Assembly (NCBI RefSeq): GCF_900005765.1
Contig: NC_041689.1
Coordinates: 744,001 to 808,000, forward strand
Source: Plasmodium relictum
Lineage: Eukaryota; Apicomplexa; Aconoidasida; Haemosporida; Plasmodiidae
Reading direction: 5' to 3'
Length of the DNA: 64,000 nt
Shown here: piece after piece, positions 1 through 64,000 of the stretch
Layout of the letters: every line of letters begins with the position of its first letter
How positions within the stretch are numbered: the stretch's first letter is position 1
Made by a program: the position numbers and the translations under genes
The notes under the pieces: generated by a model
Database searches by the model: none
What the model saw: only the letters and a program-made list of their open reading frames with translations
What the model was told of the DNA's origin: nothing

Positions 1-443
1 AAGCATACGACAAAAAGCAAAGAATTTTTGTTTCAACTGTTGTTACTATTATATGCGCTTTTATAGCATGTAAAGTAAAAAATTTAACCAATGTTATTGG
101 AATAGGAGGAGGAATTACATCTACTCTTATATCATGGTAAAATATAAAATATAAATGCAAAACAATGTTACATATATATATATATATATATATTATTTTT
201 TTATATTTTTTATAATATAAAAAATTTTAACTTATAAAAAAATATAATTTTTCTATTTTCTTTTTTCAATAATAAACTTTTTTTTTTTTTTTTTTCAGCT
301 TTTTACCGAATTTGATTTATTTCAAAAATAGAAAAAATGTTGAAAATAAGTTTAAAAGATATATAACTTTATTTATGCTAATCTTTTTTTCATTTATGGG
401 ATTTTTTTCTGTCATCATTACTACATTAAACTTAGTTATTTAA
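1..443 (+). CDS. AAT1: Amino acid transporter AAT1, C-terminal part (5' end outside window)
   Basis: This is the 3' end of a multipass amino-acid permease. Exon 1..136 is read from base 3, an intron spans 137-298 (GTAAAA donor, T-tract CAG acceptor), and the last exon is 299-443 with TAA at 441-443. The junction codon TG|C joins in phase. The peptide has three hydrophobic segments, including VSTVVTIICAFIACK, the Gly-rich loop NVIGIGGGITSTLIS, and a final helix around MLIFFSFMGFFSVIITT. This arrangement is typical of the last helices of AAAP/SLC38-type transporters. The neighbours (RNA-binding protein, LCAT-like phospholipase, DnaJ) are those I recall beside P. falciparum AAT1, a digestive-vacuole transporter linked to chloroquine response. 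The transporter family is seen in the sequence; the AAT1 identity rests mainly on synteny. Confidence 0.8.
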
Positions 444-1633
444 TAAAAAAATAAAACAATCTTTTTTCTTTTTTTTTATTTCTAGAACTATTTATTAACA
501 TAATATCAATTAAATTTTTTTTCTTACAGTGGTATATTACTTCACATTTTTAAGTGTAACAAAATAAAAAAAAAATATATTATTTTTTTAGAAATGAAAA
601 ATAAGTTATTTGTAAAATAAAAAATAAAAAACATATAAAATCAGCAAATGAAAATATGCATAAAATTAAGTAATAAATTAACAATAGATATATAAAATTT
701 AACTATAAAAACTAAATTATATAAAAAAAAAAGAAAAAAATGCTAAAACTGATAAATAAAAAATTAAGTATATAGCATAAAAAAATAAATATTGAAATGA
801 AAAAAAAAAGTTCTGTCTTATTTTTAAGACAAAATATCATACATATAAAAAATATTGTAAATGAAATTTTAAGCATTTTAAACTTTTCTTTTAAAATCAT
901 ATTATGTAAAGTGAAGACCACAATCTAGAATAGTAAAAATTAAATTATAAAAAATAAGAAAATTATTAAAAATTACACAAAAGCTTTAGAACGAAATAAA
1001 ATTAAGAAAAAATCATTTACTTGAACTAAAAAAAAAATTTGTCTGAATTCACTTAATTATATAAATTGTTTCTTTTTTAAAAATAAAATAATTTAAAATT
1101 TCAATATTATTTATTTAATTTTTCTTTTTTCTTTTTTAAAATAAATAATATTCTGTCTTATGTATAATGACAAGATGAATTAATAATTTATATTTTATTA
1201 ATAAATTTAACATATTAAGAGAATCTATTATTATGTATATGCGGTAATAATACATTTATATATTCTGTTAAATGATTCAGAATATAAATATTAACTATTT
1301 TATCAATTTTTATGTATTTATGCATATCTAACAATATTATTATTTATAATACTTATATAGATTTTATTTACTATCCTTATTTTTTTTTTGTAATTAATTT
1401 GATTAAAATTCTACGAAATGTTTGTTAATTTTTTTTTTTTTCTTTTTTTGTATCTACACAAATTTATCCTTTTCTTCAATTAATAATTAGCACATACTTT
1501 TAAAAAATTTTTATTAACCGTACTTATATTGTAAATATCATTTGATTTATCTAAATGAAACAAGTGCCTTTTATTTAATTTTTTTTTTTTTAAATATGAT
1601 AGAATGTGTATTATTATCATATTTATTAAACCG
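444..1633. other. Spacer between two convergent genes
   Basis: About 1.2 kb of A+T-rich sequence holds the 3' untranslated regions of AAT1 (+) and the RNA-binding protein (-). I see homopolymer A and T runs but no convincing coding exon or RNA gene. A 69-codon frame on the minus strand at 712-921 is almost entirely Phe/Ile/Leu/Lys and looks like chance. Confidence 0.6.
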
Positions 1634-3259
1634 TTAATTATAATTACTTCTATCATTATTATTATTATTATTGTTATCAATACTATCATTATTATTAGTA
1701 GTAGTAGTACTGGTATTATTATTATTAGTATTATTAGTGTTAGTATTATTAGTATTAGTATTAGTACTAGTACTATTATTAGTATTATTATTAGTAGTAA
1801 TGATATTACTATTATTATTACTTATGCTTTCATTATTATCATAGTTGTTATGTTTATTTTTATTATTTATGTTGTTATCATAATTACTTATATCATTGCT
1901 ATCTTCACCATTATCATTATTTATATTATTTTTACTTGTTAGAACTCTAAAATTATTATTATCTTTGTTTGAGAAAGAATTACTATATAAATTTGATTCA
2001 TATGAGTTTTCATAAGAGGAGTTAATTTTTTTTTCAATTGTTTCATTTTCTTTAATGCTATTATTATTATGTTCAAAATATGCGTTGATATCATTCATTC
2101 TATTTATTTCTTTTTTATCATATAAATTAATTTTTCTATTTTTTTCTGAATAAGTATAATTAAAATTATTAATATAATTTAAATTATTCATATTATAATT
2201 CATATGATTCTCAGCCTCATTAACGCAGTTAATGTTATAGTTATTAATATGATTAATGTCGGAGTTATAGTTACATATATGGTTAATGTTCGTATTATAA
2301 TTATTTATTTGGTTAATATGATTGGTGTAACTATTTGAATCATATATAATATTATTATTACTATTATATCCAGGAAAAGTGTTGACATTTGAATTAAGAT
2401 GATCATAATCATAATAATTATTTTTATATATATTATTTAGTTCATTATTAATATTATTGTAATAAAAATAATAATTTTTATTGTTTTTTTTTTGTTCATC
2501 TGTTATACTGTTAATTATATTGTTTTCATTTATACTAAAATCACTTACATTCATGCTATTTAAATTATTAACCAAATCATATTTTTTATTAGTACAAGAA
2601 TTATTATTTTCAGGGTTGTTTGTCTTTATTCCATTAGATGTGTTCACCTTAATTTTATAACCTTTGAAGATATATCCATCCATTTCTGTTAAAGCTCTTA
2701 TGCATTCTTGGTAATTGAGAAAGTGAATAAAACAATAAATTTTATTTTGATTTTTATTGCAATTTTTAATCATTTTAACAAAACAAATACTTTTATAAAA
2801 ATTACGAAATAAGTTTTCAATTTCTTCTTTTGTTGTATTTGGAGGTAAACTGCCAACATATATAGAATATGTTCCTTTATCATCTAATTCTATACTTAAA
2901 TTTTTCCCATTTTGATTTATATTATCAGTCATGTTATATTTTGCCCAATTTAATTTAAATTTGTGAATTTTTCCTGGTATCCATTTTCCATTTAAGTTAT
3001 CAAAACAATATTTTGCAATTTCAGAATTCGAAAATTCAATAAAAGCATACGAATTTTTTTGAGAATTTTTTTCCTTACATAATTTTATTTTCATTATATC
3101 TTCTCTAAATTCATAAAACATACAGTATAAAATATAATTTTCATCAACTGTCTCATCCTTTATTTTATCTAAATCACCAACCCATAGTGTTTTAGTATTA
3201 TATGAATTATTTATAACCTTATTTTCATTAGGCAAAGGTACTTTATTTGAATTATTCAT
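1634..3259 (-). CDS. RNA-binding protein with two RRMs, SECp43/Nam8-like
   Basis: A single-exon 541-residue protein. RRM1 covers about residues 24-107, with RNP2 LWVGDL at 25-30, RNP1 NSYAFIEF at 69-76 and the family tail KFKLNWAKY near 100-108. RRM2 covers about 131-206, with YSIYVGSL at 131-138 and KIYCFIHF at 173-180. The combination of T-LWVGDL, NGKWIPG and FKLNWA is characteristic of the SECp43 (TRNAU1AP)/Nam8/RBP45 group. Those proteins act in selenocysteine-tRNA function or splicing and mRNA binding. The C-terminal half, about 215-541, is Asn-rich and low in complexity, ending in Asn/Thr/Ser runs that appear as ATT/AGT triplets on the plus strand. The start at 3259 is the first Met before RRM1, and an A-rich stretch precedes it. 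RNA binding is well supported; the selenocysteine role is an inference from family resemblance. Confidence 0.85.
   Translation of the reverse strand: MNNSNKVPLPNENKVINNSYNTKTLWVGDLDKIKDETVDENYILYCMFYEFREDIMKIKLCKEKNSQKNSYAFIEFSNSEIAKYCFDNLNGKWIPGKIHKFKLNWAKYNMTDNINQNGKNLSIELDDKGTYSIYVGSLPPNTTKEEIENLFRNFYKSICFVKMIKNCNKNQNKIYCFIHFLNYQECIRALTEMDGYIFKGYKIKVNTSNGIKTNNPENNNSCTNKKYDLVNNLNSMNVSDFSINENNIINSITDEQKKNNKNYYFYYNNINNELNNIYKNNYYDYDHLNSNVNTFPGYNSNNNIIYDSNSYTNHINQINNYNTNINHICNYNSDINHINNYNINCVNEAENHMNYNMNNLNYINNFNYTYSEKNRKINLYDKKEINRMNDINAYFEHNNNSIKENETIEKKINSSYENSYESNLYSNSFSNKDNNNFRVLTSKNNINNDNGEDSNDISNYDNNINNKNKHNNYDNNESISNNNSNIITTNNNTNNSTSTNTNTNNTNTNNTNNNNTSTTTTNNNDSIDNNNNNNNDRSNYN
1650..1830. 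repeat. Trinucleotide tract encoding Asn/Thr/Ser
   Basis: Imperfect (ATT/AGT)n on the plus strand encodes the Asn/Thr/Ser-rich tail of the RNA-binding protein on the minus strand. It also opens a spurious plus-strand frame of Ile/Ser (1604-1942). Such tracts commonly vary in length through replication slippage. Confidence 0.8.
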
Positions 3260-4848
3260 TTTATAATTTATGGTAAAATACTTTTTTAGAAATTTACATA
3301 TGAATATATTTTTTCTAACTTTTTTAAACTCCTTTTAACTCTATTACAGTTTTAAATAATTTAACATTAAATTATTTTATTTATTCTGTTTATTTTATTT
3401 TATTTTTATTTTTATTTTATTTCATTTATTTTTTTTTTTTTTTCTTTTTCCTTTTCTTTTTCTTTTTCTTTTTCCTTTTCCTTTTCCTTTTCTTTTTCTT
3501 TTTCCTTTTCTTTTTCTTTTTCTTTTTCTTTTTCTTTATTTCCTTCTTTTTTTTTTTTTTTTTGAATATTTGTCTATTCCATAAAAAGATGAGTAATATA
3601 AAAATTTTTTGTTTTAAAACTAATGATTAGTGACTAATGACTAATGATAATTATTTGTATGTTACTTTTAATTATTAAATTTAAAAATAAAATTATAATT
3701 TGCGTATATTTGTTAATTTATACTTTAATCTCTTTTTTCTTTTTTTTTTTTTTTTTTTAATATAGAAATAAAGTGCTATAATAAAAACATTTAAAAACTT
3801 TATGCTTATGTGCTTATTTACTTCGTAGAAAAGAATATTTTCATTAAATTACTTAAGGAAAAATAATTCTCAGTAATTTATATTTTTGCATTGTTTATTT
3901 TATCTTATTTAAAATATTCTTAATGATTTTATTTTATACATTTTTTGGAAGGATTCCACTATTCTTTTTTTTTTTTAATATGGGTCTAATATATCTTTTG
4001 ATATTATTTTTTTTTTTTTTTCCTAAAATTCATATTCAAATTTAATATAAGGTGAATTGTATATGCAATTTTTGTTTTCTTATAATATTAATGTTGTTTT
4101 TTTAACTATTATTGTTACTAGTGCTATTTTACATATATATGTAAGTACTTGTTTTTTTCTCAAAAGTTTATATATAATTTTTTATTTTTCATGACGATAA
4201 TTATAATTATTAGTTATGCATAAAGAATGTAGAAGCATATTAATTTTTGAAATAAAATAAAAATAAAATTTTTATTTCTTCATGGTATAATTTTCTTTTG
4301 AAAACAATTACGTTTGAATAACTATCTTTTTTATTAATAATATTTAAGAATTATACATATTTGAAAAAAAAAAAAAAGCATAATTTGTCCTACAAAAGAA
4401 TATAATTGAAAAAGTTACCTTTTACCGTAGAAATTATATTTTCTCTATTGAAAAAAATTTAACACTATTTTATATGTTTTTTTATAGTAAAACAAAAATG
4501 AAATTTTTATCTTTACATTAGCAACCTCCAATAGAGCATAAAACTAGAAAAAGTAAAATTGAAAAAGGGAAGTTATATAATAGTTTTTTTATATCACAGA
4601 GGTTAATTTAATGAAAGAAATCTTAAAGAGAAAAATGTTAAAAGATTTATTTGCAAAACAAAAAAAAAAAAATAATAAAATTTTAGAACATTATAAACAA
4701 AAATAATAATTATACTAAAAAACTTTAAATCAAATAAGAGAAATTTTAAAAAAAGTTAAAAAATAAAATTATATAAAAATATATATATATATGCGGTTGA
4801 TCATTTATTCAAAAAATATTCATTTTTTTTTCTTCCAATTTCTTTTTT
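3260..4848. other. Spacer: promoter side of the RNA-binding protein gene, 3' side of the phospholipase gene
   Basis: About 1.6 kb between two minus-strand genes. The part near 3259 should hold the promoter and 5' UTR of the RNA-binding protein and includes a polypyrimidine hexamer tract. The part near 4848 should be the 3' UTR of the phospholipase. Otherwise I see only A/T homopolymers and no coding exon. Confidence 0.6.
3444..3537. repeat. Polypyrimidine hexamer repeat (CTTTTT/CCTTTT)n
   Basis: About 94 bp of nearly pure pyrimidine on the plus strand, built from CTTTTT units with interspersed CCTTTT variants. It lies about 185 bp upstream of the RNA-binding protein start, so in transcript sense it is a purine-rich (AAAAAG)n run in the promoter or 5' UTR. 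Confidence 0.9.
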
Positions 4849-6909
4849 CTAGTCATAGATTATGTGTGCTTTACTATATATATATTTAGCAACATCATTA
4901 CTACGTAAAACTCCAGAATGATCAATTTCTTTGAAGTACTTAACTTCTGTGTTAGCAAAATTACTACAGGATTCTAAACTTTCCAGTGGTACAGTTCCAT
5001 CTCCTTCTCCATAGTAAATAAAAGGTTCCTTACTTAAATCAGGAGATTGAAAAAATAATAAATGCTCTGTGCTCTTTTTTTTAGTAGTACTATATATACA
5101 AAATATTGGAACACCATGATCCATTGAGAAATTTCTATCAGTATAAATTAAATGATTTTCATATCTCATTTTTAATTCTGGACTTAACAAATTGTGCCAG
5201 TTTGATAAAGTATATACTCTTAATTTTACATCCGTTCTGTTTGTATAACATTCTGGGTCGTATAGTCCACATGATTTTACTAATGACTGTATTTTTTCAT
5301 TATCTATTGGGTTATCATCTAAATTCATCAAAATTACAATTTGATCATGTTCAAAATATTCTCTATAAGGAATGAGATCAAATAATGAACCTATACTATT
5401 TCCAATAGCCTTCATCATACCTTCTGATATTGAAAGTTTAACAATTTTAGAAATGCTAAATGATATAAAATCCCTATTGCCATGAAGCAATGCTCTAATT
5501 GTTTTAAAGGAACCTTTAAATGGTGAATTAATATATATTACAGAATTCAAATATTTGTCTTTCCATTCATCATCTACTACTCTACTTAAAAAGAAATTAA
5601 TAAATAAACCTCCGAAACTATGACCTATTAAATTTACTTTTTTTTTATTTCTCATTTCATAATTATATTCTATATGTGCTTTAAGAATATCATATTTTTG
5701 CTGATATAAAGGATATCTCCAGTCATATGGTGCACCAATTATACTCTCTCCATTTATATAACCATTAGAGATAAAATGAGATGATATGACATTATAATAT
5801 TTAGTTAATCCTATACCATTATTATTAAAATAATCTAAATAATCAACTCCTTTAAGGGAACCATAGCTTTCTACTCTAATATTTACTCCTTTTTGGTTAA
5901 TATAAGAATTTTTTTTTTCATCATATATTAACCTTAGAGTATCAAATGTACAATACAAATTTGATTTTATAGAAAATAATCTACTTAAGCTTAACCATAT
6001 TCTAAATGGTTTTGAATTTAAGACATTTTTACCACAACTATTGATTTGTGCGTTCTTATATTCTGCAATTAGAGTACTTCCCCCTACTCCTGGAATTAAA
6101 TATGTAGTAGGATTATATATTTCAATATAATTTTTCTTATCATTGTCTTTTTTAGTTTCTTCTCTCGTCCATTTAATGTATCCTTTCATTTTATCATGTT
6201 GTTGTTCTTCTTTTTGTACACTATTTTTTTTTAAAAGTGCTTGTTTTTCTCGTTTAAAATTGTCTAGTTCAAATTCTTCATTATATAATTCACCTATTTC
6301 TCTATCTACTTCACCTGTTTCTCTATCTACTTCACCTGTTTCTCTATTAACTTCTCCTGTTTCTCTATCTACTTCACCTGTTTCTCTATTAACTTCTCCT
6401 GTTTCTCTATCTACTTCACCTGTTTCTCTATTAACTTCTCCTGTTTCTCTATCTACTTCACCTGTTTCTCTATTTACTTCTCCTGTTTCTCTATCTACTT
6501 CACCTGTTTCTCTATTAACTTCTCCTGTTTCTCTATCTACTTCTCCTGTTTCTCTATTAACTTCTCCTGTCTCTCTATCTACTTCACCTGTTTCTCTATT
6601 AACTTCTCCTGTTTCTCTATCTACTTCTCCTGTTTCTCTATTCATTTCTCCTGTTTCTCTATCTACTTCATCTATTTCTTCTCCTTTCACTTTTTTTATT
6701 TTCCCTTCATTTTCTTTTGAATATAATGGATGATTTTCTTCATCATTTTCATCAAATACTTCTCCTGTTGTATAGGAATCCCCAAATGTAAGCCTGTATG
6801 GTCCTCTTAAAAGAAAAGAAGCAAACTCATCTAAACTTGAATTTTTAGTTAAAACTAATGAACAATGAAGGAAATTATATAGTATGAATAAATAAAATAA
6901 AGTTGACAT
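4849..6909 (-). CDS. Secreted LCAT-like phospholipase / phosphatidylcholine-sterol acyltransferase
   Basis: A 686-residue alpha/beta hydrolase of the lecithin:cholesterol acyltransferase family, which cleaves or transfers acyl groups from phospholipids. A signal peptide covers about residues 1-21. LCAT landmarks are YLIPGVGGSTL at about 270-280, GAPYDWR at about 392-398 and the nucleophile elbow IGHSFGG with Ser431. Asp637 in GEGDGTVP and His664 in EIDHSGV complete a plausible catalytic triad. Residues 82-207 are an acidic heptad repeat inserted before the hydrolase domain. The Plasmodium orthologue (PL/PbPL) acts at membranes during liver-cell egress and passage; that role comes from recall of the family, not from this sequence. 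The start at 6909 is chosen because it opens the signal peptide. The enzyme is a host-membrane-active phospholipase rather than a classic toxin. Confidence 0.92.
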   Translation of the reverse strand: MSTLFYLFILYNFLHCSLVLTKNSSLDEFASFLLRGPYRLTFGDSYTTGEVFDENDEENHPLYSKENEGKIKKVKGEEIDEVDRETGEMNRETGEVDRETGEVNRETGEVDRETGEVNRETGEVDRETGEVNRETGEVDRETGEVNRETGEVDRETGEVNRETGEVDRETGEVNRETGEVDRETGEVNRETGEVDRETGEVDREIGELYNEEFELDNFKREKQALLKKNSVQKEEQQHDKMKGYIKWTREETKKDNDKKNYIEIYNPTTYLIPGVGGSTLIAEYKNAQINSCGKNVLNSKPFRIWLSLSRLFSIKSNLYCTFDTLRLIYDEKKNSYINQKGVNIRVESYGSLKGVDYLDYFNNNGIGLTKYYNVISSHFISNGYINGESIIGAPYDWRYPLYQQKYDILKAHIEYNYEMRNKKKVNLIGHSFGGLFINFFLSRVVDDEWKDKYLNSVIYINSPFKGSFKTIRALLHGNRDFISFSISKIVKLSISEGMMKAIGNSIGSLFDLIPYREYFEHDQIVILMNLDDNPIDNEKIQSLVKSCGLYDPECYTNRTDVKLRVYTLSNWHNLLSPELKMRYENHLIYTDRNFSMDHGVPIFCIYSTTKKKSTEHLLFFQSPDLSKEPFIYYGEGDGTVPLESLESCSNFANTEVKYFKEIDHSGVLRSNDVAKYIYSKAHIIYD
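6289..6666 (-). repeat. 21-bp tandem repeat encoding (V-D/N-RETGE) x18
   Basis: Eighteen in-frame 21-bp units encode the heptad V-D/N-R-E-T-G-E within the phospholipase (residues 82-207). VDRETGE and VNRETGE units alternate almost strictly, so the higher-order unit is 42 bp. Edge units are degenerate (MNRETGE near the start, VDREIGE at the end). The alternation suggests that amplification happened by 14-residue steps. The opposite strand also stays open across the block, giving a false Ser/Pro-rich frame. Confidence 0.95.
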
Positions 6910-9900
6910 GATAAAAATTAAAATATAAATAGAAGAAATTAATTTTTAATAGTTAAGATCAGTAAATAAATGATGGCATATGTTCACAGGAATGATATGT
7001 ATATTTTAAAGAAGTATTATTTTTTATTAAAAAAATATTCTTCTATAACAATTATTTACAAAGATTTACACATTAAGGAAAATTAAATTTTTCTTTTTTT
7101 CACTTTGCTTAAACACAAATTAATTTAAGTGATTAATGAAATTTAAATATTAAATGGGAATAACAAAAAAACAAAAAAAAAACAAAATTATATAAATATT
7201 ATTAAAATTGTAAAAATATAGAAAAATAAATAAAAAAGAAGCAATAAAAATTTAACATACAACATATATTTCTATAAAAATGAATAAACGTGTAAAAAAC
7301 AGTTGGAAAGCTTTTTATTTTTCTCATCAATTTTTATTCATTTTTTTCTTCTTAGTGGTTCTATGTCAATTTTCAATATTTTTTTAAAAATATTAGATGC
7401 AAATTTTGAGTCATAAAAATTTTATAAATTTATTTACTAGCTTTTTTTTAACCTTACAACACACTATGTTGTTAAGTAGATTTTCATTTTTATGCAGATT
7501 CATTAAAAGAAAATAGAAAAAATTATTTTTGCATGCTCTTCAGAATTTTTCTATTTTTGCTTAACTCAAAATTCTCTTTCATTGTAATAAATTTATTTTT
7601 TTTTATAAATATTATAAACATTTATATATAAATTTTTATAAGAAATGGTGTTTAAAAAAAAAAGAGAAAAAAGGAGAAAATCATATATTTTATATTTATA
7701 ATATTAAAATATTTTTTGCTCAATTAGTATTTTCTTAAAAATTTCAGTTTCTATTTCTCTTTGTAGCAAATATTTTGATATAATTCAAAAAATAACACCT
7801 TATTAATTTTTTCATAATTCTCTTTCATTTTTTTAAATATTATATATAGATAAATTATCTTAATTTAATCTATTTGATATATTTTTTTAAAATTAAATAT
7901 ATTGTGAACAAAGTAAATTTATGAATAAAAATAAACATGCTTTAAAAAATAGAGAAAAAAATTTAATTAAATAATAAGAGAATAATACTTAACGTTCAGT
8001 TTTAATTAAAAAGATGTCCTCTTTTTTTTTTATGTCTTCTTGAATGAATTTTTTAATAAATGCATAAAAAAATAATGATGTTGAGTCAAAACTATATATG
8101 TTATTGAAAACTTTTAACAAATTATAATTTTAAATTAAACTTTTTTAGAAAAGAAACATTTATACATAGATAAAATAGAAAATGTGTAAATTTTGCCTCT
8201 AAAAAAAAAAATATTACATAAAAGTGCATAAAAATAATATAAAACATATTTAAGAATAGAAAATACAAAAAATATTTATTTTTTGAGATAATACATATAT
8301 TGTTCATGTATATATTAATTTAAAACAAAAAAATAAAAACAAAATTGATGATATTTGAATTTTTATTTTTTTTTTAGTTATAACATTAATATATGAAAAT
8401 TAAATTAGTGAGAAAATTTTTATTTTTACTCATGAAATAATTTTTCTAAGTTTTGATATATATAAAATCAAAAATCCTTAAAGATGTCTTGGCTTTAAAT
8501 TAAAAAAAAAATTTATAGCAAAATATTGTAGACAATTACTCATAGATAGGTTATTAAGCCTAAGAAAAAAGTTCTATTTATATAAAATTTTATATTTTGC
8601 AATATAATTGCTATAATCATTATTTATAATTCTTACAATGTCTTTTTGATTATTTATTTCAAGAATCTTTCTAACAAAATGTAAATATAAAAGGTATTAA
8701 ATTAATTTTAGATAAAGAAATATTATCTAAAAATTATTGTGAAAAATTATAAGGTTAATAAAAAAAAAAAAAAAATTAATGCTTGATATTTTTATGATAT
8801 GAGATAATTTGTTTTAATTATCTATAATAACTTTTTCTTTTTCTTTGATTGTATTTTTTTTCCACATATACATACATAATTAGCAAAAAAAGATAATACA
8901 CAACTTTATAAATCTAAGAATTTTTTTTACATTTCCTACTAATATAAAAAATAATATATTAATATAAAAATTTTTGTAAATTTAAAATATAATCAGTATC
9001 ATTTGTTTCATATTTAAAGTTAATAATTTATAAATTAATTAAAAATTTTAGGCCTTAGAAGAATGTATCAATGGAATATCAATTCCTTTTTTTTTTTAAA
9101 TAGCTTTATTCTTATTTAACTTAGTTTTTCCCTTTTTTATTGCGAATATCTAAATATTCCTTTTTTTAATTATTTTTTATCTAATTTTTCTTTTGTATTT
9201 TTTATATTCTATTTGGTCTATATATAATATTTTTTTGATTAAACGAAATATTTTTTTATACTAATTTAATTGTATTTTATGTTACTAATTAATTCAATTA
9301 TATTATGTTTTATTTTATTTTGATTTATTAATTCTTTATCTTATTTTATGATATATTTTATATTATTTTAACTTAAATTTTATTTAGCACAATAAATTAA
9401 TCAACTACACTGTTTTAAGTTTTATTTAATTATATATGTGTTATACTTTTATTATTTTGTTTTTTTTTTTTTAATAAATTTTTTTTATTTATTACACAAG
9501 AATAATTTTTTTTTAGTGAAAGATCCATTTTAAATTAAATACATTACAATATTTTATTAATGAATATAATTAAAAAAAAAAAATAAAAAAATAATAAAAT
9601 AATGGAAAACTAAAATTGAACATTTATGATAAAAAAAAATTAAAAATAAAGTAAATGTTAGTAGAATTATCACTAATAATGGTACATATCAGATAAACAA
9701 TTTAAATAACTTTATAAAAATTACATAATATTTATATGAGTTACAAAATTAATAATAATATTATAAATAATAAAAAATTAAATGTTATTAGCATTATAAG
9801 CATACACATGAAATTAATAGCATATTAAATAATATAACAGTAGAGATAATTACACATTGTAATAATTGTAATAAATATTAATTAGATATAGGGGATAAAA

Positions 9901-10008
9901 ATAATATTATAAGATTTAAGTATAAATATATATATATATATATATACATTTGCCTAAACAACTTGAAATTAGAATTATTAATTTTGTTATGTCAAAAATA
10001 TAGTAAAT
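6910..10008. other. Long divergent spacer (phospholipase and DnaJ promoters)
   Basis: About 3.1 kb between divergently transcribed genes, so it should contain both promoters and 5' UTRs. It is composed of A/T homopolymers, short AT dinucleotide runs (for example near 9930-9956) and no extended codon-like composition. A 61-codon minus-strand frame at 8122-8307 is hydrophobic by composition only. No gene is supported. Confidence 0.55.
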
Positions 10009-11145
10009 ATGATTAAAAGTAAGATTTTTTTTGTATTTTTAATTTTTTTAGTTTCCAAAATTATAAAAAAAAATGAAAAATGGAAAATATTTATTAGTGC
10101 ATGGTATAATCATGAAGAGCAAGATGATGACTATGACCATATGAAGTTATATGACGTTCTAGGTGTTCAAAAAAGTGCAAGTTTAGACGAAATAAAAAAG
10201 GCTTACAGAAAATTATCAAAAAAATATCATCCAGATAAAGCAAAAGATCAAAATTCTAATAATCGATTTAATGAAATAGTAGAAGCATATGAAATATTAA
10301 GTGATGAAGAAAAAAGAAAAATATATGATCATCATGGATTGAATGCAGCTAAGAATTTAGAAACTAATAAAATGGATGAAGATCCAACAGATCATTTTAA
10401 CATTTATGAAAGTTTTTTTGGTGGTGGATTTAGAAGAGATGAAAAAAGAAAAGCAGAAAATTTAACGTTAAATATAGAAATGAATTTAGAGCAATTATAT
10501 AATGGTGAATTGTTTTCTGTTTTTTATACAAGAGATGTCAATTGTTTAAGGAGTGATGACTGCATAGAAAAGAAAAGAGAATGTAGTGGTAAAGGATACA
10601 AAACAGTTACACAGCAAGTTGCACCTGGTTTTATTATGCAAAATAAAATGAAAGATGAAAACTGTATTGATAGAGGAAAAGCTTGGAAATATAAATGCGC
10701 ACATTGCCCAAATGGAATGAAAGAAGAAAAAACTATTAAATTAACCTTAGAAATTGAAAAAGGAATGAAAACTAATGATAGAATTGTTTTTGAAAAAAAA
10801 GGGAAAGAAGAGATTGGTTATGAGAATGGAGATATTATTTTTATTATTCAAACAAAAAAACATAAAATATATGAAAGAAAAAATAATGATTTGTATCAAT
10901 TTTACGAGATTTCTTTGAAAGATGCTTTAATTGGTTTTTCAAAGGATCTTGATCATATTAGTGGAACACCAATTAGCATAAATAAACAAACAGTAACTTT
11001 TCATAATGAAATTCTTAAAATTAAAGATAAAGGAATGCCTATTAAAAATACTAATAAATATGGAGATCTTTACATCAAATTTTTAGTTCAATTTCCAAAA
11101 AAATTAACGGAAGAGCAAAAAAAAGTTATTTCTGAAATGCTATAG
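10009..11145 (+). CDS. DnaJ/Hsp40 protein, ER-type (DNAJB11/Scj1-like)
   Basis: A 378-residue co-chaperone. The hydrophobic N-terminus (about residues 5-19) looks like a signal peptide. The J-domain covers about 46-110, with HPD at 74-76 for stimulating an Hsp70 ATPase. A short Gly/Phe segment follows (ESFFGGGF, about 137-144). The client-binding region contains Cys residues in the place of the DnaJ zinc finger (CLRSDDC, ECSGKGY, CIDRGKAWKYKC, CAHCPNG). The canonical four CxxCxGxG repeats are degenerate, as in the ER DNAJB11/ERdj3 group. A second beta-rich domain and a C-terminal dimerisation segment (YGDLYIKFLVQFP) complete the family architecture. The expected partner is ER BiP. The start at 10009 opens the leader. 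ER location is inferred from the leader; no KDEL-type tail is present. Confidence 0.88.
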   Translation: MIKSKIFFVFLIFLVSKIIKKNEKWKIFISAWYNHEEQDDDYDHMKLYDVLGVQKSASLDEIKKAYRKLSKKYHPDKAKDQNSNNRFNEIVEAYEILSDEEKRKIYDHHGLNAAKNLETNKMDEDPTDHFNIYESFFGGGFRRDEKRKAENLTLNIEMNLEQLYNGELFSVFYTRDVNCLRSDDCIEKKRECSGKGYKTVTQQVAPGFIMQNKMKDENCIDRGKAWKYKCAHCPNGMKEEKTIKLTLEIEKGMKTNDRIVFEKKGKEEIGYENGDIIFIIQTKKHKIYERKNNDLYQFYEISLKDALIGFSKDLDHISGTPISINKQTVTFHNEILKIKDKGMPIKNTNKYGDLYIKFLVQFPKKLTEEQKKVISEML

Positions 11146-11539
11146 ATACAAGATTATATAAATATGTGGATATCTACATGTGTATGTCTATTTTGTCATG
11201 GTAATTTGTATCTTTTCAAATAATCAACAATAGAATTTGGTATATGAAAAAATAAGTAATTTTAATTTATATATGAATAAATCTTATTAAAAATTATTTC
11301 ATATAAAAGCATGTTGCTCTTTTCATTGAAAATTAAATATTTGAATTTTATAAAGAATATATAAATCATTTTTATATCTTTTTTTTTTTTTTTTTTTATG
11401 AATATGTAATATTTTCATATATAATATCATTTCCTTTTTGAACCATTTACACATAATTTTTTTTTTTAACTTGGATGCATGATGTTACAGATCCACATAT
11501 ATATATATATCTATATTTGCGGTAATATTAATTAATTTA

Positions 11540-12180
11540 ATTATATTATACATTATATCTTTAAAAACATAATAAAATATGATCATATTAGAAAACTAAT
11601 ATAGCTATCCAAACATATCCTATTTTGAAAAAAAAGATTAATTTAAGTAAATATATGTAATCCATCTTCATTACTGACACTTTTTTGTGTTGTTAATAAT
11701 ACATATTATTAAAAAAAATAATTTTTTTTTCTGATTTAAATTCTTTTATATCATAGAAAAAATTTAGAGAAAATTTTAAAAAAATTATTTTTTTCAAATA
11801 TTTGTGTAAAGTAATATTGAGGGAAAACTTCATTTTTGTGTTAATAGCGAATGTACTTTTCTTAATGCATTATAATAAATTTTCTTTAGTAAGAAATTTA
11901 CTTTAAAAGAATATATGTATATAAAAAAATGTGAATGTACCTCTTTGATTTTTAATTTAATAATTTGGTTTTTGCGTAATCCTGGTGCAAATACTTATAC
12001 ATTTTACAATACCTTAGAAAAAATCTTTTGTTTAAAAGTTCATATGCTTTTTGTTGTTTTATTTTATTCTATTTTATTTTTTTATTTATTTTTTTTAATT
12101 GCAAAAACTTATTTAAATTTTCAATTTTTTTTTTAATTTCTACCAAAATATTTATAAGGAATTTTTTTTCTTGAAATTAC
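11540..12180. repeat. Tandem duplication, unit 1 (about 650 bp)
   Basis: This segment aligns by eye with 12190-12790 at an offset near 650 bp. Shared blocks are TATTATACATTATATCT (11544-11560 against 12194-12210), AAACTAATATAGCTATCCAAA near 11593 and 12243, a block around 'caatatt..ttaatgcat' near 11810-11870, and TTAATTGCA near 12098 against 12702. Between the blocks similarity is weak but collinear. Noncoding as far as I can see. Confidence 0.7.
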
Positions 12181-12189
12181 ATTGATTTA

Positions 12190-12790
12190 AATGTATTATA
12201 CATTATATCTTAAAAAGAATAATAAAATTTAACCATATTATAAAACTAATATAGCTATCCAAATATATCCCATTATAAAAAAAAAGGTTAAGTATAAATA
12301 TATAATTAATTTTCATTATTGACTCATTTTTTTGTTAATGGTACCTACTATTGGAAATTTTTTTTTTTTTTAATTTATTACTTTTTATATATTAAGAAAA
12401 TCTAATGAAAATTCTCAATTTATTTTTTTCAAAAAATGTTTTTATGAAAAATAATATTAGAGGCACATATCATATTTATGTTAATTATAAAATGTTCTTT
12501 TTTTTAATACATGATTATAAACTCTCAAAATAGAAATTGGAAGAATATAAAAATTATAAAAATATGTTTGTGAATATACCTTTTTTATATATTTGTTTAT
12601 TTAAAAATTTTATTTTTGTTTAATCCTTATATTTGTTTTTCAATATTCAAAAATAGTTAATTAAAAAAAAATTTTGTTTTAGAAATATCCTTTTTTTTTC
12701 TTAATTGCAGAATCTCTTAATTATTTAAATTTCCATTTTTAATTACAATCAACATCTTTATTGTGTATTTGTTTGCTTTATGTAAATATT
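12190..12790. repeat. Tandem duplication, unit 2
   Basis: Second, diverged copy of the unit at 11540-12180, with several small length differences; the offset falls from 650 bp at the start to about 605 bp near the end. It lies directly in the promoter/5' UTR region of the nicotinate phosphoribosyltransferase gene that starts at 13052. Confidence 0.7.
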
Positions 12791-13051
12791 TCTCTTTTTC
12801 TTTTAAATCGGTAAAATTTCACTATGATATTAAAAAACAATATAAAAAAATCATTTTCAATTTTTTTTCTCTCCTTTTAAATAGAGCATCTATTCATGTG
12901 CATTTTATTTCATTTTATTTTATTTTACTTTAATTTTATTTAAGTTTCCTTATTTTTTTTTTTTTTTTATTTTAATGTAGAATATTTATTTTTTTTTTTT
13001 CAATTTCTTAATTAAAAAAAATATTAAAAAAATATAGGATTAATAAAAAAA

Positions 13052-15397
13052 ATGAAAAATCAGGAGAAAAACAAAAAAGACGAAGTTATTGTGAATAATG
13101 AAAAAAATATTACGATTTTTAATAAAAATGAATTAAATAATGAAAAGGTAGAAAATAAAGCAGCAGACACTTATTTGGACATGATTGACCATATAAGAAT
13201 AGATAAAGAAAATAAATGTATATATATAGGTGATGTTAATATTACAGAAAGTGATTTAAAAGAACTTGTGACTTCAAAAAAAAAAAGAACATATGAAAAA
13301 AAAGAAGAAACAAAATTAAGAAGTAAGAGAACTTTTAATGATATATCAATATACACCAATGAAAATCACATAAAGGACAAAAGGGATAAAAAAGAAGTAA
13401 TTTCTTCATCAAAACAATTTTCTCAAAATATGAATTATAATAACTTGGACAGTGATTATGAACATAATATAAAAGGGGACTTCATTGATGATAAAAAACA
13501 AAAATGTAATGAAGGTAAAGATATGCAAACGAATGACGAATGCATAGAAAATAATACTTCAAATAAAGAAGAGCCTCAAGGAGGTAATACAAACAATCAA
13601 TGTAGCAATTTGGAATGCTATATGAAATGTGATATTGATACAAAAAGTGAAAGAAAAACAAATGATGGTTATAATACAAATGATAAAACACAAAATAGTA
13701 ACAATTTAGATTTTAATAAAGAGTTTCCTTCTTCTCTTGACAATAATAAAATGATTTCTTTAGTATCTTGTCTTAATTATCTAATAGAAAATAGAATAAA
13801 TAAAGAAATAGATATACCTCAGAGTAATACTATAAATGCTTTGTTCATGGATTTTTACCATATAATAATGGCATATACATATTATAGACAAAACAAGCAC
13901 AAAATTAAAGCAACATTTGAAATTTATTTTAGGAAATGTCCTTTTGAAGGAAAGTTTGCAATTTTAGCAGGAATTTATGAAGTTATAAAATATATTAATT
14001 TTTTTCGTTTTACTAAAGCACAGTTAGAATTTATTAAAAAAAAAATGTGCAATTATAAAGATGTCGATTTATTTATAAACTATTTATCAGATGTAAGTGG
14101 TAAAGATGTATCTATATGTTGTATGGAAGAAGGATCTATTATATTTGCAAATGAGCCAATAATGATAGTTGAAGGGGATTTATTAACATGCCAATTATTA
14201 GAAAGTGCAATTATTAATTTATTAAATTATCCAATATTAATAGCGACAAATAGTTTAAAACATAAAATTTCAATAAATTATAAAACTTTAGCAGAATTTG
14301 GTTGCAGAAGAGCTCAAGGACCAGATGGGGCATTAAGTGGATCGAAATATTCAATATTTGGGTGTGATTTTACTTCAAACGTTTATGCATCTTATTTGTA
14401 TGATATCCCTTTATTAGGAACAATGTCTCATTCTTTTATATTAGCATTTCAAAATGATGAAGTTTTAAATAGTAAATACCTAGGAAATCATGATTTTTTA
14501 TCTATTGTAAATAAAAATAAAGAAATAATTCATAAACTATATAATTGTGAATATACAAAAGAAAATGAATTAACCGCTTTTGTTGCATTTGCTCAAGTTA
14601 ATCCTAATAATTTTATCTGTTTAATAGATACATATGATTCTCTAAGATCAGGAATCTTTAATTTTTTAATCGTAGCCTTATCATTACATGAAATCAAATA
14701 TAAACCCATTGGTATAAGAATTGATTCTGGTGATTTAAGATATTTATCAAATGAATGTAAGAAAATATTTATTGATATTTCCAAAAAATTAAATGTACCT
14801 TTTTATGATTTAAAAATTTGTGTTAGCAATGATATTAATGAAAAATTTATAAAATTCCTAAATGAACAAGAACATCATATAGACATTTTTGCTATCGGTA
14901 CAAACTTAATTACATGCCAATCACAACCTTCTTTGGGTCTTATTTATAAACTAGTAGAAATTAATAATGAACCATGTTTTAAAATGACAAATGAAAATAA
15001 AAAATCAAATCTACCTTATAAAAAAAATGTTTACAGATTATATACCAAAGATAATTTTGCTTCAGTAGATTATGTCCAGTTGTTTGATGAAAAACCACCA
15101 ATTGAAAACGAAAAATTATTTTGTATAAATGTTTTAGATGAATCTAAACAATGCTTTATTATACCATCGAAAGTTGAAAAAAAATTATTATTATGTTGGG
15201 ATTATGGAAAGCTCTTAATTAAATTTAAAACATTGCAAGAATTAAAAAAATATACTTTAAATGAATTAACAAAATTTAGAAATGAGCATTTCCGCTCAAC
15301 TCTTCCTGTTCCTTATAAAGTATCTTTTTCTCTTAATTATCATAAATTATATAAAAATTTGCTAATTAAAAATTCTTTCATTACCACAATAACATAA
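13052..15397 (+). CDS. Nicotinate phosphoribosyltransferase
   Basis: A 781-residue enzyme that converts nicotinate and PRPP (with ATP) to nicotinate mononucleotide, the first step of the Preiss-Handler route to NAD. Residues 1 to about 225 are a Lys/Asn-rich extension without recognisable domain. The catalytic domain begins near LVSCLNYLIENR and contains the classic features: MDFYHIIMAYTYYR (about 264-277), FRKCPFEGKFAILAG (about 293-307), EFGCRRAQGPDGALSGSK (about 415-432), the SHSF histidine segment (about 453-458) and RIDSGDL (about 556-562). An internal loop region and the C-terminal beta segment complete the fold. The frame is intact with no introns. Malaria parasites lack de novo NAD synthesis and salvage niacin, so the gene should be essential or nearly so. 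The start is the first Met of the frame; conserved sequence begins far downstream, so the true start could be later. Confidence 0.93.
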   Translation: MKNQEKNKKDEVIVNNEKNITIFNKNELNNEKVENKAADTYLDMIDHIRIDKENKCIYIGDVNITESDLKELVTSKKKRTYEKKEETKLRSKRTFNDISIYTNENHIKDKRDKKEVISSSKQFSQNMNYNNLDSDYEHNIKGDFIDDKKQKCNEGKDMQTNDECIENNTSNKEEPQGGNTNNQCSNLECYMKCDIDTKSERKTNDGYNTNDKTQNSNNLDFNKEFPSSLDNNKMISLVSCLNYLIENRINKEIDIPQSNTINALFMDFYHIIMAYTYYRQNKHKIKATFEIYFRKCPFEGKFAILAGIYEVIKYINFFRFTKAQLEFIKKKMCNYKDVDLFINYLSDVSGKDVSICCMEEGSIIFANEPIMIVEGDLLTCQLLESAIINLLNYPILIATNSLKHKISINYKTLAEFGCRRAQGPDGALSGSKYSIFGCDFTSNVYASYLYDIPLLGTMSHSFILAFQNDEVLNSKYLGNHDFLSIVNKNKEIIHKLYNCEYTKENELTAFVAFAQVNPNNFICLIDTYDSLRSGIFNFLIVALSLHEIKYKPIGIRIDSGDLRYLSNECKKIFIDISKKLNVPFYDLKICVSNDINEKFIKFLNEQEHHIDIFAIGTNLITCQSQPSLGLIYKLVEINNEPCFKMTNENKKSNLPYKKNVYRLYTKDNFASVDYVQLFDEKPPIENEKLFCINVLDESKQCFIIPSKVEKKLLLCWDYGKLLIKFKTLQELKKYTLNELTKFRNEHFRSTLPVPYKVSFSLNYHKLYKNLLIKNSFITTIT

Positions 15398-16327
15398 AAA
15401 AAAAAAAAAAAAAAGAGAAAAAAAAATTTTTAAATAAAATAAATAATTAGATAAAACGTATTTATGATGAAGAATTATATAACAGCTTTTTAAAAAAAGT
15501 TGCAAAAGCATTAATTTTTTAAAGAATACCTTGAATATGTTTTACTTATTTTCTTTGATAACTATTATTGCTTTGAATATTTTTTTTTTTTTATTTGAAA
15601 TACTTTAAAACATTTTATTTTATTTAAAAATACGATAACTTTACATAATACTTCAAGTAAAATATTATGCTTTATTAGATATGTGTATATATAATTTGAT
15701 AGTTTGAATTATTTTAATTGCAGCTAAATTTTATCTAATTAATAGATATCATATTTTTCATACATTATATTTTTATTTTCTACAGATTTGTTTTTTGTAT
15801 TTTTTTCTTAACTTTTTTTTTTACCTTTTTTTTTTTTTTTAATGAGAAAGTTATTTTTCTTTTATTACCTTCTTTTGTTTCACTTTTTTGGGTATATTTT
15901 ATTTAAAAATAATAGAAAATAAAAAATAATTTATAATATTCATATAAATTTATAAATTATTTGAAACATAAAATATAATTTTTTTTAAAAAGATATAGAA
16001 TTTTAATGACCATTACGATATTAAAAAAAAAATACCAATACATCTATTTTAAAATAAGAGAACAAAAAAGTGTAATACAATAATATTAAAGAAGGACCTT
16101 ATTTACTTTATTAATAAAATAAAACACGTGCTATTGATAGATTTTTAGAAAAAATATTCTTTTCAGATATTTCATTTATTTTTTTTTAAATTATTGTTCT
16201 AAGTTACAGTGTTTTTTGTTAATACTTTTTTATACATATAGCATTTTAATTTTTCTATTATTATTTTTATTTTTTTTTTTTTAATACATTTTTATATACA
16301 TTTATTCTTTTTACAAAGAATTAAAAA
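15398..16327. other. Spacer between nicotinate phosphoribosyltransferase and acetyltransferase genes
   Basis: About 0.9 kb of A/T-rich sequence. It should contain the 3' UTR of the first gene and the promoter of the second, both on the plus strand. I see no exon or RNA gene. Confidence 0.6.
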
Positions 16328-17191
16328 ATGGAAAACACTAAAGATAATAATATACCAATAATTAATGATTACGATTCATTTAAGAAATCCTATATAGATA
16401 TATTAAATAAAAAAAAGGTTTTATACAAATATATTTTTCGTTTCAATAATTATAAATTTAAATTTAAAATTATTTCAACTTATTATGAATATTTAATTTT
16501 GTGTAATAATATGTTAAGAGATGTTACGGCATGTAATATATTTTTTGGTAAAAAATTATTTTTTGAAATGCTTGGGAAATCTTTTTATTATCCATATGTA
16601 TTATATATATATGACCTAGAAAATCCATATAATTCTAATTTTAATTCTAATGACTTTAATAGTTTAAAGTTTGAAAAATCTTCTATTTTAGATATTGAAG
16701 AGATAATAAGAAAAGGAAAAAATAAAGATAACAAATATTTCAAAAAGTGCAATATGGATTGTGATAATAGTAAAATAATTTTAAATTCAAACGATGTAAA
16801 TATTGAATTACAAAATTATAATTTAAAAAATAAAAATATTGTTGGTTATATAGAAATGTATTTATTATTTCATATGGGCAGATTATTCGACTCAAGAATT
16901 GAAAGACTTGTGATAGATAAAAATTATCGTAATAGATGCTTTGGTTTACTAATTATGTATATATGCATATATATGTTAAAATATTTATATCATTGTAATA
17001 GGTGTGACTTAAATGTAGAAAATGAAATAGCATTAAAAATTTACAAAAAGTTAAGATTTTTGAATGTTGATACTAAAGTATATAGACTATATTTACATTG
17101 TAATTATAATTTTTTAGAAGATACTAACTCAATAGATAATGATAAAGATAATATTCAGCTGTTTATTGGAAATATAATTAAAAAAATTTGA
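16328..17191 (+). CDS. GNAT-family N-acetyltransferase
   Basis: A 287-residue single-exon protein. The C-terminal half shows the GNAT fold: a beta strand VGYIEMYLLFH (about 175-185), then RIERLVIDKNYRNRCFGLLIMY (about 194-215). This matches motif A, where the R/Q-x-x-G-x-G/A loop binds acetyl-CoA pyrophosphate. The first loop Gly is replaced by Cys (YRNRCFG instead of YRGRGIG). The following NEIALKIYKKLRF is the motif B helix. The first half has conserved secondary structure interrupted by Asn/Lys-rich sequence (about 97-150). The order resembles glucosamine-phosphate N-acetyltransferase (GNA1)-like enzymes, but the substrate cannot be set from sequence by eye. The start at 16328 is the first Met after an A-rich leader. 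Confidence 0.7.
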   Translation: MENTKDNNIPIINDYDSFKKSYIDILNKKKVLYKYIFRFNNYKFKFKIISTYYEYLILCNNMLRDVTACNIFFGKKLFFEMLGKSFYYPYVLYIYDLENPYNSNFNSNDFNSLKFEKSSILDIEEIIRKGKNKDNKYFKKCNMDCDNSKIILNSNDVNIELQNYNLKNKNIVGYIEMYLLFHMGRLFDSRIERLVIDKNYRNRCFGLLIMYICIYMLKYLYHCNRCDLNVENEIALKIYKKLRFLNVDTKVYRLYLHCNYNFLEDTNSIDNDKDNIQLFIGNIIKKI

Positions 17192-17593
17192 TGTTTTAGA
17201 TTAATAAGTAAGAATAAGGAAAAAACGAAAAAAAAAAAAAAAATCTAAATAAAATAAAAACATCTCTAAACAGAAAATACCTATACACCATTTTTATAAA
17301 AAAAGAAACTTTTTAAAACATTTTAATGATGCAAAAATTAATTTATCCAAAATTTTTTATTACTATAAAATTATATAAATTTTTTTAACATTTTCAAAAA
17401 TTATTTTAATCTATTTTTATATTTCTTTATGAATATTTTCATTCTTAATATTACCTGAATCTTATCAACTTATATAGATTTATTAGAAATAATACATTTA
17501 TTAAATATATATATATATTACCTCAATTTTTTACTTATTTTTAAATAAAGTTTTTATATTTCTATTAATTTATTCGTTTAACATAAAACTTAT
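17192..17593. other. Spacer between convergent acetyltransferase and RAP genes
   Basis: About 400 bp shared by two converging 3' UTRs. It holds A and T runs and a short (TA)n near 17505-17518; nothing else is visible. Confidence 0.6.
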
Positions 17594-20500
17594 TTATATT
17601 TCTATTTTTTTCTTCAAGAATTCTTTTTTTTCGTTTATTGTTTTCATATTATTCCATTCTAAGTTAGAAACTACAATTAATTTATATCTTTTGCTTAGCA
17701 AATAATATTTTATAAGATTTAATGAATCTAATTTTTCATATGATCTTTTCATATTATTATCGTAGTAATAATGATTGTTACCATTAATTTCTATGCATAT
17801 CTGAAAAAAAAAAAAAAAAAAAAGACATAAAATTATATATTAATAAATTAATTTTAATTAAAATATATATATATTACCGAACTATTTATAATAATATCAA
17901 TAGTATATATTCCATCAAGAAATGGAACCTTAAAAAAAAAAAAAAAAAAAATTTAAGTTAAAAGTAGCATTTTAAAATTATAATTTTATTTTATTTTTCC
18001 ATTTTTTTTTCATTACTTCACATTCTATATTCTTTACACCTAATGATTTTAATGTTGAAAAAACATCTCTATGAAAACTAGATGGATATGTTACTGAATT
18101 ATCTATATTAACATTAACATCATAATTTTTTATATATTCAATTAATTCATTATTTTTCTTTAAAGTACTATTTTCATCATAATTTTTGTAGCTATTTAGA
18201 TATTCTACATAAAGATTATATTTCTTGTAGTTATTTTTATAAAAGTTATTTATATACTTAGCAAAAAAAATTATATTATTTAATAAGTGCACACTTTTTT
18301 CACTTAAAATATTACTTACATTAAAAAAACTATAATTTTTTTTGTCATTAATTTCATGTTTGTTCATTGAATATAAATTTGTTCTATGCAAATAATTCGA
18401 TAAATAATATGAATCTTCTCTTATTTCATTGCAGAATGTCGCATTTTGATTATCTTTTTCATTTTTATAAAAATCAAATAAATATCTTATATATAAATTA
18501 AAGTAAATATTGAATATATATAATTGATATAAGCATTGGAGAGGCAAATACAATTTTCTATCATTACCCTCTTTTGTTATTATTATATTATTTTTTTCAC
18601 TGAAATACCAGTAATGATTTTTATTAAATGTATTGTTAATATTATAAATAATTTCATTATAATCATCGTTATTTTGTTTATCATTAATATAATTATTATT
18701 TTTTCTGTCTAATTTATTGTTTTCAAAGTAATTAAAAATGTAATCATGAAAACACTCTAATAATTTATTTACATTTTTAAAATGGATTTTATCAAATCCT
18801 AATATTGTATAAGCGTTTAATATATTTGGTATAATGTTAATTATTTTGAAATTAGGAAAAAAAACAAAATTGCTTATACTCTCATTTATTTTTCTAAAAA
18901 TTTTAGTTAATTTATAAACAATTCCTATATTATTAAATCCTTTTACATTATTAAATTCATTTATAAATATTTCGTTTATAAATTTACAATTATTATTATT
19001 ATTTTTTTTTTCTTCTAAGGAAAATAATGTATTATTATATATATTTAAATTAATACCAAATATATTTAATTTAGATAATGATATTAGCAAATTAATATAT
19101 TCATAAAAATTTAAACTTTCTGAATTCTCATTAATTTTGTTTAAGCACATTTCAATGAATTTCAAATTTCTATACTTCAATTTTGCAAACGAATTTAGCA
19201 AATTTATGTATATTCCTGTTTGTAAATTTTTATTTTCAATTTGTGATTTTTGTAATATTTTTATTAGCAAAATAAGTATTTTTTTGTTATCGCCTTTTTT
19301 ACTATACAAATTAAATAATATACTATAAGCGTCAATTATTTCTTCTTTACTATTTTTGCCAATGGAATTTTCTTCATTAACTATTCTATCATGTACATTT
19401 ATTTTATTATTAAATAAATCGCTATTTTCATAATTTATGTATTTTTTTTTAGAATATAATTCATCTTTGTGTAAATATTCATTTGAATCAATCGAGTTAT
19501 TAATAATATTATTCATATAATTCTCATCATTTTTTTCTAGATTATTATAAGTAATAGTATTATCTAAATTTTCTGTTTCATTTTCCTTTAAAATCAATTT
19601 TAATTTCATAATTATAATACTATTTATATGGTCATGTATTTTTTTTAAATATAATTCTTCATGTACTTTGTTTTCAAAAATATTACTTATTTGATATAAA
19701 AAATAAAGTACATAGCTTAATTCTCCTATATTACACATATTATATAATCTATATAAAGATTTTGTCGTAATTATTAGAATGACAATATTCATTAAATTAT
19801 TTAAGTTATAACATATAATATTTCTATTTCTTCCTTTTAAATTTATACTATAATTCTTCGTTGATTCATTACTAATGTTATATACAAAAATAAAACTTTT
19901 AAATATATTTAATATAGTTTCTATATTAAAAATTTCTACAAAATTTTTCATATATATGTAATATAATATGTTTACTTCTTTTAAAGAGTAGTTCGAAATT
20001 TTTATTAATTCACTTAAACTTTGTAAATCATTCGTAATATTTTTAATATTCTTATCTTTAAAGGAATTATCTTCATTTGATCTAAATATGTTATCACTTT
20101 TTTCATTTTCCTTTTTTGAGAAGTTAGAAATCCTTTTATTTAAATCATCTTGATATTTAAGACTTAGTAAATTTAAAACCTTTTCATAAATAATTTCATT
20201 TAAATCATCACTTTTTATATTACATTTGCAAATAGAAAAAAGAATAAATTTAAGATTTTTTTTTTGTTCTTCACTTAAAAAATTAATACTATCAATTATA
20301 TTAATTATATTATCACCCTGTGATTGTTTGATTTTAGAATTTTTGTAGTTGCTACTAAATTTATTATGGTCCTCTTTTTTTTGTATTTCAGAATAATAAA
20401 CTGTCACAAGAATTAGAACTAAATCATGAATATTATAAATATTAGTATTTTTAGATAAAAATAATGTTATAATATTTAGTAAATATTTATCATCATTTTG

Positions 20501-21352
20501 GTAAAAATGGTTAAACAACAATGTGCTATATTTATAATCATTTTCATTTGTCTTATCAATATCCATTACGTTAAAATAATACAAAAATTTTAGTTTATTT
20601 ATAAAATCTTTATCGTAATATTTTAATTTTTTTAAAATATTAAGAGTAAGATATATCTCATTAAAACTTATATTCTTTACAAAAACATTTTCATTTTTTT
20701 TTTTTTCAAATTTTAAATGAATATCATTTATTTTTATGTTATTTAAATTATAGTTAGTATTGCTTTCATTTTTACTAGTTTGAAGAAACTTATAAAGAAA
20801 GTTGTTAAAATAATTATTATGATAAATTATATAATCTAGTTTATTACTTAAAATTTCTATTAGCTTTTTCACAACATTTTCATTTGCGTGATTAAAATAA
20901 TAAAAAGTGTGTAATACATATGATATTCTTATTATATATATATTTTCAAAATGATCCATCTCTGCTTTTTGATATATATTTATTTTATCAATAATATTTT
21001 CTAGTTTGTTTAATAATACAACATCATATATATCGTATTTTTTTAGAGTTTTCAAAATGAGATAAATTTTGTTTAAATTCCATCTTTCATTTAATAATTT
21101 TATTTTATTCACATAAATTTTAATAATATCTTTGCCAACATTATTATCAGATACATATTTTAAATTTTCTATAATATATAATGAATCTAAATTATTAATA
21201 ACATTTTTATTACATAAATTCTTCAGTAGGTTATCATTTTTCTTTAAGCTACTTAAACTTGTTCTTTTAATGTATATAAAAAAAATACATTTACTTTTTT
21301 CTCTTCTTAATAAACTAGCTATATTATAATTTTTTAATAAATGAACAAACAT
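17594..21352 (-). CDS. RAP-domain protein, putative organelle RNA-binding factor (3 exons)
   Basis: A minus-strand gene with exon 1 at 18017-21352, exon 2 at 17878-17928 and exon 3 at 17594-17800. Introns are 17929-18016 (GTAATG donor, TTAAG acceptor) and 17801-17877 (GTAATA donor, CAG acceptor). All joins are phase 0 and give 1197 residues. The unspliced frame would stop at 17978 and miss the diagnostic end. The last part, from IECEVPFLDGIYTID through ICIEINGNNHYYYDN to YKLIVVSNLEWNN, is a RAP domain, a restriction-endonuclease-like fold found in apicomplexan and algal organelle RNA-processing proteins. The long N-terminal part is alpha-helical in character with Leu/Asn/Lys-rich repeats, compatible with heptatricopeptide-like repeats. 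The N-terminus (MFVHLLKNYNIASLLRREKS) resembles a mitochondrial presequence. Role in mitochondrial or apicoplast RNA processing is inferred from the family. Confidence 0.85.
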
Positions 21353-22049
21353 AATTTAATTGGGATATATATCTATGTTTTAATAATGTTTAGATAATTA
21401 TTCATAATTTTTTTTATTTTAAATTATTTTAATTTTATGTTTATTTTTTCTATATATTTTGATACTAAAAAAATTGATTTTCCTTAACAATACAAAACAT
21501 AAAATATAACTATAAAAATTAGAAAAAAGAATTTATTCAATATAATAGAAATTGAAACAGAAAAAACAAAATGTTAAAACAGTTCAAATGATTCATAATA
21601 AAATATGTATATAAATATATATATATATATATGTGATAAAAAAAAAAATTAATAAAAGGAATAAGTTAAAAAAAAAAAATTAAAATTAAAATAAAATTAA
21701 AAATTAAAATATATGTAAAAAAATAAACAAATGAATTCCTTCAAAAAAAAAAGAAAGAATAACTAAGACATTGATATCAAAAGAAAAAAAAAACTTTATC
21801 CAATATTTAAGATTATGTGAAGGCAAAAATAAAAAAAATCAAAATAAATAAAATTGAAATATAGAATGAGAATAATTCTAATATTAAATAATTTTTTTAT
21901 TTTGATTTCTTAAAATATGCATTATAAAAAATGTGAAACAATTAAAAGGAATAATTTGAAGATATATAAATTGTGCCACTTATATTTTTAAAACTTCATA
22001 AATTTATAATAATTAAAAAATAAGAAAAATAGAATATCATATATTTATA
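21353..22049. other. Divergent spacer (RAP protein and GatB promoters)
   Basis: About 0.7 kb between divergent start codons, so it is likely a bidirectional promoter. It contains A-rich stretches and a short (TA)n near 21613-21632. No exon is visible. Confidence 0.6.
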
Positions 22050-24155
22050 ATGATTATTTATTTATTTTTGTTTTATTTTAACATTTTTATTTATACTGAA
22101 TTTATTATATGCTTTAGAATAAATAAGATAAATAATAAAAGTAATTTATTTATATTAAAAAAAATAACAAACAAGAATACTGAAATAAAAGAAGATATTG
22201 AAACAAATAGAATAAATAAAAATATTGAAATAAAAAAAAATGTTGAAGAAAATATTAAGTGCAAAATTGGTATAGAAATTCATATACAACTAAGTACAAA
22301 ATATAAGGTATTCTGCAACTGCTTTAATATTTCATCCTTATATAAGGAAACAACTCACGAAAAAAATCATACTGATTTAATAAAATATTTAAATGAAAAT
22401 ATTTTAAAAAATGAAAAAATAGAAGGAAAAAGAGATATTTTAAATTGCGTGTTAAAAAGTAATGTAGAGAAAAATAAAAATGAGGTAAATAATGATAATA
22501 AAAAGATTGAGAATAATGAAATTACTAAAGAAAATAAAATGGTTGCCATAGAAAATAGCAATAATAGTATTATTAAACCAAATAAATACATTTGCAATAT
22601 TTGTATTGGTGAAGTGGGTTCTTTAAGTATATTAAACATTACATCTGTCTTATTCACATATCTAATTTGCATTATTTTTAATTGCACTTTAAATCGTTTT
22701 ATTAAATTTGATAGAAAAATTTATAATTATTATGATTTACCAAAAGGTTATCAAATTACTCAGCAAAAAAAACCATTGGGAACAAATGGATTAATTTTTA
22801 TAAATAAAAAAAAAATTCTCATAAAAAGTATACATTTAGAAGAAGATACTAGTAAGTGCTATTTACTTGATAGTAACAAAAATTTACATAATAATTCAAA
22901 AGAAAAGCAGATTTTACAAAATTACAAAGAAAATAATGATCAGAAAAGTTACAATGAAGTAATGCCAGTATATTCATTAAATTTCAATTCAACTCCTAAT
23001 AAATGCTTTTCTCAAAAAAGAGAAGATAAATCAAATTTGAATGAATTTTATAACCCGAAAGAAAGTGAAAAATATGTACAGAATTTAGATAAAGAAGCTT
23101 GTGAACAAAGTAACATGAACAAAAAAATTTTATTAGATTATAATAGATGTGGAATACCTTTAGCTGAAATTACAACAGAAAAAGATTATATGAATAGTGA
23201 TGATTGTATAAATTTACTTAAAGAAATAAAAAATAAAGTTTGCCTATTAGGTGTTTGTGTAGGTAATAAAGAAAACATAAGATCAGATATAAATATATCT
23301 TTTGAATATAATAATATAAATTATAATAGAGTAGAAATTAAAAATATTAATAGTTTTAGAAAAATTAGAAATTACATAGAAATAGAAAAAAACAATTTTA
23401 TAAACCTTATTATAGAAAATAAAAAGAATAAAAGCATCAGTAAAAAAGTAAATGATATATATACAAAAAGTTATTTAGATAATACAAATTTTATTTTAAG
23501 ACAAAAAGAATTTTATAATTATGTTCACGAGGGGAATATACCTGAGTATAAAGTAAAAAAAAAAGTAATAAAGTTATTAAAGTTTTATGTCAATTATAAA
23601 ATAAAAATATATGAAGATGAAAAAAAGTATAAATGGCCAAAGCAATATTTTCATGTATTTTTTAATGATCCTTTTTTATACAATTATTTCAATGAATGCT
23701 TAAAATTTGAAGATGAAAAAAATATTTCAAATTTTATTATTAACATATTATTAGATGTTCTAAAAAAAAAAAAAGTTTTATCAAAAAATATTTTAATAAA
23801 ACCAAAAGATTTATGTTTTCTTATTAATTATTCAATAAAAAACAATTTAGACAATACTTTTCTTAAAAAATTTTTATTCAAATATATTGATAGTGGATTT
23901 AAAAAAGAGTTGCTTTATGAGAATATAAAAAATATAACCAATGAAGAAGTTCAATCCATTTTAAAAAAATTAATAGAAAGCAATATAGGATATTTAAAAA
24001 TAGATAAAGACAAAAATATTTTAAATGAGCAAAATTTTAAAAATAGAATAATAGGGTTACTAAAAAAAAATGTAAATGAAGAAAATTTTCAGCTTAATTT
24101 GGATTATAAATTTATAAACAATTTTATTTTTGATTATATAAGAAAATCAACATAA
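22050..24155 (+). CDS. GatB: Glutamyl-tRNA(Gln) amidotransferase subunit B, apicoplast-targeted
   Basis: A 701-residue single-exon protein. GatB works with GatA to convert Glu-tRNA(Gln) to Gln-tRNA(Gln) in the apicoplast. Residues 1-20 are a signal-peptide-like hydrophobic leader, followed by a Lys/Asn-rich transit-like stretch to about 68. Family motifs follow in order: KIGIEIHIQLS (about 72-82), ICNICIGEVGSLSILN (about 183-198), IYNYYDLPKGYQITQQ (about 225-240), IHLEEDTSK (about 263-271), RCGIPLAEITTE (about 366-377), RSDINISF (about 411-418) and VEIKNINSFRKI (about 428-439). The Cys pair that binds zinc in bacterial GatB is partly seen (CNCFN, CNIC). Asn/Lys-rich insertions at about 105-175 and 272-355 explain its length above the bacterial norm of about 480. 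The C-terminal helical region, which contacts tRNA in bacteria, is divergent. Confidence 0.92.
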   Translation: MIIYLFLFYFNIFIYTEFIICFRINKINNKSNLFILKKITNKNTEIKEDIETNRINKNIEIKKNVEENIKCKIGIEIHIQLSTKYKVFCNCFNISSLYKETTHEKNHTDLIKYLNENILKNEKIEGKRDILNCVLKSNVEKNKNEVNNDNKKIENNEITKENKMVAIENSNNSIIKPNKYICNICIGEVGSLSILNITSVLFTYLICIIFNCTLNRFIKFDRKIYNYYDLPKGYQITQQKKPLGTNGLIFINKKKILIKSIHLEEDTSKCYLLDSNKNLHNNSKEKQILQNYKENNDQKSYNEVMPVYSLNFNSTPNKCFSQKREDKSNLNEFYNPKESEKYVQNLDKEACEQSNMNKKILLDYNRCGIPLAEITTEKDYMNSDDCINLLKEIKNKVCLLGVCVGNKENIRSDINISFEYNNINYNRVEIKNINSFRKIRNYIEIEKNNFINLIIENKKNKSISKKVNDIYTKSYLDNTNFILRQKEFYNYVHEGNIPEYKVKKKVIKLLKFYVNYKIKIYEDEKKYKWPKQYFHVFFNDPFLYNYFNECLKFEDEKNISNFIINILLDVLKKKKVLSKNILIKPKDLCFLINYSIKNNLDNTFLKKFLFKYIDSGFKKELLYENIKNITNEEVQSILKKLIESNIGYLKIDKDKNILNEQNFKNRIIGLLKKNVNEENFQLNLDYKFINNFIFDYIRKST

Positions 24156-24432
24156 TATAATCACATATGCTATTACTTAAATAATATTGTATTTTCTAAT
24201 TTTTTTTTTTTTTTTTGTTTATTTAAAAGTATTAATTATGATTTAGCTTTTACAATTCTATTAAAAAAAAAAATTAAAAAAGATAAATGAAAAGATATAT
24301 ATATAATAAAAATAAAAAAAATAAAATAAATAAAAGTTGCCATTAAGAAATATCTACTTGTTTTATACATAATAATATATTATTATCAAAAGCTTAATAT
24401 GAGCAAAGTATATATCATTTACTTTTAATATT

Positions 24433-26010
24433 TTAAAAAACAAAATTAACAAAATTTTTATCAGCTTTATAAATAATTTTTCTTATTATTTTTGAATTTT
24501 CTTTTTTTTTATATAATAACGAATAAAAGCAAAAAGTTGGATTAATTATCTTTGGTAAATATAAATTTTCTTTATTAAAATACAAAAAATAGAAGAGAAG
24601 AATATAATTAATATCTATATATATGTTATCGTTATTTAAAATAATATTTTGATCATCTATATAATAAAATTGATTATTCTGAAAAAAAGTTAAATTATTT
24701 AAATAAATATCTTTAAAAATACATAAGTTGTTTATGTTGTATTTTACAATATCAAAATAAAAGAAATTATTTAAATAGAATTTTTTATTATTTATATTAT
24801 AAGTTAAACTAATAGGAAATGATTTAAAATACTTTCCATTTAAGTAAATTTTGAATATTTTTATTTTTATATTATTGTCAATACTTCTAAATTGATTAGT
24901 ATTAATAATATTTTTGTTTTCTATTGTTTTGATTAAGAAATAATTCATCTGAAGTTTTCCACAATAATTGTTAAAATAATTGCTAATTGGTGATACATGT
25001 ATAAAATTTTTTTTTAATGTTTTAAATTTTTTTTTTAAAAATTCTTCATGCAAAACAAAAATTTTATTAAGGTTATATTTAATAAAATATTTTATATAAA
25101 AAGTATTAACAATTATACAACTTTTCTTAACTTCATAGTATGATTTATCATCAGATATAAGATTTATTATTGCAATATCTTTTTTAATGTTATTTTTTTT
25201 AATATATACTACGCTTCTATAAATGTAATAAATTCCTTTTATTCTTTTATAAAAAGATGATATATGAAATAGATTATTATTTACATAAAATTTTATTAAA
25301 AAATTCTTTTCATTCAAATTATTTGCATAACTTTTGTTCTTTATATTGATATTTATACTTCTTAAAATTCTTTTTAAAGCACATCTTTTTAAGTATTTAT
25401 AAATTTTGTTTTTTTTTTTCTTTTCATCAGTTGTTAATTTATTATCATTAATGTAATTACCATTAAGTATGTTATAAATAACATTATTTATTTTATTTTT
25501 TTTTTTAATTAACTCAGTATCAATAAACCTTCTAAATAACAACTTATATTTTTTGTTTCGTCTCAGATATTTATTAAGAAATAAAATGAAATCATCAAAT
25601 AAAATTATATTATTATACCAACTTAAATTGTACTTACAATTTTTCTCTGTCCGTCTTCTTTTTACTTTAATTGAAATACTATTATTATACTTGTATAATA
25701 CAATTTTTTTTAATTTCATTAAAATCTTAAAAATAGTGAGTATATCAACTAATTTGAAATTAAATAAATTGCAAAATTGTATTTTTTTCGCATTATCTAT
25801 TTTTAATTCACATAGCACATTAGTTGTATTATATAATTTACACTTATATTTAACCAAAGAAATATATTTAGTTTTTTTTAATAATTGTTTTTTAGATAAT
25901 ATATTATTACACTTCTTTATTCTCAAAAAAAATACCTTTTTTTTAATACATTGAGAAAAATACTTTTCTAAATAAATCATCAAAATGATGATTAAAAAAA
26001 ATAATAGCAT
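24433..26010 (-). CDS. Conserved-looking protein of unknown function with hydrophobic leader
   Basis: A 525-residue single-exon frame that I do not recognise. It is very basic and rich in Lys, Asn, Ile and Tyr. It begins with a strongly hydrophobic segment (about residues 1-13) and a Lys-rich stretch (KKKVFFLRIKKCNNILSKK), a layout compatible with signal plus transit peptide for the apicoplast. No long low-complexity repeat breaks the frame and the middle shows alternating hydrophobic/charged residues, for example YKRIKGIYYIYRSVVYIKK (about 258-276). The gene converges on GatB with a 277-bp spacer and diverges from DMAP1. Apicoplast targeting is an inference from the leader only. The uninterrupted length in such A/T-rich DNA argues that it is real. 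Confidence 0.7.
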   Translation of the reverse strand: MLLFFLIIILMIYLEKYFSQCIKKKVFFLRIKKCNNILSKKQLLKKTKYISLVKYKCKLYNTTNVLCELKIDNAKKIQFCNLFNFKLVDILTIFKILMKLKKIVLYKYNNSISIKVKRRRTEKNCKYNLSWYNNIILFDDFILFLNKYLRRNKKYKLLFRRFIDTELIKKKNKINNVIYNILNGNYINDNKLTTDEKKKKNKIYKYLKRCALKRILRSININIKNKSYANNLNEKNFLIKFYVNNNLFHISSFYKRIKGIYYIYRSVVYIKKNNIKKDIAIINLISDDKSYYEVKKSCIIVNTFYIKYFIKYNLNKIFVLHEEFLKKKFKTLKKNFIHVSPISNYFNNYCGKLQMNYFLIKTIENKNIINTNQFRSIDNNIKIKIFKIYLNGKYFKSFPISLTYNINNKKFYLNNFFYFDIVKYNINNLCIFKDIYLNNLTFFQNNQFYYIDDQNIILNNDNIYIDINYILLFYFLYFNKENLYLPKIINPTFCFYSLLYKKKENSKIIRKIIYKADKNFVNFVF

Positions 26011-26699
26011 TTTCTCATTTTATTTTTTTTTTCATCTGAATACAATTTTAATTATTTTCATTTTTATTAATCGTATTCTTTTTTAATTATATTAAAACGT
26101 ATTGTATTTATTTACATAATATTTTAAAAAAAAATTTTGTTTTTTAAATTTTATATTCTAAAATGTTTTGAATTAATAATTTAAAAATTTTAATATTTTA
26201 AATTTAAAAAAATATGTTATTAATAATTCATACATAATTTATAAGTTATTTATATGAAACATAGTAACAAATTTTTTTTTTATGTAAATATAAATATATA
26301 TATATATATAATATATTTATTTTTTTTTTTTTTTTTTTTCTTTGATGCTATATATATATAGATATATTTAAAAAAATAAATAAATAAATAAAGATAATAT
26401 AAGAAATTACTTTATATTTTTTTAAAATAAAAATGTCTAAGTAAATTTATAAGAATTAAAAAAATTAGAATTTAGAAAAATAATTTTAATACAATTCCAT
26501 ACACGAATATTTTTTTTAATTATATTATTAAAATATAGTTATATATTTTTATTTTTTATTTTATTTTCATTTTTTTTTTTTTTTTTGTTATAAAATTAAT
26601 TTAATATATTGTATATTTATTCATTTTTTAACTCCAGTTTTTTTTTGCATTTTTAAAGCACATAACTTTTTAGTTTTGTTTTTTTTAATATTAAGAAAA
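26011..26699. other. Divergent spacer (unknown protein and DMAP1 promoters)
   Basis: About 0.7 kb between divergent starts with T-homopolymers and a (TA)n run near 26295-26312. Nothing else is visible. Confidence 0.6.
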
Positions 26700-28289
26700 A
26701 TGAGTCATATATATGATATGCTTGGTATTAATGTAGAAAAAATTAAGAGTAAAAAGAAGCAAAAAGAAAAAAAAAGCAAAAAAGAATTGAGCTTTTTAAA
26801 GGAGAACGACAACCTCTTTTCACTTCCTACTTCATCTAAAATTATAAATGTTATTATTAACATTTTTTTTTTTTATAAATAAAAAAGTGTTTCATTATAG
26901 ATAAATGATTTTTTTATCTCTTTTTTTTTTTTTTTTAGTTTAATAATAAAAATGTGAGTATATGGAGATTAGTTAAATTTAGAAACAAATGTAGATATGA
27001 TGATTTAATTTTAAAAAAATGGAAAAAAATTGGTTATAAAAATGATAAAAAATTATTAAATGAAAACAATATAGAAGATGACTTTTCATTTGAAAGATTT
27101 AATAAAAAAATAAATATTATGAAATATAATGATGAATTATATAATAGAGAAATAAAAAATATGAATATGAAATGGAGTAAAGAAGAAACTGATTATTTAT
27201 TTGATTTATGTGAAAAATATGAATGTCATTTTATAATCATTTATGATGTATATGATCATAAATATAAGAGAACTATAGAAGAATTAAAGGATAGATTTTA
27301 CAGTGTTTCTAAAAAGATTATTGAAGATACATATGATCAAAAAATAAAGTTAGAAGAGTCTAAAAAAATAAAAAATAACAATGATATTTTAAAATTAAAA
27401 GAAGGAAAAGCAAAACATCCCTTAATAAAATTTACATATAATATGGATGCAGACATTGAGAGAAAAAGTTTATTACATAAAACATATGTAGTGTCAAAAA
27501 AAGACATAATGCTAGAAGAAATAACTATAGAAAATATTAAGAAATTTGAAAATAAAATAAAGCATGAATTAAAAAAAGCATCTGATATGAAAAAATTGAA
27601 AAAAAAGTTTGAATTAACAAATGATGAAATTGTTCCAGTAATAATAAAGAAATATTCTAAGCATTTTAAATATATATATAGGCATATTTTTTTTTTTTTT
27701 TAATTTTAAGTATTTTATTACTTATGTTATTTTTTATTTTAGATAAATAAAATGGCTGAAGACGATAAAGAAGAAAAAAATGTTTATAGTGCTAGATATT
27801 ATTTTCAAAAACTTAAGATAGATGTATCTTATTTTGATAAGTTAGATGCATACTTGAAAGATAACAATATAGAAAAGCCAACAATCTATACTGAAAACAT
27901 TTGCTTTTTATATGGGTATAGTCACTATAATTATTTCATATCTATATTTTCTTTTTTTCTTATATTTTAATGTTTTAATGTAAAGTTCTTTAATTTTTTT
28001 TTTTTTTTTTTTTTGTAGAGTACTAAGAACTGATGTAGCAATATTACTGAATTTGAGAAAAAAAATTGAAAAATTAAAACAGGTGAATATTAAAGAAATA
28101 AAAATAAATATATTTAATTGGTACACTTAAATTTTTTTCTAATACTTTATCCATGCTTAAACATAACATTTATTTTTATTATATATATATATGTATACAT
28201 GTATTTTTTTTTAATAGGAAAGGGAATTTTGGAAAAATCAAGTAAATAATTTAGAAGAAGGATGTTTAAAAAGTAAAAATAAATTATAA
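26700..28289 (+). CDS. DMAP1: DNA methyltransferase 1-associated protein 1 / SWC4 homologue (5 exons)
   Basis: Exons at 26700-26849, 26939-27637, 27743-27915, 28019-28082 and 28218-28289 join in phase into 385 residues. Donors are GTTATT, GTAATA, GTATAG and GTGAAT, and every acceptor is a T-tract followed by AG. Residues 51-70 (FNNKNVSIWRLVKFRNK) match the VxxWxxxxFxN block at the start of the DMAP1/SWC4 core. A SANT/Myb-like segment follows, NMKWSKEETDYLFDLCEKY at about 123-141, ending DRFYSVSKKI. The C-terminal helices (YGVLRTDVAILLNLRKKIEKLK) match the family's leucine-rich coiled region. SWC4/DMAP1 is a subunit of the NuA4 acetyltransferase and SWR1 remodeller complexes. Exon 1 is the least certain because its donor is GTTATT. 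The A at 26700 was chosen as the start because it is the first in-frame ATG. Confidence 0.8.
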
Positions 28290-28907
28290 TATGTCTAAAA
28301 AATTTAATGTAAGTATAAAAAGATATTATGTAAAATAGAAATTGTATTTCTGTATATATAATATTTATATTAAGAAAGTCATAAAATATTAATTTTATAA
28401 AATATTTGTAATTTTTAATTTAAAAATGGAAATACTTATGTATGCACAAAAAATGTATTATATATTTGAAAATACAATTACAAATAATATTATGATTTTA
28501 AAAAAAAAATTTTGAAAATTTTTTTTTAAAAATATAAGAAAAAAAAAGCTCCTGGAAAGGGTTAAAAAAAATATAAAATGTTCAAAAAAATGAAAAAAAA
28601 AAAAAATAAAATAAATAAATATATAAAATTAAATATACACATGTGAAAAAAATGAATTTAAAAAAATAAAATAAAATAAAATAAAATACAAAAAAAATAT
28701 TGATAAAAAAATAATTATAAGAAAAATAAAATATTCATTTATATAAATACATTAATGAATGTGCATATATTGAGAGTTTAAAAATTATTTAAATTGGAAT
28801 TAAAATTATTAAATAAAGGAATAAGAGTAATAAAAGGAGAAAAATAAAAAATAAAACAAAAAAATTAAAATTTATAAGAATGAACAGAAACTTCATATTT
28901 CTTTATA
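28290..28907. other. Spacer between DMAP1 and the Hus1-like gene
   Basis: About 0.6 kb, very A-rich near the second gene, with an (AAAAT)n-like run around 28664-28690. It should contain the promoter of the Hus1-like gene. No exon is visible. Confidence 0.6.
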
Positions 28908-29804
28908 ATGAAATTACACGCAGAATTTAAACAAGATAGTTTAGACGATTTTTTACACGTCTTGAAGGGGCTTAAAGAATTTTCGTCTTTTGCTATAGAA
29001 AATTCTTTTCTTTGTTTTAAATTTTCAGAAAAATATTTATATATTTTTGGTAATGAAAAAAAACATGTAGAAATTTTTATAACAATTACTATGAATGATT
29101 TATTTTACGAAAATTTTATTTTGAAAAGCAACTCTAACAATGAAATAATTATATTAGTTTATATTTTTCAAATATACGATATATTTAAGAATATTTCTAA
29201 AAATACAAAGATTACTATTGATTTATTTGAAAAAAATGGGATATGTATCTTATTGTTCAAACATCACTGTAGTGTAACAGATGCTTTTAAGAAATATGAA
29301 TGTGGTATAGAAATTATTAATCCATCTATAACAAAATTTCCAAATATAAAAATGAATAAATATTCATTATGTGTTAATTGTAAATTGAAAAAGTGTTGTA
29401 AAATTTTAAACACTTACTCTAAGTTTCATTCAGATATAATTGAGTTAAATTTTGAAATTACTAATAAAAATTGTGATATTATTTTCTTAATGGATTCAGT
29501 AACAATGAAAAATATAACCACTCTGAAAAATAATTATGTTTTAAAAAATGTTATAGACAAAAAAAATAAAAATGAGTATGAACATAGTAATCAAAATGAT
29601 TTAAAAAAAGTTATATATATAAAAACATTAACCAAAGCTTTAAATATTTTAAACGAATGTAGAAATAATAAAGATGACATTGGCATATTTAAAATTACTG
29701 TGCCTTATAATAAGTGTTGGTTTGCTTTAAAATTGGGCCAATTTGAATCATCGGGAAATTGGAAAGTAGTAATTGTAATTACTGATCTTAATTTGAATTT
29801 ATAA
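28908..29804 (+). CDS. Hus1-like sliding-clamp protein (9-1-1 checkpoint clamp candidate)
   Basis: A 298-residue single-exon protein. The N-terminus MKLHAEFKQDSLDDFLHVLK, followed by SSFAIENSFLCFKFSEKYLYIF and SNNEIIILVYIFQIYDIFKN, follows the start of human HUS1 in order and spacing (MKF.A..., L..F..., L.ISPDKL.FI, NEIYLE). The next block, TIDLFEKNGICILLF, corresponds to the KIKLTNKHFPCLTV strand. The C-terminal half has alternating strands such as IIELNFEITNKNCDIIFLMD and ends with a terminal strand after WFALKLGQ. This suggests a PCNA fold of two domains. Hus1 pairs with Rad9 and Rad1 to load checkpoint signalling at damaged DNA. The match is by eye and low in identity, so a Rad1- or PCNA-like member is the alternative. 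Confidence 0.6.
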   Translation: MKLHAEFKQDSLDDFLHVLKGLKEFSSFAIENSFLCFKFSEKYLYIFGNEKKHVEIFITITMNDLFYENFILKSNSNNEIIILVYIFQIYDIFKNISKNTKITIDLFEKNGICILLFKHHCSVTDAFKKYECGIEIINPSITKFPNIKMNKYSLCVNCKLKKCCKILNTYSKFHSDIIELNFEITNKNCDIIFLMDSVTMKNITTLKNNYVLKNVIDKKNKNEYEHSNQNDLKKVIYIKTLTKALNILNECRNNKDDIGIFKITVPYNKCWFALKLGQFESSGNWKVVIVITDLNLNL

Positions 29805-30524
29805 TTTATATATTTATTAATAGACATTATTTTATTATTTTTTTTTTTTTTATTAATTTTAATTTTTAAATACATTTTCTAATAAAGATATATTTTTGAT
29901 TTATTTTTTTTTTATCTTAATATTTTATGCTATATAAAACTTTTGTTTTTGTTATTTTATATTTAATATAAAATTATTTAATTTTTTTTTTTTTTTAATA
30001 TTTCTTACACATTTTAAATTATTACAATATATTAAAAATTATTGAGTTTTCCTTTATTAAAAATATATTTTTTTTTTAAATCTTCATATTCCTTTTAATA
30101 ACTTCTTTTAGCTTAATTATTTGTTAATATAATTTTTTATCTTGTATTAAAAGAAAACGAAACAAAACAGAAAAAAAGAAAAATAATTAGACGTTAATAT
30201 AATCAAACAAAGCAAATGAATAATTCTATTAGAAAAACAAACAACTTTATAATAAAATAATATTTTTATAAACAAAAATTTATTAAAACCAAAATAATTT
30301 TTTTTTTTATTATACAGTATAAAATGTAAAAAAGGAGAATTAATAAAAAAAAAAAAAAAGATAAATAAATATAAGTGAGAAAAATAATATTATAGTCATT
30401 ATTCTTTCTCGATAAACTACGAATTTAATGTATTTTAATTACACAAAAAAATGAAATTCTTAGATAAAAAAAAACAAAAATTGCTTAATATTTGTTTGAA
30501 AAAAAGCAAAAGTATATATATACA
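29805..30524. other. Spacer between convergent Hus1-like and PrsW-like genes
   Basis: About 0.7 kb of shared 3' flank, T-rich on the left half and A-rich on the right half, as expected for two converging transcripts. No gene is visible. Confidence 0.6.
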
Positions 30525-32567
30525 TTAAATAATACTTTTAATTACAACAAAAAACATGAGTAGCATAGAAAGAAAACAATACATAAACAAAATTTTTAAA
30601 AAAAAAATTTGATAAAGTGGTACATTTAATGAAGTAAAGTATATAGAATAGTCATATATAGCATGAAATAATGAAGAAGAAAATAAAGAGCACAGTATTC
30701 CTATGAAATTTAAAGAACTACCTGAATAAAAAATAAAATAAAATAATTTTATCTTGTAATACTTTATTTTAGCTAATAAAAACATCTTATACTTAAAAAA
30801 TAATAGCTAATATACATATATAATAAATTTATACTTCTGTTTTTTTTACTTTTCTTATTTTTATCATTCAAATAGTTAAATATATTATATGATGATAATC
30901 CTGAACAGCACATATGAAATAATACACATATTAAATTTCTGATTGAAGAAAATAAAGCAAAAATATGATTTTAAAGATTAATTTATTCTGTTACTAAAAA
31001 TAGATAAATAACTATTAAATATGATAAAAAAAAAAAAAAATGCAACAATGTGGTAAATCATAAAATGTTTTTATGTTACCTTGATACTAAAATTGAAACA
31101 AAGTTTTCCTTTGTTGTTTGTATAGCATATAATAAGTTTTCGGTACTTGAAAATCTATTAGACAAAATAAGAAAAAAAAAAAAAAAAATTATTTAATATT
31201 AAAAAAAAATTAAAGTAAATAATATAAAAAAATAATGAAATATATTAATTCTTAATTTAAGATAAAAAATTCAGAATAACCCTGCTGATGAGCACAAAGA
31301 AAAAAAAACATATTCTAAAATGTCATTTGTATAAATATATTTTAGTTTTTTCATTTTAGCTTCTTTTTGTCTATCTTCTTCATCATATCTATTTTCAATT
31401 ATATAGGTGTTTTTATGAAAATATGGTATTTCTATATAATCATCTCTATTTCTTTCTATACTTCTATATATAAAAATCATAGGTATAATTTTAGAAATCT
31501 CTTCTACATATGCTATTATAAAAAAGAAATCTAAAAAATATATAACATATAATGTTAATCATAAAACAATAAAAGAAAAATTACATAAATTTAAAAAAAA
31601 TATCTTGAAAATATTAATATGTATATATATATATATATATTTTTTTTTTATTTTTACAAAAAAATAAAATTATTGAACACAAAAAAAGAAGAGATTTCTT
31701 AATTTCCTTCATAAAGCAAATAGAGCAAAAATAAAAAAAGTATAGTGTTAAAAAATATTCTAAAACACTGGCAAAAAAAGTGGATAGAACAGCCCCATAT
31801 AAAATCATTTCAACAATGTGTAAAAAATTAATTTTTCTTCGAATTCTTCTTTTAAATCTAATATTAAAAATAAATTAAAAAAAAGAGAATATAATAGAAT
31901 AAAATAAATAGAATATAGAAAAATAAAATAATTTTTTTTTTTTTTTTTTTACAAATATAGATAAAAAAAACTGGGAGAAAAAGAAAAAATTAAATAAATA
32001 ATTCCCTTGTTTCCATTTGAGGCATAAGAGAAACCTAACAAAATAAGTTTTATGCATTAAAAAAAAAAAATAAAAATGTAAACATATATCTAAATATATA
32101 TACTATTAAAAAAAAAAAAAAAAAAAGAAAATACCTACTAAAAAAATTATAGAAGAAAAACAGTATAGCAAACGAAAAAAGTTCACCAAGCAGAAGTATT
32201 TTACGTATTTTTCATCTTCATCTTCATAGTTGTCATTTTTCTATTTACATGTGTTTATTTAAAAAAGAATAAAAAAAAAAAAGATAAAAATAATAGATAT
32301 CATCTTATTTATTTATAGTGTTATATCAAATTATGACTTTATCATTTTTCTTTTTAAATATTTATTTAAAATTTTTGTTCATATATATGATTATATAAGA
32401 ATTATTAAAAATAGACATATGATTAATTTTGTACACAACATAATATAAAAAGTATTTTTGTTCACATATAATTGTAATTTATTTTCAAAAAATATATGAA
32501 GAAACATATACATTCTTATTTTTATCTTTTTATAATTATGTATATATACCAATTCTTCATATAGCAT
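30525..32567 (-). CDS. PrsW-family intramembrane protease candidate (8 exons)
   Basis: Minus-strand exons in order: 32550-32567, 32135-32240, 31953-32034, 31658-31857, 31281-31530, 31080-31154, 30850-30938, 30525-30721. They total 1017 bp and all seven joins keep phase, giving 338 residues with about seven hydrophobic segments. Landmarks of the PrsW (MEROPS M82-like) family occur in order. FSPSFFYLYLFKRR (59-72) is the first-helix/basic loop. VEEISK has Glu145-Glu146. DILEYVFFSLCSSAGFSSTENLLY spans 204-227 and includes Glu224-Asn225. SRNLICVLFHM has His252. SLFHAIYD has His293 and Asp297. These Glu and His residues are the presumed catalytic or metal site. PrsW cuts membrane-anchored substrates such as anti-sigma factors in bacteria; the parasite substrate is unknown. 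Exon 1 (6 codons) is the least certain. Loop residues 153-200 are charged and Lys/Glu-rich, probably exposed. Confidence 0.7.
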
Positions 32568-33323
32568 TTTAATATACTTTGAGATAATTAGTTTTATTTA
32601 TGATTATTTTTTTAGCTTTTTACATAAAAAAAAAAAAAGGTTTATTCTTTTTGTATTAAGCCATAATAAAAATATAAAAAGGCATATAAAAAAAAAAAAA
32701 AATACATTAATACAATAAATATATTAAAAATAATACACGAAGAAATATATATATATAAAAAAAAATATATGCCTAAAATTAATTGTATCTAATGAGATCT
32801 ATCTTGCATTAATATAGTGCACTTTTTTTTTTTTTTTTTAAGAAATACAAGTTAAATGATTATATAATTATACATATTCTTATTTTTATCTTATAAAAAA
32901 AAGAAATAATAGAGAATACTTTGGAAGCTTAGATTTTAGACAATATTTATTTATTATACTTCATGACTTTTTTTTTAATATTTTTTTTTTTTAAAGAAAA
33001 ATATATATGTAAAACCAAATTTAATATATAACGAAAAGTAAATAAACTTTAAAAGAATTAAAAACTATTCTTGAGATACCAACAGGAATAATATATTAAA
33101 TATAATTATTTTAATGAAATACAATATTTTAAAAAATTCATTTATTTTTCTTCATTTTTTTACAACATAAAAATTTTAAAAGCAATAGATAATAATGTAC
33201 AGGAAGTTTTTCTGCATATAATAGTAATGATCAAGTACTACAAATTTTAAATTGATATCCCTAACATAAAAAAAAGGAAAATACTTTTTACTATAAAGTT
33301 TGATATATCTAACTTTAAAAAGA

Positions 33324-33357
<34 letters not shown>

Positions 33358-34144
33358 CATTTGATAATACTTCAAAATATTTTAATTATGCATATAAAAA
33401 ATGTTATAATTGAAAATATAAATTTTTCTATTGTGTATCACATATTCAAAATAGAAAAAGAAAACAAAAAAATTAATAATAATATATAGAAACATTGAAA
33501 AAATTTAATTTTTTATTGTTTAAAAATAAAATGATATTCCTTTTTCTTAGTCTCTATAAAGCATAAGAAAATATTCCTAATAATATTTTGGAAGAATGGC
33601 ATTAACATAATTTTTTAAAAGACCATTATATATAAAATAATTAGAAACAATTTTTAGAAAAATTTATTATTATTTATTGTGGTTAAAGTAAAAAAAAAAA
33701 TAAAAGAAATAAATTTTTTTTGTTATATGCAAATTTTTTTATCCATGTAATTTAACAATATTAATAAAAATAATTTTTTTTATTTTATTTTACTTTATCT
33801 TATTTTATTTTTATTTATTTTTTTTTTCTATTTTATACATTAAAATTTTTATATACTCTTTATTTTATTATACTATATTTTTTTTTGTTATTCATTATCT
33901 TATTTATATAAAAATTATATTTTTTATTAAAAGGTAATAATTTATATTTTGAATATTCATTTATTGTATTTAAAAAAATGTAACAGAGAATACATAAAAA
34001 AAAAAGAGCAAACAAATAACTAATTTAAAAACTATTTAAAAAATTGTATACTTTATTGTAAACTCAGAAAATTAAATGCTAATAAAGATATAACTAAGTT
34101 AATTTTTTTTTTTAATATTTTTAAAAATATATATATTTATTAGA
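32568..34144. other. Divergent spacer (PrsW-like and CEPT promoters)
   Basis: About 1.6 kb between divergent starts, likely holding both promoters. A (TA)n microsatellite lies at 33326-33356. Otherwise A/T homopolymers only. Confidence 0.6.
33326..33356. repeat. (TA)n microsatellite
   Basis: About 15 uninterrupted AT dinucleotides in the spacer between the PrsW-like and CEPT genes. Confidence 0.9.
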
Positions 34145-36591
34145 ATGGGAATATTTTTGAAATTAAATAAAAACGTCTATTCGAACTGTAAATCTTATGT
34201 TTATAAAAGTAGTGGCAGTTCCATTCTTGATAACATCTTTAATGTGTATTGGAGTATTTGTGTCAATTTTGTACCTAAGGTAATAATTTTTTCTTTTTCT
34301 TTTTCTTTTTCTTTTTCTTTTTCTTTTTCTTTTTCTTTTTCTTTTTTTTTTTAAATTTTCTTTTTATTTTTAATTATACGACTATTCTCTTTTTTTTTTT
34401 TTTTTTAACATATGTATACAATTAATTTTTATTTCATTGAATATTTCTCATTCCTTTTTATTTTTACCTATCTTTATAATTCATTATTTTTTTTTAGTCT
34501 ATAACTGCTAATCTCTTAACGCTACTGGGATTTTTGTGTTCAACAATAGCATTTTTTCTTATGTATCTTTTTGATCCACTTGAAGAAAAGCATGATTATA
34601 TATTTATATACATAGGACTTTTTTTATTCTTGTATCAAGTAAGTTTTTTTTTTTTTTTTTTTGTTAAATACTCCACATTATATAAGATTTTTATATTTTA
34701 TTATTAAAAAAAAAAAAATAATTTACTTCTTTTTTTCATTTTTTAAAGACTTTTGATGCAATTGATGGAAAACAGGCAAGAAGAACTAATACGAGTTCAC
34801 CATTAGGACAACTGTTTGATCATGGATGTGATTCTATAACCTCAGTAAGATACTTTATTTTAATTTCATTTTATTTATTTCTTCTTTTTCTTTTTTATTT
34901 AAATAATTTATTATTCTTTTTTTTTTTTTTTTTTTTTTGAAGTCTTTATTTATTTTTATTGTTGGAAAAGTGGCTGATTTACCAAAAGGATTAGTTTACT
35001 ATATTGTAAATTTAAAATAAAATAATTGTTTTTAAGAAAAAAAAAGAAATTATAAGTAAATTATAGACATTAATATATCTTCTTTTTTTTTTATGAAAAA
35101 ATATTATAGTTATTATCATCGATTCACCTTCAAACATATTTGTTTTCGGTATTAAAATAAATTTAAAAAAAAATATTAAATAAATACTATATATAAAATA
35201 ATAATGCTTTCTTCATAACCACATTTTTTTTTTTATAAAAGTGGATAGAATATCATACACGAGTATATAACACATCTTTTGGGAAATTTGGAATAACTGA
35301 AGCTCATGTTTTAGTAAAAATAAAATAACATAAAATAAAATAATAACATTATATATGTATATATATATTTTTTTTTTCTTTTAAGGTTATATCTATGTGT
35401 ATCATACGTGGAATTAAAGGTGTTGGAATATTTAACACTGTCGTGAATGATATAATACCAGATAATATCCGGTTTTAAAATAAATAATTAAAAATTTATA
35501 TACATTTTATTCTTCTTAACTTAAATTCAATAGGTTAATTTAATTTTTTTTTTTTTTTGTTTAGCATTTACTTAAGTGAATATGTCTTAGGCTTAAAATT
35601 AAATTATCTTATATTAATTCCAGCGTCTTTTTTGTAATTAATGAAGAAATAAAATTATTCTATTTTTAAAACTAATTATATATTTTTAGAAAAATTAAAA
35701 TATTATTTTATAATTAAAATTATTTATTTCACTATTATTTTTTTTATTTTTTTTTTTTTTTAAGTATTCTGCTTACCATCTCAAGAAGTATCTACATGGG
35801 ATTGCAACATGCAAAGAAAATAAGAGAGGCTTTAAGTTATTATAATATATATTTATAGAAATCTTTAATAATTTTTTTATATATTTCTCTTTTCTAATAT
35901 TGATATTTCTTTTTTTTCTTTATAGGCCAATTAGCAATATTTTATATATATGTGTTTATGCAATACTATTTTTATCAATCATGTAAAAAATTAAAAAAAA
36001 AATTATATTAAAATTAACGTTTTTTTATTAAATATGATTTTTTATCTAATATATTTTTTTTTATTTAATATTTTTAGCTTTAACAGATAAACATGAACTT
36101 ATATGCCTCTTAATAATATCATTATATTCAAGTGTATATACTTTACATATGAATTTATCCAGTGTTTTAAAAGTAATTTCTATTTAATTAGCCTTTTTTA
36201 ATTATATCATTCTTTTTCTATATTGTATTTTTCTTTAAAGTTCACATATATATAATATTTTAAAAAGTATTAAGTTTTTATATTATTTTGTATTACAAAT
36301 ATTAAAAAATATTTTGTCTGTTTTATTTATTTTTCTTTTTTTCAGATTCAAATGGAACTGTTTCCTTCGCCTATTATATTTTATTATATTTCAATAGTTG
36401 TATTATTTTTAAAGCATTCAACAAGTCATCAGTTCTTAAATACTTTCATATTTAAAGATATATATATATTATATTGCATGTTGATATTTATCATAATTTA
36501 TTTGATTGATTATGCAAATACTATAATAACTAATGTTTGTAAGGAGCTAAACATCAACTTCTTGTTTAATAAAAAGAGAAAAACAAAATAA
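34145..36591 (+). CDS. CEPT: Choline/ethanolaminephosphotransferase (12 exons)
   Basis: Exons: 34145-34279, 34498-34638, 34749-34844, 34943-35005, 35110-35148, 35242-35313, 35386-35471, 35565-35633, 35765-35835, 35926-35982, 36078-36172, 36346-36591. They sum to 1170 bp and 389 residues, all joins in phase, close to the length I recall for P. falciparum CEPT. The enzyme transfers phosphocholine or phosphoethanolamine from the CDP-form to diacylglycerol, the last Kennedy-pathway step at the ER. Exon 3 carries the complete CDP-alcohol phosphotransferase motif DG(x)2AR(x)8G(x)3D(x)3D, from DGKQARRT to GQLFDHGCD (about residues 98-120). Exon 2 has [14 protein letters not shown]. Eight to ten membrane helices follow, including [10 protein letters not shown]...GITEAHVL (about 146-169). 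Donors GTTTTA (exon 7) and GTTATT (exon 9) are unusual but the only ones that keep phase. Intron 1 contains a (CTTTTT)n tract. Confidence 0.92.
34293..34347 (+). repeat. (CTTTTT)n hexamer in CEPT intron 1
   Basis: Nine or so perfect CTTTTT units inside the first intron of CEPT. The tract reads in frame with exon 1 for a stretch, giving a false Phe/Ser tail if the intron is retained. It may also serve as an extended polypyrimidine tract. Confidence 0.95.
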
Positions 36592-36849
36592 TAAATATTA
36601 TATGATAAACTTCGCATATATATATATATATTTTTTTTTCCTATTTTTTGTTTTAGAATTTTTAATTATTCATTACACACACATAAGTATATTTTTAATT
36701 TATCTTTAAAATTTTTTTTTTATAATTTTCATTTTTTATGGGGAGAAAAAAAAATTAATTGTAAAAAAGTATGAATTATAAAATAAAAAAAAAATTTGCA
36801 TATACACTTTAAATATTTCTTAATTTTTATTTGTTGATTTATATACAAC

Positions 36850-36880
<31 letters not shown>

Positions 36881-37942
36881 ATAATAACAACTATATCTTC
36901 ATCTTTGTTTTATTTTCTAATATGGAAATGTTATGAAATAACAACTATAATATTATAATTGTAGTAAATATTGAATAGTTACTTTATTATTTTTTAAAAA
37001 ACATAAATTTCAATTTAAGAATTATGTTAATTAAAAAAATATACATATATATATTTTTAACTCTTAAAATATTACCATGTTTTATAACTTAAATATTTAT
37101 TTAAAAAATGCTTAAATAATTCCTATAGAAAAAACTTTTAATAAAAAATACTTAAAATTATATAAAAAAAAAAAAAAATATAGCAATAATATATATAAAT
37201 AAAAAAATTTAATAACAAATTTTAAAAGATAATAGTGAAAAAATGTAAACCAAGGAAAAATTATACGCTTTATGTGAACATAAAATTTATTATATACACT
37301 AAAATAGATATGTATAGTACATTAAAAAAATTTTATATTTTTGTATATTTTTAAAAGAATACAAATTTTTTTTTTCTTATTTTAGTAAATTAACATATAA
37401 TAATTTATCTTTTATTATGTATTATTTTGTTTTATTATATTTTTTATATTTTTTTTTCTTTGGTGTAATTTATGTTTTAAGTGTTGTAAAAATATGAGCA
37501 TTAGATATGCATAAGAAAAAATAATATAATAATAATTAATAAATTATAAAATAATATATGAAATAATAGTAAAAATTAAAATATGATAAAATAAAAACAA
37601 ACATGTATTAATATTTATATTTAATAAATTTTACGAATGTAATGATTCAAATTTAAAATAAACTATTAGATAAAAAAAAGAATACATATAAATTATTAAA
37701 GTCCACATAATACATAATTAAATTAAAAAAAAAAATTTTAAAATGACACTTTTGTATGGTTAAATAGAGAAAATGAAAATAAAAATAAATATATAACATT
37801 TTATTCAAAATAAAAATGTCTATTATTTTATTTCTTTTTTCTTTTTTTATATTTAAGTATAATTAAGAAAAAAAAAATAAAATAATAAATATACATAACA
37901 ATTAAAAATGGAAAATAAAAATAAAAAGTTTTTTTTGAAAAA
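36592..37942. other. Spacer between convergent CEPT and PK4 genes
   Basis: About 1.35 kb of shared 3' flank. It contains (TA)n runs near 36620-36631 and 36850-36876 and many A/T homopolymers. No exon or RNA gene is visible. Confidence 0.6.
36850..36876. repeat. (AT)n microsatellite
   Basis: About 13 AT units in the 3' spacer between CEPT and PK4. Confidence 0.85.
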
Positions 37943-40900
37943 TTATTTTGATTTTTTATAGTTTATTTCATTTACTAAAACATTATTATTATTATTATTA
38001 TTACCAATATTATTATCATTTATAAAGCTACTTCTATTAATTTTTGTATTATTATTGTTAATAATGTTATAGTTATCATCAATAATTCTATTATTATTAC
38101 TATTACTAATATTGCCATTATTATCAATGTCCTTATTATGAATATTATTATTTATAGTTAAGTGAGTTGAATTACATTCATTGTCAGCATTAATGTCATT
38201 AAAACTAAAAGCAAAATCTGTTAAATGAGGATCCAATAATACTTTTATTTTACTATATAAATCTGAAGCTGATGGTCTATCAGCGGGATTAGGTTTAGAC
38301 ATTTGTAACATTAAAATGTACCAAGGGTTTAAATGAATTTTAACATAATCAGGTACAGTATAATAATTTCTAAAATCATTTAACCTTTTATATCTTTCCA
38401 TTATAGTATTAAAACGAGGGCATAATAATTCTAGTAATATTAAAGCTGCACTATAAATATCTGCTTTTTCATCACATAAAGCTCCTCCTTCTGGTGCTGT
38501 ATATCCTGGTGTTCCTATGATTTGCCCTTTTAAGGAAATTTGACTTGTTAAAGTATTTTGATTAACTTGTGCATAAATATTATCTTTTATGGAATCTTTA
38601 TTATTAATATCTTTTTCTCTTTTTTTTTCTTCAATAAATCTAACTAATCCTAAATCTCCTATTTTTAAAGTATGTGTATCTGGATCAACAAAAATGTTTT
38701 CTGGCTTTAAATCCCTATGAATAAAACATGTTGAATGAATATCTTTTAAACCTTTAATTAATTGCTTAAATAAATCAAACTCTAAAGGATGATTCATATT
38801 TTTTTCACAGTAAGTAAAATGTAATGGTTTATCACTTCTTGTTGATCTATCTAACCATTTACGAAGTGTATAACCTTTACACAATTCCATTTGTAATAAT
38901 AAGACTATTGAAAATTCAGGATCAACATTCTTTTTTTTATAATTTCTTATTTTATCAGCATTTCCATTTTGATTTTCTAATTCTTTATATTCTTTTTCTT
39001 TTTCACTCTTTTTGTTATTTGCTTCTTTTTTTTTTATATTTTGAAAATATTCACTTTTTATATGAGAGACATTTTTATAATCATCTTTTGTTCTTTTATT
39101 TAATTTTTCATATAAATTGGATTTTTTATCATTATTATTAATACGGTCAATATTATGCATAGAAGAATTTATGTTATACTCCTCTATATTGTGTTTTTGT
39201 AATATAGTATTAGCATTACTACTCTGTACATTTGTTTTATCAAATGATTTTTTATTTGTATCATTATCATCTATATTATATTTAACATTTTCGTCAAGTT
39301 TGCTATGTTTCAAATGGCTTTTTATTTCATCTTGTCTATATACTTTTTTATCACCATTTTTACTTATACCTGTAAGAATACTTTTATTATTATTATTGTC
39401 CGGTATATTTTCATAGTTTGTTATTTCTTGATTATTATTACATACATTACCTTCCTCATTTTCTGCAAAAACAATTAAATCTCTATTTCCTTCACTTAAA
39501 TATCCATTATCAAATGGATCATATTCTTGAAAACTTGATACAAAACACATATGATTATTTTTTTCATGGAAAGCTGCATATTTCTCATTTGGGTCAATGA
39601 CATCGAAATTTTGTTTTTCTTCAAGCTTTACTTTCTTTCCTTTTTTCTTTTTTTTTTTTTTTGTTTTCATATTTTTATTTCTATTGAAATCATTTGAAAA
39701 ACCTTTTTCAGTTAAAATCCTCTTTTTTTTATTAGTTCTTTTTTTTGAATTCAGTTCATTATCACTAAAAAATTTTAAATTATCTCCATTTTTTTTTTTA
39801 ATTACTTTTTTATAATTTTTTAAATCATTTCCTTCCGTTTCCCACGCCTTCAATTTTTCATAGCTGTCACTAAAATTATTATTTTTTTTATTTTTTATAT
39901 AATACTTTTTAAAAGAATCTTTGTTCTTTTTAACTAAATTTTGAATTTCTTTAGGCATTAAATGCATTGGTAAAAACTGAGGTTCTTCACACCACCATGT
40001 ATAATAACGTACAACATGTTTACTATAGATATCTCTATTTGCTGCAATCTCACGAAAATATCTTCTTGAGCTAACATTATCTAATGAACTTACTTTTAAA
40101 AAAATAAATTTTACTGCATATGTTGGGGAACCTGGTTCAAGCCTATGTGATACTTTATAAACTGAACCAAAACCTCCTTGGCCTATTAGAGAAATATTTT
40201 CAAAGGTTCTCATAAATCTTCCATTTTCTAAAAAATCAGCTAGAGGTGCATCATAAGGAATGTGAGATGTTTTAACTAAAGATATATTTCTTATACTTGA
40301 ACATTTGTTATTTTTTTTCTCATTATTATTAATTACTATATTTTCTATTTTATTCTTAATATTATTGTTTTGTTTACCTGTATTAACGTAACCACTTTCT
40401 ATATCTTTGGAATTTTTTTTCTTATTTTTTTTCTCTTCATTCATTTGATTATCTTCTAAAGTACACTTCCTTGTTGCATATTTTTTATTTAGGTTATTTT
40501 TGTTTTCGTTATCACTATTTACATATTTATTTCTCTTTTCAGAATTTCTCATACTCTCACTATTACTATTATAATCATCATTATCAATAGTTGTCTTGTT
40601 TATTTTTATTAAATGGTCTACTTGTGGATTTTTTTTCATAAATTTTTTATTAAAAGTAGTTAAAAATCCAATGAAATCATTTTTATCAAAATCTTTTTCA
40701 TTTATTTGTTTTTCTTTTAATCGATTAAATTTTTTATCTCTTTCATTATCTGTATAATTCTTTTTATAATTTTTATTTCCTAATTTGTAGTTACTACGAA
40801 TTTTTTTTTTTACAATAAAAGAATATTTATTTGTTATATCTTGAGATGCAGCTCTTCTTCTATACACATGAAACATCTTTTTACTAACAATATCCGATTT

Positions 40901-43900
40901 AATTGTTTCACTTGATTTATTTTTACTAGATTTTACATTCAGAATATTATTTAAACTATATTCAGAATCCCTCCCATAATGTAACGGCAATAGATTAAAC
41001 CTACCCCCATTAAATTCATAGTAATTACTATTGTTAGTATCTCTTGCATGTCTAGCTAATATATCAATTAAGGTTGGTTGTTCAAGGGATCCAATTTTTT
41101 TAATATTATCTTTTTTAATATCTACATCTAACTCTATTTTTGGATCTTCCATATCTATGTTTTCTCTTATAATATTTTTGAATTTTAACTTATCTTCATA
41201 TAATAAATTATATTTTATATCTAATTCATCATATACATTCTGATCATAATCATTTAATTTTTTTTTTTTTATTATTGCTTTATCTTCATTACTTTTTTTT
41301 TTTTTGAATATTCTATAAATAAATAAAAATGGAAAAACAAATATTAGTATAATTGTATATAGCATATTCCAATACCATCCCCTTTTATTTTTTATAGAAG
41401 AAAATTCTTTTAATTCTTGATTTCTTGAACTAACTACATTCCTTTTTCTCTTTTTAACTAAAAAAGGTTCATTATCTGGTAATGTACTATTCCTACTTAA
41501 ATAATTAAATTCTTTGTTGTTATAAGCAAATGCATTTTGAACAACTCTATATAAATTTGATAGTAGTAAACAATCATCATCAGTAACATAATTATTAAAT
41601 ATTTTATCCCATATATTTAGCATAGAACAATAATCAAAACATATATCATTTTCTTCAAAATACAAATCAATGAATTTATTTATGTATTCACATAAATGGG
41701 TAGTTCCTTCATTTTTTGTGATATAGGGATAACTTAAATATTTTTTATTTATTGTTCCTGGTAAATAAAATAAGAATTTTTGCTTTGTTTTGTGATATTC
41801 ATGTATTAAAATTTGCATTTCATATATATAATCTATAGGTATCTTTTTATGTTTATCATAAATAAATATAATGTTTGATAAAAGATATTTTATATCATTT
41901 TCAATTGATGTTATATTGACAGATATATTATTCAATCGGTGTAATAACTTTTTTCCATATATTATGTTTTCATCAAAGTTACAAGATGCACTTTCATTAT
42001 TGTTTGAAACATCATTAGATAAAGGTAAAAAAAGAGTGTTCGGTTTCTTAAAATTAACTGGATTATATGTGAAACTTTTTAAATTATCGTACTCTGATAA
42101 GAAATTTATATTTTGCTTCATTATTAAATCTAACGTTAAAATATTAGAAGAATTCTTATATTTTACTGCAAATGCAGATGATATGGACTCTGAAAAAATA
42201 AAATTTTTCGATTTTACATTAGAATTTATTTTATTTACTTTTTTTTTCCTTTTGTTTTTATTTTGTATATCTTTAATAGAATTTTTTTTTAAAATATGTA
42301 CTTCTTCATACACATTACTATTTCTATCCTTTGAAACATTATAAGTATTTTTTATTTTATCACTTTCTATTGGTCGTAATATTAACTTATTCCCAATAAT
42401 TTCTATTAAAGAATTAATAAATGATGTATCTTTCTTATGGCTATCTGTTATAAAAATCGAACCAATATCTACCCATGTAGTTATCCATTTTTTTTTTAAA
42501 GAATTTTCATCAACCGCTTTTATAATCCATTTAACTATACTTATTTGTAACTGCATTTTTTCTCTCTTTTTTTTTTTTTTTTCTTTTCCTTTTCTATTTC
42601 TTAATAATTCTAATTTATCATTATATGAACATTTAACTAATAAACTCCTTTTATATATCCTTTTAATAAGATTTTTAATCATATTTTTTCTTTTCCTTAA
42701 TTTATAAGGTACATTTTTTTGTTTATACTTATTACCATCTTTTTCTTTTTGTGATAAATATTTGTATAAATCATTTTCTTTATTATATTCATTTAATATA
42801 TTGAAAGAGTCATCCTGGTTATTTTCATTAGCATAATTATCTCTATATATATTTGCTGTCTTAAGTGAAATATCTCTTTCTTGAAATTGTTTTTGACTGA
42901 AACTGTAATTATATTTTGATCTATTCGATTTATTAAGAAAAAATTCTAAATATCCATTTGTTAAAACATTTTTTTTTTTTTCTGAAGTATTTTCTATATT
43001 CCTTTTATTCTTGTTAGATATATTATTTCCCTTTTTTTTTTCTGATAAATTATTAAAATTATCATCATATTTTTTTATTATATCCCCAGTATCATAATCT
43101 AAGTTAATCACTCTAGAAAACCTAGATCCTATAAATATTATATGTGGAAAAAGAGGTGATTTAAAAGGAGAATTATTTACAACATCTTTAATATTTATAT
43201 TTAAAGGTATTGTCTCATTATTTTCATTAACATAATATAAATTTCCATTATAACTTGAAAGTAATCTTTTATTTATATTTTTAGTTTTCTTTAAATCCTT
43301 ATAATTTTTTGTTTGTATATTATCATTAGTAACCTTTTCAATAACACTTTTTTCATCATCTTTTAACAGTGCATGACTTTCATAATTTTTTTTCGATAAA
43401 TATGAGTATTTATTATAATGAAGATTTTTTATAGCTCTTAATTTTAATTCATTATCTGCATCATAATTATTTTTCATTAAATTATTTTTAAATGTTTTAT
43501 TTTCACTTTCATTTTTTATAGTTTTATAATATTTTTCTTCTTTTTCATCCTCATCAAAATTTATATAATTATGTATATTTTTTACAATTTTACGTTTCCA
43601 ATAGTAATTTCCATCTGTTGAAATTTTATATATATACCCGGATATATCTAATATTATCAGATCATAGATATGATAAGAATCGTCATATTTATATTGCCCA
43701 TAAAAATATTTATCTTGATAATATTCAGTAATATTCAAGTCGTTATTATTTAAATCTCTAATTTCTTTATATGGAAATAATATATTCCTTCTCTCTATAT
43801 TATTTCTATTAGTAAGATCATTATTCATAAAAATCTCTAAATTATTATTTAAATCTTTTTCATTATACAATATTACATCATCTTGAAGTACATTTTCTTT

Positions 43901-46663
43901 ATCATTTGTACAACTTAAATCAAAATCAAAAAAATTGCTTTCTTTTTTCTTACACATAAAGAAATTTTCTTTTTCTTCAGAATTAGGCATATCTTTTATT
44001 TCATCTACATTAAAAAAATGTGGTTCATAATTTTTATTATTTTCATTCATATTTACATATTTGTTATTTTTAATTGTATCTATTCCTATATTTTTTGCTT
44101 TATCATTTATAATTTTACTTCTAAAAAGGTCACTACTATTTTCTTCACTCAACATTCTTTTATAAATTTTATTTTTGCTCATCAAAGAAATATTAACCAT
44201 ATTACTATTAGAATACAATTCATTTTTTAATGTTTCTAATTTTTTTATTTGATCATCCGAATAATATCCGTTTCTTTTTTCAGTATGCAAATTCAACCTA
44301 TCATAAATGTCTTTTTGAAAATAAGGGGCATGTTTTCTATTTAAAATATATTTATAATCGTTACAATATTCATATCCATTATTGTAAGTATTCAGTAGCA
44401 TTTTATAGAAGTTTTCATTTATATAATCATTATTTTTATTTCTATATATCACATTATTTATAATGTTAGATGATATATTATAATAAAATTTATTTTCATC
44501 GTGTGATGAAAAAATATGATTCATATTATTATTTTCTTGGTATTTTTCCAATTTCTTCTTAATATTAATATAATTATTAATGTTTGTTAATCCTTCAATA
44601 GTTACAATTTTCTCAAAAATATTTTTTAAATTATTTACAATTTTCTCGTTAATTCTTTTTAAAATAATATAATTTTTTATGAAATTTCCATTTATTTTCT
44701 TTTTTATATTATTTTCACTTGTTAATTCTTCATTTTTATTTTTACTTTTATTTATTTTCTTCAATTTTATTTTACGATCATCTTTAATATTTAAATTCAT
44801 TTTCTCAACAAAATAATCAATATTTTTATTCCTAAACATAACTTTTTCTGAATCATCAAATTGATTCTTATGTGATTTGTTTTTTTTATCTAAAATATTA
44901 TAATTCATTTTTCTGCATTTATTCTCATGTTTATTATTGGTATATCTGATCATACTATAAAATTTTATATTGTGATATAAAGTATTATTCAAAAAATTAT
45001 GAAATTTCTTTAAAAAATACTTCTTTCTTATATATGTAAGTAAGAAAATGTATTTTAAAAAACATGTAAAAAGTATATGAAGATAAAAAAAAAAATTTAT
45101 ACTTTCTATTTCGTTGAAAATGCTCCCACAAATCTTAAAAAAAAAATTTTTTATATATCCAAAAAATTTATTCAATACTTTGTTACTATATTTTTTATTT
45201 AAGACTGTTATAAAATTTGAATAATCTTTATTCAAAAGATTTTTTTTATTACAATTTTTTAGATATTTCCATAAAAAAATGTTTTCTTTCCATAATATAT
45301 TTGCAATAATGAAATTTAATAAATATTTATTAATAAAATTTTCAAAAAAATAAATTTTTCTATTTCCGCAAAAAAATGTAATTTTTGCTATACTGCACAT
45401 ATTAATTTTGCTTATATTAAAAATACTCAGGCAATGATTTATATAACATTTAGAACACTTATAATTTTTATATATTTTTGCAATTTTAAGTATTTTAATA
45501 TGTTTTAAATTGTTACATCTAATATCTTTATGTGTTCTATTATTATATCTATTTCTACTATCTGCTCTTAAACCCCGATGAATATATATAATAATTTTTG
45601 TGCTTATGTAAAGCTTTTTTCTGTAATATACAAATGCCCATATTACATAAAATTTTAAAGAATTATAAAACACATATATATTAACAAATATGTATGAATA
45701 TGGAAGAAAATATTTTTTTAAAAAATTATAATAAATTATGTCTATTAAATTTCCCTGTTTATTGTACTTTATAACACAATTATTATTAATAAGTAAAAAA
45801 TCTTTTATATTTATATCAACATATTTACTTACCTCTTTTTTTAATATGCTATTTTCAAGTTCAATATTTTTTAATGACAAAGATTTTTTTTTAAATTTTT
45901 TCTTATTTTTATATTGTTTATTAATTATCATAAAATTTTGTAAAAAATTGTGAATTCCTGTTCTGTATATCTCATATAACTTAAATTTTGTTGTTGATAA
46001 ATATTTATAGATCTCTAATACTTGTCTTAATATATGAAAGTAATATTTATCTAAATTTTTTTTGTAATTGAACTTGTTTATTATTTTTTTACTGTCATAT
46101 CGAATTAATTCATCAAGTGAAATTTTAATTTTTTTGTTCTCATTGTTTGTAAATTCTTTAATAAATTTTTTATATGTATCTTCTTCTAAAATAATAGGGT
46201 TTACATAAATGTCGTTGTTAATATAATTTTGATTTTTTATTTCATTTGTAAAATATATTTTATCTGTGTTAATTATAAAAGGCTCCTTTAAATATTTTAT
46301 AAAAAAAAATGAAGAATTTGTCAAAAGAAAATATAAATATATTTTAACTGATATAAAAAAAAAAATAAAAATAAAAAGCGTTGAGTAACTTTTGAAAAAT
46401 GAGAATGTATTTTTTAAGAAGCACAAAACATAATTCCAAAAAACGAGCAAATAATAAAATAAAATATTTATTTTATGATAAATATTTGATCCTATTTTTA
46501 TGAGATTTTTTATTGTTCTTATAACCTTTCTATTTAATTTATGTTCTTCTTCAAATTCTTTCATATCTTTTGAAAAAAAGTTTTTTAATTTCTTCGTAAC
46601 TTCCCTGTTACTATATATGTTTAATCCTTTCAATAATTTTAATAAAATGAATCTTATCGTCAA
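37943..46663 (-). CDS. PK4: eIF2-alpha kinase PK4 (PERK-like)
   Basis: A 2906-residue single-exon transmembrane kinase that phosphorylates eIF2-alpha and blocks translation under ER stress. Hydrophobic helices occupy about residues 65-115 and a clear membrane helix follows GWYWNMLYTII (Gly1762, helix about 1765-1787). The luminal part contains PQQ/beta-propeller-like strands, LDISGYIYKISTDGNYYWKR near 1000 and IIFIGSRFSRVINLDYDTG near 1175, as in PERK/IRE1 sensors. The cytosolic kinase starts near 2155: Gly loop GQGGFGSVY (2161-2169), Lys2185 in YAVKF, HRDLKPEN with Asp2651, and IGDLGLV with Asp2670. A DLG thus replaces the usual DFG. An insert of about 340 Lys/Asn-rich residues splits the N- and C-lobes, a hallmark of eIF2-alpha kinases. 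GTPGYTAPEG and DIYSAALILLELL close the domain. The tail (about 2820-2906) is Asn-rich. In P. falciparum PK4 has been tied to artemisinin-induced latency. Confidence 0.95.
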   Translation of the reverse strand: MTIRFILLKLLKGLNIYSNREVTKKLKNFFSKDMKEFEEEHKLNRKVIRTIKNLIKIGSNIYHKINILFYYLLVFWNYVLCFLKNTFSFFKSYSTLFIFIFFFISVKIYLYFLLTNSSFFFIKYLKEPFIINTDKIYFTNEIKNQNYINNDIYVNPIILEEDTYKKFIKEFTNNENKKIKISLDELIRYDSKKIINKFNYKKNLDKYYFHILRQVLEIYKYLSTTKFKLYEIYRTGIHNFLQNFMIINKQYKNKKKFKKKSLSLKNIELENSILKKEVSKYVDINIKDFLLINNNCVIKYNKQGNLIDIIYYNFLKKYFLPYSYIFVNIYVFYNSLKFYVIWAFVYYRKKLYISTKIIIYIHRGLRADSRNRYNNRTHKDIRCNNLKHIKILKIAKIYKNYKCSKCYINHCLSIFNISKINMCSIAKITFFCGNRKIYFFENFINKYLLNFIIANILWKENIFLWKYLKNCNKKNLLNKDYSNFITVLNKKYSNKVLNKFFGYIKNFFFKICGSIFNEIESINFFFYLHILFTCFLKYIFLLTYIRKKYFLKKFHNFLNNTLYHNIKFYSMIRYTNNKHENKCRKMNYNILDKKNKSHKNQFDDSEKVMFRNKNIDYFVEKMNLNIKDDRKIKLKKINKSKNKNEELTSENNIKKKINGNFIKNYIILKRINEKIVNNLKNIFEKIVTIEGLTNINNYINIKKKLEKYQENNNMNHIFSSHDENKFYYNISSNIINNVIYRNKNNDYINENFYKMLLNTYNNGYEYCNDYKYILNRKHAPYFQKDIYDRLNLHTEKRNGYYSDDQIKKLETLKNELYSNSNMVNISLMSKNKIYKRMLSEENSSDLFRSKIINDKAKNIGIDTIKNNKYVNMNENNKNYEPHFFNVDEIKDMPNSEEKENFFMCKKKESNFFDFDLSCTNDKENVLQDDVILYNEKDLNNNLEIFMNNDLTNRNNIERRNILFPYKEIRDLNNNDLNITEYYQDKYFYGQYKYDDSYHIYDLIILDISGYIYKISTDGNYYWKRKIVKNIHNYINFDEDEKEEKYYKTIKNESENKTFKNNLMKNNYDADNELKLRAIKNLHYNKYSYLSKKNYESHALLKDDEKSVIEKVTNDNIQTKNYKDLKKTKNINKRLLSSYNGNLYYVNENNETIPLNINIKDVVNNSPFKSPLFPHIIFIGSRFSRVINLDYDTGDIIKKYDDNFNNLSEKKKGNNISNKNKRNIENTSEKKKNVLTNGYLEFFLNKSNRSKYNYSFSQKQFQERDISLKTANIYRDNYANENNQDDSFNILNEYNKENDLYKYLSQKEKDGNKYKQKNVPYKLRKRKNMIKNLIKRIYKRSLLVKCSYNDKLELLRNRKGKEKKKKKREKMQLQISIVKWIIKAVDENSLKKKWITTWVDIGSIFITDSHKKDTSFINSLIEIIGNKLILRPIESDKIKNTYNVSKDRNSNVYEEVHILKKNSIKDIQNKNKRKKKVNKINSNVKSKNFIFSESISSAFAVKYKNSSNILTLDLIMKQNINFLSEYDNLKSFTYNPVNFKKPNTLFLPLSNDVSNNNESASCNFDENIIYGKKLLHRLNNISVNITSIENDIKYLLSNIIFIYDKHKKIPIDYIYEMQILIHEYHKTKQKFLFYLPGTINKKYLSYPYITKNEGTTHLCEYINKFIDLYFEENDICFDYCSMLNIWDKIFNNYVTDDDCLLLSNLYRVVQNAFAYNNKEFNYLSRNSTLPDNEPFLVKKRKRNVVSSRNQELKEFSSIKNKRGWYWNMLYTIILIFVFPFLFIYRIFKKKKSNEDKAIIKKKKLNDYDQNVYDELDIKYNLLYEDKLKFKNIIRENIDMEDPKIELDVDIKKDNIKKIGSLEQPTLIDILARHARDTNNSNYYEFNGGRFNLLPLHYGRDSEYSLNNILNVKSSKNKSSETIKSDIVSKKMFHVYRRRAASQDITNKYSFIVKKKIRSNYKLGNKNYKKNYTDNERDKKFNRLKEKQINEKDFDKNDFIGFLTTFNKKFMKKNPQVDHLIKINKTTIDNDDYNSNSESMRNSEKRNKYVNSDNENKNNLNKKYATRKCTLEDNQMNEEKKNKKKNSKDIESGYVNTGKQNNNIKNKIENIVINNNEKKNNKCSSIRNISLVKTSHIPYDAPLADFLENGRFMRTFENISLIGQGGFGSVYKVSHRLEPGSPTYAVKFIFLKVSSLDNVSSRRYFREIAANRDIYSKHVVRYYTWWCEEPQFLPMHLMPKEIQNLVKKNKDSFKKYYIKNKKNNNFSDSYEKLKAWETEGNDLKNYKKVIKKKNGDNLKFFSDNELNSKKRTNKKKRILTEKGFSNDFNRNKNMKTKKKKKKKGKKVKLEEKQNFDVIDPNEKYAAFHEKNNHMCFVSSFQEYDPFDNGYLSEGNRDLIVFAENEEGNVCNNNQEITNYENIPDNNNNKSILTGISKNGDKKVYRQDEIKSHLKHSKLDENVKYNIDDNDTNKKSFDKTNVQSSNANTILQKHNIEEYNINSSMHNIDRINNNDKKSNLYEKLNKRTKDDYKNVSHIKSEYFQNIKKKEANNKKSEKEKEYKELENQNGNADKIRNYKKKNVDPEFSIVLLLQMELCKGYTLRKWLDRSTRSDKPLHFTYCEKNMNHPLEFDLFKQLIKGLKDIHSTCFIHRDLKPENIFVDPDTHTLKIGDLGLVRFIEEKKREKDINNKDSIKDNIYAQVNQNTLTSQISLKGQIIGTPGYTAPEGGALCDEKADIYSAALILLELLCPRFNTIMERYKRLNDFRNYYTVPDYVKIHLNPWYILMLQMSKPNPADRPSASDLYSKIKVLLDPHLTDFAFSFNDINADNECNSTHLTINNNIHNKDIDNNGNISNSNNNRIIDDNYNIINNNNTKINRSSFINDNNIGNNNNNNNVLVNEINYKKSK
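37977..38165. repeat. Trinucleotide tracts encoding poly-Asn at the PK4 C-terminus
   Basis: Imperfect ATT triplets on the plus strand encode Asn-rich stretches (for example NNNRIIDD, then a run of Asn near the stop) in the last 80 residues of PK4, beyond the kinase domain. Confidence 0.85.
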
Positions 46664-47676
46664 ACTCCCTATGCATTAATATTATTGAGACAAAAAATTA
46701 AGATGAAGAAAAAAAAAAATATTGTAAATAAACTACTTATTTATTCCTGCATATTTCTATTCAGTAACATATATATATATGCATATTAAAAAGAAAAAAA
46801 ATAAGTTATGAAAGAAATCTTAAGAAAAAGTAGAATATATAAAATTAAAAAAAAAAATTCTTTTATATTTTTTGCAAAATATATCATTTAAATAATATCC
46901 ACAATATATATACATATATAAATACATGTATATATTTTTTTTTATTTAGATTTTGGCACATAAAAAAAGAATTCATTAGTAATATAGAAAACAACAAAAA
47001 AAAAAAAGATATATACATTATTTATACTACTTTGGAAGAATTATGTAATTTTTAATAAATATACTATATTAGTCAAATATTTTTTTTTAGAAGTTTCAAA
47101 ATAATATAAAAATTAAATTTTTTTTTTTTTTTTTTTGAATGCATTAAGCTTGTTGTAAATAAATGAATTTAAAGGGTTTAATTTATTTTTAAGTACTACT
47201 TATATTTTATAATTACACATTCTTAATTTTTTTTATTTTATATAATTCACATAGGTAAAATTTCAAAGTACATTTATAAAAAATATTTCAAACTCTCCTA
47301 ATGACTTTTTTTTTTTTTGCATCAAAGTTTAAAAATATATTTAAAAAAAGGTTATAAAATTTTTCAAAAAGTATTTTAAGTTCTTAAAAATTAAAAAAGC
47401 AAATACTTTAACTTTTATCTGAGAAACTATTTTTTTAAAAATACAAATTAAACATTAATTCATCTTTTATATCTTTTTTGTCAAGTATTAAAATATATTT
47501 TTTTAATAAATGTAATTTTAAAGGGTATTTAAAAGAAAATATAAAATTATTTAAAATTACTTTTTTTTTGATTGTTATTTATATTGACTTAATTTTAACG
47601 AAATACTTTATATTATTGAGCATGTATCTGTTGAGAATATGTTATTCTTAGAGTAGTAATTTTTATTGCATTTTTT

Positions 47677-47702
47677 TTTTATATATATATATATATATAT
47701 AC
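47677..47702. repeat. (TA)n microsatellite
   Basis: About 11 to 12 AT dinucleotides following a T run in the PK4 upstream spacer. Confidence 0.85.
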
Positions 47703-49988
47703 AATAATCCAAGTATTATTTTAACATATTTTTTTATTTTGCACATTTTTTTAATTTTGTTCGTGGCAAAGTATTATACTTTAAAATAAACAATAATAAA
47801 AATTCTCAATTTTATTCAAATAGAGTGGAAAAAGGAAAATTTTACATTGAAAAGTTTATATGCAAAAACTTTTTTAGAATATAATATAATTTTATTTAAA
47901 AGGTTTTTTTTTTTTTTATATAAAGGAAAATTAAAAATGCCTGTTATTATTTTATATTATGCAAGCACATTCAGATACCATACAGGAAAAAAAATATATA
48001 TATTCTTAGTTTTATTAAGTATATTAATATCTATATAATTTAAAAAATCAGTATATACATTTTCTTTTTATATATAAAAAAAAGAAAGTACATAATAATT
48101 ATATTTTTATTTCATGTTAAGATTTTACTCTTAATGTATCATTTATTTTACTGAAAAACTTTTGAGTGACATATTAAGTATTTAAAGAAAATATAAAAAT
48201 ATAAAATAGCACATAGTCTTATTGAGAATATGCATATTCAAAAATTCGTTTTAGGTTTATAATCCTTTTTTTAGATTTAACGCTAAAATATAATAATATA
48301 TTTAAGTCAAATATGTATTTTTACTATTCACAAATATTAAATAATTGAAAAGTGAATTTTCATAAAATAAAAAACCATATGTTTATATATGTGATAGAAA
48401 AATTGTAATAGAAAATCCTATAATTTTTTTTATGTTAAAAAATCTTAAAAATATTTGAGTGAAAGGTATATTAGTCTACTGTGTTTTATATTAATGTATG
48501 GTTCTTAATAAAACATATTATTTATTATATATATATTATTTCCAATTTTAATTATATTTATATAAAATATGTTTACTTTTTTTTTTCAAAGTTTTTTGTA
48601 TTAATTGGTTAAAAAAAACTAAGATATGATACATTTACATATTTATATTTGAGCAATATTATTTTTATTAATTATTGTAAATAAAATCCACTTATGTTTG
48701 ACCAATTTCTAAAATTTTTTATAATTTAAATTTCAATTACATTATACCCATTTGTATATTTTAAATTACTAAATATAAAAAAAACATATTAAATTATATT
48801 AGTTTTTTTATAAAAAACATTAATAACATATTAAGAAATAATGAAAAATGTTAAAATTGAAGTAAAAAAGAAATCTTATACAGTAAATGTAAACTACATA
48901 TATATCATTGTGGGTATATACATAATATATTTTGTGGTGTTAAAATACAAATGTGCATTTTAACTAATAATGAATACTATATTTCTAAAAAAAAGGCACA
49001 TGCGATAACTCAATAAAAAGTAATGTCCTTTTTTTAATATTTACGTAATATATATGCAAATAACTAATATATTACCTTTTATCTGTTAATAGCTTATATA
49101 TTTTTTTTTATTAGAATACTAACATATATTTTTTTAAACCTTTTTCCTTGAAAGCATATTTGATATTAAAAAAAATTCTATTTTTAATTACTAGGTGAAT
49201 TCTAAATAAAATTAAATATGATACTGTTTAGTGTAAAATACTTAAAATTCTTTAGTAACCTTTTAATTCAAAAGTAAAAAAAAAATATTTTTATAAAAAA
49301 TTTATATTACTTTAATATAGAAGCAAATTAATAATATAAAACTATAGTAGTAAATTTTTTTTTTTATATAAATTGAGTATAAAGATTCATTGAAAAAAAG
49401 TTAAATCTTATTTTTAGTGGTTAACATTTCTATAAAAACTTCATGTAATTAAATAAGTATTCTATATTATATGAAAAAAATAAGCATATAAAGAAGATAA
49501 AATAATTCTTATTATTATATTCTTTCAAAATATATTTTAATTAAAATCTTAATAAAAAACATATTACAAATATAGAACTTAAATTGTATTTTATTTAATG
49601 TAATTTTAAAAAATTCATGTAATACATTGTATTAAAATACAGAAAAAAAGAAAAGTTCATTATATTAGATTATTCCTATTATTTATATTATTTTATTTTA
49701 TTTTTTTTTTCTTCTATACTTAAAATGTAAAAAACTAATTTTAAAGAATATAAATATATAATCTGCGGAAATTATTACTTATCATATTTCAAATTCTTTA
49801 TGAAACATATTGGCTTATGGCATTTAAATTAAATATATAATTATAATTTTAAAAATAACCAGTTATCCATATGAAATACTACAAATAAATTATTTAAAAT
49901 TCATATAATTCTTAAAAGTAGACGTAAATATCTTAATTTTTCTTTTTACATTTTTAACTGTTTAATTATTTCTATATTTTATTCATGC

Positions 49989-50021
49989 ATAATTTGTAAT
50001 TTTCTAAAAATTACAAATTAT
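49989..50021. repeat. Perfect 15-bp inverted repeat with 3-nt loop
   Basis: The arms are ATAATTTGTAATTTT (49989-50003) and AAAATTACAAATTAT (50007-50021), separated by CTA. As RNA it would fold into a 15-bp hairpin. It is not followed by a gene on either strand for more than 1.4 kb. In very A/T-rich DNA a hairpin this long can arise by chance, but both G/C positions in the stem are paired. Confidence 0.75.
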
Positions 50022-51479
50022 AAAAATGGTGCGTCAACTTAAAAAAAAAAAAATTGTTGATCATGTGCATTTTTATGATGGCTGTTCAGAAAAAAAAAAA
50101 AAAATTAAAGTTTTATCTATAAATCTTTATTTATAAATAACATGAACTATATGTAGATTATTAAAAAAACTTTTTATATTTTTAAAAAATTTACTACATA
50201 AATGAGTATACTAATATTCCACACAAAATATAGTTTACCTATTTTAATTTATATTCATTGTTTTTATTTTTACTTATTCTATTTCTTTTAAAATATTAAA
50301 AAATTTTATTTATTATGAATATGAAATTCAGAATTTTATGAATTTCATTTAAATTTATTGTATTTTAACAGTTCATATTATTTTATATAAAAAGCTGTAG
50401 TTTAATTCTATTTTGCTTTTTTCATATATTTTATTCATCAAGTAATGTCTTAAAATATCTCCATTATTCTTAGCATCTGCATTTTATAGGTCAGATAATT
50501 TCATTATATTTTTGTTTTTTGTCTTATGTTTTTAAATAATTGAATTATAAATTGTTTTTAATTTAATTAAAAAAATTTTTTTTTTCTTTTTTTTTTTTTT
50601 TTTTATCAACAATTAATTAATCAAAAGAACATATTAATAAAAAAAAAATAAATATTTATTATTCTTATGGTGCACTGAATTTAGGTGTTGCACACTGTTA
50701 CACACACAAATCAATAAATATACACACATGAAAATTAATTTTTTATTAAATTTCCAATAAGTAAATATTTCTTTAATATACATGAAATGTTTATCGAATA
50801 ATGAATGAATCAACAACGCATATTACGCATTAAGAAAATTATATCGTATCGTTTTATTTAATGTTGTAAACATTTGTGATAGTATATATGCTATATATCT
50901 TGCAAGCAAAGCTATTGCATGAAGAAATATATATACTTTGATATACGTAAATATTTAACTTTATATGCATATTTGTTATCATACACCATATAAATAGAAA
51001 ATAAAAATTTTTATAAAAATATCTTATCTATAATTTAATCAATAGATAAATATATAAACCACAGTAAATTTTTGTTTATGTTGTTTGTTTTTGCGTAGAT
51101 AATTGTGCGTAATATTTAATATTTTACTTCTTTTTTTATATATTTGTTTTTTCATTTTTCGCTTTTTTTTTTTTTTTATATTTTTAATTCTTTTATTTTA
51201 AATATTTTAAGGATTAAAATGAAAATATATTTAAATGAAAAAATAAAAATTAATGAAGTAGAATAATTGTTATTAAACATAAATAATATTCTCTAATTTA
51301 TTGTTAATTTAATTTATTATTAAAATAACTTTTAATGATGTAAACATTCTATATTTAATTTTGTAAATCTTATTAATTACCATTTTTTATACTCTATATA
51401 TATTTTTTTTATTTCGTAATTTGTCAATCTATGTTTATCTATATATTAAATTTACTGTCTCAAATTATAATAAATAAAA

Positions 51480-54400
51480 ATGAATAATATATATCCTCTC
51501 TATGAAAATATAAGTGAAAATGATAAAAATTTAATTTCAGAAAATTTAAAAAACATACTCAGCAATTTTCAAGATAAAAATAAAAATTATGTTTCCGAAT
51601 TTGTTGTTGTCAGTAGAACAAGATTTTTTAAATCTATTGACAACGATGGAGAATTTTTACTGTTGCAGTCTGCTTCTCGTATAATAAGCAGTTATGAAAA
51701 TGTTTTACGGTTATTACATAAAGCAAGAGTATACTTGGAATTTGTTGGGTGTTTAAAATTGAATGATTATGATTTAAATAATAGCAAAAAATGTGAAGAA
51801 GATATTTTAAAGTTTATTAATTACTTAGAGTCAAAAAAGAAGAAGTATTATCATCAAATGTGTGGCATGCTGATACAGCTTATAATAACTTCTCTAAAAA
51901 AAAGTAATAAATCTAATGATAGTAAATCAAACGAAAATGAATTCGAAAAACGAAATATTTTTGATAGTTACAAAAAAAAAAATACTACAAACTATGAAAA
52001 TATTCATGATTCTACTTTGAATGAAGCAAATAAAATAAAGGAAAATATTGATACATGGGAAACCAATTATATAGTTGAAAAAAGTGTTATTGAACCTTTT
52101 GATGAATTAGAAGAATATGGTGATTATCTATATGAAGTTTTAAATCAAATAGATAGTAAATCATGGAAAAATAAAGAATATATAGAATATTTAAAAATGA
52201 TTAGCTTAAACGATGCAATTATAAAAGATGAAAATGATAAAACACAAATCTCCGAAGATAGCAGTTTCACTAATACTTCAACCTTAACCAATAATATGAT
52301 TTTATTACCAACATATTTAGAAAATATAAGAAATTCTATATATAATCATCAAAATAAATCAATAATAGAAGTGAAATCGATGATTCAGCATGCAATGAAC
52401 GATCATATTAAAGCTCCATTGTTTAAAACTGGTAAAATTATTAGTGAGATGCTTCCTTCTCCATATTATGAAAAATACTATTCCAACATGCAATGTGATT
52501 CTTCAAATAAGCTAGACACTCCATTGATACAAGATATGGTATTCAAGTTTTTTAATATAAATAAAAATCAGATGTGTAGTAATGTTTCAAATAGTTATAT
52601 TAACTATTATAATATATTAAAAATTCTTTTAAAAGGAATAAATTCCATAAAAACTGAAAAAGAGGAAATACATATATTTCTTAAACAATTAATGAATAAA
52701 ACAAAAAAAAAATATTCATATACCTGCAGTAAAGAATCAAGAGATATGCAACCAAGTACTGAAGATAAATGTGATTATTCTTTATTACCTCTACATATAT
52801 ATAGTAATTATCATGAAATATGTAAAGAAGTATTAAAATATGCTATTTGTAGCAATGATTTAGTATTAACACTGAAAATAGTAGATACATTCTTAACAAT
52901 GGCAGTAAATGAAAATTCTTTAAAATTTTTAATTCATTTTTTAAATACAGTAGCAGAATACATAATTATACCTTATTTAAAACATGAAATGAAAACATGC
53001 CATAAAAGTGTCCATGAAAGGTACTCCACTTGTAATAATGCTGATACTAAAACTTACGAAACAAAATTAAAAGTTGAAAGTAAAAGTAATAATAATGAAT
53101 TTTGTAAAAATAACACTAATTTAAAGAAATTAATTTGTAAAATTCCTTTGCATGAATATGAATCACTAAAACTCTTAGAATTACTTTCTTTACAATACCC
53201 GATGTTTTTGAAAATTCATGATAAACCCCAAAGATGTTTAAAAGGTATTCCTAACCCCTGTGAATATTATAGTAATATACTTCCTACTTATGGATCTTAT
53301 ATATTTCAAATTGTTGTTTCTTTTGAGATTGACAATTCCATAAAAGTATTAGATGAATTGGGATCCAAATGTAAAATATTGTTTCAATTAACTGAAGATG
53401 GAAATAATGAGGAAGATCACATAAAAAATAATTCAAACAAAAGCATCAATAAATATAAAGAACATAACTTTTTAGAAATAGATTTTCAACAAAATTATAT
53501 GTATACCAAATCTACCAAGTCAAAAAGTACAATAAATTCGATGAGAGAAAAACAGGTTGAAAGAACAAGTTATGATAAATCAGATCAAATAAAAAAAATT
53601 AAAGATAGCAATGAAAACACATATAAAAATAATTTTATAAGCAATGATGAGTTTATGATAAATGAGAAAGTTAAAACAAAAAGCAATGAAAAGAATAAAC
53701 TTATAAATGTATATGATGTAACAAATATGAACACAATTGTATTTGATATATTGATTGATCAAGGATGTTTTATTAATGAAGGAAATACATATGATTTTCA
53801 AAACTATCATGGTAAAATAGTAATTTATTCAAATGGGAGACGTTTATTATCAACGAATATAAAAAAAATGGGTTCCTCATTCGAAAAACATGCTTTATCC
53901 AATAATAATATAAGACTAAAAGTATTTACTTCTCGCAGTTGCAGTTTTGAATTCCCAAAAGAGTGTATTTGGTCTTCAGCATTTGTTGAGGATTTAGTAA
54001 GCAGAAAATTAATTCCAGAAATAAACAAAAATTTTCTCCTTAAAAATCCTATTAGTGTTATAGAACTTTACAATAAGGTATCTACTTCATTAAATCGCTA
54101 TTTATATCGTTTCTGTGATTGGAAAGACAATGATTATAAAAAAATAATTGAAGGAGAGACATTATGCACATTATATAATAACATAGATATTTATACATTT
54201 GAAGAACTAGTTAAATATACAGAAAACAATAATAAAATTCTTAAAACGTTATTTAAATTAACAAAAAACTGTGTGATAGAAAAAGATAGTATTAATGCCA
54301 ATAGAGAGGCAAATGAATTTTGTGTAGATCAATTTAATGATTATCTAAAAAAATATAGAGAAGGTATATATGAATGGAATTTAATATCTGATTCTCAAAA

Positions 54401-57400
54401 CTGCGCATTAAGTATTTTGAAATTATATTTAAAGAATAATTTGAATAAGGAGAACAATAGAATAGAAAATAATGAAAATTTTTATTGTTTGTCAGAAAGA
54501 TTAATAAAATCCTTCTTAAAGATAATTAAACTAAAAAGCCCCTTCATAAATAGGGACGATTTCTATGTAAATAAAAATTATGAAATGGAGGAATTAGATT
54601 TAAACGGATGCTTATGGTTATTAAGGAGAAATGTGTTTCAAATACTTCTACAGGCAGATAAAATAATAATAAGTAACATATTTATGAGGGTAAGTATTGA
54701 AACCATTTTAAATTTACTCAAATTTTTTTCAGATAATAATAGCTTGGATTCGCAAATGATATTGAAATTATTGAAATCCATGGAAAATAAAGGAATTTTA
54801 GAAATAATGATGAAACGGATGTTAAGTGCTCCATCTGAAAAATATTCAGGTAGCTACAAATATGTCAAAGTAAGTTCAACTAATAATTACTTAAATTCTC
54901 AAAACATGAATTCTAGTGTATTTTCTTCTTCTTCTTCTTCTTCTAATTCCAATCTTTATAACACTAGTTTTGATAATTTAAACGATATTAATTTGATCAA
55001 TAAAAAAGATGAAAAAAGAAAGAAAAGAAAATATTATGAAAAAAATAAGCATGAAATTGAAAGATATGAAAAAAGAAAAAAAAATATTAAATCTAGAATT
55101 ATTGATACCACACATTTTGGTCTTTTTGTTGAAGAATTAATTAGCCTAATAGAATGCCAAACTAACAATGCTATTAATGTACCAATTGTACAGAACAATG
55201 AAGAAGATAATTTTTTAATAGAAAATAAAACATATGATATTATCCATAAATTATGTACATTTTATGAAGATGAAACAAAAAATGAAGTTTACCCATATTA
55301 TGATTATTTTGACATCTGTATAAAAATAATAAATGATATAAAACAAAAAAGTAGCAATGTAAGCAATGCAAGCGAAGTAGCATCTATTTTTTTACGAGGA
55401 ATTGTTTTAATGCTTACCACATACATATTAACAATAGCAAGTGAATATGAATCTCCTAAAACGTTTTTATACCAGCCTGTTATACCATTTTATAATTTAC
55501 ACAATGAAATGTTAAACATAAAAACTGAAAAAAAAGAGAAAATTAATATACAAGTAGAAGATTCAAAATATGAAAAAAAACAAAAGTTTGCGCAAGATGG
55601 ATTTAATAAATCATATTCTTCAACAAATCGAATCTATAATACTTTGACAAATGATTTTGAAGATGCAAGTAGTTGTAACAGTAGATATAGTAATTGTATA
55701 AATAAAAATGAGCATTTATTAAAGTTTAATAATTGTGATAAAAATGAAAAATCATGGATTCCGTTGATTTCTAGCCATATCCCAGGTTCAATAGATGATT
55801 TGTCATTTTATTCTGATGATTCAGGTTCACAATTATATAGGAATAGAAATAAGTTATCACATTGCATTCAAAATAGTCTAGAAAGTGCAAATAATTATAT
55901 AGGAGAAAATGAAAATGAAAAAAAGCAAAACGAATCATATATTAGCAAAGCGAGTTCTACAGTTTTATCTGAATACAATTTTAGCTCCGATGAAACTGAA
56001 GAATTTTATTTTAGAAAACATTTATTTTATTTTAACGAATCAAATAAAGAATTGCCCAATTTTAACAATCAATTAAATGAAATTATATATAAACTTTCAA
56101 AAAAGAAAAAATATGATAAAGATAGCAAGAAACTTAAATACTTAAAAAAAAAAATGAGAAAATATAAAAATGATTCAAAAAAATTAAACTTTATTTTTTC
56201 TCTTTTGGAAGAAATACTAAAAATAATGTTAGGAGTTGGTCTACGTGTTTTATCTAATATTTCATACCACTATTTATACGAAAAAAATGGTATGCACAAA
56301 TTTATATATATATTTGGATCAAAAGTAATAAAAAATGACGTAAATGAAAAAAATTCATTTCTGCAATTATGTGAAAATATGATAAAACCTAAAAGTTTGA
56401 CATTATTACAAGCTTGTAATTTTATCATAAGTGGAATAATTCCCTGTTTAGGATATGTTACAACTCTGTTTGTTCATAAGAAAAGCAAAAAATACTCCTA
56501 TATAAAGGAATTAAACAACTATTTATCTTTAAAAATGGCTTTAAACATTTGGCCAATGTTTTTAAAAATAACTTTGCAAAGTTTGCTAACATCTAGACAT
56601 TTATCCTCTGAAATGTCTGTTCACAAAGATAATTTGCATCCCATAACAGAATGTTGTATAAGTATCACTAGTTTAGCTACTCATTTTTTAACATTTTTTA
56701 CTATTATGACTGATAATTTAAGCAAATATGAAATATACATTAATATGAGAAAAAGTATGAAAATGCCCATTTATCATCCAATACCCCTGATTTTAATTAA
56801 TTCTGCAAAGTATATTCGCATTTCATCCAAAAAAAATAAGTATTATGATTTTGAAAAGGCAATAAGAACCATACTGTTGCAACTTACAGATTGTTCTGTA
56901 TGTGATTATGAAAATTACGTTTTTAATCATTACATAGTTCCTCAAAGTATTTCAAATTTTTTATCAGCAACAAAGGAAGCAAATGACACAACTCTAATTA
57001 ATGACCCCTTATCTAATAAATTAACAACTAAATTAAATCATGATGATAATATTATAAATAAAAGTAACTTACTGGAAAATGAATTTATTAAAGCATATCA
57101 ATCAACATATGAAGATGAAACTTCTAGAAACATTTACAAAAAAGGAAATTTGAAACAAAAAGAAGGAAGAATTAAATGTAATAAAAAAAATATTGAATTT
57201 TTAAAGGATTTAATGAACAACGATAAAGATGCTATAAAATATTTAGGATCATTTTATCGTGTATTTCATAAAAATTTTGAAAGAGCTCAAATAGCATTTG
57301 TGGCTGTGTTTTTGCATCTTATAGGTTATAATCATAACCCAATAAGGGATACTGATGAAAATTCTCCAAATGTTGATAACATGGGAAAAAAAGAAAACAT

Positions 57401-60400
57401 ATCAGTAAATGAAACCATGGAACATAAGAAAATAAATTTAGCCTGCAATTTAGCTAGGCAGGGAGTTGTAGATCTTATATCTAAAAGCCAGACTCAATTT
57501 CAGAAAAGAAACCTAGAACATAAATTATCCTCTAAATCAAAAATCAATGAAAAAAAACAAAATGAAAAAAGTTTAGAATATTTTGAATCAGATAATAAAA
57601 CATTCGATGAAATGGAAACAAAAATTCATTCAAATAATGATTTGAAAAGTTCATTAAATACAAGAAAAAATTGCACATTTTCTGACAATAGTGGTAAGCA
57701 AAACGATTTTCTTTTAGATAAGAATAAGAAACAGAATATCTTGTCTTACGAGCATGAAAAAGATGAGTTCAGTTCATTCAATTTAAGTAAGGAAGAATTA
57801 AATTATTTAAATGATACATTACCTAATACAGAAAAATGTAGTGATAAAAGTAATGAATTTATAACAATGGACTTAATAAAGAAAAAAAGAGAGAAACTAA
57901 TAGATAAAATATTAAAAAAATGTGAATGGATAATAAATACATATCCCTTTGGTTTATGCTCCATAGCTGTAAAGGCTAATTTTTCTCATGAATGGGATGA
58001 GCATTTTGTATTTATGCGCAGAAATTCCTATGACATACCTATTACTGTTAGAAAAATTTATTCAGATAGAAGCAATTACCAGATGATTCAAGAAGCTGCA
58101 ACAATGCCAACATTTGCTACTTGTTTAAAAGCAAATGTCTCCTCTATGAGTTATTTGGACCAATTATTTGGTCACCAAAAAAAAATTGATGAAAAATTGG
58201 AATATATGCAATTTAGTACAGAAAACATTTTCGGTAAAGCAACAACGAAAAACTTGTACCTTTTAAAAAGATTATTAAAAACATATAAAAGAAATGTAAA
58301 TATAAAAGAACCAAATAATACAGATATTAAGTATGATAAACCTTTTTTTGAAAATCATAAACAATTAAATACATATTTATGTAACAATAAAAATACAAAC
58401 TTTTCAAATAGTTGTCCTAGTTGTGATAGTGGAAATTATTATAATGATGAATCGAATTATTATATGAATTACAATTTTTCTGATAAGAACAATGTTCATT
58501 CTAATAATTCATTAGCATTAAAATGCAATATCAGTTGTAAAAATAACATTAAAAATAGTGGAGAATTATGGCTAAATTCACGTACTAGAAATTATATTTT
58601 TCAGCAAGATAAGGGTGTACAAATAGAAGAACTTAATTCTAACATTGATAATGATAAATATGATTGCTTCTTTCTTTCACTAAAATCTCTTGATGAAAAT
58701 GATTATATAATTAGGAATGTGCATAATACTAAATGGGATAATAGCACAAGTCATATTACAAAATACACCCATTCTGTATTTGATTACGATGAAAATTCAT
58801 ATGATTTCAATTTATCCGAAATTAATAATAAAATAAATGGAATTATTAAATGCCAAAAAGAATCATCAGTGAATAGACAAGAATTTTTACATGGATATCA
58901 AGAAGAAATGAAAAATATACACTCTTCAAACAAAAAAAAAAGTCTTTCATCGTTTGATTATTTCAAAAATAAATATCATCATATGAATTCAAAAGATATA
59001 ATGATAAGTAATATATTTGAACAAAGTATTGATTCTAAAGACCTACTACAATTAAAGGAGATATTAAATTTTTTAATTAATGGTCCTGATCTTGAAACAG
59101 TTCTAAATGTTATAAGAATAGAACAGTTAACTTCTTTATGTAGATACTTAATAAGTAGAAGTTTAAAATCAATGTTATGTGCAGGAATTTTTGGAGGAAT
59201 TAGAAATCCAATAGTAAATGTAAGTAATAAAAACTTTTTCTCTAATAAGAGGCCACAAAAAGGATATAATTCTAATTCTGATGATGTCAGAAAAAAAAAA
59301 AAAAGTGATTATGAGAAAAATACATCCATTAATAATCGATATAACGTAAATGGGAAAATCCAAAATGAATCACTTATACCAAGTAGTATTAAAAAAGAAA
59401 ATTACATTTCCGTTAAAAAAAATAAGTTCCTTGTTTTGTGTGAAAATAATAAAGCTAATTTACTTCGAGATCAAAGAAAATATAGGAATCTTGAATTAAA
59501 TCAAAAGTATAATAAAAATGATAAAAGAAAAAAAAGCATTTTTGAACACTGGAGACAAAAATCTACAAAAAGTATGCAATGGCCAGTTATATTAGATTTG
59601 CTTGTTCCATCTTCAAGTAGAGGAACATTTAATGAATGCAACAGAATTATTTCTAATGTTGAACCTTCCTTATTTTCTGTACAGAATTATGGATGGATGC
59701 TTTTAAAATTATTGCATATTATAATTATAAAGTTCCGAAATGTAACACCTTTGAAAAATATAATTAATGAAATGAACAAAAATAATAAAACTAGTAATTG
59801 CAACAATGAAAATTTAAAAGATCAGTTTTCATATTATTATTGGTTTACTCAACCAATGGAATATGCTCTTTCCTTTACGTTAACTGATATTACAAAAAGT
59901 ATATGTATTTGGTACTTACGATATAATCGTAAAATGATAGTAAATTCTTCTAGTTTTTCTCAATTTATAAAAAACTCAATGAATACACTATGGATTGAAA
60001 GTGTTCTAAGGTTGATAGCTTTACAGATATGTTTGAGGGTAAAACCTTTAAACGACAGTAGATATGTAGTACCATTCTTATATCATATGCTCACAATTTG
60101 CCAGCCACTGCTAAGAGAAGTACATATAAGTAGTGACTATTTGAAACATAATTTGTTTGGAGGAAATAAGAAATTATTTTTTACGGACAAAAACAATTCC
60201 GTTTTCAAAGTAAAATGCTCTTATTGTCACAAATCTATAACAACACAAACTAAAGACAGAACCTCAAAAATTTCTCATGTCAGCAAAAATTTTAAAAATA
60301 TAAGAAAAGAGAATTCTGTTGAAATGTCTACAAAGAGAACTTGTAAAAATGAAGTAACAAATAATTTGATTGATGTAAAAGGGTATATACATTCGGAACA

Positions 60401-63400
60401 CATACAAAAAAAACAAAAAAAAATTAAGCAAAAAATTATTAAAATGAGAAATTATAATTCATCAGAAGAACATGAAAATGAAGTGATACTTGACAATGTA
60501 ATAACAGGAATTGTTATATACCATGCAATTATAGAAGAAAATGTACCTATAAATAAAATGAAGATTGTACAAAATTTAAATGGTTTTAAAATAAAAAAGG
60601 AATATTCATATGAAAACCAGTATTGGGCTTTATGTACTCAGCAATATAAGAATTCATCTTTATATACCTTACCTTTAAGAAATATCAATAAATCTATAAA
60701 ATATACTAACAAAAATAGCTTCATGGATATCAATAAATTTAATTCGTGTTATTGGTATATTAGTGGAGATCCAGTTTATAATATTTATGGTAATGCTAAA
60801 ACTATATCAGACGTACAATTAGAAATATGTACTAATAATGATTACGATATAACTGCACGATCTTTTCTTAAAAAAAGTAATTATGAATTGGAGTTTTCAG
60901 TTAATACAGAATCAAATGATGTAATGAATATTTGGGTAAAAAGAAAATCAATAATTATAAATAAAGAATTAATAGAATGCAGTGACCCCAACGCAATTAG
61001 CTCTATAGTAGATTTACAAAATATGGAAAAAAATAAGGAAAATGAAAAAATTTCATTAAAGAGTAAATTCAATAATTGTAGCAAAAAAATAGATAAATTA
61101 AATAATAATAAGAATAATAAATTACAAAACAATGAAAATGAAGACCGAGAATATTTATCAGAACATTTTTGTGAATGTAAAAAATTTTCAACAGATCAAG
61201 ATTTTTCTAATGATAACAATGACTATTCTTATAAAAACACACGCTCCGAAAAATGTAAAAAAGATGATAATACAAATTATGATCAAAATGATAATTTAAA
61301 TTATAAAAAACTAAAATTAATAAGTTGGAATTTAATTAAAACAGTACTTTGGGGGATACTGGTTTCTGGAGAAAACATGGAAATTGATAATACCAATCAA
61401 GTAGTAGCAGAAAGTACTACTAAATATATTAAAAAGAAAATTTGTAACATTCCTGGTGAATTAGATGAAGAATATAATTATAAAAATAATTATAATGATT
61501 ATAAATCTCAATTCCATTCACTTCAACGAAAAAGTCTCATAGAATCAGTACTAAAAATGATTATGTCAGTTTTAATCAAATTATGCAATATTGTAAAAAT
61601 ATATAATGATTTAACAAAAAATCAAAAAGGCTCATTCTATATTACTGTTAATAATACAAAAATAAATAAGCAGCAAATACAAGATTGTGAGAAAATGATA
61701 ACCGATTTTTTGTATTCATTAATTAATTGTGTTCAGAACTCGCCAACTGCTGCGGTTACACTTCTTAAATGTTTCCTATTTGGCCAAGATAATCCTACTT
61801 ATCGTTTTAAAAAATTGAATAAACTAAATATAAATTGTGATTTGTATAAGTTAATTACTGAATGCATAAAAAAGGCTCCTAATGACTCTGATGAAATAAC
61901 TGTTTTTTTTAATAGATATTTTGATAATAATATATTGAATAATTATAATATTGATCCAAAAAATTACACTATAAACCAAGAAAAAAGCATGAATTATATC
62001 GTGGATAGTTCTTTAAAGAATAATATTTACAATATGAATTGCAACAATGTTGATGAGCCTTCAAAAGAAGGTATTAAATATAATAGTTCTATCAAAAATA
62101 AAGAAAAAGACATAAGCATATCAAATTTTTTTCTTAAATACTACGATTTTAATATGAGAAAAAATTACAGCCAAAGTAAATTGCATGGTTTTTTTTTATT
62201 AAAGTGCTTACCTCCAATTAAAATGTTTCCAAAGCAGTTAATTGTTCAAGAAACAAAAAAATTATTTCATAGAGAAATGAATTTTATGAATGAAAATTAT
62301 GAATCTATATTTCATGAAAATAATGATAAAAAAACAATGAATACTATTGAAATATCTCAAAATAATAACTTACAAATAAATTCAAGCTCTAAGGAAACTA
62401 TTTCTCCTAATGATTATCAAATGAATGGAAGTATAATCAATAATGAAAGAAATTCTCAATGTAATAGTACAAATAATATATTAAGATTAATACCAAGAAT
62501 ATCATATAGAAATCATCCTTTTGATGAATTGCCTCAGTCCGAATTTTTTATGTCTAGTAGATCATCTGATGATTTTGAAGCTCATATGGAAGGAAGAGTT
62601 TTGAGAGTTTTACGTGGTTTAAATTTAGGAGGAGTAGTTTTATGTTTAGCACCTCTTACATTTCCAGCCTTAAATATTGGACCAAATGAAGTAAACGATA
62701 TAATTAATTTTCGTATACAAACGAGAGGACGTTTTGGTGTAACAGTTGCACCAGCTGAATGTGTTTTATCAAATGTTTCTGAAGTATTTGATAGAAATGA
62801 TGTTGTTGGATTCCGCACTAATATGTGTCCTCCATTTCGACATGATGTATTTGCAGCAAATGTACAATATGAACTAGGAGATTTATTAAGTGTAAAATTT
62901 AATGTAGAAGATCAGCAAAATCAAAAATGCTTAAGGACAGAACTTATGGTTTCAGGAGTTAGTATTGGATCAGTATTAGAAGTTCTTTTTGAAGCAGATT
63001 CTCAAATTGAATTTGAAAGAAGAATGAATTTGATATTTATTTTTCAAGATCCATTGACTATTGTGTATGAAGGACCAACATTTACAATGGAATATGTAGA
63101 TCCAAGTACAAAAAATTCAAATAATTCAAGAATGGATGAAAAAAATGTAGATGAAGAATATTTAAATGAATTTAATCCATTTTCTGGATATGATAAAAAA
63201 AATATGAAGAAACAATTAAAAAAAATGAAGCTGAAAAAAAAAGAATTCTATGAATCTGTAAAACTTTATCAGTCAATTCTTGATTCAGACAATGAAATAT
63301 TAAAAGATCTAAAACATGAAGTTATAATAAGAATGAATTCCACTTTAACTAGCATAGTTCCATATTTAAGGCATAATTCATCACATTATTTATTTTCTGA

Positions 63401-64000
63401 AAATGAGTATCCACGTGTTATTGATTTTATACAATCTAAAACACAAGAATTTACATCCCTAAATAATTTATCACATGAAGAAAAAATGAAAAATGGTATA
63501 TATAATTGTTTTAGGAAGATACTTTCTGGTAAAGATAGCAATGAATTCATAAAAGAAAAAGTACTTAAATCATCCTCTAGTGATAAAAGTAAAAATAATA
63601 AAACAAATGACTCTTTAAAAAAAAAATATAATGAAAGTATGAATTTATCTTATGGGGAACAGGAAAATTATAATATCAATAATTTTAAAAATAAGAATAT
63701 ATTAGATAGAAATAATAATAGTAATTATGATAATAAAAAGGAATCTAATGAATATAACATAGAAAACAGTAAAATAACTCAAGAGAAAAGTGACAATTCT
63801 TCATGTTTAAATCAGAATTCTTCGTTAAATATAAATATATACAACAAATATAAAGATAATCTAAATTTAAATAAATTAATAAGAGAAGTTTTATCTATAA
63901 TCTGTATTTTAGGATTAAATATAAATGGAAAACCAAAAGAAAAAAATAGGGATCAGAATTTTGACGATACAAAATCTTTTTATAATGAACTTCCATGGCT
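51480..64000 (+). CDS. Giant E3 ubiquitin ligase, by position the HECT-domain protein (3' end outside window)
   Basis: An uninterrupted frame of 4173 codons plus two bases runs from ATG at 51480 to the window edge. The start MNNIYPLYENISENDKNLIS follows an A-rich leader. The sequence is largely helical and Asn/Lys/Ser-rich, with a poly-Ser run (about 54923-54946) and many low-complexity insertions. Islands of ordered sequence stand out: residues about 2155-2260 (starting NTYPFGLCSIAVKANFSHEW) and about 3695-3890 (starting MEGRVLRVLRGLNLGGVVLC, later CPPFRHDVFAANVQYELGD). The second looks beta-rich. A Cys/His segment CSYCHKS sits near 2913. The HECT catalytic domain is C-terminal in this family and lies outside the window, so the name rests on synteny: the gene next to PK4 in P. 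falciparum encodes a HECT ligase of about 10,000 residues. No intron is needed in this part. Confidence 0.75.
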   Translation, partial: MNNIYPLYENISENDKNLISENLKNILSNFQDKNKNYVSEFVVVSRTRFFKSIDNDGEFLLLQSASRIISSYENVLRLLHKARVYLEFVGCLKLNDYDLNNSKKCEEDILKFINYLESKKKKYYHQMCGMLIQLIITSLKKSNKSNDSKSNENEFEKRNIFDSYKKKNTTNYENIHDSTLNEANKIKENIDTWETNYIVEKSVIEPFDELEEYGDYLYEVLNQIDSKSWKNKEYIEYLKMISLNDAIIKDENDKTQISEDSSFTNTSTLTNNMILLPTYLENIRNSIYNHQNKSIIEVKSMIQHAMNDHIKAPLFKTGKIISEMLPSPYYEKYYSNMQCDSSNKLDTPLIQDMVFKFFNINKNQMCSNVSNSYINYYNILKILLKGINSIKTEKEEIHIFLKQLMNKTKKKYSYTCSKESRDMQPSTEDKCDYSLLPLHIYSNYHEICKEVLKYAICSNDLVLTLKIVDTFLTMAVNENSLKFLIHFLNTVAEYIIIPYLKHEMKTCHKSVHERYSTCNNADTKTYETKLKVESKSNNNEFCKNNTNLKKLICKIPLHEYESLKLLELLSLQYPMFLKIHDKPQRCLKGIPNPCEYYSNILPTYGSYIFQIVVSFEIDNSIKVLDELGSKCKILFQLTEDGNNEEDHIKNNSNKSINKYKEHNFLEIDFQQNYMYTKSTKSKSTINSMREKQVERTSYDKSDQIKKIKDSNENTYKNNFISNDEFMINEKVKTKSNEKNKLINVYDVTNMNTIVFDILIDQGCFINEGNTYDFQNYHGKIVIYSNGRRLLSTNIKKMGSSFEKHALSNNNIRLKVFTSRSCSFEFPKECIWSSAFVEDLVSRKLIPEINKNFLLKNPISVIELYNKVSTSLNRYLYRFCDWKDNDYKKIIEGETLCTLYNNIDIYTFEELVKYTENNNKILKTLFKLTKNCVIEKDSINANREANEFCVDQFNDYLKKYREGIYEWNLISDSQNCALSILKLYLKNNLNKENNRIENNENFYCLSERLIKSFLKIIKLKSPFINRDDFYVNKNYEMEELDLNGCLWLLRRNVFQILLQADKIIISNIFMRVSIETILNLLKFFSDNNSLDSQMILKLLKSMENKGILEIMMKRMLSAPSEKYSGSYKYVKVSSTNNYLNSQNMNSSVFSSSSSSSNSNLYNTSFDNLNDINLINKKDEKRKKRKYYEKNKHEIERYEKRKKNIKSRIIDTTHFGLFVEELISLIECQTNNAINVPIVQNNEEDNFLIENKTYDIIHKLCTFYEDETKNEVYPYYDYFDICIKIINDIKQKSSNVSNASEVASIFLRGIVLMLTTYILTIASEYESPKTFLYQPVIPFYNLHNEMLNIKTEKKEKINIQVEDSKYEKKQKFAQDGFNKSYSSTNRIYNTLTNDFEDASSCNSRYSNCINKNEHLLKFNNCDKNEKSWIPLISSHIPGSIDDLSFYSDDSGSQLYRNRNKLSHCIQNSLESANNYIGENENEKKQNESYISKASSTVLSEYNFSSDETEEFYFRKHLFYFNESNKELPNFNNQLNEIIYKLSKKKKYDKDSKKLKYLKKKMRKYKNDSKKLNFIFSLLEEILKIMLGVGLRVLSNISYHYLYEKNGMHKFIYIFGSKVIKNDVNEKNSFLQLCENMIKPKSLTLLQACNFIISGIIPCLGYVTTLFVHKKSKKYSYIKELNNYLSLKMALNIWPMFLKITLQSLLTSRHLSSEMSVHKDNLHPITECCISITSLATHFLTFFTIMTDNLSKYEIYINMRKSMKMPIYHPIPLILINSAKYIRISSKKNKYYDFEKAIRTILLQLTDCSVCDYENYVFNHYIVPQSISNFLSATKEANDTTLINDPLSNKLTTKLNHDDNIINKSNLLENEFIKAYQSTYEDETSRNIYKKGNLKQKEGRIKCNKKNIEFLKDLMNNDKDAIKYLGSFYRVFHKNFERAQIAFVAVFLHLIGYNHNPIRDTDENSPNVDNMGKKENISVNETMEHKKINLACNLARQGVVDLISKSQTQFQKRNLEHKLSSKSKINEKKQNEKSLEYFESDNKTFDEMETKIHSNNDLKSSLNTRKNCTFSDNSGKQNDFLLDKNKKQNILSYEHEKDEFSSFNLSKEELNYLNDTLPNTEKCSDKSNEFITMDLIKKKREKLIDKILKKCEWIINTYPFGLCSIAVKANFSHEWDEHFVFMRRNSYDIPITVRKIYSDRSNYQMIQEAATMPTFATCLKANVSSMSYLDQLFGHQKKIDEKLEYMQFSTENIFGKATTKNLYLLKRLLKTYKRNVNIKEPNNTDIKYDKPFFENHKQLNTYLCNNKNTNFSNSCPSCDSGNYYNDESNYYMNYNFSDKNNVHSNNSLALKCNISCKNNIKNSGELWLNSRTRNYIFQQDKGVQIEELNSNIDNDKYDCFFLSLKSLDENDYIIRNVHNTKWDNSTSHITKYTHSVFDYDENSYDFNLSEINNKINGIIKCQKESSVNRQEFLHGYQEEMKNIHSSNKKKSLSSFDYFKNKYHHMNSKDIMISNIFEQSIDSKDLLQLKEILNFLINGPDLETVLNVIRIEQLTSLCRYLISRSLKSMLCAGIFGGIRNPIVNVSNKNFFSNKRPQKGYNSNSDDVRKKKKSDYEKNTSINNRYNVNGKIQNESLIPSSIKKENYISVKKNKFLVLCENNKANLLRDQRKYRNLELNQKYNKNDKRKKSIFEHWRQKSTKSMQWPVILDLLVPSSSRGTFNECNRIISNVEPSLFSVQNYGWMLLKLLHIIIIKFRNVTPLKNIINEMNKNNKTSNCNNENLKDQFSYYYWFTQPMEYALSFTLTDITKSICIWYLRYNRKMIVNSSSFSQFIKNSMNTLWIESVLRLIALQICLRVKPLNDSRYVVPFLYHMLTICQPLLREVHISSDYLKHNLFGGNKKLFFTDKNNSVFKVKCSYCHKSITTQTKDRTSKISHVSKNFKNIRKENSVEMSTKRTCKNEVTNNLIDVKGYIHSEHIQKKQKKIKQKIIKMRNYNSSEEHENEVILDNVITGIVIYHAIIEENVPINKMKIVQNLNGFKIKKEYSYENQYWALCTQQYKNSSLYTLPLRNINKSIKYTNKNSFMDINKFNSCYWYISGDPVYNIYGNAKTISDVQLEICTNNDYDITARSFLKKSNYELEFSVNTESNDVMNIWVKRKSIIINKELIECSDPNAISSIVDLQNMEKNKENEKISLKSKFNNCSKKIDKLNNNKNNKLQNNENEDREYLSEHFCECKKFSTDQDFSNDNNDYSYKNTRSEKCKKDDNTNYDQNDNLNYKKLKLISWNLIKTVLWGILVSGENMEIDNTNQVVAESTTKYIKKKICNIPGELDEEYNYKNNYNDYKSQFHSLQRKSLIESVLKMIMSVLIKLCNIVKIYNDLTKNQKGSFYITVNNTKINKQQIQDCEKMITDFLYSLINCVQNSPTAAVTLLKCFLFGQDNPTYRFKKLNKLNINCDLYKLITECIKKAPNDSDEITVFFNRYFDNNILNNYNIDPKNYTINQEKSMNYIVDSSLKNNIYNMNCNNVDEPSKEGIKYNSSIKNKEKDISISNFFLKYYDFNMRKNYSQSKLHGFFLLKCLPPIKMFPKQLIVQETKKLFHREMNFMNENYESIFHENNDKKTMNTIEISQNNNLQINSSSKETISPNDYQMNGSIINNERNSQCNSTNNILRLIPRISYRNHPFDELPQSEFFMSSRSSDDFEAHMEGRVLRVLRGLNLGGVVLCLAPLTFPALNIGPNEVNDIINFRIQTRGRFGVTVAPAECVLSNVSEVFDRNDVVGFRTNMCPPFRHDVFAANVQYELGDLLSVKFNVEDQQNQKCLRTELMVSGVSIGSVLEVLFEADSQIEFERRMNLIFIFQDPLTIVYEGPTFTMEYVDPSTKNSNNSRMDEKNVDEEYLNEFNPFSGYDKKNMKKQLKKMKLKKKEFYESVKLYQSILDSDNEILKDLKHEVIIRMNSTLTSIVPYLRHNSSHYLFSENEYPRVIDFIQSKTQEFTSLNNLSHEEKMKNGIYNCFRKILSGKDSNEFIKEKVLKSSSSDKSKNNKTNDSLKKKYNESMNLSYGEQENYNINNFKNKNILDRNNNSNYDNKKESNEYNIENSKITQEKSDNSSCLNQNSSLNINIYNKYKDNLNLNKLIREVLSIICILGLNINGKPKEKNRDQNFDDTKSFYNELPW
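54923..54946 (+). repeat. TTC/TCT tract encoding poly-Ser
   Basis: A (TCT)n run within the giant ligase frame gives about seven consecutive Ser. It is a simple-sequence insertion in a disordered segment. Confidence 0.85.

What the first reader, a model, noticed from the sequence alone, without database searches (positions are those of the whole stretch)
30525..32567. Hidden eight-exon PrsW-family intramembrane protease between Hus1-like and CEPT genes
No single open frame here is longer than 86 codons, yet eight exons with good splice sites join in phase into a 338-residue polytopic protein. Its landmarks match the PrsW superfamily in order: basic first loop, Glu145-Glu146 in VEEISK, ENLLY at 224-228, R..H with His252, and HAIYD with His293 and Asp297. 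This superfamily (with CAAX proteases and APH-1) contains glutamate/histidine-dependent intramembrane enzymes. I do not recall a PrsW-type protease described in malaria parasites. If right, it adds a class of regulated intramembrane proteolysis next to the known rhomboids, signal peptide peptidase and site-2 protease.
Basis: partly seen in the sequence, partly recalled or inferred. Interest (0 to 1): 0.85.

Follow-up and report, generated by a model that had tools for sequence, protein, structure and literature searches.

The report
Malaria parasite PrsW-family membrane protease

Summary

Novelty is limited: databases carry the Pfam label, and a 2015 paper mentions PF13367 in Plasmodium. By synteny it is PF3D7_0628400, listed in a 2022 review as a putative transporter; our evidence favours a protease. 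Our searches found no functional study. Most likely it is a glutamate-dependent intramembrane protease of a secretory-pathway membrane; activity, substrate and location are untested.

The parts
32550..32567 (-). exon 1 (residues 1-6, start codon)
   Evidence: matches P0001
32135..32240 (-). exon 2 (residues 7-42): acidic N-terminus and first membrane helix
31953..32034 (-). exon 3 (residues 42-69): second membrane helix
31658..31857 (-). exon 4 (residues 69-136): basic loop, third helix, start of fourth
31281..31530 (-). exon 5 (residues 136-219): EExxK helix, charged insertion, start of the GFxxxEN helix; donor GTTATT
31490..31504 (-). EExxK motif (E145, E146, K149)
   Evidence: 13 of 13 intact haemosporidian proteins, 11 of 11 bacterial PrsW; coordinates worked out by hand from the exon table
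31322..31465 (-). charged insertion between the EExxK and GFxxxEN helices (residues 158-205)
   Evidence: K-to-G spacing 70 in P0001 versus 29-30 in 11 of 11 bacterial proteins; pLDDT under 50 for 163-203
31080..31154 (-). exon 6 (residues 219-244): GFSSTENLLY up to R244
30850..30938 (-). exon 7 (residues 244-274): R-x7-H helix with H252 (codon 30914-30916)
30525..30721 (-). exon 8 (residue 274 to the stop): HxxxD helix, H293 (codon 30663-30665) and D297 (30651-30653), last helix
28908..29804 (+). neighbour: Hus1-like gene (context only)
   Evidence: PF04005 23.9 bits, below cut-off 27
34722..34937 (+). neighbour: exon with the CDP-alcohol phosphotransferase motif, CEPT gene (context only)
   Evidence: PF01066 35.1 bits

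Best explanation
This is the haemosporidian PrsW-family intramembrane protease (P. falciparum orthologue PF3D7_0628400 by synteny). Eight membrane helices place both termini and the charged insertion in the cytosol. Mechanism proposed: E145/E146 on helix 4 and H252 and H293 on helices 6 and 7 meet in mid-membrane, a glutamate activates water, the histidines and D297 assist, and the enzyme cuts a membrane-anchored substrate within or next to its membrane segment. The N-terminus is short and acidic, unlike a plastid leader, so a secretory-pathway membrane (ER or Golgi) is the likeliest site. Shown: gene structure, orthology, family membership, motif conservation, predicted fold class. Inferred: topology, catalysis, site, substrate class. 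The confidence given is for an active protease; for family membership alone it would be about 0.95.
Against: No activity data. Model confidence is moderate (pLDDT 68 and 70, pTM 0.71 and 0.72). Foldseek E-values are not significant (best 1.4, 0.22). No coordinates were available, so convergence of the residues was not measured. Hydropathy alone does not mark all eight helices: over a 19-residue window helix 5 peaks at only 0.8. In the reverse profile search only 6 of 11 bacterial proteins beat the best decoy. The closest solved folds are not known as proteases (general knowledge). One of 15 records (P0015) lacks the EExxK segment, probably a gene-model error.
Confidence: 0.7

Rival explanations
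1. A PrsW-fold protein that has lost catalysis and acts as a scaffold or chaperone, as APH-1 does in gamma-secretase and TMEM147 in the multipass translocon.
For: The best structural neighbours are APH-1 and chain 6 of 7tm3; that chain 6 is TMEM147 is recalled, the entry title says only multipass translocon.
Against: The PrsW catalytic positions E145, E146, H252 and H293 are invariant in 13 of 13 intact proteins. None of the 13 matches the Aph-1 or TMEM147 family at E 0.1. The genome has a separate PF09767 (TMEM147 family) match on another contig.
Confidence: 0.2
2. The missing CAAX endoprotease of Plasmodium, taking over from Ste24/Rce1 in trimming prenylated proteins.
For: [quoted passage not shown] PrsW and type II CAAX proteases share a fold core (PMC4602095). 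No M48 match in the own genome, but that search misses intron-split genes.
Against: The signature is PrsW's EExxK plus the extra His, not EExxxR. PMC4634964 argued against a CAAX role for Malassezia PrsW because Rce1 is present there. A 2022 list gives PF3D7_0628400 as predicted non-essential in blood stages.
Confidence: 0.08
3. A transporter, as in the 2022 list of P. falciparum transport proteins (TC 9.B.14).
For: PMC9263188 Table 1 lists PF3D7_0628400 under 9.B.14; its methods say unknown families were assigned by top TCDB BLAST hit.
Against: Pfam gives PrsW; the only other row at E 1 is DUF2254, below its cut-off, and no transporter family appears. Conservation centres on protease motifs. 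APH-1 ranks first by fold, though transporters fill many lower rows.
Confidence: 0.02

Closest known systems
Bacterial PrsW (PF13367, MEROPS M82), e.g. B. subtilis PrsW cutting anti-sigma factor RsiW
   Same: EExxK, GFxxxEN, R-x7-H, HxxxD/N in order and internal spacing; profile-profile match
   Different: one more N-terminal helix than the seven bacterial proteins read by eye, and a charged insertion of about 40 residues between the first two motif helices. The E-P pair invariant in the five proteins of A4 is absent, but L013 and L016 lack it too, so that does not set the parasite protein apart.
Type II CAAX/CPBP proteases: Rce1; Plasmodium AMR4 (PF3D7_0913500)
   Same: related fold core; Glu pair and distal His (PMC4602095)
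   Different: EExxK rather than EExxxR, extra His; a separate gene, since the own genome's CPBP match lies on contig 7; [quoted passage not shown]
APH-1 (gamma-secretase) and TMEM147
   Different: no sequence match to either family; these are subunits without known protease activity of their own (general knowledge)
Malassezia PrsW-like proteases
   Same: eukaryotic PF13367 proteins with EE and His motifs (PMC4634964, passages)
   Different: suggested there to be horizontally acquired and limited to one species cluster; sequences not compared here

Membership tests
PrsW (PF13367 / M82) | match to the curated profile above its cut-off | tested here: met
   51.6 bits versus 23.5; 13 of 13 intact proteins match at E 0.1; cut-off checked one by one for P0001, P0002, P0008, P0011
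PrsW (PF13367 / M82) | EExxK in a membrane helix | tested here: met
   E145, E146, K149 in 13 of 13 intact proteins; of the two records left out, P0014 keeps it and P0015 lacks the whole segment
PrsW (PF13367 / M82) | HxxxD in a late helix | tested here: met
   H293 13 of 13; D297 12 of 13, N in one; in bacteria D 4 and N 7 of 11
PrsW (PF13367 / M82) | additional conserved His absent from type II CAAX proteases | tested here: met
   H252 in R-x7-H, 13 of 13, and 11 of 11 bacterial proteins
PrsW (PF13367 / M82) | PrsW/APH-1 superfamily fold | tested here: met
   APH-1 first in two models; moderate model confidence, Foldseek E not significant
PrsW (PF13367 / M82) | proteolysis depending on the glutamates | not testable with these tools
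   needs biochemistry
Type II CAAX (Rce1/CPBP) | EExxxR | tested here: not met
   residue 150, where Arg would stand, is I, L or F in the 13 intact proteins
Type II CAAX (Rce1/CPBP) | match to PF02517 | tested here: not met
   no PF02517 row at E 1 for P0001 or at E 0.1 in the 13
Aph-1 (PF06105) and TMEM147 (PF09767) | match to family profile | tested here: not met
   no such row
Transporter TC 9.B.14 | similarity to TCDB family members | not tested
   TCDB not available here

The most novel reading that the evidence does not exclude
Malaria parasites keep an active PrsW-type glutamate intramembrane protease in the secretory pathway whose cytosolic charged insertion gates or recruits substrate. 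It is either an enzyme of a parasite-specific regulated-intramembrane-proteolysis pathway or the cryptic enzyme that replaces Ste24/Rce1.
Probability: 0.2. Interest if true: 0.75.

Novelty: already known. Interest (0 to 1): 0.45.

Why it matters
A eukaryotic PrsW that keeps its active-site residues in 13 haemosporidian species is a candidate intramembrane protease, apparently unstudied, in a medically important lineage. It has been placed in a transporter list, so correcting the filing would direct tests to the right activity. It also bears on the question left open in PMC7542359, whether Plasmodium has a cryptic CAAX protease, and on how APH-1-type scaffolds relate to proteases.

Tried and rejected
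The six-frame search of the own genome with PF13367 found nothing, because the gene is split into short exons. The same blind spot makes the empty M48 and M50 searches uninformative; a Plasmodium site-2 protease is known (title in the listing). The Aph-1 search rang nowhere, controls included, and shows nothing. Sequence searches beyond Haemosporidia failed: with the 13-row alignment (where only the 7994 candidates sharing most words were scored) and with a masked core only the same 15 proteins returned, so the Toxoplasma and Cryptosporidium relatives named in PMC4634964 and PMC4637869 were not verified. Two viral-contig scans found no relative. No PDB sequence match; NCBIfam gave one sub-threshold row, MecD at E 0.18; Pfam also gave weak rows for DUF2254 in one (below its cut-off), DUF6750 in two and PF22343 in one of 13 proteins (best E 0.038-0.063). 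No PHROG, no viral fold at E 0.001, no Rfam match in 29800-34500. Rce1 was not listed among the VIA rows, which does not exclude it. Considered and rejected: pseudogene or chance frame (identity to the record, conservation over 13 species); TMEM147 orthologue (separate match); transporter.

Rows dropped: of 15 homologues, P0014 (second P. knowlesi record, different N-terminal part) and P0015 (EExxK segment missing, extra residues) were left out of A2. Of 14 PF13367 places, ten were used together with P0016; left out were L004 (same gene as P0016), L012 and L017 (apparently two pieces of one gene) and L014 (below cut-off).

Full report
The window lies in contig 11 of a 22.6 Mb, 514-contig genome. 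The spliced protein is 100% identical over 338 residues to a record of Plasmodium relictum (P0001), so the source is that parasite or something very near it.

Gene structure. On the minus strand, exons 32567-32550, 32240-32135, 32034-31953, 31857-31658, 31530-31281, 31154-31080, 30938-30850 and 30721-30525 join in phase to 338 residues and a stop. All seven introns begin GT and end AG, and introns are poorer in G+C (0.07-0.17) than exons (0.18-0.28). The exon-5 donor is GTTATT; of eleven ends tried it is the only GT donor, and it gives SSAGFSSTEN, conserved in the orthologues.

Neighbours and identity. Downstream is a Hus1-like gene (28908-29804, PF04005 at 23.9 bits, under the cut-off of 27) and beyond it a SANT/DAMP1 gene (26954-27703; PF16282, 89.6 bits). 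Upstream is CEPT (exon 34722-34937, PF01066, 35.1 bits). In P. falciparum CEPT is PF3D7_0628300 (PMC8017609, passage) and the EAF2/SWC4 homologue is PF3D7_0628600 (PMC11036802, passage). If gene order is kept and numbering runs on by hundreds, two genes fit between, in the order CEPT, this gene, Hus1-like, EAF2. This gene is then PF3D7_0628400; no call states it outright.

Family. Pfam gives PF13367 PrsW-protease at 51.6 bits, E 1.1e-13, residues 83-317; the only other row at E 1 is DUF2254, below its cut-off. All 13 intact haemosporidian proteins match PF13367, this one included. All 15 homologues found carry that domain as a precomputed label, and some records are named 'protease' or 'protease, putative'. 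To test this independently I searched the prokaryote genome collection with the alignment. One locus came back, from a Muribaculaceae MAG (L003; 26% identity over residues 199-297), whose 268-residue product P0016 is itself PF13367 at 110 bits. A search of 61 genomes of that phylum gave matches in 11, from which I took ten more proteins. Profile-profile comparison of the 13 haemosporidian with the 11 bacterial proteins gave probability 96.5 and E 8.9e-10 with the motifs in register. The bacterial profile scored the 13 at 31.2-46.4 bits against 13.4 for the best of 2,600 locally shuffled decoys. The reverse search was weaker: 6 of 11 bacterial proteins (10.1-19.4 bits) beat the best decoy (8.9), 5 did not.

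Motifs. EExxK, GFxxxEN, R-x7-H and the last-motif His are present in 11 of 11 bacterial proteins with the same internal spacing; the last motif ends in D in 4 and N in 7. The distance from N of GFxxxEN to R is 19 here and 15-21 in the bacteria. In the haemosporidians E145, E146, K149, E224, N225, Y228, R244, H252 and H293 are identical in 13 of 13, and D297 in 12 of 13. With 82 of 338 columns invariant overall, nine of nine has a hypergeometric probability of 2e-6; columns are not independent, so this is a guide only. P0015, a P. falciparum record, lacks the EExxK segment; it also carries extra residues and looks like a faulty gene model. A published model of PrsW gives EExxK, HxxxD and an extra His, against EExxxR and HxxxN in type II CAAX proteases (PMC4602095, passages).

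What differs from bacterial PrsW. The K-to-G distance between the first two motifs is 70 residues in P0001 and 29-30 in 11 of 11 bacterial proteins. The insertion is charged, has low pLDDT and is poorly conserved: 31% mean identity to P0001 against 62-81% for helices 3 to 8. There is one more N-terminal helix than in the seven bacterial proteins I read by eye; residues 1-54 have no partner in the profile alignment. The loop before helix 3 is basic and lacks the E-P pair invariant in the five proteins of A4, but L013 and L016 lack it too.

Literature. A search for papers with both Plasmodium and PrsW found two, neither on malaria. One of them, on Malassezia, states that PF13367 occurs in a few parasitic protists, naming Toxoplasma, Neospora, Cryptosporidium and Plasmodium (PMC4634964, passages). 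A Cryptosporidium hominis gene carries PF13367.1 in a table (PMC4637869, passage). Two papers name PF3D7_0628400: one lists it among known and putative transport proteins in TC 9.B.14, predicted non-essential in blood stages (PMC9263188, passages); the other only as the edge of a selection window of 17 genes (PMC6202401, passage). The terms M82 and PrsW do not occur in the main text of four protease papers on apicomplexans that I searched by term (PMC3178910, PMC3287505, PMC9965338, PMC5939537); one of them says that P. falciparum has an orthologue of the single piroplasm glutamic protease of family G5, which I take to be AMR4. [quoted passage not shown] the own genome has one CPBP match, on another contig. 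That no functional study was found rests. The library holds open-licence papers only and supplements were not searched, so a study elsewhere could have been missed.

Verdict. Observation right, family right, activity unproven, novelty modest. The additions are an independent confirmation of membership, the description of the insertion and extra helix, and the conflict with the transporter listing.

Noticed in passing
window 4849-6909 (minus): LCAT-family gene (PF02450, 155 bits) with an in-frame repeat array at 6282-6679, 42-base unit, 9.5 copies, 94% matches, coding for (D/N)RETGEV units.
   Followed up: partly
P0015 (P. falciparum Santa Lucia PFAG_01517): Public gene model appears wrong: it lacks the EExxK segment and includes extra residues that look like intron read-through.
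   Followed up: partly
own genome contig 8, 171871-172835 (L021): Separate TMEM147-family (PF09767) match in two pieces, one over the cut-off.
   Followed up: no
own genome contig 7, 459659-459919 (L002): Rce1-like/CPBP match at 62 bits, presumably the AMR4 orthologue.
   Followed up: no
own genome, several contigs: Eight rhomboid matches and one signal-peptide-peptidase match read across stops, other intramembrane protease classes of this parasite.
   Followed up: no
window 34279-34425: T-rich stretch beside the CEPT exons that reads as poly-Phe in one frame; whether it is an intron was not tested.
   Followed up: no
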